From NCBI RefSeq assembly GCF_001466665.1, contig NZ_KQ758903.1:679684-743683 (forward strand): a DNA stretch of 64,000 nucleotides. Reading direction: 5' to 3'. Under the pieces are notes generated by a model. The model had not been told where the DNA came from, searched no databases, and saw nothing but the letters and a program-made list of their open reading frames with translations. Shown piece by piece: positions 1-64,000 of the stretch. The position numbers and the translations under genes were made by a program. The DNA comes from Dehalogenimonas alkenigignens. Its GTDB lineage: Bacteria > Chloroflexota > Dehalococcoidia > Dehalococcoidales > Dehalococcoidaceae. Position 1 is the stretch's first letter. Each line of letters starts with the position of its first letter.

Positions 1-1546
1 GTTTCCATTGGTTCTGCTCCTTGAGTTGTGGCTCCAGGTGCTCGGCCAGGCGGATGGTCATGTCCGCGTCGGCGCAGGCGTACTCCGCTGTCTGCCGCAG
101 CCCGCAGCGGGAGATGCATATTTGGCTCTTGCCCTCGCCGATGAGCTCGGTGATCGGCGTCATCTCTACGCCGAGGTGGGTTGATGCAAGGTTCTTAAGT
201 CCCGGCGCCTTCTCGCCAAGGAGATGTGCCGCTAGCATGGTGTCGAATTCCAGGCCGGAGACGGTAAAGCCCGATGTCCGCAGTATCTGCAGGTCGAACT
301 TGGCGTTGTGGGCTATCTTGGCGATCTTCCTGTCTGCGAACACCGGTCCGATGACTTTCTTCACCTCGGACAGTTCGAGTTGCACTCCTTCAACGCCAAC
401 GTGCCCAACCGGCAGGTAGAAGGCATTGCCCGGCGACAGGGCGATCGACAAGCCCACCAGTTCCGAAGTCAGGGTGTCGAGGCCTGTCGTTTCCGTGTCC
501 AGGGCAAATCTCGTTGATTTCGCCAGCTTGTTGGCCAGGTCGGCCAGCTTCTCCGGCGTGTCTATCAGAGTATAGCGGCATTCGACGGACGAAATATTCG
601 GGGCCAAAGGTGTTCGCGATCCAGTGGATCGACCGTCTGCGGCGGCGGAAGATACGGTACTAACCCTGGGTAGCCGGTTGATCAGGCTGGTGAATTCCAA
701 TTCGCGTAAAAGCGGGATGACCTTGGTGCTTTCGAAGCGGGCAATCCGGCACGCCTCGATGTCGAATTCTATCGGTAAATCGGTGACTATCGTTGCTAGC
801 TTCAGGCTCCGCCGCGCCGCCGCTTCCTCACGTCGCAATAGTTCTCGGGTCTTCTCGGGTTTCACCAGTTCGATGTTTTGATAGATCTCTTCGATGCCGT
901 CGAACTCGGAAAGCAGCTTTACCGCCGTCTTGGTCCCGATGCCCGGCACTCCGGCGATGTTGTCGGAAGGGTCGCCGACCAGGGCTTTGTAATCGGCGAC
1001 TCGATGGGGCGGCACGCCGAATTTTTCCATAACATCTGCGGCGCCGTATAACTTTGTATCGGAGAAAGTGCCGCCGGGCTTTGGGTACAGGACTTTCACC
1101 TCGTCGTCAACGAGTTGCATGGCATCGGCGTCGCCGGTGACGATGACCACCTCTGCGCCGGCTTTTGCCGCCCGCCGTGCCAGGGTGCCCAGTAAATCGT
1201 CGGCTTCAAAACCCTGCTGCTCGAAGACCGGCATGTCGAAGGCGTCCACCAACTGCCGGACGCGGCCCATCTGGGCGATAAGCTCTGGAGGTGTCGGCGG
1301 GCGGTGAGCCTTGTACTCCTCGGCCATTTCGTGCCGGAAGGTCGGTCCCTTCCTGTCGAAGGCGATGGCGTAGCAGTCTGGCTTCAAGTCGGACAGCACT
1401 TTCAAGAGGATGTTGGCGAAGCCGAAGACCGCCGAGGTCACTTCTCCCGTTTTCGATACCATTAGCTGCCGCCCGTGGGCGAAAGCGTGGAACGCCCGGT
1501 GCACCAGCGCCGAGGCATCAAAAAGCACTAAACGAGGTTTGCTCAT
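1..1546 (-). CDS. polA: DNA polymerase I, N-terminal part (runs off the left edge)
   Basis: The reverse strand reads from an ATG at 1546 as MSKPRLVLFDASALVHRAFH and continues without a stop to the edge, about 515 residues. The first ~290 residues match the 5'-3' exonuclease domain of PolA: an acidic start (LFDASALVHRAF), EADDLLGTLA, VTGDADAMQLV and the helix-hairpin-helix GDPSDNIAGVPGIGTKTA. From about residue 325 a 3'-5' exonuclease-like domain follows (FALDTETTGLD, AHNAKFDLQILR, ADADMTIRLAE). The polymerase domain lies outside the window. It acts in repair and Okazaki-fragment processing. No Shine-Dalgarno is seen, but TATAAT sits 6 nt before the ATG, so the message may be leaderless. The identity is secure from motif order; the partial state is due only to the window edge. 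Confidence 0.95.
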   Translation of the reverse strand, partial: MSKPRLVLFDASALVHRAFHAFAHGRQLMVSKTGEVTSAVFGFANILLKVLSDLKPDCYAIAFDRKGPTFRHEMAEEYKAHRPPTPPELIAQMGRVRQLVDAFDMPVFEQQGFEADDLLGTLARRAAKAGAEVVIVTGDADAMQLVDDEVKVLYPKPGGTFSDTKLYGAADVMEKFGVPPHRVADYKALVGDPSDNIAGVPGIGTKTAVKLLSEFDGIEEIYQNIELVKPEKTRELLRREEAAARRSLKLATIVTDLPIEFDIEACRIARFESTKVIPLLRELEFTSLINRLPRVSTVSSAAADGRSTGSRTPLAPNISSVECRYTLIDTPEKLADLANKLAKSTRFALDTETTGLDTLTSELVGLSIALSPGNAFYLPVGHVGVEGVQLELSEVKKVIGPVFADRKIAKIAHNAKFDLQILRTSGFTVSGLEFDTMLAAHLLGEKAPGLKNLASTHLGVEMTPITELIGEGKSQICISRCGLRQTAEYACADADMTIRLAEHLEPQLKEQNQWK

Positions 1547-1552
1547 GGCGGA

Positions 1553-1558
1553 ATTATA
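1553..1558 (-). promoter_or_regulatory. -10 hexamer of polA, probably leaderless
   Basis: A perfect TATAAT on the minus strand ends 6 nt before the polA ATG. Transcription would start at or next to the start codon. No convincing -35 is seen at the usual distance. Confidence 0.5.
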
Positions 1559-1680
1559 ACAGAAATGGAGTCTGAATTAGGGGGGACGCGTTGCCTTGTT
1601 ATTCATTCCTTATAGGCGGGGGACCATCGATCGGTTGTTGGGAGCATGGGCAGACCGGGCGGTCCGGAGTCGCTCTTGAA

Positions 1681-2271
1681 TCAGACAGGCGCAAACCGGC
1701 TTAGTTCGCCCTGACTGGAAAAAATACCGCCGGGGCAGGCCTGGCGGGTTACGATAGAAATGGATAGTATTGGAATACCCATTTCAATCTGATTGTTATA
1801 TGAAACGACCAGGTTGTGGTAGTGGCAGAAGTATTGATGGGAGTCTTTTTCGAAACGGATATTATTCCGCCCGACCACGGCGTCGATCAGCCGGGCAAAA
1901 CGGAGGTTGCCGTAAACGATCGCTCCGGCTTTGCCCCATATTCCTTCGAAGAACAGGTGACCGTGGAAATTCTCCAGACGGTTGCGGTTGAAGGTCACGT
2001 CTATCGTGCCGCCGCGGTTGAGGCTCTCCTTGAACTGGTAAATCCGCTGGTCGCCGCCGTCATACAGACTGAAGACGGCATCGCCCCTCTCAGGTGTGTG
2101 AGTCACGTCGGCCAGCCGTCTTTCACCCACCAGCCTCAAGATGTCTTCCGGACGCCGGAAGTCATCGTAGTGGTGCAACACGGTCTCTATCAACTTGAGA
2201 TAGGATACTGACTTTTCAGGGTCGTATTGTCGCAGGCGCAATACTATCTCTCCAGCCCCGAATACTATCAC
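1681..2271 (-). CDS. Hypothetical protein
   Basis: A 196-residue reading frame starting at a GTG (MIVFGAGEIVLRLRQYDPEK). I do not recognise the family. It has no signal peptide or membrane segment and is mixed in composition, with many aromatic and charged residues in the middle (NRNRLENFHGHLFFEGIWG and EKDSHQYFCHYHN). The C-terminal ~20 residues look low in conservation. It stands alone between polA and the DUF4342 gene, on the same strand as both. The start is uncertain because no clear ribosome binding site precedes the GTG. An overlapping plus-strand frame (1816-2211) is less protein-like, so I prefer this strand. Confidence 0.5.
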   Translation of the reverse strand: MIVFGAGEIVLRLRQYDPEKSVSYLKLIETVLHHYDDFRRPEDILRLVGERRLADVTHTPERGDAVFSLYDGGDQRIYQFKESLNRGGTIDVTFNRNRLENFHGHLFFEGIWGKAGAIVYGNLRFARLIDAVVGRNNIRFEKDSHQYFCHYHNLVVSYNNQIEMGIPILSISIVTRQACPGGIFSSQGELSRFAPV

Positions 2272-2384
2272 TCGAGGTTAGAAAAAACAAGATACGGAGG
2301 TTATTATTGTTTTTCCCGAGTTAATTACTAACACCTGCACAGCGGCCCGCGACTTCTGATGATTCACCCGCGCTATTTCCCCGG

Positions 2385-2642
2385 TTATGCCGGTGACTCG
2401 TCTACCTTTTCGACCTCGATAGTGCATTCGGTAACCAGCGCCGCGAAGGCGCCAACAGCGGCCAGAAGCGGTGCCGCGAGGATGCCCACCGCGGCTACTG
2501 GTGCTCCGACAGAAAGTGGAATATCGATAATTGCTTTACCCTCATGGATTAATCGAACCCGCCGTATATTGCCCTGGCGGATCAAGTCTTTTACCTTACC
2601 GACAACTTTCTCTCCGGAAATGCTGAATTTTTCAGTTGACAT
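2385..2642 (-). CDS. DUF4342 family protein
   Basis: An 85-residue protein (MSTEKFSISGEKVVGKVKDL). The N-terminal ~35 residues form a charged helix followed by a beta pattern (IRRVRLIHEGKAIIDIPLSV), then a hydrophobic Ala/Gly/Val stretch at residues 46-70 and a short acidic end (CTIEVEKVDE). This arrangement, an N-terminal helical part, the phrase 'G-k-x-i-x-x-I-P-l-x-v-G' and a hydrophobic C-terminal helix, is that of DUF4342, whose function is unknown. An AGGAGG-like site (GGAGGAAA) lies about 8 nt before the ATG. It lies 64 bp downstream of a REC-only response regulator on the same strand and may be cotranscribed with it. Confidence 0.7.
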   Translation of the reverse strand: MSTEKFSISGEKVVGKVKDLIRQGNIRRVRLIHEGKAIIDIPLSVGAPVAAVGILAAPLLAAVGAFAALVTECTIEVEKVDESPA

Positions 2643-2706
2643 ACGCGAGTTTCCTCCTGAATTATCCTTCGATCTTTCATATGATGTCTTGGTTTTTCAG
2701 GAATTG

Positions 2707-3120
2707 TCAGTTCACCGCTATCGTTTCAGATAACGGCGGGCTGAGGTACCGCCGGCCGGATTGAGCCTCACGGATTGCGGTCACCAGGTGCTCCACCCCC
2801 GCTTCCTTGAGAACATAACCATATGCTCCGGCTTCAATAGAATCAAGGACGTAAGGAGTATCCCCGTAAGTGGAAAGCACCACCGATCTGACCGGCAGTT
2901 TTTTCTCCTTAATAATTTTGAGGAGTTGGATCCCTGAAAGGTTGGGCATAGAAAGGTCTGTGACAAGAATATGTGGGCGGTGGTTTTCAATCAATAAAAG
3001 TGCCGCAGCCCCGTCACTCGCCTCAGCCACAACGTGGAAGTCCGGTTCATATTCCAGTAAAGCTTTAATACCCCGTCTTACGATAGCATGATCATCGGCC
3101 AGAACTATTGTGGTCTTCAC
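2707..3120 (-). CDS. NarL-type response regulator, receiver domain only
   Basis: A 137-residue protein starting at a GTG with GGGAGAG upstream. It is a complete receiver domain of the NarL/LuxR type: VLADDHAIVRRGIKALLE at the start with the acidic pair, phosphoacceptor Asp in HILVTDLSMPNLSG (about residue 55), Ser/Thr in VVLSTYGDT and Lys in YVLKEAG (about residue 105). NarL-type proteins normally continue after 'RYLSPPLSE' into a LuxR helix-turn-helix. Here the frame stops 5 residues later (TIAVN) and the next 64 bp encode no such domain. It is therefore either a decayed regulator or a deliberate single-domain one. No partner kinase lies next to it. The gene is divergent from the XRE regulator. 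Confidence 0.85.
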   Translation of the reverse strand: MKTTIVLADDHAIVRRGIKALLEYEPDFHVVAEASDGAAALLLIENHRPHILVTDLSMPNLSGIQLLKIIKEKKLPVRSVVLSTYGDTPYVLDSIEAGAYGYVLKEAGVEHLVTAIREAQSGRRYLSPPLSETIAVN

Positions 3121-3333
3121 AACGACAACTCTCCCAACCGTGGCGATCCTTTGGACTCAAACAGACGCATTATTTGTTTTCCAAATTTGCGTATTATTCT
3201 AAAAATATTAAGAACTGATTCTACTGTACACCTAATAAACCCATTATTCAACACACAGTTGTCTTTTGAATTTCAATTACAAAAGCATTAATATTTGTGC
3301 TGAAAAAAATACTTTCAGTAATACAGGGACTTG

Positions 3334-3699
3334 ATGTCAATCGGTGACAGGATTCGAAGAAAAAGAATCGGATTGAGGCTTACCCAACTGGATCTCGCAA
3401 AACAGCTGGGTATCACGCCGCAACACGTTTCAGCGATAGAAAAGAATCATCGCCTGCCTTCGATAGAGATCCTGGACAAGCTGGCCGAGGCACTTGGAGT
3501 CAGCATAGATTTTTTAGTAAACGGCCATTCGTCGATCCTTCAGGATCTGATCTCCTCGATTCAAGCGGACCGCCGCTTATCTCAGAGAGCGCGTAATACC
3601 ATATTCTTAATGTTGGAAGAGCTGTACCAGAAAGCTTCTCCCTCAGAGAAAAGGATCATTATTAGTTACCAAAAGAAACTAAACAGAAACGCAGGTTAG
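3334..3699 (+). CDS. XRE-family transcriptional regulator
   Basis: A 121-residue DNA-binding protein. An HTH_3/Cro-C1 domain fills residues 4-60: GDRIRRKRIGLRLTQLDLA, then the recognition helix ITPQHVSAIEKNHR and the conserved LDKLAEALGVSIDFLV. The C-terminal half is helical, with basic residues near the end (SEKRIIISYQKKLNRNAG), and probably serves oligomerisation. A TTG immediately precedes the ATG and could also serve as start. The 210 bp between this gene and the divergent REC-only gene are AT-rich, unlike the rest of the window, and must carry promoters for both. Target genes are not evident. Confidence 0.85.
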   Translation: MSIGDRIRRKRIGLRLTQLDLAKQLGITPQHVSAIEKNHRLPSIEILDKLAEALGVSIDFLVNGHSSILQDLISSIQADRRLSQRARNTIFLMLEELYQKASPSEKRIIISYQKKLNRNAG

Positions 3700-3705
3700 T
3701 TGCCG

Positions 3706-4494
3706 TCACCGATGCTCATGGTGGGGGTGGACGCACTCAAGGACGGTGAAGCGTTTCTGGTCGCCGCCGATGACGATGCCGAAGGTCTCCAGCAGCGCTT
3801 GAGGTGTCAACACATCGTCCGGCGGACCAAGGGCGACAACGCGGTGGGCCAGAAGCATTACCTGGTGACACAGCGCAGCCTCGTCCTGAACGTCATGAGT
3901 CGCTACCACGACGGATGCGCCGCGGCAGAGTTCATCCTTGATGGCCTGCAGGTAACGTTCCCGCCCGCCGACATCCAAGCCGGCCGTCGGCTCGTCCAGA
4001 ACTAAAAGATCGGCCCGGTGGGCCAGCACCTGGGCAAGAAAAATGCGCTGCTGTTGGCCGCCGGACAGGGCACGCAGCGGGGCGTCGGCCAGCCTCTCCA
4101 CATCCATGACCGCCATCGATTGGCGGACGATATCTCGGTCCTCGGCGTTCATCCGGCCCATAAGCCCTAATCGGGGGTAGCGGCCCATGCTAACAACATC
4201 GGCAGCCCTGAGCGGCATAACGAAGCCTGAAGTGTGGAACTGCCCCAGGTAAGCGATGCGTTTGGGGTTGCGGCCGGGTTTGTCACCGAAAATCTGAAGA
4301 TCACCGCCCAGCTGAGGCAGTAATCCTACTATGGTTTTCAGCAGTGTCGACTTGCCTGAGCCGTTGGTGCCGATGAGGGCGATGGCCTGCCCTTCTGCCA
4401 GTTCGAAATTGATTTTATCGACGACCTTGACCCCATTATAGCCAATGGTCAGGCCGCGGGCGGCGATGTCAGGGACGTGCGCCAGACTAACCAT
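3706..4494 (-). CDS. znuC: Metal ABC transporter, ATP-binding subunit (ZnuC-like)
   Basis: A 262-residue ATPase of the zinc/manganese/iron chelate uptake family. Walker A is GTNGSGKSTLLKT (about residue 42), the signature is LSGGQQQRIFLAQ, and Walker B is DLLVLDEPTAGLD, followed by the H-loop ATHD. It would energise import of a divalent metal with the permease encoded just upstream; the two frames overlap by 8 nt (ATG inside the permease end), so translation is likely coupled. It is the last gene of a minus-strand operon fur/zur-znuA-lgt-znuB-znuC. Family membership is certain. Zinc, rather than manganese, is suggested only by the Fur-family gene and the palindromic operator. Confidence 0.88.
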   Translation of the reverse strand: MVSLAHVPDIAARGLTIGYNGVKVVDKINFELAEGQAIALIGTNGSGKSTLLKTIVGLLPQLGGDLQIFGDKPGRNPKRIAYLGQFHTSGFVMPLRAADVVSMGRYPRLGLMGRMNAEDRDIVRQSMAVMDVERLADAPLRALSGGQQQRIFLAQVLAHRADLLVLDEPTAGLDVGGRERYLQAIKDELCRGASVVVATHDVQDEAALCHQVMLLAHRVVALGPPDDVLTPQALLETFGIVIGGDQKRFTVLECVHPHHEHR

Positions 4495-5350
4495 CGGTTG
4501 CCTCCTCCGAGTGCTCCGGCAGGGACGGCGTGCGGGTCCGAAGATTCTGGATGGTGAAGACGACGAAGAAAATAATCGTGGCCACCAGTATGACGGCAGC
4601 CCCGGCGGCCAGATTGAAATGGTAGCTCAGAAGCAGGCCGGCGTACATAGATAGCGTCCCGAAACCGGCCGCCCATACCATCATGGTGCCGATGCGCGGG
4701 GCTAGAAGCGCCCCCGCCCCGGCTGGCGCAATGAGTAGTCCGAAAACCAGGAGCGTCCCCACCGTCTGGAAGGAAATGATGATAGTGGCGGCGATGAGCA
4801 TTAGCATCAGGTAATGGTATTTTTTTGACAAAAAGCCGGCCACCTGGGCCTGCTCCGGGTCGAAAGCCAGCAGCATGAAAGGGCGGGCGCAGATAAAGGC
4901 GACAGCGGCAATGCCAAGCGTGGCGATGAGTTGGACCACGATGCCTTCCGGGGTTATTCCCAAAAGTTCACCGAAAAGGATGCGCGTCAGGTCACCGGAG
5001 AAAGAACTGGAGCGCGATACAATAACCACACCCAGGGCCAGCATCCCCACGAAGAGGAGCCCGATGGCCGTATCCGAGGACAGGCGGGAGCGCTGTGTGA
5101 TCAAGGTTACCCCTCCGATCATCACTGCTGCTCCCAGAGCGGCGCCCAGCAGACCGGGAAATCCCAACAGCATTGCTACGGCAATACCAGGCAGAACGCC
5201 GTGAGCCAGAGCGTCGCCTATAAAAGCCAGTCCGCGCAGCACGATGAACGTCCCGGCGATGGCGCAGGCAACTGACACCAGGACTCCAGCCAGCAAAGCC
5301 TGGACCATAAACTGGTTATCTGAGAACGGGACGACGAAAATATCTAGCAT
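4487..5350 (-). CDS. znuB: Metal ABC transporter, permease (ZnuB-like)
   Basis: An integral membrane protein of about 287 residues if started at MLDIFVVPFSDNQFMVQALL; the open frame goes 13 codons further up to 5389. It shows eight to nine hydrophobic segments and the ABC-3 family pattern: FIVLRGLAFIGDALAHGVLPG near residue 40 (loop facing the ATPase), SSDTAIGLLF, and a final FNLAAGAAVILVATIIFFVVF helix. It forms the membrane channel for a divalent metal with ZnuC. It overlaps znuC by 8 nt and follows lgt after 95 bp. The start choice rests on family length; no strong ribosome site marks either candidate. Confidence 0.88.
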   Translation of the reverse strand: MLDIFVVPFSDNQFMVQALLAGVLVSVACAIAGTFIVLRGLAFIGDALAHGVLPGIAVAMLLGFPGLLGAALGAAVMIGGVTLITQRSRLSSDTAIGLLFVGMLALGVVIVSRSSSFSGDLTRILFGELLGITPEGIVVQLIATLGIAAVAFICARPFMLLAFDPEQAQVAGFLSKKYHYLMLMLIAATIIISFQTVGTLLVFGLLIAPAGAGALLAPRIGTMMVWAAGFGTLSMYAGLLLSYHFNLAAGAAVILVATIIFFVVFTIQNLRTRTPSLPEHSEEATDG

Positions 5351-5445
5351 CGGAGCGTTAAATACGAAGCATAAAATCCGAAATACCAAACAGATTCAAA
5401 ATCATCATAAAAATTAAACGGCAGCTCGGTCATTGCGGATTTCAC

Positions 5446-6237
5446 TTATTCAGACTTGTTTCGAATTCCGAAATTCGAATTTTGGATTTTCGTCCTGCGG
5501 TACCGGTACCAAAACAAAGTGACACCGATGACTACCGCGGCACCGGCGATCCAGCGGGCGGTGGGCACACCACTCAGGGTCCAGACCTCTGGCTTGAATC
5601 CCTCCAGGAAGAAACGCACCACGCCGTACCAGATGAAATACATGAGCATGATGTCGCCGTCTTTGAGCCTGTCTTTAAACTTAAGCCCGGCGGTTATCAA
5701 AGCGATAAAACCGAGGAGGTTCAATGAAGATTCGTAGAAAAACATTGGGTGGAAATGGGTGAACTCCTCAAAGCCGGGCAGTCGGTTCTCGGGGCTGATG
5801 GGAATGCCCCACGGCAGGTCGGTGGGATAGCCGTAGAGTTCCTGGTTGAAGTAGTTGCCCCACCGCCCGATGCTCTGGGCTAAGATTAGACCCGGCGCCA
5901 GTATATCGCACCAGCGCAGCGTCGATAGACCCTTCCAGGCGGTGTAGATGATGACGCCCAGGGCGCCGCCGGCAACCGCGCCGAAGATGCCCAATCCCTC
6001 GCCGCCGATTATCTGGCTCGGATTTGCGGAGTAGAAGTCCCAGCGGTCGATGACGTGGTATGCCCGGGCGCCAACAACACCAAGCGGGATAACGATAAGT
6101 GCCATGTTGAACAACTGCTCCGGGTCTTCGCCGCGACGCTTGGCCTCGATATAAGCCACGGCCACGGCGGCCAGTGCTCCCAGTGCCAACATCAGCCCGT
6201 ACAGGTGGATAGTGAACGGCCCCAGTTCGAAAGACAT
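5446..6237 (-). CDS. lgt: Prolipoprotein diacylglyceryl transferase
   Basis: A 263-residue membrane enzyme that transfers diacylglycerol from phosphatidylglycerol to the lipobox cysteine of prolipoproteins. Seven hydrophobic segments are visible. Family motifs include GARAYHVIDRW (residues 56-66), GGEGLGIFGAVAGGALG and the signature QSIGRWGNYFNQELYG, plus RFFLEGFKPE near the C-terminus. AAGGTGATT precedes the ATG. It lies between znuA and znuB in a metal-transport operon. The SBP encoded by znuA is itself a predicted lipoprotein, so enzyme and substrate are co-encoded. The last ~12 residues (IQNSNFGIRNKSE) look like read-through into a short repeat-like sequence and are poorly conserved. Confidence 0.93.
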   Translation of the reverse strand: MSFELGPFTIHLYGLMLALGALAAVAVAYIEAKRRGEDPEQLFNMALIVIPLGVVGARAYHVIDRWDFYSANPSQIIGGEGLGIFGAVAGGALGVIIYTAWKGLSTLRWCDILAPGLILAQSIGRWGNYFNQELYGYPTDLPWGIPISPENRLPGFEEFTHFHPMFFYESSLNLLGFIALITAGLKFKDRLKDGDIMLMYFIWYGVVRFFLEGFKPEVWTLSGVPTARWIAGAAVVIGVTLFWYRYRRTKIQNSNFGIRNKSE

Positions 6238-6283
6238 CCAGAATCACCTTTATCGCATACTATCACATGACGCAAGCGTGTTC

Positions 6284-7192
6284 CTACCTGAGTGCATCGG
6301 CGATCTTCACAACAAGCTGGTGCATGAAGGTAAAATAGGATCCGTCTGGTGGCAAGCTAGCGGGGGAAAGTTCGACAATCACCGCCCCAGTGGCGGTGGC
6401 AACCTGTTGCACGGCAACCGCCGAAGTACCGGTTTCGGTAAAAACTGCCTTGACCTGATTTGAGCGCACCAGCTCGATTAGTGTGGCCAGATCAGCGGCA
6501 GATATTCCGGCTTGAGATGACAGGTTGGGGACGACGGAGCCGATCAGTTGGAACCCATAGCGCTGGGCGAAATAGCCCAGAGACTCGTGGCCTGTCACCA
6601 GTTTTCGGTTTGCCTCGGGAATTACAGCCACCAAGCTGGAAATCTCTGAGTGAAGAGCCTCAAGTCGTCCTTCAAGATTACGAGCGCGGGCTGAGGCGTC
6701 GATACCTAGGGCTGCCTCGAGTTCAATAGCCAAGGCGGTAACGACGCTTTTCATAGCCAACGGGTCAACCCAAAAATGCGGGTCCGGGGCGCCGACCTGT
6801 TGGTCCGGATCGCCGCCGGGGATTCCCTCGCCCTTCCCGACGAGTCGTACCTGGATATGGTCAGTTGCGGTGAATATCCGGACGCCATGATTTTTGGCGG
6901 TCTCCATGGTCGATTCCAGGCCTTCTTCGAGGCTGAGGCCGTTTCGAACGACGAGGGCGGCTTTATTGACCCGCTCGATGTCTCGGGCTGAGGGTTCCCA
7001 TTGGTGAGGATCGGAGCCGTCAGGAATAAGGACGGTCACGATTGCCTCGCCACCGACCAGGTCCTTCACGATTGAACCGAGAACCGAATAAGTTACGACG
7101 ATTGCTTTATCGTCGATACCGGGACGGCAGCCGGCGGCGCCGGAAACCACGCTGGCGACTAAAAGAGCCACGAAGATGACCCGGGATTTCAT
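6284..7192 (-). CDS. znuA: Metal ABC transporter, substrate-binding lipoprotein (ZnuA-like)
   Basis: A 302-residue cluster A-I binding protein. The N-terminus is a lipoprotein signal (MKSRVIFVALLVASVVSGAAGC) with lipobox GAAGC; Cys22 would be lipidated by the neighbouring Lgt. Metal ligands of the family are visible: His in DGSDPHQWEPS, His in APDPHFWVDP, His in VTGHESLGYF and an acidic residue in VFTETGTS. The His-rich flexible loop found in many ZnuA proteins is absent; the loop here is KGEGIPGGDPDQQVG. Zinc therefore cannot be told from manganese by sequence alone. Its ATG overlaps the end of the Fur-family gene by 4 nt, so it is translationally coupled to its own regulator. Confidence 0.9.
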   Translation of the reverse strand: MKSRVIFVALLVASVVSGAAGCRPGIDDKAIVVTYSVLGSIVKDLVGGEAIVTVLIPDGSDPHQWEPSARDIERVNKAALVVRNGLSLEEGLESTMETAKNHGVRIFTATDHIQVRLVGKGEGIPGGDPDQQVGAPDPHFWVDPLAMKSVVTALAIELEAALGIDASARARNLEGRLEALHSEISSLVAVIPEANRKLVTGHESLGYFAQRYGFQLIGSVVPNLSSQAGISAADLATLIELVRSNQVKAVFTETGTSAVAVQQVATATGAVIVELSPASLPPDGSYFTFMHQLVVKIADALR

Positions 7193-7659
7193 TCCGGTTC
7201 ACCTGTATTACCTGAGAACGACTGCGGTCCTTGGTTTTCTTTTCCCTGACATGCCCGGCAGACTCCCGCGAATTCCAGCCGATGGTCGGTAATACGGAAT
7301 CCGGTTTCCTTTTCTAAAGTCGTCTCTAGCTCCAGCGGGCAACGGCCGAAATCCACCACTTCACCGCAACAGCGGCAAACCAGGTGGTGGTGGTGCTCCA
7401 GCGATCCCGCCTTGAAGCGCTGGGCTGTGCCGTCCAGCTGGAATTGGCACAGCAAACCCAGCCGCTTCAGAATATCTAGGGTGCGGTAAACAGTAACCAC
7501 CCCGATTTCGGGGTGGTTTTGGGATATGACGGCATGGAAAGCCTGGGGTGTCATTGGGTTTTCGGCGGCGCAAACCGCTTCGACAGTGGCCCGTCGCTGT
7601 AGTGTCAGCTTGTAACCTGCCGCTTTGAGCGTTTGGAAAACGGAGTGTTCGTTAGTCAT
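7189..7659 (-). CDS. Fur-family metalloregulator (Zur-like)
   Basis: A 156-residue Fur-family repressor. The winged helix is at residues 10-85 (LKAAGYKLTLQRRATVEAV and GVVTVYRTLDILKRLGLL). The dimerisation/metal region has the His cluster LEHHHHLVCRCCGEVVDFGRC and a second Cys pair VCRACQ, which gives a structural zinc site. It heads the operon with znuA, lgt, znuB and znuC. A perfect 23-bp palindrome begins 7 nt upstream of the start codon, so the gene is almost certainly autoregulated together with the transporter. Zinc specificity (Zur) fits the ZnuABC context, but manganese or iron cannot be excluded. Confidence 0.88.
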   Translation of the reverse strand: MTNEHSVFQTLKAAGYKLTLQRRATVEAVCAAENPMTPQAFHAVISQNHPEIGVVTVYRTLDILKRLGLLCQFQLDGTAQRFKAGSLEHHHHLVCRCCGEVVDFGRCPLELETTLEKETGFRITDHRLEFAGVCRACQGKENQGPQSFSGNTGEPE

Positions 7660-7665
7660 AGTGGC

Positions 7666-7688
7666 TAATTGAAAATCATTTTCAATTA
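7666..7688 (-). promoter_or_regulatory. Fur/Zur-type operator, perfect 23-bp palindrome
   Basis: Arms TAATTGAAAAT and ATTTTCAATTA are exact reverse complements around a single central C at 7677. The layout, A/T-rich 7-1-7-like dyad with GAAAAT-C-ATTTTC at its core, is typical of Fur-family boxes. It lies directly before the start codon of the fur/zur gene. Confidence 0.85.
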
Positions 7689-7759
7689 AAATTAGCAGAC
7701 CCTATTGGTCGTGTCAAGACCATGGCTGATCCATCATCCTCCCGGGGAGAGCCTGTCGG

Positions 7760-7784
7760 TGTAAAAGTTCAGAAACATATTGGA
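7760..7784 (+). repeat. Left terminal inverted repeat of the IS481-like element
   Basis: A 25-nt end whose outer part TGTAAAAGTTCAG and inner part ACATATTGGA match the inverted right end with one gap and three or four substitutions. Confidence 0.82.
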
Positions 7785-7814
7785 CTCCTTGGAGGGTGAA
7801 TCAAAGGAGTCCCG

Positions 7815-8912
7815 GTGAAACAGATATATGTGCAAAGCTACTACAAACGCGGTTATAGTCGGTTCATGCAGTATGTCTATAACATCCTGGAGCATCCTCA
7901 ACGGGAGGCGATCGAGGCAAGGCTCAAGATCATTGAGTTCTGTGATAAGTTTGGCTTTGAAGCCACCAAGAGCGCCTTTGGCAAGAGCCGCGCCACGATC
8001 TACCTCTGGAAGCACGGACTTAAGCAAGCCGGTGGCAGGCTCTCCGCCTTGGCTCCCGGCAGCCGCGCACCCCACAACAAGAGAAAGCGGATTGTAGATC
8101 CATTCATCCGGAGCTTCATCATCCGGTACCGGACCGAGCATCCCAAGGCTGATAAGGTGACTATCACTCCTATTCTGGTGGCGGCGTGTAAATCGGCTGG
8201 CATCAAACCTGTGTCTGAATCAACCGTAGGCCGCATCATTCACGATTTGAAAGAACACGGCAGCTTGCCCAAATCCACCAGGCTTCTGATGAACGCTCAG
8301 ACTGGCGGTCTAAAAGAATGGGAACGGCAACCAGTCAAGAAGTTACGCCGGAAGGGCTTCAATCCTCACCAACCCGGGGACCTGGTACAGGTGGACACCG
8401 TCCATCTCTTTGTCGCTGGCCTCAAACGCTATCTGTTCACTGCCATTGATGTGCGCACCCGTTTTGCTTTTGCCTATACTTACTCCTCCAATTCCTCCGC
8501 TCGCGGCCGCGATTTCCTGGATAAGCTCATCACCGTGACGCCTTTCACCGTCGCTAGAGTCCAGACCGATAACGGCAGTGAATTCCAGAAGCACTTCGCC
8601 CAGGCCTGCCAGGATAAGGGACTGGTGCATTTCTTCAACTACCCCAAACACCCCCAGTCCAATGGCTATCTGGAGCGTTTCAACCGCACCATCCAGGAGC
8701 AGTTCGCCTACTGGCACTCCGATGAGTTGGATGATCCTGCAGTCTTCAATCGCTCCCTCATGGAATACCTGCTGTGGTACAACGCCGAAAGACCACACCG
8801 CGGTATTGGCAAAGTACCGCCTTTGAGATACTATCTGGATAACTTCGTGAAAAACCACGAGCAGTCCAATATGTACTGGACGCTTACAGTCGGTTGCCAA
8901 TTTCCGGGCTAA
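7815..8912 (+). CDS. IS481-family transposase (DDE integrase core)
   Basis: A 365-residue transposase starting at GTG with AAAGGAGT 7 nt upstream. Residues 30-75 carry a helix-turn-helix (IIEFCDKFGFEATKSAFGKS, ATIYLWKHGLK) and residues 185-310 a retroviral-integrase-like core with the triad Asp194 (VQVDTVHL), Asp252 (VQTDNGSEF) and Glu287 (GYLERFNRT), i.e. 34 residues between the last two. The reading frame is intact, so the element may be active. Oddly, the frame passes straight through the right inverted repeat, and its TAA lies 22 nt outside the element; the last eight or so residues are encoded by flanking DNA. Transcription runs toward tRNA-Glu. Confidence 0.92.
   Translation: MKQIYVQSYYKRGYSRFMQYVYNILEHPQREAIEARLKIIEFCDKFGFEATKSAFGKSRATIYLWKHGLKQAGGRLSALAPGSRAPHNKRKRIVDPFIRSFIIRYRTEHPKADKVTITPILVAACKSAGIKPVSESTVGRIIHDLKEHGSLPKSTRLLMNAQTGGLKEWERQPVKKLRRKGFNPHQPGDLVQVDTVHLFVAGLKRYLFTAIDVRTRFAFAYTYSSNSSARGRDFLDKLITVTPFTVARVQTDNGSEFQKHFAQACQDKGLVHFFNYPKHPQSNGYLERFNRTIQEQFAYWHSDELDDPAVFNRSLMEYLLWYNAERPHRGIGKVPPLRYYLDNFVKNHEQSNMYWTLTVGCQFPG
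8865..8888 (-). repeat. Right terminal inverted repeat of the IS481-like element
   Basis: A 24-nt inverted copy of the left end, lying inside the 3' end of the transposase reading frame. Confidence 0.82.
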
Positions 8913-8934
8913 TTTGTTATACTTCGTTTCACGC

Positions 8935-9007
8935 GCCCCCATCGTCTAGTGGCCTAGGACAACGGCCTTTCACGCCGTCAACAGGGATTCGAATTCCCTT
9001 GGGGGTA
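8935..9007 (+). tRNA. tRNA-Glu (anticodon TTC)
   Basis: A 73-nt cloverleaf without encoded CCA. The acceptor arms are GCCCCCA and TGGGGGT (with a terminal G-U pair) followed by discriminator A. The anticodon stem ACGGC/GCCGT encloses loop CTTTCAC with anticodon TTC. The T arm is AGGGA-TTCGAAT-TCCCT. The gene starts 46 bp after the right end of the IS element. Confidence 0.93.
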
Positions 9008-9116
9008 TTTTCTCCCCGGCCGCCTTTTCTCATTGTTTTTCATTCACCTACGCCATAATTTTGTGCTAAAGATTTTAAACATCGACCGCCCGCAGTTATA
9101 ATGTCTCCGTTTTGCC

Positions 9117-11114
9117 ATGCTCAACCTGAACAACATATCCAAATCGTTCGGCGCCCGGCGTCTTTTCAGCGGGGTCGGTTTTCACATCGGGGCGCGGGAT
9201 CGGACTGCCTTGATCGGTCCGAACGGCGCCGGTAAAACAACGCTATTTGAGATCATCGCCGGTGGCGTCGAGCCTGACGGAGGTGTCATCACCCGGCCCA
9301 AAGGCATCACCATCGGCTACCTTCGCCAGGACGTAGACAGTCGGTCGGACCGCCCGCTGCTGGGGCAAGTTATTGCCGGCGCCGGCCGTATGGCAACCCT
9401 CGAACACCGCATCAAGGTGCTCCAGGACGAAATCACCACCGAAGCCTGGCCTGATGACCGGGCTGCAATCCTTCGAGAACTGGGCGAACTCCAAACCAAG
9501 TTCGAGGCCGGCGGCGGCTACGATCTGGAGCACGAAGCTCGAGCCATCCTGGCTGGTCTGGGTTTTAAGGAAAATGATTTCAGTAAACCGCTTTCAGCCT
9601 TAAGCGGCGGCTGGATGATGCGGGCTGAACTTGGCCGGATACTCCTGCAAAACCCGGATCTGCTGCTCCTCGATGAACCTACCAATCACCTCGACCTGGA
9701 GACCCAGATATGGTTCGAAGACTACCTTGGGAAGTACCAGGGCGCTGTTCTGTTGACTTCGCACGACCGGGCTTTTCTCAACCGGGTAGTCCACCGCGTC
9801 GTCGTCCTGGAAAACGGCAAAGTCTCGGTTTACCCCGGCAACCATGACGACTATGTTTTAGCGCGCCGGCTTGAACTTGAGGCGCTCGAAGCCGCGGCTG
9901 GCCGCCAGGCAGTTAAGATCGAGAAAGAGGCCCGTTTTATCGAGCGCTTCCGCGCCAAAAACACCAAAGCCAGGCAGGTGCAATCGCGCATCAAGGCGCT
10001 GGCCCGGATGGAGCGGGTCGAGGTGCCGCGGCTGGCCCGTCGAATTAAGTTCAATTTCCCTGAGTCGCCGCGCTCCGGCGATGAAGTCATCAGTCTGCAG
10101 AGTATCCGCAAGGCTTACAGCGAAAAGGTGGTCTATGTCGACCTCAATCTGACGCTGCGCCGCGGCGACCGGGCGGCGCTCATCGGTCCAAACGGTGCCG
10201 GCAAGAGCACCCTCCTCAAAATCATGGCTGGCGTACTCCCGTTCGACCGAGGCGAACGACGGCTAGGCTATAACGTGACGGCCGCTTACTATGCTCAGCA
10301 CCAATTGGAACTCCTTGGTCGGAGTAACACTGTCCTCGAAGAGCTGCGCTGGGCTGCCGCCGGCGAGACAGAACAGCGTTTACGGGCCATCCTTGGCGGT
10401 TTCCTGTTCTCCGGCGATGATATCCAAAAACAGGTCTCGGTCTTATCCGGCGGTGAAAAAGCGCGCCTAGCTATCGCCAAGATGCTGGCCCAGCCGGTCA
10501 ACCTCTTACTCCTGGATGAGCCAACCAACCACCTGGATATACTCTCCCGCGAAATATTGTCCGATGCGCTGGATGATTACGGCGGCACGCTGTGTTTCAT
10601 TACCCACGATCGAACATTGATACGCCAGGTCGCCAACAAGATCATTGAAGTCAAGGACGGCAATGCCGTCGTGTTCTCCGGTGGCTACGACGACTACCTC
10701 TATCACCAGGAGTCTGCGGCGGCTTCGCCGGTCGAAGAGAAGCGGGACAGCCGCCGGGCAGTGCCCGAAATTTCGCTAACAGACCAGCGGGCAAGGCGGG
10801 CCGCCGTCGGAGGTCTGCGGAACGAGTTTAATCGCAAGGTCAGCCCCATCCGAAAACGGCTGGTCGATATTGAGGCTGAGATTGCTCGGAGTGAATCCGA
10901 AGCGGCAGTCATCGAGTTTGGATTCGCCAGCCCGGAATCATACGAGGACTCCCGGTCCGTCGTCTCCCGAATCGACCGCCACCGGGCACTTAAAAGCGAA
11001 CTGGCTCGTCTCACCGGGGAATGGGAAACGCTGTCGCTCGAGGAAGAACGGCTTCGGTCGGAACTTGAAGCTACGCTAGCTCAGACAGCCGCGGCGCCGC
11101 CGTCCGGATCTTAG
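9117..11114 (+). CDS. ABC-F family ATPase
   Basis: A 665-residue soluble protein with two fused ABC ATPase domains and no membrane segment, as in ABC-F translation factors (EttA/Uup/YdiF type) that act on the ribosome. Domain 1: Walker [11 protein letters not shown] (about residue 35), signature [11 protein letters not shown], Walker [17 protein letters not shown] charged linker follows (residues 245-310, [19 protein letters not shown]). Domain 2: [41 protein letters not shown]. The C-terminal ~110 residues form a coiled coil ([19 protein letters not shown]) like Uup/YheS, which can bind DNA or ribosome. A TATAAT at 9097-9102 lies 14 nt before the ATG. The exact subfamily cannot be settled here. 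Confidence 0.9.
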
Positions 11115-11202
11115 TTGAACTTGCCGTTATTCCCCAAATCCCCGACCGATGATCTTTCAGATTCCACGAGGCCACCGGAGAATTATCGCGAGCATTTTGC
11201 CG

Positions 11203-11231
11203 TAAATGATACTCCATGATAGTATCATTTA
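11203..11231 (+). promoter_or_regulatory. Inverted repeat upstream of csoR, candidate operator
   Basis: Two exact 10-bp arms, TAAATGATAC (11203-11212) and GTATCATTTA (11222-11231), flank a 9-bp spacer that itself repeats ATGATA. The dyad ends 1 nt before the csoR start codon, so a bound protein would block transcription or translation. CsoR operators usually contain G/C tracts; this one is A/T-rich, so the bound regulator is not proven. Confidence 0.6.
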
Positions 11232-11232
11232 T

Positions 11233-11553
11233 ATGACAACGCACATCGATCACGCTGCCGAGCCTGGTCGGCAATACCTTTACACCGCCGAAAAAGATCT
11301 GTTGCTCGGCCGGCTGAAGAAGATCCAGGGCCAGGCCCGAGGTATCGAGAAGATGATCGCCGATGGCCGCTACTGCCTGGAGATCGTTCAGCAGTTGACT
11401 GCCCTGTCCGCCGCCGCCGAGGAGCTTTCGCTGAAGCTACTGGAAAGCCACATCGAAGGCTGTGTCGCCGGGGCTATCCGCGCCGGTGACGGCAGCGATC
11501 AAGCGCACATTAAAGAGCTTATGAAAGCCATACGTAAATCAGTAAAACGTTAA
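11233..11553 (+). CDS. csoR: CsoR-family copper-sensing repressor
   Basis: A 106-residue all-helical repressor of the CsoR/RcnR family (DUF156). The typical start KDLLLGRLKKIQGQARGIEKMI is present. The Cu(I) ligand set is visible as Cys in DGRYCLEI, His and Cys in LLESHIEGCV. Lower-down residues ELMKAIRKSVKR are also typical. I start at the ATG of MTTHIDHAAEP; the open frame extends nine codons further up but that stretch contains the operator dyad. It precedes copZ by 11 bp and copA, so it most likely derepresses copper export when Cu(I) binds. Confidence 0.9.
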   Translation: MTTHIDHAAEPGRQYLYTAEKDLLLGRLKKIQGQARGIEKMIADGRYCLEIVQQLTALSAAAEELSLKLLESHIEGCVAGAIRAGDGSDQAHIKELMKAIRKSVKR

Positions 11554-11564
11554 GGAGGCCTGCC

Positions 11565-11780
11565 ATGGCTGCGAGCGTTAAAGCAAGCCTATCGATTAAA
11601 GGTATGTCCTGCGGCGGCTGTGTCCGCCATGTAGAAATGGCACTGAGAAAGATTGCCGGTGTTTCCGCCGTCTCGGTCGATCTGGCGGCTGGCAAGGCGA
11701 CGGTTGAGTTCGATCCAAACCAGACAACTCGGGAGGCGCTGGCCAAGAACGTCACCGCGGCCGGTTACCCCGCTTCCTAA
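11565..11780 (+). CDS. copZ: Heavy-metal-associated domain protein (CopZ-like copper chaperone)
   Basis: A 71-residue single HMA domain. The metal site is GMSCGGC at residues 13-19, followed by VRHVEMALRKIAGVSAVSVDL and the final ALAKNVTAAGYPAS, which give the beta-alpha-beta-beta-alpha-beta pattern. An AAGGAGG lies 5-11 nt before the ATG. It would carry Cu(I) in the cytoplasm to the CopA ATPase encoded 52 bp downstream. Its sequence is close to the first HMA domain of that CopA, which suggests a common origin. Confidence 0.9.
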   Translation: MAASVKASLSIKGMSCGGCVRHVEMALRKIAGVSAVSVDLAAGKATVEFDPNQTTREALAKNVTAAGYPAS

Positions 11781-11832
11781 AGCATCCTGAGTCTTGCATC
11801 TCAGCTCAGTGGCGTGTATTCGGCAACCAGAA

Positions 11833-14376
11833 ATGACAACACCAAAGAAAAAGATCTCACTCACCCTCTTTATCGGTGGGATGACCTGTGCCGCCTGTGT
11901 CCGCCACGTCGAGGGGGCGCTTAAGAGCGTGCCCGGCGTCGGCGCGGTGACGGTCAATCTGGCCACCGGCAAAGCTGCCGTGGAGTACGATCCGATGCAA
12001 GCTTCTCTCGCCGATTTGAAAAATGCCGTCGAGAACATGGGCTACAGCGCCTCGCTGGAGGTCACCGAGCTGTCCATCACCGGCATGACATGCTCTGCCT
12101 GCGTCAAGAATGTCGAGCGCGTGGTTGCCGCCATGCCTGGAGTCACCAACACCGTGGTCAATCTGGCTGCCGGCAGCGCCCGCATAGAATACTCGCCGAC
12201 CGTCACTCCGCTGTCCGAAATCATCGCCGCCATCGGCGACATGGGCTACAGCGCCGCCGAGAAGATCGAAGGCCAGGCTTCCCTCGACAGGGAGCAGGCC
12301 GCCCGCGCTGAGGAAATCTCCCGGCAGAAGCGCAACCTCACCATCGCCGGGACACTTGGCCTGCTGGTCATGCTGGGCATGTTCCAGCCTTACTGGATCC
12401 TTTCAGACATCGTCCCGACCTGGATGAACAACAAGGTTTTCCTCTTCTTTCTGACCACGCCCATCGTCTTCGGCCCTGGGCGGCAGTTCTTCATCAATTC
12501 CTGGAACGGCTTGAAGCGCGGCCTGACCGACATGAACCTGCTTTACGCCACCGGCATCGGCGCGGCGTACCTCATCGCCGTCATCAACACCTTCTTCCCG
12601 GACGCCGGCTTCGGCGGGAGGGAAGCCACCTTCTATGAGGCCGCCGCCCTTCTAACCGCCTTCATCATCCTCGGCAGGTATCTGGAAGCGGTTACGCGGG
12701 GCAGGACCTCGGAGTCCATCCGCCGCCTGATGAAGCTGCAGCCGAAGCTGGCCCGGGTCATCCGCCAAGGCATCGAGTCCGAGATACTCGCCGAAGCCGT
12801 CCTCGTCGGTGATGTCGTGGCGGTGAGACCAGGAGAGGTCATACCCGTCGACGGCGTGGTCGCCGAGGGGTACTCGGCAGTCGACCAGGCGATGGTCACC
12901 GGCGAGAGCATTCCGGTGGAGAAGAAGTCCGGCGACGAGGTTTTGGGCGGCACGCTGAACAAGACCGGCGCCTTCCGCTTCCGGGCGACGCGGGTCGGGC
13001 GGGAGACGGCCCTCGGGCAGATAATCAAGCTCGTCGAAGAAGCCCAGACGACCAAAGCCCCCATCCAGAAGCTGGCCGACAGAGTGGCCGGGCAGTTCAT
13101 CGCCGGGGTGCATGCCATAGCGCTCATTGTCTTCGTGTTCTGGTTCTTCATCGGTTTCGAGGCGTGGTTTACGCCTGACACCCGGCTGATACTCACGCCG
13201 TATGTCCTCACCGGCCTTGGGGTCTTCGGCTTTGCACTTTTAACTTCGGTGACGGTGCTGGTCATCTCCTGCCCCTGCGCCCTGGGCCTGGCGACGCCTT
13301 CGGCGGTCATGGCCGGCAGCGGCAAGGGGGCGGAGTACGGCGTCCTCTTCAAGGGCGCCGACGCCATGGAGGCGACGGCGAGGCTCGACGCTGTGGTGTT
13401 TGATAAGACCGGCACGCTCACCCGCGGCGAGCCTTCGGTCACTGACATCGTCCCCGCGCGTAAAAACGACTCAAACGATTCGGACGCTGTTTTAAGGCTG
13501 GCGGCGATTGCCGAGAAGCACTCGGAGCACCCGCTGGGCGAGGCTGTCGTCAGGGCGTATCGGGAGAAGTTCGGCGAACCCGATGACGCTGAATCGTTCG
13601 AGGCGGTACCCGGCCACGGCATCATCGCCAGGATCGAAGACATGTTTATCCTGCTGGGCAACCGGAAACTGATGGCAGCCAACGGCGTCGACGTTAGCTC
13701 GCTCGAATCCGAGGCGGCAAGGCTCGAATCCGAGGGCAAAACAGCCATGTTTGTCGCATCGGACGGGAAGCTTTTGGGCATCGTCGCCGTGGCCGACACG
13801 CTCAAAGCCACCGCCGCCCGGGCTGCCGCCGAACTGAAGAAGATGGGACTCAAGGTGTACATGATCACCGGCGACAACACCCGCACCGCCGCCGCCGTCG
13901 GCAGGCAGGCCGGCATCGAAAACGTTCTGGCCGAGGTGCTGCCCCGGGACAAGGCGGCCGAGGTGAAGAAGCTGCAATCGCGCGGCTTCAAGGTGGCCAT
14001 GGTCGGCGACGGCATCAACGACGCGCCCGCCCTCGCCCAGGCCGATGTCGGCATCGCCATCGGCAGCGGCACCGATGTCGCAAAAGAAACGGGCAACGTC
14101 ATCCTGGTGAGGAACGACCCGCTCGACGCCGTCGCCGCTGTCCAGGTGGGGCGCAAAACGCTCGGCCTCATCAAACAGAACCTGTTCTGGGCTTTCGGGT
14201 ACAACACGCTGGCTATACCCATCGGCATGGGGGTGCTGTATCCCTTCACCCACCAGATGGTCTCACCCGAACTGGCGGCGCTTCTGATGGCCACCAGTTC
14301 GCTCTCGGTGACTTTGAACACGCTCCGGATGCGGGGTTTCGTTCCGGCCGTACGCCGGGAGAAGGCAGCGGCATGA
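11833..14376 (+). CDS. copA: Cu(I)-exporting P1B-type ATPase
   Basis: An 847-residue copper pump. Two HMA domains occupy residues ~10-75 (GGMTCAAC) and ~80-145 (GMTCSAC). Eight transmembrane helices follow, with the CPC metal site in [15 protein letters not shown] (about residue 480), actuator [10 protein letters not shown], phosphorylation site [10 protein letters not shown] (about residue 525), the SEHPLG loop and the hinge [20 protein letters not shown]. The conserved [16 protein letters not shown] lies in the last helix. It exports Cu(I) across the membrane. I take the ATG of [10 protein letters not shown]; a TTG 13 codons upstream is also open but has no ribosome site. It shares the csoR-copZ-copA operon and overlaps the next small gene by 4 nt. 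Confidence 0.95.
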
Positions 14377-14558
14377 AGGCTTCTGTCATCTATACCAGCC
14401 TGTCGCTCATCGCCTCGGCGCTGTTCCTGCTGGCAACGCTCGGCGGCGAGTACACCACCGTCGAGCGCATCGGTGGGGCGGTGTGGGTGTTCATGCTTTC
14501 GATGATCATCCTGATGCCGCTGGTCACCAGCTCGGTCAAGAAGCGCTCCGGCGGTTAA
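14373..14558 (+). CDS. Small two-helix membrane protein in the copper operon
   Basis: A 61-residue protein whose ATG overlaps the copA stop (ATGA), indicating translational coupling. Two hydrophobic segments (residues 5-22, [18 protein letters not shown], and 33-52, [20 protein letters not shown]) are followed by a basic tail KKRSGG. I do not recognise a named family. The coupling suggests a role beside CopA, but nothing in the sequence binds copper: there is no Cys and no His, and only Met residues in the second helix could be ligands. Confidence 0.7.
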
Positions 14559-14992
14559 GCCAAAGGCCGGAAAAGCAAGGCGCAGGCGCCGGGTCAAGGG
14601 CGGGGTGAATTGGTACAAGTGTGCTATATCTATTCACGCCGGGTATTATAGCACAAGCGTTCCTGCGGGTTGTCAAGCGAGTTCTGTCGTTTTTGGCGGT
14701 TTGTGGAAAATATATTTTTTAGGGCAGGGGCGGCTATCCTCGGTCAACAACACCGCGGGGTCTGGAAGGAAAAAGTGGGAAAGTGGGACCATCCCACATT
14801 GCGCTATTGCCCACCGGCTTGTGCGCAAGGTCAGCAATGCCTTTTTGGTGGGGTCTCGCTCCTTTGTGATCGATTCCCGCCTTCGCGGGAATGACAACGA
14901 GGGACGCGGCGTGCGAGGGGTGTATTAAACTGAACAGGAGATTGCCACGTCGCTGCGCTTCTCGCAATGACAGGTCCGGGGACAGGGGTTTT

Positions 14993-15060
14993 TTCCTTCG
15001 ACTGGCTCAGAATGAACGGCGATGTGTGGATGGATTCCCCGCTTTCGCGTGGAATGACAA
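14993..15060 (+). repeat. REP-like repeat unit, copy 1
   Basis: Starts TTCCTTCGACTGGCTCAG and ends with the hairpin arms GATTCC and GGAATGACAA; diverged in the hairpin loop compared with copies 2 and 3. Confidence 0.7.
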
Positions 15061-15134
15061 TGGTGGCGGAGCCAATTAGGTTGGCACGGGCTGCCGACTG
15101 GCTCCTCGCAAAGACAGACTAGAGGCGGCTGTTC

Positions 15135-15201
15135 ATCCTTCGACAAGATCAAGACGAACGGGGTATTTTAGCGTGGATTCCCGCCTTCGCGGGAATGACA
15201 A
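15135..15201 (+). repeat. REP-like repeat unit, copy 2
   Basis: Starts ATCCTTCGACAAGATCAAG, contains TTTTAGCGTGGATTCCCG and ends with CGGGAATGACAA; the hairpin is a perfect inverted repeat (ATTCCCG/CGGGAAT). Confidence 0.7.
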
Positions 15202-15234
15202 TTATGGGCGAAGCGGGCGAGGTGATAGAAGTAT

Positions 15235-15302
15235 TTCCTTCGACAGGCTCAGGATGTACGGGTGATTTTAGCGTGGATTCCAGCATTCGCTGGAATGACA
15301 AA
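15235..15302 (+). repeat. REP-like repeat unit, copy 3
   Basis: Starts TTCCTTCGACAGGCTCAGG and ends ATTCCAGCATTCGCTGGAAT plus GACAA. Both arms of the hairpin changed together (CCAGC/GCTGG) compared with copy 2, so pairing is kept: compensatory change. Confidence 0.7.
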
Positions 15303-15338
15303 AGGGAAGCAGAGGCGCCAGGGAGGGGATTGGCGCGA

Positions 15339-15367
15339 TTGTGTTCCCGAAACGGGGCGTCTATAAT
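15339..15367 (+). promoter_or_regulatory. Sigma-70-type promoter of the EamA gene
   Basis: TTGTGT at 15339-15344, a 17-bp spacer and a perfect TATAAT at 15362-15367; the ATG follows 13 nt later, leaving a leader of only a few bases. Confidence 0.55.
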
Positions 15368-15380
15368 ACGGTAACATCCG

Positions 15381-16289
15381 ATGTCACCCCTGTGGTTTAT
15401 CCTCGCTTTTTCAACAACGATCATTTCGGCCTTAGTCAATATCCTGGACAGCCACTTCATGTCGCGGCGGATGCCAGGCACCCGGGCATATATCCTGATC
15501 TGCGGCATCTTCATTCTACCGGCCGGCGGCATCATGCTGATTTCATTCCCGCTGCCGGCTGGCATCGGGCCGGGACCGATTTGGGCAGTGATTGTATCGG
15601 CAATACTGATGTCAGGGGCATCGGTACTGATTCTCCAGGCGATGAAAAATGTCGACGTCGCCAGGGTGGCGCCGCTGACGGCCACATCACCCGCTTTTGT
15701 GGCTGTGCTGGCGACGGTGTTCCTGGGCGAAGACCTTGGGCTGCGCCAGTGGCTCGGTATCGGGGCGGTGGTTGCCGGGGCGGCGGTCATCTCTTCCAGG
15801 TGGGACGCGGCGGGCGGCGGGGGCATCAACCGCAAAGCCCTGTTCATGCTCCTGGGGGTCGCCGTCCTGGCGGCGGCGGCCAGCGTTATCAATAAATACG
15901 GTCTGGAATACATGTCATTCTGGACATACGCCGGCATCGATTTCCTGGTCGCCTCAATTCTGATACTCGCCTTTTGCCTGAGGCGGGAGGTGCTCAGCAG
16001 CATCAGGACAATGGCAAATCGGCGGCAGGCGATCAACCTGACGGTACTGAATCAGGTGATAGCGACGACGGCTACCATTATGGCCTTCTGGACGATCCAG
16101 TTGGGCCCGGTGTCGCTGGCTTCCACGGTGTTCAATGCCAAACCTTTGCTGGTCTTTGCCGCTTCAGCCGCCATCAGCCGCATCGCGCCGGGTTTCATGA
16201 TCGTCGAGAAGTTGAGCCGGAGATCAACGGCGATAAAGGCGGCGGGCACCGCCGCCGTGGTGGGCGGATTGGCGGCAATTTTCATCTAG
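15381..16289 (+). CDS. EamA/DMT-family transporter
   Basis: A 302-residue membrane protein with ten hydrophobic helices arranged as two five-helix halves. The EamA pattern is seen at the end of the first half (MKNVDVARVAPLTATSPAFV, AVLATVFLGEDLGLRQWLGI, VVAGAAVISS) and again in the second half (TIQLGPVSLASTVFNAKPLL, FMIVEKLSRRSTAIKAAGTA, VVGGLAAIFI). Substrates of such drug/metabolite transporters cannot be read from sequence. The short leader has no Shine-Dalgarno. The gene stands alone among repeats. Confidence 0.82.
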   Translation: MSPLWFILAFSTTIISALVNILDSHFMSRRMPGTRAYILICGIFILPAGGIMLISFPLPAGIGPGPIWAVIVSAILMSGASVLILQAMKNVDVARVAPLTATSPAFVAVLATVFLGEDLGLRQWLGIGAVVAGAAVISSRWDAAGGGGINRKALFMLLGVAVLAAAASVINKYGLEYMSFWTYAGIDFLVASILILAFCLRREVLSSIRTMANRRQAINLTVLNQVIATTATIMAFWTIQLGPVSLASTVFNAKPLLVFAASAAISRIAPGFMIVEKLSRRSTAIKAAGTAAVVGGLAAIFI

Positions 16290-16336
16290 ATCCGGCGCCG
16301 CCCGGCGATGGTCCGCCCGAAAGCGGCGGTGAAGGA

Positions 16337-16495
16337 TCAGGTATTTCGGGCGGTTTTATCCCACCTGGGTTTCTGACAGCTGGGACAAGCCTTCGGTACT
16401 TCCCGCTGGGTTTTTTCTCTTACCGACCTGGCAACAGATTCAGCGGTCTTTCTTTTGGACTGTTCAGCTTTCTTGTCGTTTATATCATCAGCCAT
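16337..16495 (-). CDS. Small zinc-ribbon-like protein, 52 residues
   Basis: A short frame reading MADDINDKKAEQSKRKTAES and ending ACPSCQKPRWDKTARNT. A clear GAGAGGAAA lies 9 nt before the ATG, which supports translation. The first ~30 residues are highly charged and helical. The C-terminal CPSCQKP is one knuckle of a possible zinc ribbon, so two copies could pair around zinc in a dimer. I do not recognise a family. It is convergent with the EamA gene and lies 47 bp past its end. Confidence 0.65.
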   Translation of the reverse strand: MADDINDKKAEQSKRKTAESVARSVREKTQREVPKACPSCQKPRWDKTARNT

Positions 16496-16663
16496 TTAAC
16501 ACTTTCCTCTCTCGTTGATACTTAAACAATAAGGCTTTGCCCATGCCGGGTCAATCAGTATAAGTACTCATTTTAACAGCGATTATTCCGTATTAGCCGC
16601 TATTTGGTGAATAAAGGGCGCGGCTTACCGGCAAATTCGGCAGCCTGACCAGAGGACGGTTTT

Positions 16664-16724
16664 TTCCTTCGACAGGCTCAGAACTAACGGGATTTTTGAG
16701 CGTGGATTCCCGCTTTGGCGGGCA
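16664..16724 (+). repeat. REP-like repeat unit, copy 4 (truncated)
   Basis: Starts TTCCTTCGACAGGCTCAG, includes TTTGAGCGTGGATTCCCG and GGCGGGCAC; the final GGAATGACAA part has diverged or been lost. Preceded by GGTTTTTT as in copy 1. Confidence 0.6.
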
Positions 16725-16765
16725 CTCGAGATATGGCGAATATTTATGGATTTAACAGGTAGTGG

Positions 16766-16811
16766 AGATTGCCGGCACTTGCCGCAGCAGGCAAGTCCTC
16801 GCAAAGACACT
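16766..16811 (+). repeat. Second repeat family, GATTGCC...CTCGCAAAGACA
   Basis: Reads GATTGCCGGCACTTGCCGCA, then GCAGGCAAGTCCTCGCAAAG. Contains the inverted arms CTTGCC and GGCAAG. Relatives occur at 14941-14972, 15081-15118 and 17791-17831. Confidence 0.55.
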
Positions 16812-16821
16812 AAAAATCGCC

Positions 16822-16827
16822 TATAAT
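16822..16827 (+). promoter_or_regulatory. -10 hexamer of pyrD, probably leaderless
   Basis: Perfect TATAAT 7 nt before the pyrD ATG at 16835, with no Shine-Dalgarno between them. Confidence 0.5.
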
Positions 16828-16834
16828 CTTGCCG

Positions 16835-17749
16835 ATGCCTGACATGTCGATCGAACTGCTGCCGGGCTTAAAGCTCCGGAACCCGGTCATCGCCGCTTCC
16901 GGCACGGCGGGTTACGGCGACGAGCCCTTCAGGCTGTATGACATCGCCGAACTCGGGGCATTTATCTGCAAGGGCACCACGCTGAAACCGCGGGCCGGCA
17001 ATCCTCAACCCCGCATCATGGAGACACAGGACGGGCTTTTAAACGCCATCGGTCTGCAGAATCCGGGCGCGGATGCTGTTATCCACAAATACGCTCCGAT
17101 GTGGTCGGCCTGGCCGACGCCGGTGATGGTCAACATCGCCGGCGAGTGCATCGATGACTATGCCGAGATCGCGACCAGGCTGGACAAAGTGCCGGGCATC
17201 GCGGCGCTTGAAGTCAACATTTCCTGCCCCAACGTGGCGGCCGGCTGCCTGGAGTTCGGCACCACCCCTGAGGGAGCGGCGGCGGTGACCGCCGCCGTGA
17301 AAGCGTCGGCGTCTTTACCGGTCATCGTCAAGCTGACCCCCAACACCGCGGACATCGCCGCCCTGGCCCGGGCGGTGGAGGGCGCCGGCGCCGACGCGAT
17401 TTCTCTCATCAACACCGTCCGCGGCATGGCTATCGATATCAATAAACGAAAGCCGATTCTGGGCAACACAACGGGAGGATTGTCCGGCCCGGCGATCAAA
17501 CCCATCGCCCTGGCGATGGTGTGGCGGGCGGCGGGGGCGGTCCGCATCCCGGTCATCGGCGGCGGCGGCATCGCCACGGCGGAAGACGCGCTGGAATTCC
17601 TGATGGCCGGGGCGTCGGCCGTCGAAATCGGCACGGCGGCGCTGGTCAATCCGACGATGTTCACGGGGATCATTAAGGGAATCGAAAAATACATGCTAAA
17701 ATTTAAAATAGCCAATCTGAGAGACCTGATCGGGGCGGCGCGGAAGTAA
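16835..17749 (+). CDS. pyrD: Dihydroorotate dehydrogenase, class 1B catalytic subunit
   Basis: A 304-residue TIM-barrel flavoenzyme that oxidises dihydroorotate to orotate in pyrimidine synthesis. Motifs: NPVIAASGTAGYGDE at the start, KGTTLKPRAGNPQPR, GLLNAIGLQNPGAD, the catalytic cysteine in LEVNISCPNVAAG (class 1 enzymes use Cys), VIVKLTPNTADI, LINTVRGMAID, GGLSGPAIKP and the phosphate-binding IPVIGGGGIATAEDALEF. The class 1B form works with an electron-transfer subunit PyrK, which is not in this window. MPDMSIELL allows starts at either Met; I take the first ATG. A TATAAT 7 nt upstream suggests a leaderless message. Confidence 0.93.
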   Translation: MPDMSIELLPGLKLRNPVIAASGTAGYGDEPFRLYDIAELGAFICKGTTLKPRAGNPQPRIMETQDGLLNAIGLQNPGADAVIHKYAPMWSAWPTPVMVNIAGECIDDYAEIATRLDKVPGIAALEVNISCPNVAAGCLEFGTTPEGAAAVTAAVKASASLPVIVKLTPNTADIAALARAVEGAGADAISLINTVRGMAIDINKRKPILGNTTGGLSGPAIKPIALAMVWRAAGAVRIPVIGGGGIATAEDALEFLMAGASAVEIGTAALVNPTMFTGIIKGIEKYMLKFKIANLRDLIGAARK

Positions 17750-17790
17750 ACACCGCGCCGGGTAACCGGGAGGTTCGTCTCGGGCGGTAA

Positions 17791-17831
17791 AGATGCCGCG
17801 CGCCTGCCAGGGCAGACGCGCGCAAAGAGAC
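17791..17831 (+). repeat. Second repeat family, degenerate copy
   Basis: GATGCCGCGCGCCTGCCAGG followed by GCAGACGCGCGCAAAGAGAC; arms GCGCG and CGCGC can pair. Lies between pyrD and the VOC gene. Confidence 0.45.
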
Positions 17832-17848
17832 AATAGAAGGAGGCTGCC

Positions 17849-18217
17849 ATGTCAAGGGTCATCCATTTTGAAATTCCGGCGGTCAAACCGGAGCGGGCGG
17901 TTGAATTTTATAAGAAAGCCTTCGGCTGGAAAATCGAGAAATGGGCCGGGCCGATGGATTACTGGAACATCACCACCGGCGGCGCCAAGGAGCCGGGCAT
18001 TGACGGGGCGATAATGAGCATCGACGGGGCGATCAAGCAGGTGGTCAACACCATCGGCGTCGAAAACCTGGCGGCGGCGGCCAAGAAAATTATCGCCGCC
18101 GGCGGCAAACGCGTCTCCCCCGACCAGGCGGTGCCGGGTATCGGGTACTTCGCTTACTTCGCCGACACCGAAGGCAATCCCTTCGGCCTGATGCAGAACG
18201 ACCCCAGCGCCAAATAA
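17849..18217 (+). CDS. VOC-family (glyoxalase-like) protein
   Basis: A 122-residue vicinal-oxygen-chelate protein. Typical features are VIHFEIPAVKPERAVEFYKK at the start, FGWKIEKW, an internal MSIDGA and the end GIGYFAYFADTEGNPFGLMQ with the conserved D-x-E-G-N-P-F/x-G-L. One beta-alpha-beta-beta-beta module is repeated twice, as usual. AAGGAGG lies upstream of the ATG. The reaction is unknown: VOC proteins include lyases, dioxygenases and antibiotic-binding proteins. The MFS gene starts 3 bp after its stop, so the two are cotranscribed. Confidence 0.85.
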   Translation: MSRVIHFEIPAVKPERAVEFYKKAFGWKIEKWAGPMDYWNITTGGAKEPGIDGAIMSIDGAIKQVVNTIGVENLAAAAKKIIAAGGKRVSPDQAVPGIGYFAYFADTEGNPFGLMQNDPSAK

Positions 18218-18220
18218 GAC

Positions 18221-19627
18221 ATGCAGTCTCGCCCCGTCGCGCCGCCGGTTACCGGCGCCCCGGCGCGCCGGGCGGCACTGGCCGCGGCGCTGCTGGCGTC
18301 GTTCCTGACGCCGTTCATGGGCTCTTCGGTCAACATCGCGCTGCCGCCGATCGGCCGCGAGTTCTCCCTCGATGCCGTGACCCTGGGATGGGTGGCCACG
18401 GCTTACATCCTGGCGGCGGCGGTATTCCTGCTGCCCTTCGGGCGGCTGGCCGACATCGCCGGCAGGCGGAAAATCTTCACGGCCGGGCTGGGCGCCTACG
18501 CGGCGGCATCCCTCGGGGCGGCGCTGGTCCAGAACGGCGGCCAGCTCATCGCCTTGCGGCTGCTCCAGGGCGTTTCCGGGGCCATGCTGTTCGGCACCGG
18601 CGTGGCCATACTGACCTCAGTTTTCCCGCCAGCCCAGCGGGGCCGGGTCTTGCGCTGGAACGCCGCCGCGGTGTACACCGGCCTGTCGCTCGGCCCCACC
18701 GCGGGAGGCCTGATCACCGAGGCTTTCGGCTGGCGCTTCATTTTCATTTAAACGCCGCCTTGGCGGCGGCGGCTTTCCTGGTGGTGTCCCGCAGTCTCAA
18801 GCTTGATTTCCGGGAAGCGGCGGGCGAGGGTTTCGACCTGAAGGGCGCAGTTATCTACGGGCTGGCTCTGTCAGCGGTGATAGCCGGGTTTTCCGAGATG
18901 CCGGATGCTGCCGGGGTCATCCTGGTTGTCCTGGGCGGGGCCGGCCTGGGATTGTTCATCTTGATTGAAACCCGGATAAAGCACCCGCTGCTCCAGGTGA
19001 GCCTGTTCCGGGGCAATCCCGGTCTTTGTTTTTTCCAACGCGGCGGCGCTCATCAATTACTCCGCGACTTTCGCCGTCGGCTTCCTGCTATCGCTCTATT
19101 TACAGTTCGCCAAGGGTTTCAGCCCGGCGGCGGCGGGGCTGGTCCTGGTCGCCCAACCTGTTTTGATGGCGCTTATTTCGCCCTTTGCCGGGAGGCTGGC
19201 TGACCGGCTGGAACCCAGGCTGATTGCTTCGGGCGGCATGGCGCTTTCGGCCGCCGGCCTGTTGATGCTGGCTTTCATCGGGCAGGATACATCGCTGGTT
19301 TATCTCATGGCGGCGCTGGTGGTTATCGGCGCCGGATTCGGCTTTTTCTCGTCGCCCAACACCTCGGCGGTCATGGGAGCGGTGGAGCGGAAATGCTACG
19401 GGGTTGCCGCTTCAACGCTCGGCACCATGCGCTTGGTAAGGCAGATGCTGTCGCTGGGTTTAGCCATGCTGCTCTTTGCCCTGATTATCGGGCGGGTGCC
19501 GATCTCGGCGGCGGTGCTGCCTGAATTCATCGACAGCCTCAGAGCGTCCTTCACGCTGTTTGCCGTCCTCAGCCTGGCTGGAGTCGCCGCATCACTGGCG
19601 CGCAACCGCATCGCCGGCGCAGCCTAA
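18221..19627 (+). pseudogene. MFS transporter (DHA2/EmrB-like) with two compensating frameshifts
   Basis: Three consecutive frames encode one ~468-residue drug-exporter-like protein with about 14 hydrophobic helices. Part 1 (18221 to ~18748) has the MFS loop PFGRLADIAGRRKIFTAGLG and ends GWRFIFI-stop. Part 2 continues one frame off as LNAALAAAAFLVVSRSLKLD up to LFRGNP (~19032). Part 3 returns to the first frame as FVFSNAAALINYSATFAVGF and ends LARNRIAGAA. The first break looks like loss of one base near 18748 (after TTCATTTTC) and the second like gain of one G in the run near 19022. The rest is well preserved, so decay is recent or the assembly has two indel errors. Confidence 0.8.
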
Positions 19628-19732
19628 AACATCCAGCCGGGATTTCTCTGTTTTCAAATTAATGTCTTGACGCCGGGGGAGAAACGGACGCCGGGGTTCA
19701 ACCTGAGCAACGACGGAATCATCGGGAACAGG

Positions 19733-20368
19733 TCAGACCGCAGCTTCCAGTAGAACCACCTGGGTGGGCAGCGGCAGATTGCCCCGGCTAACGTTTAATT
19801 TGGGCTGGGCCGTGACGCCGGCGACGCCCATTTCCCCCAGGAAGCGTTCGACCGGTTCCAGTTCGCGGTTGATCTGCGGCATACTGTAGTGCATGGGGAT
19901 AACGATGGCAGGCTCTATCTGGCGCACCAGCCGCGCGGCATTGGCGGCATTAAGCGCGCTCATATCGCCCACCGGCACCAGTAAAATATCAACCTTGCCC
20001 AGTTCTTCAACCCGGCTTTCGGAGAGCATTTCGCCCAGGTCGCCGAGGTGGCAGACCACCAGGTCGTCCATAGAGATGACGAAGATGGTGTTTTTGCCCC
20101 GGATGATGCCTTTTTCCGAATCATGGAACGACGGCACACCTATCAAGATGGCGTCGCCGATTTCATATTCTCCCGGGCGGTAGACTATCCGGAAATCGCC
20201 GGAAACGCCCGAGGTAAAGTTGTGTCCGTTGTGCTGGTGGCTGACAGTGACGATGTTAGCCGTCTGCTTGCCGAAGGCGCCGAGCTCCGGGGCGTAAGGA
20301 TCGGTGATGACGGCGGTGTTCTTGCCTTTGAGGCGGAAACAGGAATGGCCGAGGTACTTGATTTCCAT
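19733..20368 (-). CDS. Metallo-beta-lactamase-fold hydrolase (UPF0173-like)
   Basis: A 211-residue protein: MEIKYLGHSCFRLKGKNTAV, then VTVSHQHNGHNFT, YEIGDAILIGVPSFHD, VCHLGDLGE and VIPMHYSMPQ. This order matches the UPF0173 branch of the metallo-hydrolase fold. Its metal motif normally reads H-x-H-x-D-H; here it is HQHNGH, with Gly in place of Asp, so one metal site may be altered. A perfect TATAAT lies 6 nt before the ATG and no Shine-Dalgarno is seen. Substrate is unknown. The gene is divergent from hrcA. Confidence 0.85.
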   Translation of the reverse strand: MEIKYLGHSCFRLKGKNTAVITDPYAPELGAFGKQTANIVTVSHQHNGHNFTSGVSGDFRIVYRPGEYEIGDAILIGVPSFHDSEKGIIRGKNTIFVISMDDLVVCHLGDLGEMLSESRVEELGKVDILLVPVGDMSALNAANAARLVRQIEPAIVIPMHYSMPQINRELEPVERFLGEMGVAGVTAQPKLNVSRGNLPLPTQVVLLEAAV

Positions 20369-20374
20369 GCCCCG

Positions 20375-20380
20375 ATTATA
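20375..20380 (-). promoter_or_regulatory. -10 hexamer of the MBL-fold gene, probably leaderless
   Basis: TATAAT on the minus strand, 6 nt before the start codon: the same spacing as at polA. Confidence 0.5.
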
Positions 20381-20456
20381 GCAGAAGGGGGGCTTCCGGA
20401 GAAAGGCGCTCAGCGTTTGATTCCGGAATCCAAAAAGCGCGAATCTGATGGGAACC

Positions 20457-20486
20457 TTGACAAAAACATCTTAAAAGTGCTAAATT
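20457..20486 (+). promoter_or_regulatory. Sigma-70-type promoter of hrcA-grpE-dnaK
   Basis: TTGACA at 20457-20462, 18-bp spacer, TAAATT at 20481-20486. The CIRCE dyad begins 8 bp further on, at the expected transcription start. Confidence 0.7.
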
Positions 20487-20493
20487 ACGTTTG

Positions 20494-20520
20494 TTAGCAA
20501 TCAAGGCATTAGACTGCTAA
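20494..20520 (+). promoter_or_regulatory. CIRCE operator (HrcA binding site)
   Basis: TTAGCAATC, a 9-bp spacer and GACTGCTAA. The classic element is TTAGCACTC-N9-GAGTGCTAA; here the two arms match each other at 8 of 9 positions. It lies 14 bp before the hrcA ATG, so HrcA represses its own operon. Confidence 0.9.
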
Positions 20521-20533
20521 CAGGTACGGAACA

Positions 20534-21574
20534 ATGCTGAACCCAAGATCTGAAACCATACTTTCGAGCATCATCCGACAGTACATCGAAAGAGCTATGC
20601 CGGTTTCTTCGGCGGCGGTCATCTCCGAGTGCGGTCTGGACGTTTGCTCGGCAACGGTGCGCAACGAGATGGTGCGGCTGGAGGAGGAAGGCTACATCCT
20701 GAAACCCCACCATTCAGCGGGCAGTGTTCCATCCGACAAGGGCTACCGCTATTACGTCGAGAGCATCAAGCACGCCCAGATGTCGCTGACCGACCAACTG
20801 CTGATAAACCACCTTTTCCACCAGGTGGAAAAAGAGATGGAGAACTGGTTGTCGCTGGCGGCGGGCCTGGTCTCCCAGCGGGTGCACAATGTGGCGGTGG
20901 TGACCCAGCCCAAGCAGACCGCCAGTAAATACCATCACTTGGAACTGGTGACGCTGCAGGAAAACCTGGCGCTGGCGGTTTTAATCCTGCGAGGGGCGAG
21001 GGTGCGGCAGCAACTGGTGAGTTTCGACGACGCGGTGGGACAATTTGAACTGACCGCCATCTCCCAGCGGCTTAACCAGGCTTTCGACGGCCTGACGCGG
21101 ACGCAGGTTGAAAAAGCCAACGTATTGCTTTCGGATACGGAGAAGAAAGTCCATGCGGCGGTGCTGAAGATGATGCAGGCCGAGGACGAGCAGCGCAACG
21201 AAGAACCGTACCTGGAGGGTTTGAACTACCTGCTGGAGCAGCCGGAGTTTGCCCGGAGCCAGCGCGCCCACTCCCTGATGGAACTGGTGGAGAAACGCCA
21301 GCTCGGACGGATGCTGGGCGAAGAGGAATTCGAGGCCCATGAGATCAAGGTATACATCGGCCAGGAAAACCGGGAGCAGAGTATCCGGGACTTTTCGGTG
21401 GTGTTGGGCAGCTACGGATTGCCCAACGAAGCCCGGGGCACGCTGGGTGTTATCGGCCCAACCCGGATGAATTATGAAAAAACCATCGCGGCGGTGCGGT
21501 ATCTGTCGCTGGTGATGAGCGCCCTGGTGGCCGAGCTTTACGGGCGAGAGCCGGAGATGGGCAGCGGCGGTTAA
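20534..21574 (+). CDS. hrcA: Heat-shock repressor HrcA
   Basis: A 346-residue repressor. The N-terminal winged helix is recognisable (ILSSIIRQYIERAMPVSSAA, CSATVRNEMVRLEEEGYI, HHSAGSVPSDKGYRYYVE); the remainder is a GAF-like core with GSYGLPNEARGTLGVIGPTR and MNYEKTIAAVRYLS near the end. It binds the CIRCE dyad just upstream and is stabilised by GroEL in other bacteria. It is the first gene of hrcA-grpE-dnaK. Length and motifs are standard, so the call is firm. Confidence 0.95.
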   Translation: MLNPRSETILSSIIRQYIERAMPVSSAAVISECGLDVCSATVRNEMVRLEEEGYILKPHHSAGSVPSDKGYRYYVESIKHAQMSLTDQLLINHLFHQVEKEMENWLSLAAGLVSQRVHNVAVVTQPKQTASKYHHLELVTLQENLALAVLILRGARVRQQLVSFDDAVGQFELTAISQRLNQAFDGLTRTQVEKANVLLSDTEKKVHAAVLKMMQAEDEQRNEEPYLEGLNYLLEQPEFARSQRAHSLMELVEKRQLGRMLGEEEFEAHEIKVYIGQENREQSIRDFSVVLGSYGLPNEARGTLGVIGPTRMNYEKTIAAVRYLSLVMSALVAELYGREPEMGSGG

Positions 21575-21631
21575 TCCGCTTTGAGCATCAGCCGCCCGGC
21601 AACCCAAGATAAGATTTTCTAGAGGTTTGAG

Positions 21632-22141
21632 ATGACGCCTGAGAACAACAATGAAGAAATCCTGGAGGGTGATTTTGACGCCCTGCGCGGCGCGTTGGAA
21701 CAGGAAAAATCCCGCGCCGAGGATAATTTGAACAACCTGAAGCGCGCCCAGGCCGACTTCATCAACTACAAGCGCCGGGCTGAAACTGAGAAAGCCGAGG
21801 CGGTGGGCCTGGGCAAGAGCCTGGCCTTCCTCTCCGTGCTGCCGGTGCTGGATGATTTCTCCCGGGCGCTGGGTGCCGTGCCGGAACACGCCGCAGGAGA
21901 ACCCTGGCTGCAAGGGATGGTGCAGATCGAACGCAAATTCCGCCAGATACTGTCCCGCGAGGGCGTGGAGGCGATGAAAACGGTCGGCGAGCGATTCGAT
22001 CCCGGCCTGCACGAGGCCGTCCTCAGGTGCGCCGGAGAGGAAGGCATCATTGTCGAGGAATTGCAGGCGGGTTACACCTATAAGGACAGGGTGTTGCGGC
22101 CGGCGCAGGTGAAAGTGTCCTGCGAGGATATCGGAGAATAG
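21632..22141 (+). CDS. grpE: Nucleotide exchange factor GrpE
   Basis: A 169-residue protein with an acidic start, a long coiled coil (residues ~20-60, RAEDNLNNLKRAQADFINYK) and the C-terminal beta domain with GEFFDP-like GERFDPGLHEAV and the ending GYTYKDRVLRPAQVKVS. It exchanges ADP for ATP on DnaK. It lies 57 bp after hrcA and 65 bp before dnaK on the same strand. An AGAGGT lies about 8 nt upstream of the ATG. Confidence 0.95.
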   Translation: MTPENNNEEILEGDFDALRGALEQEKSRAEDNLNNLKRAQADFINYKRRAETEKAEAVGLGKSLAFLSVLPVLDDFSRALGAVPEHAAGEPWLQGMVQIERKFRQILSREGVEAMKTVGERFDPGLHEAVLRCAGEEGIIVEELQAGYTYKDRVLRPAQVKVSCEDIGE

Positions 22142-22206
22142 TCACTTTGAACTGGCGAAAAAGCAAAATATAATCTAATTGTAAATTAAGGAGGAAACTG
22201 CAAAAC

Positions 22207-24120
22207 ATGGGTAAAGTAGTCGGCATCGATCTGGGCACCACCAATTCCGAGGTCGCCGTCATTCAGGGCGGCGAACCGGTGGTCATTCCCTCAGCCGAGG
22301 GCGGCACGCTGGTGCCTTCGGTAGTCGCCGTCAATAAAAACGGCGAACGGCTGGTCGGGCGGCAGGCCAAGAACCAGTCAGTACTCAACCCCGAGAACAC
22401 CATCTATTCCATCAAGCGCTTCATGGGCCGCAAATGGGGCGAACCCGCCGGCCGCGAACTCCCGGTGGAAGAAGACGCCCGCCGCAAGCCTTATAAGGTC
22501 GTCAAGGGCGCCAACAACGAGGTCAAAGTGCTCCTTGGGGGCAAAGAGTACTCACCGCCGGAAGTTTCGGCGATGATCCTCCAGAAACTCAAGACCGACG
22601 CCGAGGCCTTCCTGGGCGAACCGGTGACCGAGGCGGTCATCACCGTCCCGGCCTATTTCAATGACGCCCAGCGCCAGGCGACCAAAGACGCCGGCCAGAT
22701 CGCCGGGCTCAAGGTGCTGCGCATTGTCAATGAGCCGACGGCCGCGGCGCTGGCTTACGGCCTGGATAAAAAGCATGAGGAAACGGTGGCGGTCTATGAC
22801 CTGGGCGGCGGCACGTTTGATGTTTCCATTCTGGAACTCGGCGAGGGCACCTTCCAGGTGAAGTCCACCAATGGCGACACTCACCTGGGCGGCGACGACT
22901 TTGACCAGAAGATCATTGACTGGCTGGTGGCCGAGTATAAGAAGGATCAGGGCATCGACCTGTCCAAGGATAAGACCGCCATGCAGCGCCTCAAGGAGGC
23001 GGCGGAGAAGGCCAAGATCGAATTGTCCACCGTGGCTCAGACGGAGGTCAACCTGCCATTCATCACCGCCGACGCCTCCGGTCCGAAACATCTTAACATA
23101 ACACTGACCCGCTCCAAGCTTGAGCAGCTGGTGATGGACCTGGTCGAGAAGACCATCGCCCCCTGCCGCCAGGCGCTGACCGACGCCGGCAAGACCACTG
23201 CCCAGATCGACGAGGTCATCCTGGTTGGCGGCCAGACGCGCATGCCTCTGGTCCGGGCCAAGGTCAAAGAGTTTTTCGGCCGGGAACCCAACATGAGCGT
23301 CAACCCGGACGAGGTGGTGGCCATCGGCGCCGCCATTCAGGCCGGCGTCATTAAAGGCGAAGTCTCCGACGTGCTGCTGCTCGATGTCACCCCGCTGACT
23401 CTCGGCATCGAGACGCTGGGCGGCGTGGCGACGCCGCTCATAACCCGCAACACCACCATCCCGACCAGCAAGAGCCAGGTCTTCTCCACCGCCGCCGACA
23501 ACCAGCCGAGCGTGGAAATCCACGTGCTCCAGGGCGAGCGCCCGATGGCGGGCGACAACCGGACGCTGGGCCGGTTCATGCTGGACGGCATCCTGCCGGC
23601 GCCGCGCGGTCTGCCTCAGATTGAGGTCACCTTCGATATCGACGCCAACGGCATCCTGTCGGTTAAAGCTCAGGACAAGGGGACCGGCAAGGAACAGAAG
23701 ATCACCATCACCGCTTCCTCGGGCCTGTCCAAGGAAGAGGTCGAAAAGATGCAGAAAGAGGCCGCCGCCCATGCCGCCGAGGACACCGCCCGCAAGGAAC
23801 TGGCCGAGGCTAAGAACCAGGGTGACACCCTGGCTTACCAGGCGGAAAAGATGCTGCGGGATAACAAAGACAAAGTTCCGGCCGATCTGAATACCGATAT
23901 AACCGCCAAGGTTGAAGCGGTGAAGCAGGCGCTTGGGGGTTCCGATGCCGCGGCGATCAAGTCAGCGACGCAGACCCTGTCAGAAGCGATGCAGAAACTG
24001 GGCGAGGCGGTCTATAAGGCCCAGCAGCCTCCGCCGGGCGCCCAGCCGCCGCCTCAGGGCGAAGAGGGCGGCAAGAAACCCGACGAGGGCACCGTTGAGG
24101 GTGAATTCCGCGAAGTCTAA
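22207..24120 (+). CDS. dnaK: Chaperone DnaK (Hsp70)
   Basis: A 637-residue Hsp70. The ATPase domain begins [20 protein letters not shown] and contains [49 protein letters not shown] and [12 protein letters not shown]. The substrate-binding domain has [35 protein letters not shown] and [17 protein letters not shown]. The tail is Pro/Gln-rich and ends [11 protein letters not shown], the usual acidic EEVD-like bacterial terminus. AAGGAGG lies 9 nt upstream of the ATG. No dnaJ follows: a strong terminator ends the operon, so the co-chaperone must be elsewhere. Confidence 0.97.
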
Positions 24121-24143
24121 TCAGGGATCGAAACAAGTTAAAG

Positions 24144-24175
24144 AGGGAGGGGCGAAAGCCCCTCCCTGTTATTTA
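24144..24175 (+). terminator. Intrinsic terminator of hrcA-grpE-dnaK
   Basis: A perfect 10-bp stem (AGGGAGGGGC/GCCCCTCCCT) closes a GAAA tetraloop; GTTATTTATT follows. It also lies between convergent dnaK and the histidine kinase gene. Confidence 0.85.
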
Positions 24176-24203
24176 TTACGTTCAAAGAGCCCGGCGACCG
24201 CCC

Positions 24204-25589
24204 TTACATCGAAGGTAAACTTACCACAAACTCCGCGCCGGACCCCGGGGCGCTTCTGGCCTCGATGCCGCCGCCGTGGGTCAGAACGATCTCGCGGGTG
24301 ATGGCCAGGCCGAGGCCTACGCCCGTCCTCACCCCCGATACCTGGTAGAACCGGTCGAAGACACGGGGCAGGGCATCAGGGTGGATGCCGGGGCCCTGGT
24401 CTAGGACACTGGCGATGACATTCCTGCCTTCAGCACGCGCGGCGATCTTTATCCCGGTGAAAGGCGGGCTGTTCTTCACGGCATTGTCCAGCAGGTTGTT
24501 GAACACCTGCTCCAGACGATCGGCGTCGCCTTTGACCCAAAGGCCCGGTTCAGCGTCCAGTTCGATCCTGACCGATTTATCAGCGGCCGGCGGGCCGAAA
24601 AGGTCGGTCGAGTGCCTCATGACATCATAAAGGTCGAGCCGGATCAATTCCATTTTGAACTGCCCTGACTGGAGACGAGAGAGGTCAAGCAGTTCATCCA
24701 CCTGGCGCCGCAGTCTTTTAGCCTCGTCGTTGATGATGCGGGCGGCTTTATCGCGAGTCTCCCGGTCGGCGGCAGTGCCGTCAAGGAGAGCTTGGGAGAA
24801 ACCCTGGACGGCGGTCAGCGGGCTCTTGAGTTCGTGAGAAACGTCGGCAACGAAATGCCGCAGTTTGAGCTGTGATGCCTCGACCTCGGCAGCCATGCGG
24901 TCGAAGCTTTGCGCAAGTTTGCCGACATCGCCGGTATCTTTGGAGTTTATCCGGTAGCTGTACTCTCCGCGGGCAATCTTATCGGCGGCCGCCGATACCT
25001 CGCCCAGAGGCTTGTAGACCGAACGGGACAGCCAGTAAGCCAGGACGATCGAGGCTGCCAGGGCGATGACGCCGGCCCAGGCGAAGGGCCGGAAAACCCC
25101 GGCCAAAGCAGCGGCAGCCTCAGGCCGGGGCACCGCCAGGATGAGAGTCTGGGCGCGGGCGATACCGGCGGGCGCCCGCGCCAGCGGGTAGGCGGAATAA
25201 AAATAATCAGCGCCGGCGTCGTCAACAATCGCGCCGGTGGTACCCTGCGGCACACCGTGAGGCAGCGACCCTTCAGGGAACTGCAAGGCCGGTTCGCCCT
25301 GCGGCACCAACTGACGGAGCAGGTTGCCGTCGGCGTCCGACCACAGGATGTGCATTCCGGAGGCGTCGGCCTGGGCCTGCATGTTCTCGACGAGTTCGGC
25401 CAGGGTGACGTTGCCCCGGATGAGGGCGGCCACCTGCACCGAAATGGGGCGGGCGGCGTCATCCAGCCGTTCCATCGCCAGGCGGTCGGCATACTGGCGC
25501 ACCAGTACAGCGCTGCCGAGCGCGGCGATGAACAGGGTGACGATGACCACCAGAGAGTAAGTAAGAAACAGTTTCAGACGCAGGCTCAT
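24204..25589 (-). CDS. Membrane sensor histidine kinase
   Basis: A 461-residue kinase. Helix 1 is residues 8-30 (FLTYSLVVIVTLFIAALGSA). An extracytoplasmic sensor of ~135 residues follows, then helix 2 (WAGVIALAASIVLAYWL, ~170-188), a HAMP linker (~190-240), HisKA with His in FVADVSHELKSPLTAVQGF (about residue 250) and the ATPase boxes NLLDNAVKNSP, VLDQGPGIHPDALPRVFDRF and VGLGLAITREIVLTHGGGI. The ATG overlaps the end of the response regulator gene by 4 nt. The pair forms a classic OmpR-type two-component system. The signal is unknown. Confidence 0.93.
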   Translation of the reverse strand: MSLRLKLFLTYSLVVIVTLFIAALGSAVLVRQYADRLAMERLDDAARPISVQVAALIRGNVTLAELVENMQAQADASGMHILWSDADGNLLRQLVPQGEPALQFPEGSLPHGVPQGTTGAIVDDAGADYFYSAYPLARAPAGIARAQTLILAVPRPEAAAALAGVFRPFAWAGVIALAASIVLAYWLSRSVYKPLGEVSAAADKIARGEYSYRINSKDTGDVGKLAQSFDRMAAEVEASQLKLRHFVADVSHELKSPLTAVQGFSQALLDGTAADRETRDKAARIINDEAKRLRRQVDELLDLSRLQSGQFKMELIRLDLYDVMRHSTDLFGPPAADKSVRIELDAEPGLWVKGDADRLEQVFNNLLDNAVKNSPPFTGIKIAARAEGRNVIASVLDQGPGIHPDALPRVFDRFYQVSGVRTGVGLGLAITREIVLTHGGGIEARSAPGSGAEFVVSLPSM

Positions 25590-26266
25590 GCGGCCCCGCT
25601 CGCCACCAGCCGGTAACCGGTGCCCCGCAGTGTCTCGATATCAACGCCGGAACCTTCGAGTTTATCGCGCAGGTGGTTGATGTGGACGTCGACTGTCCTG
25701 GTATCGCCGTAGTAGTCATAACCCCAGACCTGGTTCAGGAGTCTTTCCCGGGAGAAGACTATGCCTGGCTGCCGGGCAAGGGCGATTAACAGGGACAGTT
25801 CCCTGGCCCGCAGCTCGATCGGCGAACCGTTGACCGCCGCCTCGTGGCGTTCCGAATCGATGCGTAGCTTGCCCAGTTCGATGACCTCCCCGGCGGAAGC
25901 CGGAGGCTGGCTGCGGCGGAGCACGGCTTTGACCCGAGCCAGCAGCTCATGCGGGTTGAAGGGCTTGGTCAGGTAGTCGTCGGCACCCATCTCCAGGCCG
26001 ACGATCTTGTCCACGTCCTCGCGGCGGGCGGACAGCATCAGCACCGGGACTTTACTTGATGATCGCAGCCGTTTCAGCACCTCGAAGCCGTCGATGTCCG
26101 GGAGCATGATGTCGAGAATGACAAGGTTCGGATTGCTGGCCGAGACGAGGCTGATGCCTTCGCGGCCTTTGCCGCAAGCCGCGACCTTGAAGCCCTCGCG
26201 TTCCAGGTAGAGGCGGGCCAGTTCGACGATATTTGTTTCGTCGTCGATGATGACGATGGTTTCCAT
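25586..26266 (-). CDS. OmpR/PhoB-family response regulator
   Basis: A ~226-residue regulator when started at [20 protein letters not shown]. The receiver has Asp in [18 protein letters not shown] (about residue 51), Thr/Ser in [10 protein letters not shown] and Lys in [12 protein letters not shown]. The winged-helix output is at ~130-225: [72 protein letters not shown] on this strand at 26285-26280 lies 13 nt before this ATG, which favours it over ATG 26281 or the TTG at 26290. Cotranscribed with the kinase gene downstream. The repeat-protein gene just upstream is separated by a terminator. Confidence 0.92.
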
Positions 26267-26307
26267 AACGTTGTCCGACATTATAGCCAATCGAAATCAC
26301 TGATGAA

Positions 26308-26343
26308 ACAGGCCGGAAGAAACCCCTCCGGCCTGTCTTTTTT
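26308..26343 (+). terminator. Intrinsic terminator hairpin between the repeat-protein gene and the response regulator
   Basis: A 10-bp stem (ACAGGCCGGA/TCCGGCCTGT) with a 9-nt loop. The T-run (CTTTTTT) is on the plus strand, but the hairpin also follows the minus-strand repeat-protein gene by 13 bp and probably stops its transcript. Confidence 0.7.
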
Positions 26344-26356
26344 AGTTGAGTCGGCG

Positions 26357-27310
26357 TTAAGTTTTGGGTGTCCTGGCGGGCGCGGCGGCGTGGAGGCCTT
26401 CCCAGTCCTTCAGGATTTTATTGGCGTCGCCCTGGTTGAGACGGCCGCCTTCGACCAGCCGGTCGAGGAGGGCTACCACGTTATCGCGGTTCTGCATCTT
26501 CATCACTCTATCGTGGAGCACGGCCGAATCCAGCACCCACCCAGGATGAGCGTCATCCCAATCTTTCAGTATCTTATTGGCGTCCCCCTGGGTGATTTTG
26601 CCAGCCGTCACCATCCGGTCCAGCAGGGCTGTCACCAGATTGCGGTTTTTCATCTCCATGATTCGCTGGATGGGGTCTATTGGCTGCCAGTTGGGGTGGG
26701 CGTCGTCCCAGGCGGCGAGGATGCGATCGGCCTCAGCTCGATCGATCTTGCCGGCGGCCACCAGCCTGTCGAGCAATATGACGACATTGTCCCGGCTTTG
26801 CATCTCCATGATGCGGGTAAGGGGGTCTACCGGAGGCTGCCAGTTGGGGTGGGCATTGTCCCATCCGTTTAGAATCTGGTGGTATTCCCCCTGGGTTATC
26901 TTGGCGCCGGCCAACAGCCGGTCAAGCAAGGCCACGACATTGTTCCGGTTGCCCATGTCCATGATACGGGCTTTAAGCTGGTCGATAGGCGGCTGCCAGT
27001 TGGGGTGTTGATCGTCCCAGTCTTTCAGAATCTTGTTGGCATCGCCCTGAGTGATCTTGCCCGCCGCCACCAGGCGGTCGAGGAGGGCCGCTACCAGATT
27101 GCGGTTTTGCATCTGCATGACGCGGGCGGCCAGGTCGGCTGTGTTCTGGAGCCTGTCGCCGGCAGCGCCCTGGGACTTTTCTCCAGCAGCCTGTTCGGTC
27201 TTTGGCTGCGGCCGGTCGGTCTTATCGGCGGCGGCAAGCGCCACCGAACCCCCGGCCAGCACCGCTAAGATAATGGTTCCTGATATTAGTCTCAAAACGA
27301 TCTTGTTCAT
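26357..27310 (-). CDS. Exported protein with five ~50-residue helical repeats
   Basis: A 317-residue protein with a signal peptide (MNKIVLRLISGTIILAVLAG, probable cleavage after ALA at ~26) and a charged linker to residue ~60. Five tandem repeats follow, each of the form R-I/V-M-x-M-x-N/S-R-N/D-x-V-x-A-L-L-D-R-L, AAGKITQGDANKILKDWDD, then AHPNWQPPIDP. Each repeat looks like a helical hairpin. The 'LVAAGKITQ-x-x-A-x-x-I' phrase resembles that of DUF2680/YckD-like exported proteins. The last repeat ends in a short Ala/Pro tail. No lipobox or anchor is seen, so the product is likely periplasmic or cell-surface. Function unknown. It lies just upstream of a two-component system. Confidence 0.75.
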   Translation of the reverse strand: MNKIVLRLISGTIILAVLAGGSVALAAADKTDRPQPKTEQAAGEKSQGAAGDRLQNTADLAARVMQMQNRNLVAALLDRLVAAGKITQGDANKILKDWDDQHPNWQPPIDQLKARIMDMGNRNNVVALLDRLLAGAKITQGEYHQILNGWDNAHPNWQPPVDPLTRIMEMQSRDNVVILLDRLVAAGKIDRAEADRILAAWDDAHPNWQPIDPIQRIMEMKNRNLVTALLDRMVTAGKITQGDANKILKDWDDAHPGWVLDSAVLHDRVMKMQNRDNVVALLDRLVEGGRLNQGDANKILKDWEGLHAAAPARTPKT

Positions 27311-27402
27311 CTCTCCGTCCTCCTTTTGAGACCATGTTACCCCCTCAATGTTATCCCGGTGTTAGCCGGATGTAAAATGTATGTAAAATGTGAAACAGCG
27401 AA

Positions 27403-28590
27403 TCAATCCGCCGCTCCGGCCACCCAGCCTGAAGCCCAGGCCCAGGCCAGATTGTAGCCGCCGCGCTCTCCATTGACATCCAGCATCTCGCCGGCAAAAT
27501 AGATGCCTTTTTTCAGTTTCGATTCCAGGGTGCCTGGCGCGACTTCGTCGACCGCGACACCGCCGGCGGTGAACTCGGCTTCGTTCCAGCCGCGGGTATC
27601 GGCCACCCGGAATAAGTGATTTTTCAGTGATTCGACGATTACGGCGACATCGCTGTTTTCCAGAATACCCTGAAGCGCCGGCCCGAACTTGTTCGGCAAT
27701 ATACCGGTCAGCAGGTCGGCCGGAGGCAGACCTTTGTCGCGCCGCCGCTGGAGTTCGCCTGCCAGTTTCTCGCGGCTGATGAAGGGTACCAGGTCAACCG
27801 CGATGAAGACCTGCGTCCGGTGTTTTCGGGTCAGGGCGATGGACACTTCCTCTGAAGCATCCAGAATGCAGGTGCCCGACAAGCCGTACTTGGTGAAAAG
27901 GACCTCCCCGGAGTATTCAACGCCCGGTTGACCGTTGATCATACTGCGGGCGACAGCCAAAATCTTCTGGCCCTGCAGCAGGTGGCACAAATTGTCTTTC
28001 ACCACCAGCGGCACGGCGACAGGAACCGGCTCCACGATGGTATGGCCCAGTTTTCGGGCGATTTCATATGCGCCGCCATCGGCGCCGAAGGCGGGATATG
28101 TCCGGCCGCCAGCGGCGAGGACAACGCGGCGGCAGTCCACTTTTTCACCGGAACGGGCGGCGACAATGAACCCGCTTTTGGCATGATTTATCGAGGCGCA
28201 GTCGAAATTGTATTTAACCGCCACCGGCAGCCTTTTTAACTCAAGTTCGATAACCTTGAGCACCGAAGAGGCCTGGTTGGTGCGGGGGAAAACGCGGCCT
28301 TCGTCAGAATAAACCTCAAGGCCAAGTTCTTGGAACAAGCCGAGCATGCGGTCACGGTCAAAGATTGCAAAAATGGAGCTAACCAGGCCGCGGGCGGCGG
28401 CGTTGAAGTGGAATTCATCCAGATTGGTATTGAGAAGATTGCACCGGCCGTTGCCGGTGGCCAGCAGTTTTTTGCCGAGCTGCGACGTTTTTTCACAAAT
28501 TACCACCGGGACGCCGCGGCGGCCGGCGCTAATGGCAGCCAGCAGGCCGGCGGCGCCGCCGCCGATGACAGCGGTCTCGAAGCGTTCCAT
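27403..28590 (-). CDS. BaiN/HI0933-family FAD-dependent oxidoreductase
   Basis: A 395-residue flavoprotein if started at MERFETAVIGGGAAGLLAAI; an open stretch of 16 codons lies upstream but is not family-like. The Rossmann FAD motif GGGAAGLLAA is at residues 9-18, then VVICEKTSQLGKKLLATGNG, GRCNLLNTNL, VLAAGGRTYPAFGADGGAYE and the final GIYFAGEMLDVNGERGGYNL followed by AWASGWVAGAA. These are typical of the YhiN/BaiN family; physiological substrate is not established for most members. TATGAT lies 9 nt before the ATG and no Shine-Dalgarno is seen. Terminal gene of a minus-strand block. Confidence 0.88.
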   Translation of the reverse strand: MERFETAVIGGGAAGLLAAISAGRRGVPVVICEKTSQLGKKLLATGNGRCNLLNTNLDEFHFNAAARGLVSSIFAIFDRDRMLGLFQELGLEVYSDEGRVFPRTNQASSVLKVIELELKRLPVAVKYNFDCASINHAKSGFIVAARSGEKVDCRRVVLAAGGRTYPAFGADGGAYEIARKLGHTIVEPVPVAVPLVVKDNLCHLLQGQKILAVARSMINGQPGVEYSGEVLFTKYGLSGTCILDASEEVSIALTRKHRTQVFIAVDLVPFISREKLAGELQRRRDKGLPPADLLTGILPNKFGPALQGILENSDVAVIVESLKNHLFRVADTRGWNEAEFTAGGVAVDEVAPGTLESKLKKGIYFAGEMLDVNGERGGYNLAWAWASGWVAGAAD

Positions 28591-28644
28591 AACAGCCGAA
28601 TCATACCATTTTAGGCCGGTTTTTTGCCCAACTGGCATTGACCG

Positions 28645-30042
28645 TCAAGCGTTGCGGCGCAGGGCTGATTTGAGATCCGAGGCGGTCAGTGGCTTAGTAG
28701 GGAGTGTTTTCCAGGCTAGAATCGACAACCAGGCAAGAATCGCGGTTCTGATGACAATGATGATCCAGAAACCAACCCCGAGAGGCGCCAGCGCCATGGT
28801 TACCGAAGATGGCAGCCCGGATACTGACGACACCAGATCCGGGGCGATATGAACCAGGTAGAGACCGTAGAGAAATGGATATTCCAGAAGCACCAACAAT
28901 TTAAATGAAACTGAAAACCAAACCGGCAACAGGATCAGCAGGAAGGGTATCAGCCAGTAGAAAAAATTGGCTGACCAGCCGTAAAAAACGGTGAAGTAAC
29001 CGCCAAGTGCAAATAACAGACCCCAGATGAACTGGTTTTCCGTCCTGATATTTTTAAAATAGATGAAACCGCCGATAACAATCGCCATCAGGACGATGAA
29101 AACGAGGCTGTACCAATGGGAGTAATCCGGGACGATCATGGTCATGACGGAATGGTCTGGGGTTATGCCGGTCCACCCCCAGTCTCTTTGAGCCACGCCA
29201 GAATAATCCTGGAAAAACACATCCTGAGGCACCGGCTTATCCAGGAGTTTTTGAATAAGGGCATAAACGGTTTCCCAGGGCGGCCGGCCGGCCTGCCAAT
29301 TGAACGAACTTAAAAATACCCGGAAATTTCCAATTATGAAAGGTAGAAATAATAGAGAGAACGTGGCAGTCGATAATCCGGTGAAGAGTATTTTAGCCTT
29401 TTTAGACAGAAATTCGCTTTTCAAAACGACGGGTATCAGAAGCATGCCGAAGGGTTTGATGACTGAGCCTATTCCCAATATGAGGCCGCCGGCTGTTGGG
29501 GAGCCTTTCAAAACGTAATACACCGCCCCGAGAAAGGCCGTCAGCGGTATGGAATCGACCACGGTGTACCATTTGAAGGTAATGACCAGTATGGTGTAGA
29601 CCAGCCCGAGGATGAGCGCCTGATTAGGGCCTATCATGCGCTCAACGATTTTATAAAAATAGAATATGCCCAGGAAAACCGCGCCCATGCTCAGAAAATA
29701 CCAGAGGACGGAGAAGATAATCTCCACCGAAGAGCCGGAGCCGAGCGCTTGAGCTGGTTTCCAGAGCAGGTAGTAAAGATAATGAGTACCGGGGCTTTGG
29801 CCGGACCAGACATTAAGGAATCCATGTTGGTCCATCAGTTTAAAGACGCCGCTTAACCAGTCGGTAAACCAGTTCGCGGGCAGCTCCAGCAGGAGATCAC
29901 CTGTGAGAAAATAGCTGCCGCCGTAAAACAGAGCGACGAGGAGGACAAGACCTTTGAAAAGGTTTTTATTGCTAAGATGTTCACCTGCCTGAGCAGCGCA
30001 GGTGGTGTCTTGAGGTTTAAGTTGCCCGGCTATTTTCGGCAT
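28645..30042 (-). CDS. Polytopic membrane protein, GT-C glycosyltransferase-like
   Basis: A 465-residue protein with about ten hydrophobic helices. The pattern after helix 1 (WFTDWLSGVFKLMDQHGFLN, then YLYYLLWKPAQALGS), a cytoplasmic-like loop ending AVYYVLKGSPTAGGLILGIG, and IKPFGMLLIPVVL resemble GT-C / GT87 (DUF2029) mannosyltransferases, which use a lipid-linked sugar donor. A single acidic residue after helix 1 (FTDW) would be catalytic. The match is weak, and 'integral membrane protein of unknown function' is the safe reading. It follows the lipoprotein gene by 33 bp and precedes the flavoprotein gene. Confidence 0.5.
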   Translation of the reverse strand: MPKIAGQLKPQDTTCAAQAGEHLSNKNLFKGLVLLVALFYGGSYFLTGDLLLELPANWFTDWLSGVFKLMDQHGFLNVWSGQSPGTHYLYYLLWKPAQALGSGSSVEIIFSVLWYFLSMGAVFLGIFYFYKIVERMIGPNQALILGLVYTILVITFKWYTVVDSIPLTAFLGAVYYVLKGSPTAGGLILGIGSVIKPFGMLLIPVVLKSEFLSKKAKILFTGLSTATFSLLFLPFIIGNFRVFLSSFNWQAGRPPWETVYALIQKLLDKPVPQDVFFQDYSGVAQRDWGWTGITPDHSVMTMIVPDYSHWYSLVFIVLMAIVIGGFIYFKNIRTENQFIWGLLFALGGYFTVFYGWSANFFYWLIPFLLILLPVWFSVSFKLLVLLEYPFLYGLYLVHIAPDLVSSVSGLPSSVTMALAPLGVGFWIIIVIRTAILAWLSILAWKTLPTKPLTASDLKSALRRNA

Positions 30043-30075
30043 CGGCTGGAAAGATAAACCCTGCGGCGGGTAATG

Positions 30076-30756
30076 TCAATTGGCGGTGGCGGTAACCTGG
30101 TCAATAAGGAAAGCCGAAGCACCGTTCAGCACCGGCACGGTTTCCAGGACGATGATATTGAAAGCGACGGCGGAAGTGAAGGTGACAGTGCCTTGCGGAA
30201 AGGTATCGCTGGCGAAAACGCCGCGGGCGGCCGCATTGCCAATCGGCGGGCTTGATATCGAACCTGAATAGGCGACTACCCTGAGTTCCGTCGGGGTCTC
30301 GACATTGCCCGGGCCGTGTGAATCAGTGGTAGCAAACACAATAGAAACCGAGTTCATTGGCTGGCTGAACTTAATCTGGAGCGAACTCCTGGAGACATCG
30401 TTGTCATAGATATATTTGCCTGAAAACTGGGACAGGATAAAATTGGTCGCCGCCTGGTTCTGGATTGAATAGGCCGCTCCGGATGACGAACTGAATTCAG
30501 CGGTGATGCCGTTGACGGTGCTGCTGAATGGCGTGCTCTGGCCAACATTCAACACGGGGCTGCCGGCGTCGAAATTGAAAATGAAGGTGCCCGAGATTAC
30601 GGGAGGAGGGGTGGTTGTCGGCGGCGTTGTGGACGGTAAAGAAGTCGTTGAAGGCGAAGTGGCGCTCGGCGTTCCGTTGTCCGGACCGCAAGCCGGCAGT
30701 ACCAGGAGCAGTAAGAACATTACGGCCGTTGATACTGCTTGCCGGTATTTCATCAT
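30076..30756 (-). CDS. Predicted lipoprotein, beta-rich
   Basis: About 226 residues from MMKYRQAVSTAVMFLLLLVL. The lipobox is LPAC (about residue 23). A Ser/Thr/Pro linker follows (residues 30-54), then a beta-rich domain with ISGTFIFNFDAGSPVLNVGQ, FSGKYIYDNDVSRSSLQIKF, VSIVFATTDSHGP and FNIIVLETVPVLNGASAFLI. The plan, a folded surface domain on a low-complexity stalk, suits an outer-face anchored protein and has a flavour of PEP-CTERM/jelly-roll exported domains. GAGGGAA precedes the ATG, and the ATG-ATGA overlaps the stop of the ABC ATPase gene, so the two are coupled. Specific function unknown. Confidence 0.65.
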   Translation of the reverse strand: MMKYRQAVSTAVMFLLLLVLPACGPDNGTPSATSPSTTSLPSTTPPTTTPPPVISGTFIFNFDAGSPVLNVGQSTPFSSTVNGITAEFSSSSGAAYSIQNQAATNFILSQFSGKYIYDNDVSRSSLQIKFSQPMNSVSIVFATTDSHGPGNVETPTELRVVAYSGSISSPPIGNAAARGVFASDTFPQGTVTFTSAVAFNIIVLETVPVLNGASAFLIDQVTATAN

Positions 30757-31475
30757 GGCAATTCCCTCGCTACCCCGATGGAAGCAACCGGCGTATTTCG
30801 GCATGGTATGGGTTTCAGCCTGCCGTCTTCCATTTCGAAAGCCCGGCTGGCGAAAGGCAGCAATTCCAGACTGTGGGTAACCACCAGAAAAGTTACCCCC
30901 TGTTTATTGATGCTGCAGATTAACTCCATTATCTGGTTTTCAGTGTGTTGGTCAAGGTCGCTGGTCGGTTCATCGGCCAGTATCAATTTGGGCTCGTTCA
31001 CCAAAGCCCTGGCGATGGCTACCCTTTTTTGTTCACCGGCCGAAAGCTGTTGGGGATGTACCTGGGATTTTGCGCTTAAGCCGACTGTTTCCAGCAGTGC
31101 TTTAGAACGTTCCAGAAAATGGTTTGGGGATTTCCTGGAGGTGAAGCCCGAGGGAAGATAAACGTTATCCAATACCGTTATGGAGGGAATCAGGCTGGGA
31201 AATTGAAAAATAAAGCCCATGGTTTCACGGCGCATGGTTGAAAGCCCTTGATCATCCAGGCCGGCAAGATCGCCGCCGTTCATTGTCACCCGGCCGGATG
31301 TTGGTTTGATCAATCCGGCGGCCAAATTTAGAAGGGTGGACTTCCCGGTCCCGGAGCGGCCGATGATCATGATCAATTCCCCGGCTTTGATATCGAGGGT
31401 GACATCGCGGACGGGACTGATGGATGTAGACGCATCCAGGGCAAAGGTTTTGGTGACGTTCTCAAGTTTCAGCAT
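30753..31475 (-). CDS. ABC transporter ATPase (MacB/LolD type)
   Basis: A 240-residue ATPase: Walker A GRSGTGKSTLLNL (about residue 40), Q-loop FIFQFPSLIPSITVLDNVYL, signature LSAGEQKRVAIARAL, Walker B PKLILADEPTSDLDQ and the H-loop VVTHSLELL. The short loop 'MRRETMGFIFQ' is typical of the exporter branch (MacB, LolD, FtsE). It is 1 bp from the permease gene and couples to the lipoprotein gene downstream. It probably works with the FtsX-like permease on lipoproteins, peptides or an envelope process, not on import. Confidence 0.88.
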   Translation of the reverse strand: MLKLENVTKTFALDASTSISPVRDVTLDIKAGELIMIIGRSGTGKSTLLNLAAGLIKPTSGRVTMNGGDLAGLDDQGLSTMRRETMGFIFQFPSLIPSITVLDNVYLPSGFTSRKSPNHFLERSKALLETVGLSAKSQVHPQQLSAGEQKRVAIARALVNEPKLILADEPTSDLDQHTENQIMELICSINKQGVTFLVVTHSLELLPFASRAFEMEDGRLKPIPCRNTPVASIGVARELP

Positions 31476-31476
31476 C

Positions 31477-32676
31477 TTATTGTCTCATGGCTATGGCGAG
31501 TTCCTGGCGGCTCAGGCGGAAGGCGGGAATGGAGGCGGCCAGCGTCACGGTCACCAGCGCCAATCCGACACCGGCACCCACAAGCCCCAGAAACACGCCA
31601 AGCGGAGGGAAGAGAAAGGGCATGCGCAGCGAACCGGCGATGAGGTCCTTAAGGACAAACAAACCTCCGGCCGCCACGATAATGCCGACCAGGGAGCCGG
31701 CGGCGGCCAGTAAAGCCGCTTCCGAAAGGAGGGTTTTAAATATGAACCCCCGGGTGGCGCCAATGGCTCTGAGGACAGCCATTTCCCGCCTGCGTTCATT
31801 GGCCGCCATGGAAAATATTAATCCGATCAGCAGCATCGACAGAATCCAGATGATGAGCGAGATGATGAAAAAACCCCACAACAAGCCGTTCATCTGGTTC
31901 CGGAAAGCGCCGAAGAGGTTCGGGCTTTCGATTGGCACCATCCCCCTGGTATTGGACAGAATGTCCAGGGCAACTCTGTGGATATCGGCGGACGGTTCTA
32001 CCCGGACCATGATGGTGGAGATCAATTCGGGGTCGACCACCAGCGGTTGAACCGCGGTGGTAACGGATGATTCGGCCATGGCGATAGCCGTTTCCATGGT
32101 CATGAACAGCGTTTGATCCAGCCCGGTCCCGGTGGCTGACAGGTTGCCGACCAGGTCCATGCCGTAGCCGTAGAGGATTATCTGATCGAATTCAGGCGGG
32201 ACAAAAATATAGTGGCCGCCGACAACCTCACCTCTGGCAAGGTCCCGTCCGAGATTGTCTCTCAGCCAGGGTGTCACCGTGAAATCGGTCGCCGGGTCGT
32301 ATACCACAATGAACATCTCCCAAACAGCGCAGCAGGCGGCGCCGTATAAGGAAGCCAGGTATACCTGGGGAGAAACAGCCTCAACGCCGGGGACAGAAGC
32401 GACTGATTCCAAGTTGCTTCTGGGCATCCAGATTTCAGTCGGTTTACCCATCAAGAGGGCGGTTTCCAGCTTTGTTTCGGCGCCGACCGGAACCACCAGG
32501 ATATCAGCGCCCATGCGCTGCAAACCTGAATCAAGGCTGGTTTCAGCGCCTCGGATGATCAGGGTCGTCGAGAGCAGGAATGCCGCTACCCCGGCAACCC
32601 CGAGAAAAATACTCAGGCTCCGGAAGCCGTTCCAGCGGATGTTTTTCAGAGCAAGTTTAATCGTGCCCATAAACAC
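31477..32676 (-). CDS. ABC transporter permease (MacB/FtsX type)
   Basis: A 399-residue permease starting at GTG or the ATG 6 nt on. Helix 1 is residues 16-38, then a ~210-residue extracytoplasmic MacB-PCD-like domain (LVVPVGAETKLETALL, VEAVSPQVYLASLYGAACCA), and three C-terminal helices with the FtsX loop MAANERRREMAVLRAIGATR. One pair of adjacent Cys (ACCA) sits in the external domain. A 'mechanotransmitter' role in lipoprotein handling is known for this family. Together with the ATPase it forms the core of the 30-34 kb block, flanked on both sides by lipoprotein genes. Confidence 0.87.
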   Translation of the reverse strand: MFMGTIKLALKNIRWNGFRSLSIFLGVAGVAAFLLSTTLIIRGAETSLDSGLQRMGADILVVPVGAETKLETALLMGKPTEIWMPRSNLESVASVPGVEAVSPQVYLASLYGAACCAVWEMFIVVYDPATDFTVTPWLRDNLGRDLARGEVVGGHYIFVPPEFDQIILYGYGMDLVGNLSATGTGLDQTLFMTMETAIAMAESSVTTAVQPLVVDPELISTIMVRVEPSADIHRVALDILSNTRGMVPIESPNLFGAFRNQMNGLLWGFFIISLIIWILSMLLIGLIFSMAANERRREMAVLRAIGATRGFIFKTLLSEAALLAAAGSLVGIIVAAGGLFVLKDLIAGSLRMPFLFPPLGVFLGLVGAGVGLALVTVTLAASIPAFRLSRQELAIAMRQ

Positions 32677-32703
32677 CAGAAAATTCTGACGGAGAGTTAA
32701 GCT

Positions 32704-33366
32704 TCAACAGGGCGGCAACCCGCCGCCGGCGCCTTCCTCGAATAAGACCAGAATATACGGCGCCTGCCCGGCGATATCCTTAGACCAATCCGTGGTCTTG
32801 TAAGTGGTGTTGGTTACGAGTTGGCCGTTGCTGTAAGAACGTTCAACATATTCTACCGATTCAACGTGCTTGCGAAGGTCCGAGCCCTGGGCTTGGGAGG
32901 TAATCAATCCGGATTCCAGTACGGAAATGGGGACGTTTTTAAAGGTGACCTGGTAAAAAACGCCGTCCTCGGCTGATGTCCGGGTGATGCTTCGGGCTAG
33001 TACCAGCGATGACAGCCATTTGCCGTCTGGGGTAATGGTGCCGTGAACCTGATCGGTTATTTTCTGGGTTGGCGTTGCTGCCTCGTTGAATCCCCTGAAG
33101 GTGTTGGCCATCCAGCCGATCGGCACTCCGGAGGCTTCCAGTGACGTCGGGTGTTTAAAGATAATGCCGAACGTCTCGAAGTCCATCAAGCCGTAAAGCC
33201 GGACCGAGATGCTGGTGGTCTTCCGCAGTTGTTCAGCCTGAACGGTATCCGGTGAGGTTGAAGCGCCCAGATCCGGCGAGCAACCCAACGGGAGAACCAG
33301 CGCCGCGGCTAATAACAACCACGCCGTTGGCCGAAATTTCTCTAAAATACTCTGTTTCATGCCCAT
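32704..33366 (-). CDS. Predicted lipoprotein of unknown function
   Basis: A 220-residue protein with a lipoprotein signal (AWLLLAAALVLPLGC, lipobox LPLGC, Cys at about residue 29). The mature part includes SISVRLYGLMDFETFGIIFK, IGWMANTFRGFNEAATPTQK and DGVFYQVTFKNVPISVLESG. It ends in a Gly-rich GAGGGLPPC with a terminal Cys. No known family comes to mind. It lies 27 bp before the FtsX-like permease gene and is likely a partner or cargo of that exporter. Confidence 0.6.
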   Translation of the reverse strand: MGMKQSILEKFRPTAWLLLAAALVLPLGCSPDLGASTSPDTVQAEQLRKTTSISVRLYGLMDFETFGIIFKHPTSLEASGVPIGWMANTFRGFNEAATPTQKITDQVHGTITPDGKWLSSLVLARSITRTSAEDGVFYQVTFKNVPISVLESGLITSQAQGSDLRKHVESVEYVERSYSNGQLVTNTTYKTTDWSKDIAGQAPYILVLFEEGAGGGLPPC

Positions 33367-33416
33367 TGCTATTTTGCATGACGCTTTGCCGCAATTTGAA
33401 CAAACAAAATATTAAA

Positions 33417-33836
33417 CTATTCCAACCGGTTGGACCTGGCCGCCATAACCATGCCAACCAGGCCGGAAGCAATCACCAGCGCCCCGGCGGTGATGAGTCC
33501 GGGCCTTTCCAGGGTGACACAGGTCATAGTCGGGGTCTGGCAGACGCCGATCAGAAAGGTAGGCAGGGCGATAATCACCGCTCCCAGCACTACGCCGAGT
33601 CCGCCCAACTGCATAAGGGTGGTCTTGCGCCGGTTGAAAGTCATCATGACGCCGACGACAGCCAGCGGGGCGGCGGCGGCGATCTCGGCAATACCGCTCC
33701 AGTGACATTTCATGGGAACGGTCTTGCCGTTGGCCAGGGTAATGGCTTTTCCCTGGGACTGGCAATCGGTGAACATCGGGAAAACGGCGGCGAATATCGC
33801 CAGCACCACCAGGACAACGCCGAGGACTTTAAACAT
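33417..33836 (-). CDS. DUF4418 family membrane protein
   Basis: A 139-residue protein with four hydrophobic helices (MFKVLGVVLVVLAIFAAVFP at the start). The family trait is a set of Cys in the first external loop, MFTDCQSQGKAI ... VPMKCHWSGIAEIAAA, and PTMTCVTLERPGLI in the second. AAAGGAGT precedes the ATG. DUF4418 genes are, to my knowledge, often found beside MacB/FtsX-type ABC exporters, as here. Function unknown. Confidence 0.75.
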   Translation of the reverse strand: MFKVLGVVLVVLAIFAAVFPMFTDCQSQGKAITLANGKTVPMKCHWSGIAEIAAAAPLAVVGVMMTFNRRKTTLMQLGGLGVVLGAVIIALPTFLIGVCQTPTMTCVTLERPGLITAGALVIASGLVGMVMAARSNRLE

Positions 33837-33875
33837 CTTGAGCGACTCCTTTTGCTGCCTTTACAAATGAGAATA

Positions 33876-34688
33876 TCACTTCTGTACCGTCCACAGCCAG
33901 TTGAGACCGAAGCAAATACCATGGATCTGGCCGTCATAGCCGACGCGATGCCACAAGTCAGTGATTTCATTGCGGGTGAAGTTGCGGTGAAACGGTTCAT
34001 TGCCAGCACAGGTCATGCTCAGGTGCTGGCGCATCTTCCAGATGCTGTTGGTGCTGGGGACAGACCCGACAAGCCAACCGCCGGGACGGCAGACCCGGAG
34101 CATTTCCTGGAGGGTGGTTTCAGGATTCTCCAGGTGTTCCACCACCTCAGTGGCGATGACCATATCCACCGACGAGTCTTGAACGGGCAGCATTTCAGCA
34201 TCCGCCTGGGCTTTGACAATGTATGGCTTGCCGTTCATCTGGTTTAAAGCCCAAAGGTTCATGTCCAGAGCTACGGCTTTCTGCCTGATGGTGGCCAGTC
34301 GGTGAGTGATCAGGCCGGTACCGCAGCCGATATCGAGGACAATCCCGTCACGGGGCAGCAGTTTTTCGATGTAGTGCCAGGTTTCGGCTCTCCTGGTGTG
34401 GTGATAGATATATTCGAGCCCCTTGGAGTCTTTGGTCCAATCGTAACGTTCAAAAAGGTAAAACTCTTTGACCGGGAGATGCCCGGCCGTCATTTCGAGG
34501 GCGGTGTCCGGGCTGATGAGCGACGGGATGCCGTTGAGTACGGAGTAGACGGTACCGCAGGACTCGCATTTCAGAACACTGTCCATAGGAACCAGGTTGG
34601 ATTTACAGCCAGGGCACCCGAAAACATCCAGATGCCAACGCTCGAATGAATGTCCTCCCGCAGAGTCAACGGGATATGTCTGAATCAT
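33876..34688 (-). CDS. SAM-dependent methyltransferase with N-terminal zinc ribbon
   Basis: A 270-residue protein. Residues 20-60 form a Trm112-like zinc ribbon (FGCPGCKSNLVPMDSVLKCE, SCGTVYSVLNGIPSLI), and residues 95-260 a class I methyltransferase: GIVLDIGCGTGLITHRLA (motif I), VALDMNLWALNQM, SSVDMVIATEVVEHLENPET and LRVCRPGGWLVGSVP. This combination occurs in methyltransferases that act on sugars, quinones and small molecules; the substrate is unclear. It heads the minus-strand 30-34 kb block, though promoter sequence was not identified. Confidence 0.78.
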   Translation of the reverse strand: MIQTYPVDSAGGHSFERWHLDVFGCPGCKSNLVPMDSVLKCESCGTVYSVLNGIPSLISPDTALEMTAGHLPVKEFYLFERYDWTKDSKGLEYIYHHTRRAETWHYIEKLLPRDGIVLDIGCGTGLITHRLATIRQKAVALDMNLWALNQMNGKPYIVKAQADAEMLPVQDSSVDMVIATEVVEHLENPETTLQEMLRVCRPGGWLVGSVPSTNSIWKMRQHLSMTCAGNEPFHRNFTRNEITDLWHRVGYDGQIHGICFGLNWLWTVQK

Positions 34689-34703
34689 ACGAACCTAGTT
34701 TCT

Positions 34704-34736
34704 CCGGCGGGTTCCGCGTTTTGCGGAACCCGCCGG
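34704..34736 (-). terminator. Terminator-like hairpin after the multicopper oxidase gene
   Basis: A perfect 14-bp stem (CCGGCGGGTTCCGC and its inverse) around a 5-nt loop, 12 bp beyond the oxidase stop codon. No long U tract follows on the minus strand. Confidence 0.6.
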
Positions 34737-34747
34737 TGTTCATTTTG

Positions 34748-37700
34748 TTACGGAGTGACGGTGATGCGGCACTGGGTGGGCTGATAGGACCAGCCGGCCG
34801 GACTCTGGTATCCGCCGAAGCTGGCCGAAACTACCCCTGGGGCACCGCTCAGCGCCACGGCGACATCGCCGCCGGCGGAGGTCAGTCCGGTGGCCGAAGA
34901 CAAAGTGCCAGCAGTGGTTAGGAAGGACAAAGTGCGCCCAACCAGCGGGTTGCCATACTGATCAGCCAGGTGGAAAGTGATTACGCCCGCTGAAGTTGAG
35001 CCGGTAATCACCGTCTGGATGAAGGGTACCACGGCGATGATGCCCATGTGGGACGAAGCCAGGCGATTGGCGTCACCGAAGAAAACGGCGTCGATAACCA
35101 CTGTCGATTTTTCATTCGGCGCCGGGACGCTGAGTGTAGCGACTCCGGAGGCGTTTGTGGTGGCTACGACAGAGCCATTCTGGGTAGTGCTGGATTCCAG
35201 CTTATAGAACACGTAATTGAAGGTGATGGACAAACCGGCGATGTTGACCGGAGCCTGGGCGGGCAGCGTTTGAAGCTGGGCGGTCATATTGATGTTCTGC
35301 CCCGGGCTGACCGAATCCGCCGAGGCGGTAACGACCCGTGTAATCGCCGGACCTGAAGCCGCGATTTCGGCGGTGATGCGCGCCTGGGAAGGCTGATACG
35401 ACCAGCCGCTGGCGTTCACGAAACCGCCGAAGCTGGCGGAGATGACCGCGGAGTTGACGCCGCTGAGGACGACCTGGGCATTGCCGCTGATATCGGTGGT
35501 GGCAGAACCGACCGACAGGGTGCCGGCGGTGGTCAGGAAGGACAGGTCCTGCCCGGCGATGGCATTGCCATAGGAGTCAGCCAGGTGGAAGGTCACGACA
35601 CCCGCCGCATTGGAGGCCGTCAGCACCGTCTGGATGAAAGGCACCACGGCGATGGTGCTCATATTGGATGAAGGCTGCAGGTTGGCGTCGCCGTTGAAGA
35701 TGGCGTCAACCACGACGGTAGCCTTTTCATTGGGAGCGACGATGGCCAGGACGGCTTTGCCGGCGGCGTCGGTGTTTACCGTCGCCGTGCCGGATTCGGT
35801 AGTGCTGGATTCAATCTTGTGGAAGACGTAGTTAAAGAGAACCGGCATCCCTGCCCGGACAACATCAGTCAGACCAGGCAATTGCTTCAATGAAGCCGTG
35901 ACTGTGATCGTCTTGGCCGGGCTGACCGAGGTCGGGGAGATGGTTACCATCCTGGTCTGGGCCACACCAGTGCTCTGGGCACCGGCGACCGTCGGAGCGG
36001 ATTCGGCGGTTGCCGTCGGGAAGCCGGGTATGGTGCTGCCGACTGTGTTCAAAGCGGCAACCCTGTAGAAGTAGGTGATGGCGTTTTCAATCTCAGTATC
36101 ATCGAACGTGGTGACCATGCCTACGGTGCGGGTTACCAGGTTAGCGGTGAAGCCGGCATTGGTGGCGCGTTCGATCTTGAATCCGGTGGCATTCACCGCC
36201 GGGTTGGTCCATGACAGGCTGACCCTCTTGGGGTTGTCCAGGACGGTGGCGGTTACGTTGGTCGGCGCGTCAGGAGCGACGGCGAAGCAGACGCCGTGCA
36301 TCATATCCATTTCCTCGTGGCCGAGGATATGGCAGTGGATGACATACTCCCAGCCGAAGTTGACCATCTGGTTGGTGATGGTGATCGGATTGCCGGTCGG
36401 ATCGAAGAAACCGCCGGGCGGGCCGATGAGGGTCTCACCTAAAGGCATGGTGGCATCGATCGGACGGATCGAGTTGGGCACCTTGAACGGCAGTTGCGGC
36501 GCTACCGGCCTGAGGGCGACGATGGTATCCTCCAGCGGGCTGACGCGGAGGGTTTCCTTCCAGCCGCGTTCGGTCGGGTGGGGAAGCGACAGGAAGCCGT
36601 CCCAGGCGACGCGGTTGATCACCTGAACGTTAAACAGGTGGAAGTGGATCGGGTGGGTGTCAACGCCGTTATGGGTGATTTTCCAGAGCTGGGTGCCGTC
36701 ACCCGGCATAGGCTCCGACAGCGGAACCATGGAGTCTTTGAGGACCTCGACCGGCGGCGAGGCATAGGGGTAAAGCATGAAGTTGGCGGCGCCGGCAACG
36801 GTATTGGGCAGTTCCAGCCCGAGCATGCCGCTCATGCGGCCGTAAACCGGGTCATAGGCTTCACCCATTTCGTCCTGGATGGCTTTGGGCTGCAGCGGCA
36901 GCGTCATCTGCTGTCCGCTAATGGTCTTAAAGGTATGGGAGTTCTGGAAGATGCGGACATAAGTATCAGCCGGGAAGGAAGTAGCGCCACCCCTGGGCGA
37001 GAAGGTGCCGTTGCCGTTATCCACCCTGTAGGCGTCGTTGTGAACGGCGTTGGGCACGATCAACTTGGGCTGCGTCCGCTCGAAGACGCCAGGGTGGGCG
37101 GCATTGGAAGCCCAGGCTTCATTCAGCGCGGAGACATTATACTGGGCTGCCGGCGCAACATTCCTGACCCGGATCTGCATGACAGTGCGGGTGTTGGGCC
37201 CGTGGCCGGGTAGAGTGGTGTTGCCGTTAGCGGGATAGGTATAGCCGCCGGCATCTGCCATATCCGGTGAGCCGGTGTAGTAGTCCAGGCGCGGGTCGGG
37301 GGCCGGGAAGGGGGCGGGGGCGTCGTTATAGACGATGAGTGTCTTGCCGGCATATTGTGAGAAATCAACGATAACGTCAGCCCGCTCGGCCGGGCCGAGG
37401 GCTAGGGAGAACGAGTTGACGATGCCGGCGTTGAAGGTGGTGACATCAACGTTCCAGTCGATCGGCCGCTGGGGGACGACGGCCGGCATGGGCAGGAAGC
37501 CGCCCTCGTTGCCGATGACGATCCAGTCAGGGCCAGCGGTGTTCCAGTCCGGCACGCCGCCATCGCGGCCGTCTATCGGCCAGGTGGCATTGCCCAACTC
37601 GAAGTTCTGCGGCCAGGTGGGGTCGTTGGGATACGGCGCGGCAACGACTGTCTTGATTTCGGTGCCGAAGCCATTGACAGTAAATCCTGTAGAATCCGCC

Positions 37701-39340
37701 TCATACATTTGAAGGTTTAAGAACCGGTCGTTGCAGGCGTTGAGGACGCGGAGCCGGTAAGATTTGGGATCAACTTCCACGTATGGGAAGGCGGTGCCGT
37801 TGACCAGCATGGTGTCCTGGAATGATTCCATCTGCATGGCAGGGTGGGGGGCGCCCGGAATGAAGGGGGCTTCCCACGGGGTATTGGCAGGATTGACCGA
37901 ATCATAATACGGGTTGGGTTGCGGCCCGACCAGAAGGTTGGTGGCCGGCGGCCAGAACCACGGGGCATAGTGCCAGCGGCCCATGGGGTTGATGCCGGAA
38001 TTGTCCGGCGCCCAGGGGTTCTGAGCCGGGTTGTAGACGTGGCCCATCCACAGGTCGCCGGTGTGGGGTACCGGCGGGGTGATGCCCCAGTTCCAGGTGG
38101 GATCGGTGGAGGGGATCATCGGGGCGTCAACGAAGGTCTTGTCCTGGACGATGAGCGGGATCTGGTCGGCGGGGATAATGCCGCTATTTACCAGTTCGGC
38201 TTCGACCGGGTCCTGAATGATGTATCCGGCGGCCATGCCGACATAAACGTTGAGGCGGGTAATGCCGAGCGCATGATCGTGGTAGAACATCAGGCGGGCG
38301 CTCATCTGATTGGGGTAGTAATAATTGTACTGGCCGGGTCCGGGATCAGGCATATCCGGCACGCCGGAGTAGAGGACGCTGGCGCCGTCGGGGTAAGATG
38401 TCGTCTCGCCGGCCGGGGTGATCCACTGATGAGGCGTGCCGTCGGAAATCCAGGGGGCGTCGGCGCCGTGGAGGTGGATGACGGCGCGGTTCTGGGTGTA
38501 AATCTCAGTGCCGCCCATGGGGCCAAGACCGGCGCCCATCATGGCTTCGTCAACGGGGATGAACAGGTTGCCGCCGGCGCCGGTGGGCAGTTCATTGGTG
38601 AACCTGATGCGGACGGCGCGGTCCTTCTGTGCGATGATCAGCGGGCCAAGGTAATGGATCGGCGCCGGCGTGACATTGTTGAGGGTGCCGCCGGCGTTGG
38701 TGCCGTTGTTGGTCTGGACATAGCCGCGGAGTCGGGTGGGGGGCAGGTCGGAGTGCAGTTTCTCGTTATACTCGCGGAGGGAGATCTCATAATAGTCGGA
38801 ACCGGGATAAGTCAGTTTATCGGGGTTGGCGATGGGGATATATTGCCCGAGGTTGTTGGCGGCGCCGGGCCCAAGGCCGGGCAAGCCGTCAACGAATTTC
38901 CGAATCGGCGGGCTGTAGGCCCAGTTGGGCACGGTGATGCTGAAATAGTCCGGCACATCGCCGGGTCCCGGATTGGCCGCCAGCGGGATGGCCTGGGCGA
39001 TGAGGCTGCCGCCGTTACTGGGGGTGAGCTGACCGGCTTCGGCCAGCGTCTCATTGGCGCGGGCGGCGGCGGCCATGCGCTCTTCATGGGTGATCTTGTT
39101 ACGGTAAACCGGATTGGTCACCTGTTCGGCGCCCTGGACTACCTTACGGGCGGCTATGGAATAACCCAAAAGCCCGGCGGTGCCGGCGGCCATCTGCAGG
39201 TACTGGCGCCGGGTTACCTCCCGGGGTTTGGCAGGCTGAGCAATGACCGAAGAAAGAGAAGTCGGGGTAGCGCCGCTGCCAGCCTCCCTCATCTTGCGCC
39301 TGAAAATATTGGTTGACATCCGCCTTCTGGGTGCTGGCAT
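34748..39340 (-). CDS. Large Tat-exported multicopper oxidase with FN3 and Ig-like modules
   Basis: A ~1530-residue secreted protein. The start is the ATG of MPAPRRRMSTN, which has GGAGGAG 8 nt upstream. The Tat signal is TRRQYLQMAAGTAGLLG (Arg pair ~44-45). The copper-oxidase part (to ~1015) carries all expected ligand sets: HLHGADAPW (~290), FYHDHALG (~355), HPIHFHLF (~895) and HCHILGHEEMDMM (~1002), the last giving the type 1 site Cys, His and Met. A fibronectin type III domain follows (~1025-1115; PTNVTATVLDN, VSLSWTNPAV), then two ~195-residue Ig-like repeats that resemble each other (FNYVF-K-ESSTT, PNEK-TVV-DA, GWSYQP). Such enzymes need O2, which is odd for an anaerobe. It may oxidise Mn or Cu or act on another acceptor. 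Confidence 0.9.
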   Translation of the reverse strand: MPAPRRRMSTNIFRRKMREAGSGATPTSLSSVIAQPAKPREVTRRQYLQMAAGTAGLLGYSIAARKVVQGAEQVTNPVYRNKITHEERMAAAARANETLAEAGQLTPSNGGSLIAQAIPLAANPGPGDVPDYFSITVPNWAYSPPIRKFVDGLPGLGPGAANNLGQYIPIANPDKLTYPGSDYYEISLREYNEKLHSDLPPTRLRGYVQTNNGTNAGGTLNNVTPAPIHYLGPLIIAQKDRAVRIRFTNELPTGAGGNLFIPVDEAMMGAGLGPMGGTEIYTQNRAVIHLHGADAPWISDGTPHQWITPAGETTSYPDGASVLYSGVPDMPDPGPGQYNYYYPNQMSARLMFYHDHALGITRLNVYVGMAAGYIIQDPVEAELVNSGIIPADQIPLIVQDKTFVDAPMIPSTDPTWNWGITPPVPHTGDLWMGHVYNPAQNPWAPDNSGINPMGRWHYAPWFWPPATNLLVGPQPNPYYDSVNPANTPWEAPFIPGAPHPAMQMESFQDTMLVNGTAFPYVEVDPKSYRLRVLNACNDRFLNLQMYEADSTGFTVNGFGTEIKTVVAAPYPNDPTWPQNFELGNATWPIDGRDGGVPDWNTAGPDWIVIGNEGGFLPMPAVVPQRPIDWNVDVTTFNAGIVNSFSLALGPAERADVIVDFSQYAGKTLIVYNDAPAPFPAPDPRLDYYTGSPDMADAGGYTYPANGNTTLPGHGPNTRTVMQIRVRNVAPAAQYNVSALNEAWASNAAHPGVFERTQPKLIVPNAVHNDAYRVDNGNGTFSPRGGATSFPADTYVRIFQNSHTFKTISGQQMTLPLQPKAIQDEMGEAYDPVYGRMSGMLGLELPNTVAGAANFMLYPYASPPVEVLKDSMVPLSEPMPGDGTQLWKITHNGVDTHPIHFHLFNVQVINRVAWDGFLSLPHPTERGWKETLRVSPLEDTIVALRPVAPQLPFKVPNSIRPIDATMPLGETLIGPPGGFFDPTGNPITITNQMVNFGWEYVIHCHILGHEEMDMMHGVCFAVAPDAPTNVTATVLDNPKRVSLSWTNPAVNATGFKIERATNAGFTANLVTRTVGMVTTFDDTEIENAITYFYRVAALNTVGSTIPGFPTATAESAPTVAGAQSTGVAQTRMVTISPTSVSPAKTITVTASLKQLPGLTDVVRAGMPVLFNYVFHKIESSTTESGTATVNTDAAGKAVLAIVAPNEKATVVVDAIFNGDANLQPSSNMSTIAVVPFIQTVLTASNAAGVVTFHLADSYGNAIAGQDLSFLTTAGTLSVGSATTDISGNAQVVLSGVNSAVISASFGGFVNASGWSYQPSQARITAEIAASGPAITRVVTASADSVSPGQNINMTAQLQTLPAQAPVNIAGLSITFNYVFYKLESSTTQNGSVVATTNASGVATLSVPAPNEKSTVVIDAVFFGDANRLASSHMGIIAVVPFIQTVITGSTSAGVITFHLADQYGNPLVGRTLSFLTTAGTLSSATGLTSAGGDVAVALSGAPGVVSASFGGYQSPAGWSYQPTQCRITVTP
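34757..35980 (-). repeat. Two tandem Ig-like module repeats at the C-terminus of the oxidase
   Basis: Module A (about 35370-35970) and module B (about 34757-35345) encode the same order of phrases: TVSP/SVSP start, FNYVF, ESSTT, PNEK-TVVxDA, IAVVPFIQTV, VxTFHLAD-YGN, LSFLTTAGTL and SASFGG. They are diverged at both DNA and protein level, so the duplication is old. Confidence 0.7.
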
Positions 39341-39392
39341 GCTCGTCTCCTCCGCATATTTATTCTGTTGAGAACCGCGTCCCCGCCCAACC

Positions 39393-39398
39393 ATTATA
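39393..39398 (-). promoter_or_regulatory. -10-like TATAAT upstream of the multicopper oxidase
   Basis: TATAAT on the minus strand, 52 nt before the start codon. No -35 at a standard distance was found; an alternative promoter starts from TTGCCT beside the 39435 dyad. Confidence 0.35.
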
Positions 39399-39434
39399 GG
39401 CTTTATCACTGTATCAATATAGGCGGGTTAAGGC

Positions 39435-39454
39435 AATACGTATAATTACGTATT
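39435..39454. promoter_or_regulatory. Palindromic operator candidate upstream of the oxidase
   Basis: Exact arms AATACGTA and TACGTATT flank the spacer TAAT. It lies 95-114 bp before the oxidase start and about 110 bp before the divergent M42 peptidase gene. On the minus strand TTGCCT overlaps its end in the -35 position. A relative lies at 42871-42890. Confidence 0.55.
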
Positions 39455-39564
39455 TTTATGGAATTGTTGCGGATTGATAAACATAATCAACACACGTAGA
39501 ATCTGAAATCAGTTAACAGGCGGCGGCAGAGCCGTTAAGATATGAGGTTGGAGGTAAAAGATCA

Positions 39565-40638
39565 ATGGATGCCATCGAACAACTGCTCAAGGACCTGACG
39601 GAAGCCAGCGGGGTGCCGGGGTATGAGGGGGATATACAAAAGATCATGGAAAGCCGGCTTAAGCCGGTCGGTGATGTGTCAAGAGACCGGCTGGGCAGCG
39701 TCATTTGTGCCAAACGCGGGAGCGCCGGAGGCCCCAGGATACTTCTCGCGGCACATATGGACGAGATCGGATTCATGGTGAAACTGATCAATAAGGACGG
39801 TTTCATCAAATTCGTGCCCCTCGGCGGCTGGCCGAACCAGCACCTCCCGGCGCAGCGAGTGCGCATTGAAACATCAGCCGGGCCGGTCACGGGCGTTATC
39901 TGCGGGCCGCCGCCGCACCTGCTGCCGGAGGCGGAGCGCGGCAAGTCCTTCGATAAAAAGGAGCTGTTCATCGATATCGGCGCGACTTCGCGGGAAGAGG
40001 CCATCGGAGCGGGTGTCCGCGTCGGCGATCCGGTGGTGCCTGACAGTTCCTTCAAGGTGCTTTCGATGAAAGAGCCGACCTATGCGGCCAAGGCTTTTGA
40101 CGACCGGGTGGGCTGCGCGCTATTGATCGCGGTTATGGAAAAGCTGGCGGGGGTTGAACATAAAAATACGGTTTTCGGCGTCGGCACGGTGCAGGAAGAA
40201 GTCGGTTTGCGCGGCGCCACGACCAGCGTCGAAGTGGTTAAACCCGATGTGGCCATTATCCTGGACATCGGGCCGATCGGCGATGTGCCGGGCATCAAAC
40301 CTGACGAATCGACAACGAAACTCGGCGGCGGACCGACGCTTTTGGTCTACGATACCAGGATGATCCCGAACCTGAAGCTCCGCGATCTGGTTATCAGGAC
40401 CGCCGACGAACTCAATATCCCCCTTCAGCTCGATACTCTGGAATTCGGCGGGTACGACGGCGGCGCCGTTCACCTTCACGACCGGGGGGTGCCCACCGTC
40501 GTCATCGCCATACCCACCCGCCACGCCCACAGCCATAACTCCATCATCCGGAGGAGCGATTTCGATCACGCCCTCAGACTGGTCGGCGAATTGATTGTAA
40601 GGCTCGACGGGGAGGCGGTTTCCGGCCTGTGCGACTGA
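39565..40638 (+). CDS. M42-family metallopeptidase
   Basis: A 357-residue aminopeptidase of the M42 (FrvX/PepA-like) family. Metal and catalytic residues appear in order: His in LAAHMDEIGFMV (about residue 67), Asp in YAAKAFDDRVGCALL (~180), the acidic pair in GTVQEEVGLRGA (~210), Asp in VAIILDIGPIG (~235) and His in IPTRHAHSHNSII (~320). M42 enzymes form large tetrahedral dodecamers that trim cytosolic peptides. No signal peptide is present. GGAGGTAA lies 9 nt upstream of the ATG. Confidence 0.93.
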   Translation: MDAIEQLLKDLTEASGVPGYEGDIQKIMESRLKPVGDVSRDRLGSVICAKRGSAGGPRILLAAHMDEIGFMVKLINKDGFIKFVPLGGWPNQHLPAQRVRIETSAGPVTGVICGPPPHLLPEAERGKSFDKKELFIDIGATSREEAIGAGVRVGDPVVPDSSFKVLSMKEPTYAAKAFDDRVGCALLIAVMEKLAGVEHKNTVFGVGTVQEEVGLRGATTSVEVVKPDVAIILDIGPIGDVPGIKPDESTTKLGGGPTLLVYDTRMIPNLKLRDLVIRTADELNIPLQLDTLEFGGYDGGAVHLHDRGVPTVVIAIPTRHAHSHNSIIRRSDFDHALRLVGELIVRLDGEAVSGLCD

Positions 40639-40705
40639 TCAGAGCGATTGACCGGGGCTGCCGCCGGAGGCTATAGTGTCACCGAAATTATCGCAGAGGT
40701 GCCAG

Positions 40706-41527
40706 ATGTTTAAAAAAATCCTGCTCCCCTTAGACGGCTCAGAAATGGCTGAGGCGGTCATCCCTTACGGCGAGGAATTGTTCCGCAAACTCGGCTCCAG
40801 CCTGGTGCTGTTTCACAGCTGCGGCGCCGCTCACCGATCGGCGCGGAACATGCACCGTCTCTACATTGAAAAGGCCGCGGAAATCATCAGGCAGCGGCTC
40901 GAAAAAGACAGTGCTCCGGGCAATTCACGAGTCAACGGGGAACAGGTATCGGGCGAGTTTGTCCCGGCGGTTTGCAGCTACATAGATGAAAAGCAAGTTG
41001 ACCTGATCATCATGGTGGCTCACGGGTTCACCAGCCCGATCCTCGACAGCGTGGTGGACGACATCGCCCGGCTGGCTTCCTGCCCTACATTGCTGGTCAG
41101 GCCGAAGCAGGCCGAAGGGGCGGGGGATCTGGTACAAAGGATACTCGTCCCCCTTGACGGCACTGCATACAGCCAGCAGATACTGAATATCGCCAGGCCG
41201 GTGGCCGAAGGACTGGGAGCCGAGGTAATCCTCTTTTCAGCGGTCAAATCCGCAGGCATTCACCCAACGGCGGTCGAAGCCGATAAAAAGAACGCCCGGG
41301 AGTACCTTTTGAGTGTCTCCAGGCTGCTTAAAGGTATCAACGTATCGGTGGCGGTAGCCGAGGCGGCGGATTTTGCCGTGGCGATAGATGAGGCCGCCCT
41401 GAATACTAAATCCGACATGATCGCCATGGTCACTAATTCGCCTTTAACCGAGTGGGCGGAAAGCAGCCTGGCCAGGAAGCTGCTCAACAAAGGGGCGACT
41501 TCGCTGCTGGTGACGCACCGGAAATAG
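40706..41527 (+). CDS. Universal stress protein, tandem UspA domains
   Basis: A ~273-residue protein with two UspA domains. Domain 1 starts MFKKILLPLDGSEMAEAVIP and includes DLIIMVAHGFTSPILDSVVD; domain 2 starts RILVPLDGTAYSQQILNIAR and ends SDMIAMVTNSPLTEW. The first domain keeps only part of the ATP-binding G-x2-G-x9-G-S/T motif, so nucleotide binding is uncertain. I take the ATG with AGAGGTG 5-6 nt upstream; a GTG 10 codons higher is also open. Role in stress survival is known only for the family. Confidence 0.88.
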   Translation: MFKKILLPLDGSEMAEAVIPYGEELFRKLGSSLVLFHSCGAAHRSARNMHRLYIEKAAEIIRQRLEKDSAPGNSRVNGEQVSGEFVPAVCSYIDEKQVDLIIMVAHGFTSPILDSVVDDIARLASCPTLLVRPKQAEGAGDLVQRILVPLDGTAYSQQILNIARPVAEGLGAEVILFSAVKSAGIHPTAVEADKKNAREYLLSVSRLLKGINVSVAVAEAADFAVAIDEAALNTKSDMIAMVTNSPLTEWAESSLARKLLNKGATSLLVTHRK

Positions 41528-41535
41528 ACGCCTGT

Positions 41536-41982
41536 TCACCTCAATAAAATAGAGCTTAACTGGGATTCGTTGAATATTTCTGTTTGGGTGACCCAGCCGT
41601 TCTGGAGCAGCAAATAAGCGGCGATTTCAATATGGTTCTGGCGGGAGATGGTCCCGGAGGCGCCCGGCGGCATCGAGCCCGAGGTGAAACTGAGCAGCAA
41701 CTGGGCGTTGCCTAAATCGCTCAGATGGCTGTTGGCGCCCCAAAGCGGCGGCGCGCCGGCCCCCTGACCGGCGTTGCCGTGGCAGCTGGCGCAGCGGGAG
41801 GCGTAGACCGCCTGCCCCGCCGAAGCAAGTTGCCCGAAGGTCACCTGGGACGGCGGCTGGGTGGCGGTGCTGGTCGCCGTCGTCGTAGCCGGAGCCTGGG
41901 AGTTACACCCGGGGATGAAAAGCAGAAGCGCGACCGCCGTGATCACGGCGCGGTTGTACTTTAGAACAACTGGATGGTCCAT
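41536..41982 (-). CDS. Predicted lipoprotein with one c-type heme motif
   Basis: A 148-residue protein with a lipoprotein signal (VITAVALLLFIPGC, lipobox) and a Thr/Ala-rich linker (res 27-45). One CxxCH heme site is in YASRCASCHGNAGQGAGAP (about residue 62-66) with the distal Met likely in TSGSMPPGASG (~107). It resembles small cbb3-like or class I cytochromes. AGGAGGG lies upstream of the ATG. It is downstream of and on the same strand as the BP74-like lipoprotein. Cytochromes c are not expected in canonical Dehalococcoidia, so presence here is notable. Confidence 0.85.
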   Translation of the reverse strand: MDHPVVLKYNRAVITAVALLLFIPGCNSQAPATTTATSTATQPPSQVTFGQLASAGQAVYASRCASCHGNAGQGAGAPPLWGANSHLSDLGNAQLLLSFTSGSMPPGASGTISRQNHIEIAAYLLLQNGWVTQTEIFNESQLSSILLR

Positions 41983-42019
41983 TTTCCCTCCTGAAGCGGG
42001 CTTATCTGCCCTGCCGGGG

Positions 42020-42808
42020 TTACCTGAAATCCTCTACGGCAACGATCACCGCTCCCCAGGGACAGTATCGGCCGACGGTATTGACCCAATAATCAATGTC
42101 GGCTTCAAGGTCCGAAGGCCTGCCGTCGCATAATTCAATAGTGACTTCCACCATCTGGATATCATCGGGATCTATGTGCCAGCTCCACGGCTGATTATAA
42201 AACGCCCCGCCACGGATCACCCTGCCGCTGGGAATCCTGGCCTGGCTGGCCCCGTTATAAACCGCCAGCACATCCCGGATGGCGTCAGGCTCCCGGAAGA
42301 AGACGGAGTATTTCTCACCGACGACGTCGAAAGTGACCAGAACACCGCCTGATAACGCCGCTTCCTTAGTTACAACCAGTTCCAGCCGGTAATCACCCTT
42401 CTTTATCGGCGAGCCGGCCTGAGGGTAAGGCGTTACTTTAAACGCGATCTTGTATTCGTTAAAAAAGGCTGTGGTCAAGCCCGGAGCCGCGCCTGATTGA
42501 ACCAGAGTCTTTTGATGCAGCGACTTAAAATAAGTTATCTGGATCTGGACCGATATCTCGCCAGGCCAGACACATTCGACCCCCGCCGGGCAGCGGCTGT
42601 CGGAGATGACCTCGGCGAACCTGATGGAGAGGTCTTCTCCGGCGAAAGACAGGGTCTGCCCGATGGAGACATGGGAGGATTTGCCGAGTTCCCCTGAGAC
42701 AACGCCAGAAGTGGAATCGCACGCCGGAAGGGCAAGCAAGAGGTAGAGCAGACCCGAGGCGCAGATCGCCAGCCTGTTTCGGGACCGTTGGTTGCGCTCA
42801 ATCATCAT
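42020..42808 (-). CDS. Predicted lipoprotein with BP74-like C-terminal domain
   Basis: A 262-residue protein. The lipobox is LALPAC (~30). Residues 70-90 carry the 'DSRCPAGVECVWPGE' phrase common in secreted bacterial proteins, with two Cys that may form a disulphide. The C-terminal half (from YSVFFREPDAIRDVLAVYNG) resembles the BP74 N-terminal domain: RIPSGRVIRGGAFYNQPWSW, HIDPDDIQMVEVTIELCDGR and GRYCPWGAVIVAVED. I have moderate confidence in that match. It is 37 bp before the cytochrome gene on the same strand. A palindromic motif shared with the oxidase promoter lies 63 bp upstream. Confidence 0.6.
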   Translation of the reverse strand: MMIERNQRSRNRLAICASGLLYLLLALPACDSTSGVVSGELGKSSHVSIGQTLSFAGEDLSIRFAEVISDSRCPAGVECVWPGEISVQIQITYFKSLHQKTLVQSGAAPGLTTAFFNEYKIAFKVTPYPQAGSPIKKGDYRLELVVTKEAALSGGVLVTFDVVGEKYSVFFREPDAIRDVLAVYNGASQARIPSGRVIRGGAFYNQPWSWHIDPDDIQMVEVTIELCDGRPSDLEADIDYWVNTVGRYCPWGAVIVAVEDFR

Positions 42809-42870
42809 TCACTCCCAGGGTTGGGGACTATTCGTTCACTTGATTATTTACGGAAGAACAAATCCCGGTC

Positions 42871-42890
42871 AATACGTATTTGTACTGATT
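42871..42890. promoter_or_regulatory. Second copy of the AATACGTA operator candidate
   Basis: AATACGTA, spacer TTTG and TACTGATT (6 of 8 matches to the inverse of the left arm). On the minus strand TTGACC follows as a -35, then TAAATA 16 bp further as a -10. Over 24 aligned bases it matches the copy at 39435 at 17 positions, including a 10-base block ATACGTATTG. Confidence 0.5.
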
Positions 42891-42957
42891 TTTCATGCTG
42901 ATCCGGCGGTTGTTGGGGAGCGGCAGTGCCGGGCACGGGGGAAACATGGTTATGACT

Positions 42958-43878
42958 CTATAGGTGATGAGCCGGGTTGCCCGACCCGGACAGCCAGCGG
43001 CTCCGCAGCTGGCCGCATCCGGCTTCGATGTCAGCTCCGCGGGAGGCGCGCAGCATCGTCCGTATACCGCCAGCGATTAGACGTTTCTGGAAGTCAAAGG
43101 CGACCGCCCGCGTTGAGGGCTGATACCCTCCCGAGCCCAACTGGTTGCCGAAGATCAGGTTCACCGGGCAATCCATGCCGCCGATTAGCTGGATGAGTTT
43201 GTCCGCATCGGCAATTGAGTCATTGATGCCGGCGAACAGAGCGTATTCAAAATAAATATGGCGGCCGGTCGAGCGGATGAACTCCCGGCAGGCTGCTATC
43301 ACGGATTGAAGCGGGTAGCGGGTGTTAACCGGCACCAGGGCATTCCGGAGATGGTCATCCGCGGCGTGCAGGGACACGGCCAGTTCAGCCTGGATGTTTT
43401 CTTTTCCGAATCGGACGATTTGAGGCGCCAGGCCGGCGGTTGAGACCATGAGTTGACGACGCCCCATCCCCAGCCCTTTGGGGGATCCGAGGAAGCCGAT
43501 TGCTTGCTGGAGATTTTCAAAGTTGGACAGGGGTTCCCCCATGCCCATAAATACGACGTTCGTCAGCCATCGCTTATCTCGGGGGATGGCTGCCGCGGCC
43601 GGTGGCCTGAATGAATTTTCAAAGTACAGAACCTGGGCGACTATCTCCTCTGCCGTCAGACTGCGTTCCAAAGGCTGGCGCCCGGTGGCGCAAAAGGGGC
43701 ATCCGATAGGGCAGCCGACCTGGCAGGAGGCACAAACGGTGCGCCTGGGGCGCCCTCCGGGTTTTTGAAAAAGCATTAAGGCGGCTTCGACGGTTTTGCC
43801 GTCGCCACATTGAAAAAGCAGCTTGTGGTTCAGCCCGTCCGAAGAAACGGCGTGACTTAAAGGAGAAAGGCATTCCAT
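42958..43878 (-). CDS. RlmN/Cfr-type radical SAM rRNA methyltransferase, lacking the N-terminal domain
   Basis: A 306-residue radical SAM enzyme. The 4Fe-4S cysteines are in GCPIGCPFCATG (Cys56, Cys60, Cys63). Further motifs are VFMGMGEPLSNFENLQQAIG, VSTAGLAPQIVRFG, AELAVSLHAADDHLRNALVP and the end MLRASRGADIEAGCGQL with the methyl-carrying Cys. In E. coli RlmN the radical SAM cysteines begin at 125, so about 65-70 N-terminal residues that contact RNA are missing here. The upstream 70 bp cannot encode them. It would methylate adenosine in 23S rRNA. The start lies 9 nt after TAAAAT. Confidence 0.88.
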   Translation of the reverse strand: MECLSPLSHAVSSDGLNHKLLFQCGDGKTVEAALMLFQKPGGRPRRTVCASCQVGCPIGCPFCATGRQPLERSLTAEEIVAQVLYFENSFRPPAAAAIPRDKRWLTNVVFMGMGEPLSNFENLQQAIGFLGSPKGLGMGRRQLMVSTAGLAPQIVRFGKENIQAELAVSLHAADDHLRNALVPVNTRYPLQSVIAACREFIRSTGRHIYFEYALFAGINDSIADADKLIQLIGGMDCPVNLIFGNQLGSGGYQPSTRAVAFDFQKRLIAGGIRTMLRASRGADIEAGCGQLRSRWLSGSGNPAHHL

Positions 43879-43950
43879 AGTCGTTGTATTTTAAGCCATT
43901 CCGCTTCGGGAGGAAACCGTTGACACAAATATTAGCGCCTGTCATAATCA

Positions 43951-43974
43951 GTTATTGCAAAGAGTCGCAATAAC
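43951..43974 (+). promoter_or_regulatory. Nur-like inverted repeat upstream of fur/cbiM
   Basis: Exact arms GTTATTGC and GCAATAAC flank an 8-bp spacer, and the dyad ends 1 nt before the Fur-family ATG. The core TTGC-N8-GCAA resembles the Nur box pattern TTGCAA-N5-TTGCAA (nickel uptake regulator), with a spacer one base shorter. Confidence 0.6.
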
Positions 43975-43975
43975 T

Positions 43976-44380
43976 ATGAGTTGCAATACTACACTCAAGG
44001 CTAAGGGTTACCGGCTGACGCCGCAAAGGCGGATCATCCTGGACATCCTCCACGCCGAAGGGACGCACCTGACCGCCGACGCCATCTACGAGCAGGTTAA
44101 GGACAAAGTCGAAGGCGTCAATCGCTCCACGGTGTACAGGACCCTCGAACTCCTCGAGAGCCTGGGTCTCACCGTCAAAGCCGACATCGGCGGCAGTCAC
44201 GTCTACCACCACGCTGAAGAAGGCCACCACCACCACCTCAAGTGCCGGAAATGCCGCAAGGTTATGGAGTTGCCCGAGGAATCTCTGGCACCTTTGGCCG
44301 AGGCGCTGCGAAAAAAACACGGTTTCGAGGCGGACCTGCACCATCACGTCATTACTGGCCTGTGCGCCAGTTGCCGGTAA
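43976..44380 (+). CDS. Fur-family regulator of cobalt/nickel uptake
   Basis: A 134-residue Fur-family protein. The winged helix is YRLTPQRRIILDILHAEGTH and the helix GVNRSTVYRTLELLESLGLT. The metal region is HVYHHAEEGHHHHLKCRKCR and the C-terminal CASC, giving His-rich and Cys pairs. Its product would bind the dyad immediately before its start codon. Downstream lie cbiM, a cbiN-like gene, GNAT, cbiQ and cbiO; the operon carries cobalt or nickel uptake genes. Nur-like function (nickel) is inferred from context. It is the second Fur-family gene in the window; the other belongs to the zinc operon. Confidence 0.85.
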   Translation: MSCNTTLKAKGYRLTPQRRIILDILHAEGTHLTADAIYEQVKDKVEGVNRSTVYRTLELLESLGLTVKADIGGSHVYHHAEEGHHHHLKCRKCRKVMELPEESLAPLAEALRKKHGFEADLHHHVITGLCASCR

Positions 44381-44393
44381 GGAAGGGATCGAA

Positions 44394-45032
44394 ATGCACA
44401 TTCCCGATGGTTTTTTGAATATGACCACTGTGGCCGCTACTGGCGTCATCTCCGCCGGGGGCATCAGCGCAGCAGTGAAGATTGCTGCTAAAAAAATCGG
44501 CGAGAAGCAGGTGCCGCTGATGGGTATGCTGGCGGCATTCATTTTCGCCGCCCAGATGCTCAATTTCCCGGTTGCCGGCGGCACATCGGGCCACCTTATC
44601 GGAGCGGCGCTGTGCGCCATTCTCATCGGACCGTGGGCAGGGATCATCATTATGTCCGCCGTGCTTATAGCTCAAGCGCTGATTTTCCAGGACGGCGGAT
44701 TAGCCGCCCTGGGCGCCAACATCCTCAACATGGGCATTATCGCCGTGTTCGCCGCCTATTTTGCCAATAGTGCGGCGGTCTCAATCTTCGGCGACAGCCG
44801 CCAGGGCAAGCTCATCGGCGCCGCGGCCGCCGGATGGAGCTCTGTGATGGCGGCGTCACTTGCCGCGGCCATCGAACTGGCCGTTTCCGGAGCCTCGCCG
44901 CTGGGCATCGTCCTGCCGGCGATGATGGGCATTCATGCCCTCATCGGCATCGGCGAGGGGTTGATTACCATCCTGGTTGTTTCGGCTGTGATGGCCTCCC
45001 GTGCCGACATCCTGCAACTGGAGAGGATTTAG
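44394..45032 (+). CDS. cbiM: Cobalt/nickel ECF transporter, S-component CbiM
   Basis: A 212-residue membrane protein with six to seven helices. The N-terminus MHIPDGFLN is the hallmark of CbiM/NikM: the amino group, His2 and neighbouring residues coordinate the metal. Internal GGTSGHLIGAALCAILIGPW is also typical. It captures Co2+ or Ni2+. The initiator ATG is part of the motif, so the start is fixed. Its stop is directly followed by the next start codon. Confidence 0.93.
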   Translation: MHIPDGFLNMTTVAATGVISAGGISAAVKIAAKKIGEKQVPLMGMLAAFIFAAQMLNFPVAGGTSGHLIGAALCAILIGPWAGIIIMSAVLIAQALIFQDGGLAALGANILNMGIIAVFAAYFANSAAVSIFGDSRQGKLIGAAAAGWSSVMAASLAAAIELAVSGASPLGIVLPAMMGIHALIGIGEGLITILVVSAVMASRADILQLERI

Positions 45033-45323
45033 ATGAGTTTCAAGAAATGGTGGCTGATCGGCCTCGGCGCGGCGCTGCTGCTGGCGACACTGTCGCCGTT
45101 GGCATCCGGTTCCCCAGATGGCTTGGAGCGAGTGGCTGAGGATAAAGGCTTTCTTGAAACGGCTGGCGACGCCCCGTTTCAGATAATCGCCGACTACGTC
45201 TTTCCCGGTGTCGAAAACGAGGCGCTAGCAACCATCCTGGCCGGGTGGATTGGCGTGTTGGTGATGTTTGGCGCGGTCTACGTCATTGCATGGGCGATAA
45301 TGAAAAATCGAAAGACAACCTGA
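45033..45323 (+). CDS. PDGLE-domain protein (CbiN-like small subunit)
   Basis: A 96-residue protein with two helices (residues 8-25 and 68-90). The signature [14 protein letters not shown] lies after helix 1 in the external loop, with the loop continuing to [16 protein letters not shown]. This is the PDGLE domain that often replaces or fuses with CbiN in cobalt/nickel ECF systems and aids metal loading into CbiM. It starts directly after the cbiM stop (TAG-ATG). Confidence 0.88.
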
Positions 45324-45346
45324 CTACCGGTAAAGTTCCTATTCAG

Positions 45347-45829
45347 ATGAACGGTATACAGATCTCTATACGTGAGGCTCGGCTCGATGAGCTGCCGGCA
45401 GTCTGTACTATGATCGGCGATTGTTTCCAACGGTTCATTGCGCCGGATTACGTTGAAGAGGGTGTTCGGGAATGCCTTAATTTCATGAGCCCAACCGCTC
45501 TGGAGAAGCGCCTGGCCGGCGGCAATCTGGTGCTGATAGCTTCCTCGGGAGACGACATAGTCGGGACGCTGGAGATTCGGTCGCAGGGGCATATCTCGTT
45601 GTTCTTCGTGAAACCTGAATACCATCGCCGAGGTATTGGCCGTAAACTTCTGAGAACGGCGATTCAAAAATGTCTTGAAGCAAATCCGGGATTGTCAACA
45701 ATCGAAGTTCACTCTTCCCCTTATGCGGTAGGCATTTACAAACAACTGGGATTCACCGCAGCCGGGCCGGAGGCTACTGACAAAGGCATCAGGTTTACGC
45801 CGATGCGCATGAGCTTTTCTACTGCTTGA
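45347..45829 (+). CDS. GNAT-family N-acetyltransferase
   Basis: About 160 residues from MNGIQISIREARLDELPAVC. The GNAT fold is clear: DIVGTLEIRSQGHISLFFVK, the acetyl-CoA loop PEYHRRGIGRKLLRTAIQK (motif A: R/Q-x-x-G-x-G/A) and VHSSPYAVGIYKQLGF. The substrate is unknown. Longer in-frame starts overlap the PDGLE gene and are less likely. Oddly, the gene interrupts the cbiM...cbiQ-cbiO operon but does not belong to metal uptake by sequence. Confidence 0.85.
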   Translation: MNGIQISIREARLDELPAVCTMIGDCFQRFIAPDYVEEGVRECLNFMSPTALEKRLAGGNLVLIASSGDDIVGTLEIRSQGHISLFFVKPEYHRRGIGRKLLRTAIQKCLEANPGLSTIEVHSSPYAVGIYKQLGFTAAGPEATDKGIRFTPMRMSFSTA

Positions 45830-45889
45830 AACCCAGCAATCGTGCTCTGTGGAAATATGCCCCCGCTAAAGGAAGATTCGGAATAGACC

Positions 45890-46669
45890 ATGCGACACAG
45901 TTTCTTAGACCAGTACAGCCACCTAGTCAGCCCGGCTCACCGCCGTGACCCGAGGCTGAAGTTCCTGCTGTCGCTTCTTTTCATCGTGGCGGTGGTGCTG
46001 ACCCCTGCCGGCAGCTGGGCGACCTACGCCGCTTACTTCGCCATTTTGGGCTCGATCTTCGCCATCTCGAAACTGCCGCTGGGCTACGTGCTGAAGCGCT
46101 CGCTGATCATCCTGCCGTTCGTCTTCCTGCTTGGAGTCATCAACGTGTTCACGCGTCCGGGGGTTGAGTTACTCAGCTTTGACATCGGGGGCTGGCACCT
46201 GGGGGCGACGGACGGCGGGCTGAAGTTCATCAGCACGCTGCTGGCCCGGAGCTGGCTGTCGGTGCTGGCGCTCATCCTGCTGACCTCGACGACGCCGCTA
46301 CCGGCGCTTCTTAAAGGGATTGAGCGGCTGGGGGCACCGAGGGTGCTGGTGATGATATTGTCTTTCATGTACCGCTACCTCTTCCTCCTTATCGACGAGG
46401 TGTTACGGATGAAGCAGGCAAGGGACTCGCGGTCGGTCGGATCGCCGCCGGCATCGTTCCAAGCCAGGACCGTCGGCTCGATGATCGGCAGCCTTTTTAT
46501 CCGCTCTTACGAACGAGGCGAACGGGTTTACGCCGCCATGGCCGCCCGGGGCTTCGACGGGCAGTCCCGCACCTTCAACGAGCTGGCATTTGACGGGACA
46601 GACATCGCCGCTGGCGCCGCTTTGTCGCTGGTGCTTATTCTGCCGTTAACCGTGAGCCTGTTAGTATGA
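45890..46669 (+). CDS. cbiQ: ECF transporter T-component CbiQ
   Basis: A 259-residue membrane protein with five to six helices. The coupling-helix motifs of ECF T-components are ARGFDGQSRTF (A-R-G, near residue 220) and the earlier KQARDSRSVG, by which it contacts the ATPase. It overlaps cbiO by 4 nt. It links CbiM to CbiO. Confidence 0.9.
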   Translation: MRHSFLDQYSHLVSPAHRRDPRLKFLLSLLFIVAVVLTPAGSWATYAAYFAILGSIFAISKLPLGYVLKRSLIILPFVFLLGVINVFTRPGVELLSFDIGGWHLGATDGGLKFISTLLARSWLSVLALILLTSTTPLPALLKGIERLGAPRVLVMILSFMYRYLFLLIDEVLRMKQARDSRSVGSPPASFQARTVGSMIGSLFIRSYERGERVYAAMAARGFDGQSRTFNELAFDGTDIAAGAALSLVLILPLTVSLLV

Positions 46670-47385
46670 GCGACCCGGTCATCGGCATCGAGAACCTTCA
46701 TTACGCCTACCCTGACGGCCGAAAAGCCCTCGACGGCGTCAGCCTGAAGATTAAGCGCGGCGAGAGCGTGGCAGTGGCCGGGGCCAACGGCGCCGGCAAG
46801 TCAACTCTACTGCTGCATCTAAACGGCATCATTCACGGCGCCAACGGCGCGGTGAAAGTCGGCGGTCTGCCGGTGACTGGCGCCAACCTGAAAACCATAC
46901 GCGCCAAAGTCGGCGTCGTCTTCCAGAACCCTGACGACCAGCTCTTCTGCCCCGAGGTCTTCGACGATGTGGCCTTCGGGCCGATCAATATGGGTTTGGC
47001 GGAGGCCGAGGTCCGCAGCCGGGTTGCCGATTCATTGGCGGCCGTCGGTCTCCAGGGCTACGAGCGGCGGAGTTCCCACCATTTGAGCCTGGGGGAAAAG
47101 AAACGAATTGCCCTGGCTTCGGTGCTTTCGATGCAGCCGGAGGTCCTGGCCCTCGACGAGCCTTCTTCCAACCTCGACCCCGCGGCCAAGTGGGGGCTGA
47201 TCCAGCTCCTGAAATCACTCGACGTGACCAAGATCGTTGTCTCCCACGACCTGGAACTCATCGAAGCTCTCTGCCCGCGCCTCGTCATCATGAAGCAGGG
47301 TAAAATCCTGGCCGATGGACCGACACCGGAGATTATGTCGCGGGTGGAGCTGCTGGTGGCGGGGGGCTTGGCGCACCGCCCTTGA
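46666..47385 (+). CDS. cbiO: Cobalt/nickel ECF transporter ATPase CbiO
   Basis: A 239-residue ATPase: Walker [15 protein letters not shown] (about residue 41), Q-loop VVFQNPDDQLFCPEVFDDVA (typical of ECF ATPases), signature LSLGEKKRIALASV with Leu-Ser-Leu-Gly-Glu, Walker B VLALDEPSSNLDP and KIVVSHDLELIEAL. It is 4 nt overlapped with cbiQ and ends 22 bp from the convergent dnaA gene. Confidence 0.93.
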   Translation: MSDPVIGIENLHYAYPDGRKALDGVSLKIKRGESVAVAGANGAGKSTLLLHLNGIIHGANGAVKVGGLPVTGANLKTIRAKVGVVFQNPDDQLFCPEVFDDVAFGPINMGLAEAEVRSRVADSLAAVGLQGYERRSSHHLSLGEKKRIALASVLSMQPEVLALDEPSSNLDPAAKWGLIQLLKSLDVTKIVVSHDLELIEALCPRLVIMKQGKILADGPTPEIMSRVELLVAGGLAHRP

Positions 47386-47407
47386 TCGGTCGGTGGAATT
47401 GAAAGGG

Positions 47408-48772
47408 CTACTCTTTGCCCAGACGGGATTCAATGTCGATTATCTTGCGTTTGAGCAGCGGATTGTATTCCGTTTCCTGAGAAATTTTCTCACAGGCATG
47501 ACTGACGGTCGCAGCGGCGCGGTCTCCCACCAGCTTGCCGATCTCCGCCATCGACCAGATATTCTGGTTTTTCATGACGAACATGGCCACCTGACGCGCC
47601 ATCGCGGTCTCTTTATCCCGTTTGCGGCCAAGTAGGTCCTCCGGCGCCAGGCCGAAGCATTCAGCCACGGCGGCGAGAAGCAGCTGCGGTTCAGATGGTT
47701 TTTCCTGTACGGAGGCGGTCGGGGCGATATTCTTGAGGGCGCGGCGGGCCATATCCGGCGTGACCGCTGAACGAAGCAGCCTGGCGTAGGCCAACACGCG
47801 GTTCAGGTTGCCTTCCAGTTCTCGGATATTGCGGGTGACTTCTGAAGCCAGATATTCAAGCACGTCCGGGGGCATCTCAGCGCCAAGTTCATCAGTCCGG
47901 GCCTTAAGGATTGCCAGGCGCATCTTCTCATCCGGCGGCGTGATCTCGGCGGTCAAGCCCCATTCAAAGCGGGAGCGTAACCGGTCTTCCATCTGGGAAA
48001 TCGCCCGGGGCGGTGAATCCGCCGAGAGGACGATTTGCTTGCAGGAATTGTGCAACTCGTTAAAAGTGTGGAAAAAACACTCTTCGGTCTGCGTTTTGCC
48101 GGCCAGGAACTGAACATCGTCAACCAAGAGCAGGTCAACCGCGCGGTACCGTTCGCGGAACTCCTCGGCGCGTCGCTCTTTAAGCGATGAGATAAACTCA
48201 GAAGTGAATTGTTCGCCAGAGACGTAACGTACAGATTTCCCGGACCGCTCCGCAAGCTGGCCGATGGCCTGCAGCAGGTGGGTTTTACCCAGCCCCGAAC
48301 CGCCGTGGATGAACAGGGGGTTATAGCCTTCACCCGGCTTTTGAGCGGCGGAAAGCGCGGCGGCGTGGGCTAACCGGTTGGTGTTGCCGACAATAAAAGT
48401 CTCGAAGTCATAACGCGGATTGAAATGACCGCCGGAGGTCTTGATACTTGAGGGCTCGGCGCGGGGGGCGTGGCCGGTGGGTTTGCCGCCGGCCGCCACC
48501 TGGAAAATGACCTGCACCCCTCCGCAGTTCAGCAGCCTGAGAAGGGTCTTTTCAATGAGCGAACGCTGATTTTGCTCCAGGTATTCCGCGACGAAAGAAT
48601 TAGGCACGCCGACGGTAAAACGGCGGCCGTCCCAGGTCAACCCGACAGTGCGGGAATACCAGGTGCGGAAATTGGGGCGGCTGAGGGAGCATTCCAGAGC
48701 CCCCAGCGCCGTCTCCCACAACTTAGCGGCGTCATCCTTCTGGTAAAGGGGCGCCGGTGTATCAAATTGCAA
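47408..48772 (-). CDS. dnaA: Chromosomal replication initiator DnaA
   Basis: A 454-residue initiator. Domain I is at the N-terminus (LWETALGALECSLSRPNFRT), then a short linker. The AAA+ domain has Walker A GGSGLGKTHLLQAIG, Walker B LLLVDDVQFLAGK and sensor motifs; domain IV carries the DNA-binding signature DKETAMARQVAMFVMKNQ and GDRAAATVSHAC. The start is a TTG at 48772, with GGGGAG 7 nt upstream; no ATG is better placed. No cluster of TTATCCACA boxes is visible in 48.7-49.0 kb, so I do not call an origin here, and dnaN is not adjacent. Confidence 0.95.
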   Translation of the reverse strand: MQFDTPAPLYQKDDAAKLWETALGALECSLSRPNFRTWYSRTVGLTWDGRRFTVGVPNSFVAEYLEQNQRSLIEKTLLRLLNCGGVQVIFQVAAGGKPTGHAPRAEPSSIKTSGGHFNPRYDFETFIVGNTNRLAHAAALSAAQKPGEGYNPLFIHGGSGLGKTHLLQAIGQLAERSGKSVRYVSGEQFTSEFISSLKERRAEEFRERYRAVDLLLVDDVQFLAGKTQTEECFFHTFNELHNSCKQIVLSADSPPRAISQMEDRLRSRFEWGLTAEITPPDEKMRLAILKARTDELGAEMPPDVLEYLASEVTRNIRELEGNLNRVLAYARLLRSAVTPDMARRALKNIAPTASVQEKPSEPQLLLAAVAECFGLAPEDLLGRKRDKETAMARQVAMFVMKNQNIWSMAEIGKLVGDRAAATVSHACEKISQETEYNPLLKRKIIDIESRLGKE

Positions 48773-48794
48773 CTATATCTCCCCGTTAAGAGAC

Positions 48795-48833
48795 AAAACG
48801 CCCCCATCTTCAAGCGTTTCCTGGGGTCGTTTT
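48795..48833 (-). other. Stem-loop in the dnaA leader
   Basis: Arms AAAACGCCCCCA and TGGGGTCGTTTT pair with one mismatch around a 15-nt loop, and in the dnaA direction TTTTGTCTCTT follows. It could terminate an upstream transcript or attenuate dnaA. Confidence 0.4.
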
Positions 48834-49053
48834 ATCACGGCGGAAGCCGTTAAAAAAGATGTATCTATACTACCAGCCGGATACTGCCGCGGGCAACCGT
48901 CATAAGGGGCTGTGCACGTGCTTCAGCCCCCCGCTACTCTGCGCGATACTCTTTGTTGCTCTATTTTTTAGCCTACGCAATCGTAATGCCCGGCCGCGGT
49001 GAAAAAATAAATATTTGGTGCTACAATCGCCCCGAGAAAATGGTACTGATTCG

Positions 49054-49992
49054 ATGAAACTGGTTTTCATGGGCACACCTGAGTTTGCCGTTCCGATTCT
49101 GCGAGGGCTGATAGGAGCTGGCTACGACGTTTCTGCTGTATATACCCGCCCCGACGCCCCGGCCGGCCGCGGCCGGTCACTAACCGCTTCTCCGGTGAAA
49201 GCCCTGGCGGACAGCAGCGGCCTGAAAATTGTTCAACCGCGCTCATTGAAAAAACCGGAAGTCGCCGACGAATTGCGGTCTTTGGCACCCGATGCCATCA
49301 TCGTCGCCGCCTACGGCCTGATTCTGCCGCAATCGGTACTCCAAATTCCGGTGCACGGTTGCATTAACGTGCATGCTTCATTGCTGCCCCGGCACCGCGG
49401 CGCTGCCCCGGTGGCCGCTGCCATACTGGCCGGTGATGAATTCACCGGGATCTCGATCATGCGCATGGACGCCGGCATTGATACCGGTCCTGTCTTTGCC
49501 ACGGCTTCGATCCCGATTTGCGACAACGATACGACCGGCTCGCTGACCGAACGCCTGGCTTATCTCGGTTCCAACCTTCTTCTTGAGGTTCTGTCGCGCA
49601 TCACGGGCGGTGAAATTTCCCCGGCGCCGCAGCCCGCCGCGGGGGCAACCTATGCCCCGATGCTCGCCAAAGAGCAGGGTTGTATCGACTGGAACCGTTC
49701 GGCGATAGAGATCTGGCGGCAGGTGCGGGCGTTCCAGCCGTGGCCGGGAGCCTTTACCACCTGGGACGGCAGACTGTTGAAACTCATCGAGACCCAACCG
49801 CTCGATATCCCGGCGGCAGCACCCGCCGGCACGGTTACCGCCCTTGCCGGCCGACCGTCAATGCCGTTCGAGATCGTCACTGGAGACGGCGTGCTGGGCG
49901 TCAAACGACTCCAGCTGGAAGGCAAGAAGGCCGCGACGGCCGAGGAGTTCCTGCGGGGAGCCAGGGGGTTGGCAGGGGCGATACTTGGGTAG
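49054..49992 (+). CDS. fmt: Methionyl-tRNA formyltransferase
   Basis: A 312-residue enzyme that formylates initiator Met-tRNA. The start MKLVFMGTPEFAVPILRG fixes it; the frame above reads 13 more codons. Motifs: YTRPDAPAGRGRSLTASPVK, AYGLILPQSVLQIP, HASLLPRHRGAAPVAAAILA, TGISIMRMDAGIDTGP (the folate-binding S-L-L-P and D sites) and the C-terminal domain with WPGAFTTWDGRLLKL. The gene is divergent from dnaA. Confidence 0.95.
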   Translation: MKLVFMGTPEFAVPILRGLIGAGYDVSAVYTRPDAPAGRGRSLTASPVKALADSSGLKIVQPRSLKKPEVADELRSLAPDAIIVAAYGLILPQSVLQIPVHGCINVHASLLPRHRGAAPVAAAILAGDEFTGISIMRMDAGIDTGPVFATASIPICDNDTTGSLTERLAYLGSNLLLEVLSRITGGEISPAPQPAAGATYAPMLAKEQGCIDWNRSAIEIWRQVRAFQPWPGAFTTWDGRLLKLIETQPLDIPAAAPAGTVTALAGRPSMPFEIVTGDGVLGVKRLQLEGKKAATAEEFLRGARGLAGAILG

Positions 49993-50065
49993 AATCAGCG
50001 CCGTGCATCCCCTTGAATGACCGTTCAAATAGTGCTAGTATCCTCCCAGTGTGGAGGGGTGTGAA

Positions 50066-50641
50066 ATGATGTCTTCTGGTACCTCAAACAAGCAGGAAGC
50101 CAAACACCTTGCAGCACAACTGCAGCGTATTGAAGTGTCCGTGTTTACCGCAGACGCTTTATACCATGGAGAAATCACCTGTAAAACCAATCAACGACTC
50201 CTCGACGCTTTAAACTCCTGCATCAACCCGACAGCCAGTTTAAGCCGGGAGTATCTGGAAATCCGTAATGTGTCAGTATATGCGCCGGGCGCCGCGGCGC
50301 CGCACCGGCAATTAGACGTCGGTTACGCCAGGCGGGGCAGCATCCTGTGCGTCGTTGAACACGGCTGTCTCGAGGGCTGCCGCATGGAACGCTCCCACCC
50401 GATGCGGCAGAAAAAAGCGATGCGGGCTGAAGTCGAGTTGCCGCACCTGCTGGTACGCGGCTCATTCTTCGGCGAGACGTGGCAGGTAGACCTGCCAGCC
50501 GCTTTGCACCGGGATGAAGCCTTTTTACCCCTGACAGATGTTGAACTCAATGTCGATCTGGCTTCTTACGGACGGAAATTCGGGTTCGCGGCGGTGAACC
50601 GCGAGCATGTCATTTTCATTGGGGCTGAAGCCCAAACCTGA
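50066..50641 (+). CDS. Hypothetical protein
   Basis: About 191 residues from MMSSGTSNKQEAKHLAAQLQ. GGAGGGGTG lies 3-11 nt upstream of the ATG. Beta-rich and globular, no signal or membrane segment. Features: VEVSVFTADALYHGEITCKT-like start (IEVSVFTADALYHGEITCK), HGCLEGCRMERSH with two Cys, and repeated Arg/Glu-rich strands. It might bind RNA or ligands as an Sm-like or DUF6812-like fold, but I do not recognise it. It lies between fmt and the VOC gene. Confidence 0.55.
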   Translation: MMSSGTSNKQEAKHLAAQLQRIEVSVFTADALYHGEITCKTNQRLLDALNSCINPTASLSREYLEIRNVSVYAPGAAAPHRQLDVGYARRGSILCVVEHGCLEGCRMERSHPMRQKKAMRAEVELPHLLVRGSFFGETWQVDLPAALHRDEAFLPLTDVELNVDLASYGRKFGFAAVNREHVIFIGAEAQT

Positions 50642-50661
50642 AATTTCCACCAGGCGCCAAT

Positions 50662-51030
50662 TTGAAGAACCCTGTTGTTTATTGGGAGCTGGCATCATCG
50701 GACGCCGGGAAAACGGTGGAATTCCTGCGCAAGGTTTTCGACTGGAATCCCGAATACGACCCTGGCACCACAATCCATGAAATCCCCGCCGGGGAGTCAT
50801 CATCGGCATTCAGCGGCGGCGGAGTGTTCACTTTGCGGCGGGCGAAGCTGCCTTTTCTCACCCTGTACATCCGGGTAGAAGATATCGAAGAAAAAGCCAG
50901 GCTGGTTGAAAAATCCGGCGGCTTCATCGTCGAGCCGCCGTTTTCGGTCAATGACTCAACAAAGATTTGCCTGTTTAACGAACCCTCCGGGGTCACCCTG
51001 GCGATGCTGGAAAAAACAGCGGAAAAGTAA
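50662..51030 (+). CDS. VOC-family (glyoxalase-like) protein, second copy
   Basis: A 122-residue protein, TTG start, 20 bp after the hypothetical gene. VOC traits are MKNPVVYWELASSDAGKTVE, FLRKVFDWNPEY, AGESSSAFSGGG, VEKSGGFIVEPPF and the final CLFNEPSGVTLAMLE. It is distantly related to the VOC gene at 17849 but not a recent copy. Substrate unknown. Confidence 0.82.
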   Translation: MKNPVVYWELASSDAGKTVEFLRKVFDWNPEYDPGTTIHEIPAGESSSAFSGGGVFTLRRAKLPFLTLYIRVEDIEEKARLVEKSGGFIVEPPFSVNDSTKICLFNEPSGVTLAMLEKTAEK

Positions 51031-51031
51031 A

Positions 51032-51067
51032 AAGAAGAGAGGAGCCGGAAGAGGCTCCTCTCTTCTT
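51032..51067. terminator. Bidirectional terminator between VOC and the hydrogenase operon
   Basis: A perfect 15-bp inverted repeat (AAGAAGAGAGGAGCC/GGCTCCTCTCTTCTT) around a 6-nt loop, 1 bp after the VOC stop and 23 bp after the hydrogenase operon end. A/T-rich sides let it work in both directions. Confidence 0.85.
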
Positions 51068-51090
51068 AAAGATTTCACTCGACAGCAGAA

Positions 51091-52254
51091 TCAGGCAGTC
51101 ACCACTTCAGGGTTGGCGCGGGCGACCGATTCAGGCAGCCCGGCCTTCTGCTCGGAGAACAGCGGCAGGTAGCGCGCCGCCAGGCGGAAGGCGAACATGG
51201 CGCCGAAGATGAGCCCCAGGGTGAAGATGAACTCCCACACCGTCGGGAAGTAGCTGCCGAAGCGCGCCGGCGCATGGGAGATGACCAGGGTGTTCACCCG
51301 GTTCAGCACCAGGCCCATGATGATGAGCGATGACGCCCAAAGCAAGCCGCTCCGGGACTCCCTCACCTTCTTCATGGCGATCAGGATGATCGGCAGCACC
51401 ATGCCCAGGCCGACCTCCACCAGGAACAGCGCTCCGAACTCGTCGAAGGCGAACTCCGAGAAGCCGCCGGATGCCGCCGTGTCGTAGAAGCGCAGGCCCA
51501 GGTAGAAGACCAGGATCCAGGCGGCGATGGCCATGACCTTGGGCAGGAGGTCCATCCGCAGCGTCAGCTTCCAGCTCTTGGCCATGATGACCGAGAAGAA
51601 GGTCAGCACCGACAACCCCAGCGACATGGCCGAGATGACGAAGAGATAGCCCATCAGCGGCAGGTGCCACAGCCCGTGCTGGTCAGGCGTGATCAGGAAC
51701 AGGGCGCCCAGGCTCGACTGGTGCAGGAAGGACAGAAGGATGCCGAAGATGACCAGGGGAACGACCAGCGCGTGCTGCACCGCCGCGGCCTTCACCCAGC
51801 CGAAGCGGGCGAAAAGGTTGGGCGAGAACTCCAGGTAAAGCACCGTCAGGTACATCATGACGCACCAGGCCACTTCGAACATGATCGAGCCGGGCTGCCA
51901 CATCCACAGCGGGTGGATGATCAAGGGGCTGCGGCCCAGGTCGATGGCGATGCCTAAAGCGCCGATAGTGTAGCCCAGGGTGGCGATCAGGATGGCCGGC
52001 TTGACCAGCGGCCGGAAGGCTTCCACCTTGAAGATGTAGACGATGGCCGCCAGGACGAAGCCGCCGGCCGCCGAGGCGATGTAAACGCCGACGTCGAAGG
52101 CGACCCACAGGCCCCACGGCCAGTTGTCCGACAGATTGGTGACCGCCCCCAGGCCCCAGATCAGCTTGGCGACGGCCACGCCGATGGCGCCCAGCAGGAA
52201 CAGGAACTGGACGACGCCCCAGAAGCTAAAGAGGGGTACGTTTCGGTTGGTCAA
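51091..52254 (-). CDS. Hydrogenase membrane subunit, NrfD/HybB-like
   Basis: A ~387-residue protein with ten hydrophobic helices, started at a TTG (MTNRNVPLFSFWG) because AAGGAGGTG stands 6 nt before it, a very strong site. Family traits of HybB/NrfD: NWPWGLWVAFDVGVYIASAA, VIHPLWMWQPGS-like IIHPLWMWQPGSIMFEVAWC, LHQSSLGALF and NRVNTLVISH. The subunit anchors the hydrogenase and exchanges electrons with quinone in other bacteria. It is the last gene of the four-gene operon. Whether this organism has quinones is not seen here. Confidence 0.9.
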   Translation of the reverse strand: MTNRNVPLFSFWGVVQFLFLLGAIGVAVAKLIWGLGAVTNLSDNWPWGLWVAFDVGVYIASAAGGFVLAAIVYIFKVEAFRPLVKPAILIATLGYTIGALGIAIDLGRSPLIIHPLWMWQPGSIMFEVAWCVMMYLTVLYLEFSPNLFARFGWVKAAAVQHALVVPLVIFGILLSFLHQSSLGALFLITPDQHGLWHLPLMGYLFVISAMSLGLSVLTFFSVIMAKSWKLTLRMDLLPKVMAIAAWILVFYLGLRFYDTAASGGFSEFAFDEFGALFLVEVGLGMVLPIILIAMKKVRESRSGLLWASSLIIMGLVLNRVNTLVISHAPARFGSYFPTVWEFIFTLGLIFGAMFAFRLAARYLPLFSEQKAGLPESVARANPEVVTA

Positions 52255-52283
52255 ATGGCACCTCCTTGCTGGTTTCAGGACAT

Positions 52284-53855
52284 TCAGGCAACACGGAACT
52301 GGCCGATAACGTCGCCGTTGGGACGCACCAGATGGACGGCGCAGGCCAGGCACGGGTCGTAGGCGCGGACGATGCGGACGACTTCGAAGGGATTGGCTTC
52401 ATCTTTCACTTTGGCGCCGATGAGGGATTGTTCGATCGGGCCGGGCTGGTCTTTATCATCACGCGGCGAGCAGTCCCAGGTGGACGGCACGACGCACTGG
52501 TAGCGGTCGATCTTCTTGTCCTTAATGGAAATCCAGTGGCCCAGCGCGCCGCGCGGGGCTTCCCACAGCCCCATGCCTTCGGCTTCGTCCGGGATTTCGA
52601 AAGGCACGTTGAAGGGCTCGCCGGGCTTCAGTTCATCCAGCCATTTGTCGGCGGCGTCAGCCACCAGCTTGCACTCCAGCGCCCGGGCGGCGTGGCGGCC
52701 GAGGGTGCTGAACAGGACAGACGGCGGGGCTTTGAAATGGGCCAGGGTATCATCCACCATTTTTTTGACCGCCGCGTCGCCGGAAAGGTAGGCGACCAGC
52801 ATCCGCGGCATCGGGCCGACTTCATGCACGCCGCCCTTGTAGCGGGGGGCTTTCAACCAGGTATAGGCGCCGGTTTTATGGGGGTCGTCCTTGGTATCGC
52901 CGTCGCCAGGGTAGGCCGACGGGGTGGAAAAACGGCTGTATTTGACGTCCTCGGTGATGGACCTGGGATCCATCGCTGAAAGCGACAGCGAGGCAGTGGC
53001 CACACCCTGAGGCTGAAAGCGCTTGCGTTTGGTCAGGTCGGCGTTGGAATCGAAGTCGAAGACACCGTAGGACAGCACCTTGCCGCAGCCGAAACCCTGC
53101 TCGAAATGGTCGGCGTAAACCTCGGCGACGGCGATGACATCCGGCAGGTAAACGTTATCAATGAAGTCCCTGAGGACGGTCAGCTTCTGCCGGTACAACT
53201 GGATATTATCGGCGGTCGGTCCCTGGGTGACGCCGCCGACCACCAGCCCCGGGCCGTGGGGAATGCGGCCGAAATAGATGGCCGTCATTTCATGGGCCAG
53301 CCGCCGCATGTCCAGGGCCTTGACATAATCGGCAACGGCCTTCTGGTTGATGGCTTTGGGCAGGCGGTAGTCTCCCTCGTAGCGGGGGAAGAACGGGCCG
53401 AGCATGGCCGTATTGCCTGCCGCCAGCGCTCGACCGATGAAATCCCGGACCTTGATGAGGCCGGGGTCCGAACCGGAATAATCGGCGGCGGCGGTAACAT
53501 CAACGTAGTCCAGCGCCGCCAGATGGTAGAAATGCAGGATGTGGGATTGGATGGTGTTGCCGGCCTGGATGAGATTGCGGATGATGCGGCCGTTAGCCGG
53601 GATTTTATCGGCGATGCCGAAAGCGCTGTCCAAGTTCAGTACCGAGGTCACGCCGTGCGATACCGGGCAAACGCCGCAGATGCGCTGGGTATAATGCTGG
53701 GCATCGGTCGGATTGTGGCCTTTCATGAATATCTCGAAGCCGCGGAACAGGGTGCCGGAGGAATGGGCGTCCTTGACCACGCCGTTTTCCACCACCACCT
53801 CGATTTTGAGATGGCCTTCAATCCTGGAGATGGGATCGATGACTATTGTTCCCAT
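52284..53855 (-). CDS. [NiFe] hydrogenase large subunit
   Basis: A 523-residue subunit with the two nickel-site motifs: RICGVCPVSH (about residue 58) and DPCLACAVH (about residue 508). The stretch LVRPNGDVIGQFRVA after the final His is a C-terminal tail for the maturation endopeptidase. It has no signal and would be exported with its Tat-bearing small subunit. Arrangement ferredoxin-small-large-NrfD suits an uptake (group 1) enzyme that oxidises H2 on the outside. Nickel would come from the CbiMNQO system at 44-47 kb. Maturation genes are not nearby. Confidence 0.95.
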   Translation of the reverse strand: MGTIVIDPISRIEGHLKIEVVVENGVVKDAHSSGTLFRGFEIFMKGHNPTDAQHYTQRICGVCPVSHGVTSVLNLDSAFGIADKIPANGRIIRNLIQAGNTIQSHILHFYHLAALDYVDVTAAADYSGSDPGLIKVRDFIGRALAAGNTAMLGPFFPRYEGDYRLPKAINQKAVADYVKALDMRRLAHEMTAIYFGRIPHGPGLVVGGVTQGPTADNIQLYRQKLTVLRDFIDNVYLPDVIAVAEVYADHFEQGFGCGKVLSYGVFDFDSNADLTKRKRFQPQGVATASLSLSAMDPRSITEDVKYSRFSTPSAYPGDGDTKDDPHKTGAYTWLKAPRYKGGVHEVGPMPRMLVAYLSGDAAVKKMVDDTLAHFKAPPSVLFSTLGRHAARALECKLVADAADKWLDELKPGEPFNVPFEIPDEAEGMGLWEAPRGALGHWISIKDKKIDRYQCVVPSTWDCSPRDDKDQPGPIEQSLIGAKVKDEANPFEVVRIVRAYDPCLACAVHLVRPNGDVIGQFRVA

Positions 53856-53878
53856 TTATCTATCCTTCGCTTTCTCGG

Positions 53879-54925
53879 TTAGTGCCCGGACTTTTCGCCC
53901 GATGATTTGGTGACGGCGGCGGCGGTGACGCCGACCACCGCGGCGGCGGCGGCGATGCCGATGGCAGCCTTGTCGAGGGTTTTAGACAGGTCGATCGGCT
54001 CGTGGATCGGGCCGAGGTGGCCGGGGAACTTTAGCTCGGCGCAGCCGATGCACGGGGCGCCGGCTTCGATGCACCAGCGGGTTTTGTTGTTCCACAAACG
54101 GATATTGCAGTCGGCGTGGGTCACCGGACCTTTGCAGCCTAGCAGGTAGAGGCAATCCGGCTCGCCGAAATTCTTGGCGAACTGGTTGGCGGTAAAACTG
54201 CCGCGGCGGGGGCACTGATCATGAATCGTTTTACCGTAGAAAGCCAGCGGCCGCAGGTCCTCATCGACTTCGACGGACTCCGGGCCGTTCATGAGTACCT
54301 GGGCCAGCGTGCCGACGAACCAGTCCGGGTGGGGCGGGCAGCCCGGCACGTTGATCACCGGCGTGGTGATGCCTTTCTGCTTGTAGAACTCGGCCACACC
54401 GACCACCTCGCCGATATTGGGCGGGGTCGAAGAGATACCGCCGGAGGAAGCGCAGGTGCCGATGGCGATGGTGGCGATGGCCTTCGGGCCGAGCCGGCCG
54501 ATGGTTTCGGTCATCGGGATGCCGTGGCCGTCCTTTTCGCCAACTTCGCAGTAAAAGCCGCCGTCTTTGAGCGGGATGCCGCCCTCGACGACCAGGGCAA
54601 AGGGACCGGTCTCGGTGTCGTACAGAGCTTTCATAGCCAGGTCGCCCTGGGCCGCCATGACGGTGTTGTGAACACGCAGGGAAACATGCTTGCCGGAGAC
54701 AACCTCGGTGAGCAGCAGGTTCTGGATGGTGACCGGGAAGGTGTTCAAAACTGAAACGGAGCAGCCGTTGCAGCCGGAACCCTGAAACCAGATGACCGGC
54801 ACTTCCTGCAGCGACTGAGCCAGCAGGCGCTCAAATTCGGGGTATTTGAAAAGGGACATGCCGAGCGCGGCGGTGGAACCGGCGGCGAGTTCGACAAAAT
54901 GACGTCGAGAAAGTCTTACTGTCAC
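53879..54925 (-). CDS. [NiFe] hydrogenase small subunit, Tat-exported and membrane-anchored
   Basis: A 348-residue subunit with a Tat signal (SRRHFVELAAGSTAALGMSL). Proximal iron-sulphur Cys are in GSGCNGCSVSVLN (residues ~51-55), GTCASSGG (~150) and VPGCPPHPDW (~185); further ones in LGCKGPVTHADC and AGAPCIGCAE. The first site has the standard two Cys rather than the four seen in O2-tolerant enzymes, so O2 sensitivity is expected. A C-terminal hydrophobic helix (IGIAAAAAVVGVTAAAV) anchors it. It lies 3 bp after the ferredoxin-like gene and 23 bp before the large-subunit gene. Confidence 0.95.
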   Translation of the reverse strand: MTVRLSRRHFVELAAGSTAALGMSLFKYPEFERLLAQSLQEVPVIWFQGSGCNGCSVSVLNTFPVTIQNLLLTEVVSGKHVSLRVHNTVMAAQGDLAMKALYDTETGPFALVVEGGIPLKDGGFYCEVGEKDGHGIPMTETIGRLGPKAIATIAIGTCASSGGISSTPPNIGEVVGVAEFYKQKGITTPVINVPGCPPHPDWFVGTLAQVLMNGPESVEVDEDLRPLAFYGKTIHDQCPRRGSFTANQFAKNFGEPDCLYLLGCKGPVTHADCNIRLWNNKTRWCIEAGAPCIGCAELKFPGHLGPIHEPIDLSKTLDKAAIGIAAAAAVVGVTAAAVTKSSGEKSGH

Positions 54926-54928
54926 CTT

Positions 54929-55720
54929 TTAACCTCGCTTCTCAGTGTCATGATTTTGCTTCGCCAGAGCGGCTTCGCGGCGGCTGCGGAAGAGATAGGC
55001 GCCTCCCAGGAACAGAGCGAGAGAAGCGATCTCAATGGGGATCTTGCTCAGGAATTCATGGGTGTATTCCGGGTACATTTCTGGCTCAACCTCACTCGGG
55101 AAGCCAAGCTGGCGCATATCCACCGCGCCGATGTACAGCTTCAGAGTCCCGCCGACTTCTTCCTCGCCGTAAACGTGATTGAAATACTTTTCAGGGCTTT
55201 CCGCGATGCGCTGGTGCGCCAGGGCGATCATGTCGGCCCGCTCGCCGAAACGGATGGCCTGGGTGGGGCAGACTTCGGCGCAGACCGGGGTTTTGCCCTG
55301 CAGCAGCCGTTTCTCATGGCAGAAGATGCACTTCTGGATTTTGGGCCAGGCGACGTCCCATTCAAACTTGGGGATATCGAACGGGCAGGCATTCTGGCAG
55401 TAGCGGCAGCCGATACACTTGCCTTCCTCCCAGACCACCGGACCCTCTTTAGTTTTGTGCAGCGCTCCAACCGGGCAGACCGACGCGCAGGCCGGGCTGA
55501 AACAGTGCAGGCAGCGCTTGGACACGCCGATGGTGCGCCGGCCGGTGGGGGTTGCCACCTCATGAGCTTGTAAAACCACGTAATGATAGGCGTCGAGTTC
55601 CGGCGCGTCGTCGGTACCTTCCAGCCGTTTATTGGGGAGCCCGTAGAAACTGTGGCACTCGTTTTCGCATCTCAGACAGAGGATGCACTTGGTAGTGTCG
55701 ATGAGCATTCCGGCAGGCAT
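54929..55720 (-). CDS. Four-cluster ferredoxin-like hydrogenase subunit (HybA-like)
   Basis: A 263-residue protein. Cys groups for four [4Fe-4S] clusters: CILCLRCENEC (~11-21), CLHCFSPACASVCP (~70), CIGCRYCQNACP (~100) and CIFC...CAEVCP (~130-150). A C-terminal helix (FLSKIPIEIASLALFLGGAY) anchors it. It carries electrons from the small subunit to the NrfD-like subunit. No Tat motif is seen at the N-terminus (MPAGMLIDTTKCILC), which is unusual for HybA and suggests export with the other subunits or cytosolic-side placement. First gene of the operon, with AAGGAG 8 nt upstream. Confidence 0.92.
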   Translation of the reverse strand: MPAGMLIDTTKCILCLRCENECHSFYGLPNKRLEGTDDAPELDAYHYVVLQAHEVATPTGRRTIGVSKRCLHCFSPACASVCPVGALHKTKEGPVVWEEGKCIGCRYCQNACPFDIPKFEWDVAWPKIQKCIFCHEKRLLQGKTPVCAEVCPTQAIRFGERADMIALAHQRIAESPEKYFNHVYGEEEVGGTLKLYIGAVDMRQLGFPSEVEPEMYPEYTHEFLSKIPIEIASLALFLGGAYLFRSRREAALAKQNHDTEKRG

Positions 55721-56201
55721 CAGCGGTCTCCTTCACATCTGTTAATCCGGCAACCCCATGTCGGGCCCAGGCGCATGACAATCATCGCTATTGTATCAAA
55801 GATGAGGCTGGAAGAGAACAATTTATGTTCAGATGGGATGATTTGACCGCAGTATTCCCAAGTATTAGAACTTGATAACGTCATCGGTGAATTATGCACC
55901 TGGCCGCGTTTTTCCGTTATCCCAAGCCCCCGGTTTACCATTTTGAGGCTGGCAGAACCGTATGATGGCCTCATTGAGGAACGGAGATTTTTCAGCCCCA
56001 GCCCGGAAACGATTGGCAGTTGCCGCCTCCAGGCGCTTTCCGATTCCGGGGACTCAGCCCCGGGATAGGGAACCGCCGTTTCATGGAACCCGCGAGATGA
56101 TAGCATCGGGGTGAAAAGGCGTCAATCGGCCTTAAAAGGCGAACCAAAAAGACAGGTTACCGCCGCTACCCTGGACGTTAAAAAATGGTAGGAATCAAAG
56201 A
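55721..56201 (-). other. 481-bp leader/intergenic region before the hydrogenase operon
   Basis: No convincing gene is seen. A frame of 128 codons (55720-56106, minus) is open but Ser/Arg-rich and has no homology that I recognise. The interval holds the candidate structured RNA at 56004-56063 and may be a long 5' leader. TGATACAATAGC on the minus strand near 55800 offers a possible -10. Confidence 0.5.
56004..56063 (-). ncRNA. Candidate structured RNA in the hydrogenase leader
   Basis: Three helices pair exactly: outer stem CGGAAA/TTTCCG (56037-56042 with 56004-56009), inner hairpins CGCCT-GG-AGGCG and GGCA-AC-TGCC inside it, and a separate hairpin CCGGGG-CTGAGT-CCCCGG at 56046-56063. The layout is a three-way junction beside a hairpin. 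It may be a riboswitch (Moco-type was considered) or another leader element. I cannot assign a class by eye. Confidence 0.35.
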
Positions 56202-58901
56202 TTAAACCTGGGTTACCTCGACGCCTGATTCCTTGGCGGGCGGTTCCAGGGGCAGGTCAATGATGAATGACGCGCCGCCCCCCGGGGCATTTTCCGCCCT
56301 GATGGTGCCGCCGTGGGACTGGATCAAACCGTGGCAGATCGACAGCCCCAGCCCGGTGCCCTTGCCCACTTCCTTGGTGGTAAAGAACGGGTCGAACAGG
56401 CGGTCAATGATCTCCGGCGGGATACCCGGTCCGTCATCGGTGAAGGTTATCCGGATAAAGCCTCCGGCGAGTTCAGTGGCGACGGTTAAATTGCCGCCGC
56501 TGTGGGCTTTAGACATGAAGTATTCAGCATTGATGACAATATTCAGGAAGCACTGCTGCAGACTGAAAAAATCAGCATGGATGGCCGGCAGAGCGTCGTC
56601 TAAACGCCGGGTCACATTGATGTTGTTTACGCGCTGCTCATAAGCCCGCAGGTCCAGCACCTTTTCGACGACGTTGTTGATATTCAGCGATTGCCGCTCG
56701 GGCTGGTGCTGGCGGGCGAAGGTCAGTAAATTGCGGATGATCTCAGCGCAACGCATGGCTTCCCGGTAAATGACGTCAACATCATCCGCCACATCGGCCG
56801 GAAGCTCTTTTCCTTTGAGCAGTTCGGCAAAGCCGATGATGCCGGTCAGCGGGTTGTTGAGTTCATGGGCGATGCCAGAGGCCAGTTCGCCGATCGAAGC
56901 CAGCCGGTCGGTGACGACAAGCTGGTTTTCCATTCTGCGGCGCTCGGTGACGTCGCGGGCTACCGCCAGAGTGAGCGTCCGCCCGCCGCTGGTGATTTTC
57001 TTTGCTTTGGCTTCCACTTGGAACACAGTGCCGTCTTTTCGGTGATGGGTCGCTTCGAAAACGGTTTCGCCGTCCCGAAGCACCTGTTCGACCTGATCTT
57101 TGTAAAGCTCGGCGATATCCGGGGTGCGGAATTCGGTAATGTTGAGGCCCAGAATTTCTTCCCTGGTATAGCCGCGTGATTTGTAGGCTTCCTCATTGGC
57201 GTAGAGGATACGGCCGCCGGGCTCGATCAGGAAAATAGAATCGGAAGCGGAATCAAGAAGCTGGGCTTTTAGTGCGACCTCCTCCTGCGCCTTCAACCTC
57301 TCGGTGACGTCCCAGGCGGTTGAAATCATCAGTCCCTGTTCCGACAGGGGGATGTTAGCGGCGCTGATAAAACGTTTTTCCCCAGTTTGGGTTGTAATCA
57401 TGATATTTTCCCAGCGCATCCGCGCCGGGTCGCCGCTGGCGATGTCCGCCATCACCCGCTCCTGGATCTGGCGCCGGTATTCCGGGTCAGGATAAACCTT
57501 CTGGAAAAAATCGGCGACGCCGCTGATTTCCTGCCTCGGCCAGCCATATACCATCTCAAACATGGGGTTAATGTAAACTGTCGAGCCGTCATTCATCCGG
57601 TTGACCGCCAGGCCGATAGGCAGACGGTCTAAAATGGTTTCGATGAATTCGTTGCGGCGCCCGAGTTCCTCGCGCTTGCGGATCTTTTCGATGCCCAGCG
57701 CCAGGTCGCCGGCCAGCTCCAGCATCAAGGCGCGTTCCTCGTCAGATATGGTCGGGGCGCTGTGAAAACAGGCGTTCAAGATGCCGATGGGCTGGCTTTC
57801 GATGGTCAGAGGCAGAGAAAGAGCGGCGGAAAACCGCTCCAGATGGCAGCGGTGGCTCACTATGGATTTCTGCATCAAGTCGGGTATTTCCATCACCCGC
57901 GCGACACAGCCCGAGTTTTCAAACGACACGCCGGCAGCAGTGGCCAGTGCCATGTTGCCGTTTCCATCAGCGAGACTGATCCAGGCGGCGCCGTAATCTG
58001 AGCCGGGGAACACCATCCGGTCGCAGGCTTTCTGCAGCAGGCTTTTTTCATCGTTTTCACCGACGATAAGCTGGTTGATGTCGCGGATGATGCCCAGCAC
58101 CTGGTTGAGATGGGATATCCTGTCCTCGTGCCTCTTCCGGGCGGTGATATCGTGGAAAATGGTCAGGGTGCTGGCAAAGACGCCGTCAACGAAGTAGCCG
58201 ACGGTGTTGCCCTCGGCAATAATGTCCTCTCCCTGTTTTGTCCGGAGCTTGATCTCGAAACCCCTGGGATGGACGCCGCTTTTCACCAGAGCCATTATGG
58301 AATGGCACTTCGCCAGGGAATCCGGATGGACGAAATCCGCAATATTGAGGCCGGCAACTTCAGCAGGGGAATAACCCAGAGTGGTGAGCCAGGCTTTATT
58401 GACAAAGAGCAGCTTGCCGGACCCGTCGATACTTTGCACCAGGTCATGGGTATTCTCGATAAGGTTGGCGTATTGTTCCCGGGTGCGGTTCAGGGCGGCT
58501 TCAGCTTCCCGCCGCTTGCGCCGCACCGCCGCCTCGCGCAGCTCCCGCTCCGCTGCCGCCTCCAGCCGGGTGAGGTTGTTCTTCATGACATAGTCCTGGG
58601 CGCCGGCGACCATGGCATCGGCGGCAAGTTCCTCTCCGATAGTACCCGAGACGATGATCAAGGGCAGTTCCGGCGCCAGCCGGTCGCGCAGCTTGATAGC
58701 CTCGGGAGCGGAGAAATGGGGCAGCCGGTAGTCGGCAATGATGAGATCATATTGTTCCTGTTTCAGCGCCTGGTACATGGCCTCAGCGGTCTCCACCCGC
58801 CGCCACTCCAGCTTCATCCCGCCGCGCTCCAGCGCCCGGGTCACTAAAACGGCGTCGTCCGGGTTATCCTCAACAATCAACAGGCGGATCAACTTATCCA
58901 T
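56202..58901 (-). CDS. Hybrid sensor kinase, REC-PAS-GAF-PAS-PAS-HisKA-HATPase
   Basis: An 899-residue soluble kinase. The receiver (residues 1-125) starts [20 protein letters not shown] with phosphoacceptor Asp in [11 protein letters not shown] (~55). PAS (~140-255), GAF (~275-405, with the Cys of ACDRMVF), PAS (~415-530) and PAS (~545-660) follow. Catalysis: His in [20 protein letters not shown] (~680) and [40 protein letters not shown]. No membrane segments, so it senses a cytoplasmic signal. Overlaps the REC-only gene by 8 nt. Confidence 0.92.
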
Positions 58902-59355
58902 CTTGGCTTCGGCCTCCTCTGGGCGGCGGTTCGTTCAGCAGCAGCCAGTACATGCCAAGCTGCCTGACCGCTTCGGTGAACTGAATAAAATCCACCGGTT
59001 TGCGGATGAAGCTGTTGGCGCCGAGCGAATAGGAACGGATGACATCCTGTTCCTCTCTGGAAGAAGTCAGGATGACTACCGGAATGAGTTTGGTGAATTC
59101 ATTGGTGCGGATTTGCTTCAGCACCTCCAGACCGTCAATTTTCGGCAGCTTCAGGTCAAGGAGGATCAGGGCAGGCAGATCCCGGGTATCGCGGCCAGCA
59201 TAGGCGCCTCCGCCCAGCAGATAATCAAGCGCCTGCTGGCCGTCGGTGACCACCATCATCTTGTTCAGGATGTTCTGTTTTTTAAGCGCCCGTTCCGTCA
59301 GCAGGACATCGTCCGGGTTGTCCTCAACCAGCAGCAGCATCGAGCGGTTCTCCAT
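58894..59355 (-). CDS. Rcp1-like single-domain response regulator
   Basis: About 153 residues from [20 protein letters not shown]; an open stretch upstream does not look like a receiver. GGAGG lies 8 nt before the ATG. The Asp site is [20 protein letters not shown], Thr/Ser in [13 protein letters not shown], Lys in SFIRKPVDF. This 'EDNPDD' type is typical of Rcp1, the partner of bacteriophytochrome kinases. No output domain is present. It overlaps the 3' end of the upstream kinase gene by 32 nt and the downstream kinase by 8 nt. Confidence 0.9.
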
Positions 59356-61558
59356 TTGCCTGTCCTCCTTCATTAATACCCAGGGTAAAATAAACGGCGG
59401 CGCCCTTGCCCGGCTCCGCCTCAGCCCAAATCCTGCCGTGGTGTCGGCTGACAACGCGCCGGGCGATAGCCAGACCGACGCCGGTGCCGGGGAACTCGGC
59501 AACACTGTGCAGCCGCTGGAACGGGCTGAACAGCTTATCGGCATATTTCATGTCGAACCCGGCGCCGTTATCTATAACGGAATATACCACTCCCTCGTCA
59601 GTAAACGCCCGCCCAAACTCGATGCGGGCATCCGGCGTCTTCCTGGTGAATTTCCAGGCGTTTTCCAGCAGATTATGCAGCAGCACCCGCAGCAGGTGGC
59701 GGTCACCTGAGGCGGTAGTGTTCGGGGCGATGGAGATAGCCACCTCGCGGCCAGGCTCGGCGGCGGCAAGTTCGTTCGTTATCTCAAAACCGAGGGAGGT
59801 CAGGTCCACCGTTTCCAGTTTAAACTCCGTTCTGGTAACCCGGGAGAGACTCAGCATGTCGTCAATCAGATGCCCCATACGCTGGGTGGCGGCGCGCACG
59901 CGGTTCAAATAGTCCCTGCCGGTGTCATCCAGAGAGCTGTTGTAATCATCAAGGAGCGCCTGGCTGAAGCCGTCTATGCTTCGCAAAGGCGCCCGGAGAT
60001 CGTGGGACACGGAGTAGCTGAAAGCCTCCAGCTCCGCGTTGGCGGCGGCGAGCGAACGATTCGCTGTTTCAAGCTCCAAACGCGACCTTTTTTTATCGGT
60101 GTAGTCAATCACCGTTGACCGGCTGCTCAGGTATTCCCCCCGGTTATTCTTGATGGCGGTGGCCGAAAGAAGTACTGGCAGGATTGAGCCGTCCCGCCGG
60201 ATCATGTCGAATTCAAGGTCTTTGACCGCGCCGGATTCTTTGAAACGCGGGAAATTCTGCTTGAATGTCTCGATGCTTTCGGCGGCCAGCAGTTCGGGGA
60301 AACGCTTGACGCCCAGCATATCTTCACGGCGGTAGCCCAGCCAGCGCAGTTCGGTATCATTGATCCGGGTGAAATAACCTTCGGCATCAAGCGAGTGGTA
60401 GCCGCAGGGCGCGGCGTTGTAAAGGTCTTCCAGTTCATTCTGGATTTGATGTAAGCGGTCGACCATAGCCTTGATGTTCCGGGCAACCAGCGCCACCTCA
60501 TTTTCGCCTTCGGTCGAGATAACGGCCGAAAAATCACCGGCGCCGACCCTCACGGCATAAGCCGCCAGGCCGGACAGGGAGCGCGTAGTCCGGCGCACCG
60601 ACCATAGGCCGGAAATCAGAACCGCGGCAAAAAGCCCTCCGGCGACAAGGATTACCAGATTGCGCAAGTCCCGAACCGGGCTGAAGGCGACGGCCTGGTC
60701 TATTTTGGCGACCAGTGCCAGACGATACGCCGGTATCCAGCGGTAGGCGCCGATGACCGGTTCCCCGCGATAATCTTTATATAGCTCAACCCCAGTCTCA
60801 CCATTCACCGCTCGGGTGATACCTTCGCCAATGATCTCAGTTTCAAAAACCTTTCCCGGATAATTGATTAGCTGAGTGATCAGTATTCGATCGCTATTTG
60901 TTATGAAAGTTTCGGCCGTCTCCGCCAGTCCGGAGCGTTCGGTCATGATGATAGTCAAATCATCAAGGTCAGCGTATAACGCCATTACAGCCGAAGTGGC
61001 TCCGGAGGAGTTCAGTATTGGCGAAGAAATTACTATCGCCGGTTGTCCCAACAGAGCGCTCTGGAAAACATCGGAAACGGAAAGCCGCAGTTTTCCCGCG
61101 GTAAAATAGGGTTGCGAGGCACGGTTCTGACCTTCCCACCCGGGATCAGTGGCCACCAGGATATTTCCGGATAAATCCATCAAGGCAATATGAACGATGT
61201 CACCCAGGTTGATGGCGCGCTGGAACTCGTCACGCAGGAACGAACTGATCTCCTGGCGTTGTTCAGGCGTGACCTGGCCGCCGGTAAGTACCAGCGCGCC
61301 GCTGCGAATCTGCGGATTGCCGGAGATCCAGGCGGAGGTATGGCTGAGGTGGGTGATCCACTCGTGTATCTGCTGCTCTTTGAGGGCGGCTACGCTTTCC
61401 ATCTGGGCTTTGACATTACGCTCAATGGCACTGCGGCCGATGGAGATGGCGGCGAACGCCAGCAGAGAAAGAGCGGCGGCGATGATCAGAAAGTTCAGAA
61501 TGAAATACGGCGCGAGAACGCTGCGTCTGAGGCCCCAGACGGTTGTCGGGGCCGCCAT
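59324..61558 (-). CDS. Membrane histidine kinase, dCache-HAMP-PAS-HisKA-HATPase (phytochrome-like core)
   Basis: A 744-residue kinase. Helix 1 at ~17-40 ([20 protein letters not shown]), an external dCache-like sensor (~45-290; [40 protein letters not shown]), helix 2 (~300-320), HAMP (~322-370), PAS (~375-495), HisKA with His in [20 protein letters not shown] (~525) and ATPase end [40 protein letters not shown]. The catalytic core and adjoining Rcp1-like gene are of the cyanobacterial phytochrome type, but the sensor is not a phytochrome. Top gene of the three-gene operon upstream of the hydrogenase. Confidence 0.92.
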
Positions 61559-61741
61559 CCTAAGCCGCCTCCGGGTCTCGAAAGTTGCGCCAGGCAGGTG
61601 ACCTTACCAAAAAGCCGGGGAGGGAGGATCTGCGCGTCACGGTATCCCCCTATTTGAAGGTGCGGTATACCTTAATGTTGAAACATAACACCGTCAGTAT
61701 CTAAAGTCAATAGGTTTAGTACAATTATTTACAATTTCAGG

Positions 61742-62755
61742 TCAATCCGGCACAACAACTACTTTCAAAGAGTCGTTTGCCTCGGCAACCAGGTTGAAGC
61801 CCTCGGTTATCCGGGATAGCGGCAGGACATGGCTGATCATGTCCCGGGCGGCGAACCGCCCGCCGGCGATGAGGTCCAACGCCTCCTTGATTTCAGCCGC
61901 GGCGGCGCCGTAGGAGAATAGAACGGAGATTTCCTCCCGCCAGAAACGGACTGAAGGCAGCTCCAGAGGCCGCGGCGGCACGGCGAAGAAGAGGATTGCC
62001 CCGCGTTTGTCGACGGACTCAAAAGCATCGGCGGCGGCTTTTTCGGCGCCGGCGCAAACGATGACCGCATCAGCCAGGCGGCCGCCGTTAAGTTCTTTCA
62101 ACCGATCCGCCGAAAAGGCGGCGGCGTCCAAAACGTGCGCGGCGCCCATCCCGGAGGCTTTCTCCAGCCGGGCAGGGTTGATGTCCGAGGCGATGACTTT
62201 CGCCCCGGACAGTACGGACAGGCGGATGTGGCACAGGCCGGAGATGCCGGCGCCGATGATCAGGACTGTTTGCCCTTCGGCAACGCTAAGGCGTTTTTGC
62301 CCGGCGACGGCGCAGGCCAGGGGCTCGATCATCGCCGCTTCCTCGAAGCTGATGTTGTTGGGCAAGGTGAAGGTGCCGTGGCGGACGTTAAGCTCCGGCA
62401 CGCGGATGAATTCGGCGAAACCGCCCGGGTCGTAATTGCCGGCGTGCAGCGTCTGGCAGGCGGACTCCCGGCCCGTTTCACAGTAACGGCAATTGAAGCA
62501 GGGCACATGATGGGAGACGAAGACCCTGTCGCCGACGCGAAGGCCGGACACGCCCTCGCCGATCTGGACGATCTCTCCCGCCATCTCATGGCCGAGCACC
62601 CGGGGCGCCTTCGGCTTGCGGTACCATTCCATGACGTCGGTGCCGCAGATGCCGCAGGCTTTCATGGCGATGAGCAGTTCACCGGCGCCGATTTCGGGTA
62701 CCGGCCGGTCTTCGATGCGGATGTCCGCGTTGGAATAATAAACTGCGACTTTCAC
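61742..62755 (-). CDS. Zinc-dependent medium-chain alcohol dehydrogenase
   Basis: A 337-residue MDR dehydrogenase. Catalytic zinc ligands: Cys in CGICGTDVMEWY (~37), His-Glu in VLGHEMAGEI (~55). The structural zinc has four Cys in VPCFNCRYCETGRESACQTL (~90-105). NAD-binding: VLIIGAGISGLCHIRLSVLS (~165) and SDINPARLEKA. The type is closest to sorbitol/iditol dehydrogenase. It is cotranscribed with the LsrF-like gene 24 bp upstream, which suggests a sugar or dicarbonyl route. Confidence 0.9.
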   Translation of the reverse strand: MKVAVYYSNADIRIEDRPVPEIGAGELLIAMKACGICGTDVMEWYRKPKAPRVLGHEMAGEIVQIGEGVSGLRVGDRVFVSHHVPCFNCRYCETGRESACQTLHAGNYDPGGFAEFIRVPELNVRHGTFTLPNNISFEEAAMIEPLACAVAGQKRLSVAEGQTVLIIGAGISGLCHIRLSVLSGAKVIASDINPARLEKASGMGAAHVLDAAAFSADRLKELNGGRLADAVIVCAGAEKAAADAFESVDKRGAILFFAVPPRPLELPSVRFWREEISVLFSYGAAAAEIKEALDLIAGGRFAARDMISHVLPLSRITEGFNLVAEANDSLKVVVVPD

Positions 62756-62778
62756 GAGGTCCTCCGCCAGGATCCGAT

Positions 62779-63549
62779 TTACCCGTCCCGGTAGATGTCG
62801 AAAGCTTGCTCGGCAGTCGCTTGGTCATGCACCATGGCCTTCACGGCGCGGAGCATACCGGCCGGATTATCCGACTGGAAGATGTTGCGGCCCATGTCCA
62901 CGCCTCTGGCTCCGGCTTTGAGAGCTTCACCTGTCATCTGTAATGCTTCCATTTCAGGCATTTTCTTGCCGCCGGCGATGACAACAGGCACCGGGCAGCC
63001 GGAGACCACTTTCTCGAAATTGTCGCAGTAGTAGGTTTTTACAAGACGCGCCCCGGCTTCGGCGGCCATACGGCAGGCCAGACCGAGGTAGCGGGCGTCG
63101 CGGGTCATATCCTTGCCCACGGCGGTTACCGCCATCACCGGCAGGCCGTAAAGCTCGGCTTCGCTGACCAAACGCCCCAGAGAGGCGACGGTCCTTTCTT
63201 CATCCGGGGCGCCGACGAAGATGGACATGCCCACGGCGGCGGCGTTGAGCCGAAGGGCTTCTTCGACCGACACCACGACTTCTTCCCGTGACAGCTCTCC
63301 CAGGATGGATGGTCCGCCGGAAACGCGGAGGCAGATGGAGGCGTTCAACCCCGGGTCAATGCAGCTGCGGAGCATGCCGCGGGTAATGAACAGGCAGTCG
63401 GCTTCGGCGGCGAGTGGCGGGATGCAGGCGCCGAACTCGGCCAAGCCGGTGGTCGGTCCCTGAAAGTAGCCGTGGTCCACTGCCAGCATGACGGTCCTGC
63501 CGTCACTACGGAATATCCTTGACAGCCGGTTTGCCATGCCAAAATCCAT
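62779..63549 (-). CDS. LsrF/DhnA-type class I aldolase (AI-2 phosphate thiolase-like)
   Basis: A 256-residue TIM-barrel enzyme. The start MDFGMANRLSRIFRSDGRTV, then LAVDHGYFQGPTTGL, MAVTAVGKDMTRDARY, KTYYCDNFEKVVSGCPVPVV, IAGGKKMPE and GVDMGRNIFQSDNPAGMLRA match E. coli LsrF closely by eye; the Schiff-base Lys is likely in KTYY. LsrF processes phosphorylated AI-2 with CoA. No lsrK or lsrR is seen nearby. DhnA-type fructose-bisphosphate aldolases and ADH synthases share the fold, so a different substrate is possible. GAGGTG precedes the ATG. Confidence 0.82.
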   Translation of the reverse strand: MDFGMANRLSRIFRSDGRTVMLAVDHGYFQGPTTGLAEFGACIPPLAAEADCLFITRGMLRSCIDPGLNASICLRVSGGPSILGELSREEVVVSVEEALRLNAAAVGMSIFVGAPDEERTVASLGRLVSEAELYGLPVMAVTAVGKDMTRDARYLGLACRMAAEAGARLVKTYYCDNFEKVVSGCPVPVVIAGGKKMPEMEALQMTGEALKAGARGVDMGRNIFQSDNPAGMLRAVKAMVHDQATAEQAFDIYRDG

Positions 63550-63734
63550 CGCAGCACCTCACGTATGTTACGGCGTAAGTATAGGCAAACGCCGGGGCAA
63601 CGGCAAGAAGCCATCGCCTAGCCTAACGGCTAAATAAAAACCCGCCCTGCGGCTATCTGAAATCCGATCCAACAGCAGATTTCCCCGGCGCCTGACCGGC
63701 GTATCATTCAATCAATAAACAAAGGAGAAAAGAT

Positions 63735-63887
63735 ATGTGGTTAGTGTTATTGGCCGCCGCTATCAGCGCCGCCGCCTGGCTGGCGGATCTTCACGCGTCG
63801 CGCATTCCAATCAGGGAAGAGCGGCGGGTGGATGTCTATCCGGACAGCGCCGGCGGCGGCGGCATCAGCCGCCTGCTGGACCGATAG
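63735..63887 (+). CDS. Small membrane peptide, 50 residues
   Basis: A short frame, MWLVLLAAAISAAAWLADLH then ASRIPIREERRVDVY, ending GGGGISRLLDR. AAAGGAGAAAAGAT stands 6-10 nt before the ATG. The first 18 residues form a hydrophobic helix and the rest is charged. No family is recognised. It ends 12 bp before a response regulator gene, so the two may be cotranscribed. Confidence 0.6.
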   Translation: MWLVLLAAAISAAAWLADLHASRIPIREERRVDVYPDSAGGGGISRLLDR

Positions 63888-63899
63888 GGACAACGTAGA

Positions 63900-64000
63900 A
63901 TGAATAATAGTCTGAGAGTGCTGGTTGCCGACGGCGACCCCCAGGTATGTTCGGCGCTCAAGCTGTTTTTGGAGCAGCAGCCGGACACCCTGGTTTCCGT
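63900..64000 (+). CDS. Response regulator, N-terminal part (runs off the right edge)
   Basis: From ATG 63900 the frame reads NNSLRVLVADGDPQVCSALK and LFLEQQPDTLVS up to the edge. The pattern L-V-A-D-G-D-P-x-V-x-x-A-L is the start of a receiver domain, with Asp-Gly-Asp in place of the usual DD/ED pair. Output domain unknown. Confidence 0.7.
   Translation, partial: MNNSLRVLVADGDPQVCSALKLFLEQQPDTLVS

Follow-up and report, generated by a model that had tools for sequence, protein, structure and literature searches.

A giant Tat-type multicopper oxidase with conserved copper ligands in Dehalogenimonas and a recurrent DUF4418/ABC gene set beside it

The window analysed here, a stretch of 64,000 nucleotides from Dehalogenimonas alkenigignens, encodes a giant multicopper oxidase that is intact and strongly selected. 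Its host is an organohalide respirer, and its relatives include proteins of metal-cycling bacteria and of methanogens. Known multicopper oxidases are textbook O2 reducers, and the question raised by this gene is whether it represents a hidden O2 defence or O2-free copper chemistry. Either answer is relevant to bioremediation strains exposed to oxygen fronts. Among the open-access papers listed, no title or abstract describes such an oxidase for Dehalogenimonas or Dehalococcoidia, and the word "copper" does not occur in the text of the 2026 Dehalogenimonas genome paper. The role that we consider most likely, with a probability of roughly one half, is to oxidise an extracellular reductant, using traces of O2.

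The oxidase gene (Table 1) has zero internal stops in its minus-strand translation, and GGAGGAG lies just 5′ of its ATG, which confirms that the huge ORF reported in the initial annotation is real. The Tat export proposed there is consistent with the N-terminal sequence, in which the arginine pair is followed by a hydrophobic stretch, as in a Tat-type signal. Multicopper-oxidase and Big_1 domains were seen in the protein by Pfam and NCBIfam. The Pfam score of Cu-oxidase_2 was above its cut-off (27.4 against 20.4 bits), that of Cu-oxidase_3 was just below (19.8 against 21), and that of Big_1 on two stretches of the tail was also just below (33.4 against 34.9). Pfam fn3 gave no match to the window oxidase at E ≤ 0.001. 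The FN3 domain was assigned from Pfam fn3 matches in the homologues L053 and L052, from a profile match to titin FN3 and from similarity seen in 59 of 86 loci. In the Ig-like tail, a unit of about 200 aa stands twice in tandem (56% identity over 198 aa). The FN3 and two Ig-like modules read from the sequence at the outset were thus recovered. In other Dehalococcoidia, relatives of the tail module are part of a subtilase, a phosphoesterase and a deacetylase-containing protein. Its presence on other exported-type proteins is as expected of a surface module and agrees with the surface placement suggested earlier.

Table 1. Position of the oxidase, its parts and its neighbours in the window.
Feature	Position	Strand	Details
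Giant multicopper oxidase	34748..39340	−	1530 aa, ATG at 39340; ORF reading, Pfam, PDB alignment
Twin-arginine signal region	39131..39217	−	residues about 42–70, RR at 44–45; sequence read
Laccase-fold core, 12/12 copper ligands	36266..38905	−	residues 146–1025; CotA alignment, model, direct reading
FN3 domain	35996..36283	−	residues about 1020–1115; homologues and profile match
Duplicated Ig-like (Big_1) tail	34751..35995	−	two units of about 200 aa
15-pair hairpin	34704..34736		between oxidase stop and methyltransferase gene
SAM methyltransferase	33876..34688	−	Pfam Methyltransf_11; kept in L055, L056, L070
DUF4418 membrane protein	33417..33836	−	four invariant Cys
Predicted lipoprotein LP1	32704..33366	−	without Pfam match
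FtsX-type ABC permease	31477..32676	−	extracytoplasmic Cys-Cys motif
ABC ATPase, LolD/FtsE-like	30753..31475	−	Pfam/NCBIfam
Predicted lipoprotein LP2	30076..30804	−	without Pfam match
Monoheme cytochrome c lipoprotein, 148 aa	41536..41982	−	2.1 kb upstream; link to oxidase uncertain

The copper ligands of the core are H289, H291, H354, H356, H896, H899, H901, H1002, C1003, H1004, H1008 and M1013, as found both in the alignment to CotA and by direct reading. The copper-ligand blocks, described as intact from the letters alone, are indeed complete, and the alignment to CotA proposed as a check revealed no lost ligand. D300 and E1009 align with Asp116 (D116) and Glu498 (E498) of CotA, two residues that PDB entries 4a67 and 4akp, by their titles, place at the trinuclear site. 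The closest solved sequences in the PDB are CotA laccases (E 7e-36). The AlphaFold model covers the core and FN3 (970 aa, 37 rows), with pTM 0.82, mean pLDDT 74 and poorly predicted core insertions. The modelled core matched CotA in Foldseek with an E-value of about 1e-36, and VIA-align gave a predicted superposition on CotA 7y8c_A with Z 29.8 and 2.8 Å over 466 residues; the Sulfurimonas oxidase 8z59 tied with CotA (Z 30.0). CotA of Bacillus subtilis is closest in solved fold and sequence and has all ligands and the D116/E498 pair in common with the window oxidase. In contrast to CotA, the window oxidase is three times longer, its core has 880 aa against about 510 aa through large insertions, and it has surface modules and is not a spore coat protein.

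The copper efflux oxidase CueO also has the fold of the window core (VIA Z about 28), with a weaker sequence match. CueO has a Met-rich segment; the comparison, which had been recommended, found none in the window core, where Met reaches at most 4 per 40 aa. The common fold, together with csoR (11206–11553) and a two-HMA copA (11794–14376) in the same window, would suit a CueO-like role in copper tolerance, with Cu(I) as the substrate oxidised at the cell surface, but the absence of a Met-rich segment and the distance of about 20 kb from these genes to the oxidase make such a role quite improbable. The initial annotation had pointed to a csoR-copZ-copA operon 20 kb away. The location of csoR and copA stands, but as evidence of a link the distance is too great. 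A csoR-copA link to the oxidase was therefore rejected, and the informative neighbours are those directly downstream of the oxidase. The window also contains metal uptake genes of the ZnuA/ABC-3 type at 3706–7192 (−).

Conservation was analysed in an alignment of 87 cores, comprising the window, 7 further loci and 79 of the best 80 named loci (L050 is identical to L070). The ligands and the D116/E498 equivalents were kept in 85–87 of the 87 cores; the C-terminal HEExDMM and FYHD positions are biased by the search patterns, and the HxH, HPxHxH, HCH and D300 positions are not. The exceptions were one row that a frameshift cuts short and one core with Ala as the axial residue. In comparisons with two congeners the dN/dS of the oxidase was 0.055 and 0.054, and with L070 it was 0.125. 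Chance is excluded as an explanation of the oxidase, because the best PDB match has an E-value of 7e-36 and dN/dS is 0.055. The conserved ligands and D116/E498 equivalents and the dN/dS of about 0.05 favour a working four-copper site. SufI/FtsP share the fold in the structure comparison and are known to lack the coppers. That the giant oxidases keep theirs is an argument for turnover of some substrate at the trinuclear cluster of this family.

The host genome is one contig of 1,851,576 bases and is 99.9% complete. No heme-copper or bd oxidase (PF00115 or PF01654) was matched in it, while control genomes did match, and the anaerobic-type host presumed at the outset is thereby supported. Given the intact ligands, the CotA-like fold and the selection, the ordinary mechanism of the fold, in which the substrate is oxidised at type 1 copper and the cluster reduces O2, is the best supported. 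In this mechanism, the Tat pathway would export the oxidase, and its FN3 and Ig-like modules would keep it at the cell surface. An extracellular reductant, which may be a low-valent metal ion, a reduced organic compound or cytochrome c, would give up electrons one at a time at type 1 copper. The electrons would then pass over the His-Cys-His bridge to the trinuclear cluster, where O2 would be reduced to water. In this host, such an oxidase would act when traces of O2 intrude, by consuming them and by oxidising metal on the cell surface, and would not be respiratory. The host genome also encodes a second oxidase of 782 aa, CotA-like and Tat-type, at about G000:C1:83.3–85.7 kb (L059 7322–9670). 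A Fet3-Ftr1-like iron uptake was ruled out, since the host genome has no FTR1 match.

Matches to the oxidase were found in 5 of 11 genomes of the host family (5/8 in the genus, 0/3 in the sister genus) and in 43 of 393 genomes of the class at E ≤ 0.001, mostly FN3 or short-oxidase matches. Full-length core relatives with at least 50% identity occur in 8 of the 393, and the relatives sought elsewhere in Dehalococcoidia thus exist. The nearest named relative among the matches listed, L070 (G570), belongs to the Dehalococcoidaceae, order Dehalococcoidales. The scan of named genomes gave at least 554 relatives, and the best 80 were retained, with 47–78% best-segment identity to the window core. 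Many of these best 80 are from anaerobes. Archaeal hosts among them include Methanoregula, other Methanomicrobiales, Methanomassiliicoccales, Ca. Methanoperedens and Bathyarchaeota. Bacterial hosts include Geobacter, Desulfobacteraceae, Syntrophobacteraceae, Coriobacteriia and Anaerolineae, and also Bacillaceae and other Actinomycetota. Individual host assignments may be wrong because many relatives are MAGs, although the Methanoregula PtaB.Bin085 contig has a length of 294 kb. The MAG of L070 showed a strong COX1 match (E 5.9e-146), which reflects either contamination or an O2-respiring relative.

PF00115 was detected in 21 of 50 named carriers and PF01654 also in 21 of 50. At least one of the two families was present in 28 carriers and neither in 22 (methanogens among them), a number inflated by incomplete MAGs. 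The 28 carriers with an O2-reductase-type gene, which include L070 (G570), indicate that the giant oxidase family is not specific to anaerobes. They count against a role with traces of O2 and equally against a reading of the family as purely anaerobic. So does the dispensability of the oxidase in the genus, where 3 of 8 genomes have no match and one copy is frameshifted. If the trinuclear cluster reduced an acceptor other than O2 (e.g., N2O), the enzyme would work in full anoxia. The intact cluster, the strong selection and the carriers with neither family are in line with this reading, but D300 and E1009 match the CotA residues at the O2-reducing site and the MAG effect weighs on the 22 of 50, so we regard it as very unlikely.

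Two genomes of the same genus, G004 and G005, encode a different oxidase, 46–48% identical to that of the window, which also has a Tat-type signal and which the tree places with Paenibacillus and Desulfoscipio; the G005 copy is the frameshifted one. From this difference and grouping we infer that the genus took up giant oxidases at least twice, separately, which is newly reported here. A plasmid search with the oxidase core gave only partial matches below 60% identity. Gluconate_2-dh3, GMC oxidoreductase and cytochrome c genes lie in a row near the second-type oxidase at L053 2117–5142. At L052 1366–13530 (G170), an oxidase ORF of 4054–4057 aa carries 29 GGxGYTxxPxV repeats, mostly before the core. 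This repeat is found inside the core in 4 of 87 proteins (L053, L054, L144, L052), at differing positions.

Judged by sequence, the window oxidase adds a member to the OmpB/MofA protein family, because its core relatives include a Geobacter locus of the OmpB type. At this locus (L148, Geobacter sp. OR-1), SCO, cytochrome c and a giant oxidase stand in the OmpB-type arrangement, and the identity to the window is 49% over the core. The MofA-like plan noted earlier fits this relationship. The window oxidase has a giant laccase core, FN3 and EXXE, a weak motif that occurs twice, at 190 and 824. MnxG has a six-domain core. OmpB of Geobacter sulfurreducens (GSU1394) and MofA of Leptothrix discophora resemble the window oxidase in the giant laccase-type core, FN3 and export, according to the description in PMC5566968 and to L148. 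The same paper presents OmpB as a multicopper oxidase precedent in a metal-reducing bacterium and MofA as its homologue. With this published precedent and a family widespread even among methanogens, the oxidase is not exceptional, contrary to what had first been suggested.

Compared with OmpB and MofA, the window oxidase has a Tat-type signal and a duplicated Ig-like tail, and its locus has the DUF4418/ABC set instead of SCO, MofC or MofB. No SCO or MofC-like cytochrome was seen within 7 kb of the oxidase and no MofB PPIase beside it; the upstream cytochrome c (Table 1) is of another type than MofC-like. Since these partner genes are missing, the oxidase falls outside the ompB/mofABC gene cluster. 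Under anoxia, it might still have a role like that of Geobacter OmpB, which is needed for Fe(III)-oxide reduction. As a copper protein at the surface, it would bind metal oxides or pass electrons on to them, perhaps together with cytochrome c. The common family and plan, and the 10 cytochrome c matches and one CcsA-type protein of the host genome, are in favour of this role. The missing SCO and MofC-like genes, the weakness of two EXXE motifs and the growth of Dehalogenimonas, reported in PMC7289593 to occur on organohalides only, are against it, and we consider it unlikely. Within the genus, the presence of the oxidase did not correlate with cytochrome c maturation, as CcsA-type matches occur in 8 of 8 genomes regardless of the oxidase. 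PF01578 cytochrome c assembly and cytochrome c domains were present in 8 of 8 genomes of the genus and 0 of 3 of the sister genus.

Downstream of the oxidase, a strong hairpin, without a U-tract on the minus strand, separates it from a run of methyltransferase, DUF4418, LP1, permease, ATPase and LP2 genes. These lie on the same strand with gaps of 1–59 nt or overlap, and the set is kept beside the oxidase in L055, L056 and L070. An LP1 homologue adjoins the oxidase ORF of G170, and an LP2 homologue directly follows the oxidase in Bathyarchaeota L107. In Methanomicrobiales L081, L087, L106 and L143, DUF4418, permease, ATPase and a second permease are divergent from a giant oxidase; the window DUF4418 was recovered by tblastn in L081 and L106 only and by alignment in all four. 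The predicted triad of DUF4418, Cys-Cys FtsX permease and ATPase thus recurs beside giant oxidases of methanogens, which is also new here. The two DUF4418-bearing groups are separate on the oxidase tree and at least 3 changes are needed (0 of 500 shuffles were as low), which indicates that the pairing was not simply inherited once. This recurrent transporter set offers a handle on how giant oxidases are served.

The permeases have the Cys-Cys motif in common and DUF4418 has four invariant Cys, which suggests thiophilic-metal or thiol chemistry. In the preferred reading, with O2 as the acceptor, the set would probably serve the oxidase by handling either a surface protein or a thiophilic metal. 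A NosDFY-like copper loading by the neighbouring set was set aside as analogy only, since NosDFY is of another ABC type than this FtsX-type set. The ferrous-iron cluster SifABCDE of Bifidobacterium breve has FtsX-type permeases and an ATPase as well, a likeness taken from the description in PMC5449479; in contrast to it, the window set occurs in a genome without an FTR1 match. We also speculate that the oxidase and the DUF4418, permease, ATPase and lipoprotein genes may belong together as a surface copper-redox module that spread horizontally among strict anaerobes (organohalide respirers and methanogens). It would run without O2, either passing electrons to some other acceptor outside the cell or serving as an outlet for them, with the ABC part servicing the copper protein; we think this unlikely.

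A plasmid search with DUF4418 gave no matches. Seven DUF4418 loci were found in 201 Chloroflexota genomes, of which three adjoin a giant oxidase (one lineage), one (L158) adjoins the end of a giant ORF that resembles a giant-oxidase tail and is cut by the contig end, one (L161) adjoins two smaller Cu-oxidase ORFs, and two (G104) have no oxidase in view. A strict tie of DUF4418/ABC to oxidases was rejected, since a Treponema plasmid has the triad without an oxidase in 15 kb. On this Treponema saccharophilum plasmid (L162 6771–8841), DUF4418, Cys-Cys permease and ATPase genes adjoin cysteine-metabolism genes and an Rrf2 regulator. The locus L161 368–12954 (G402) contains, besides the two smaller Cu-oxidase ORFs and DUF4418, a ferredoxin-type membrane protein, a six-CxxCH protein, two permeases and an ATPase.
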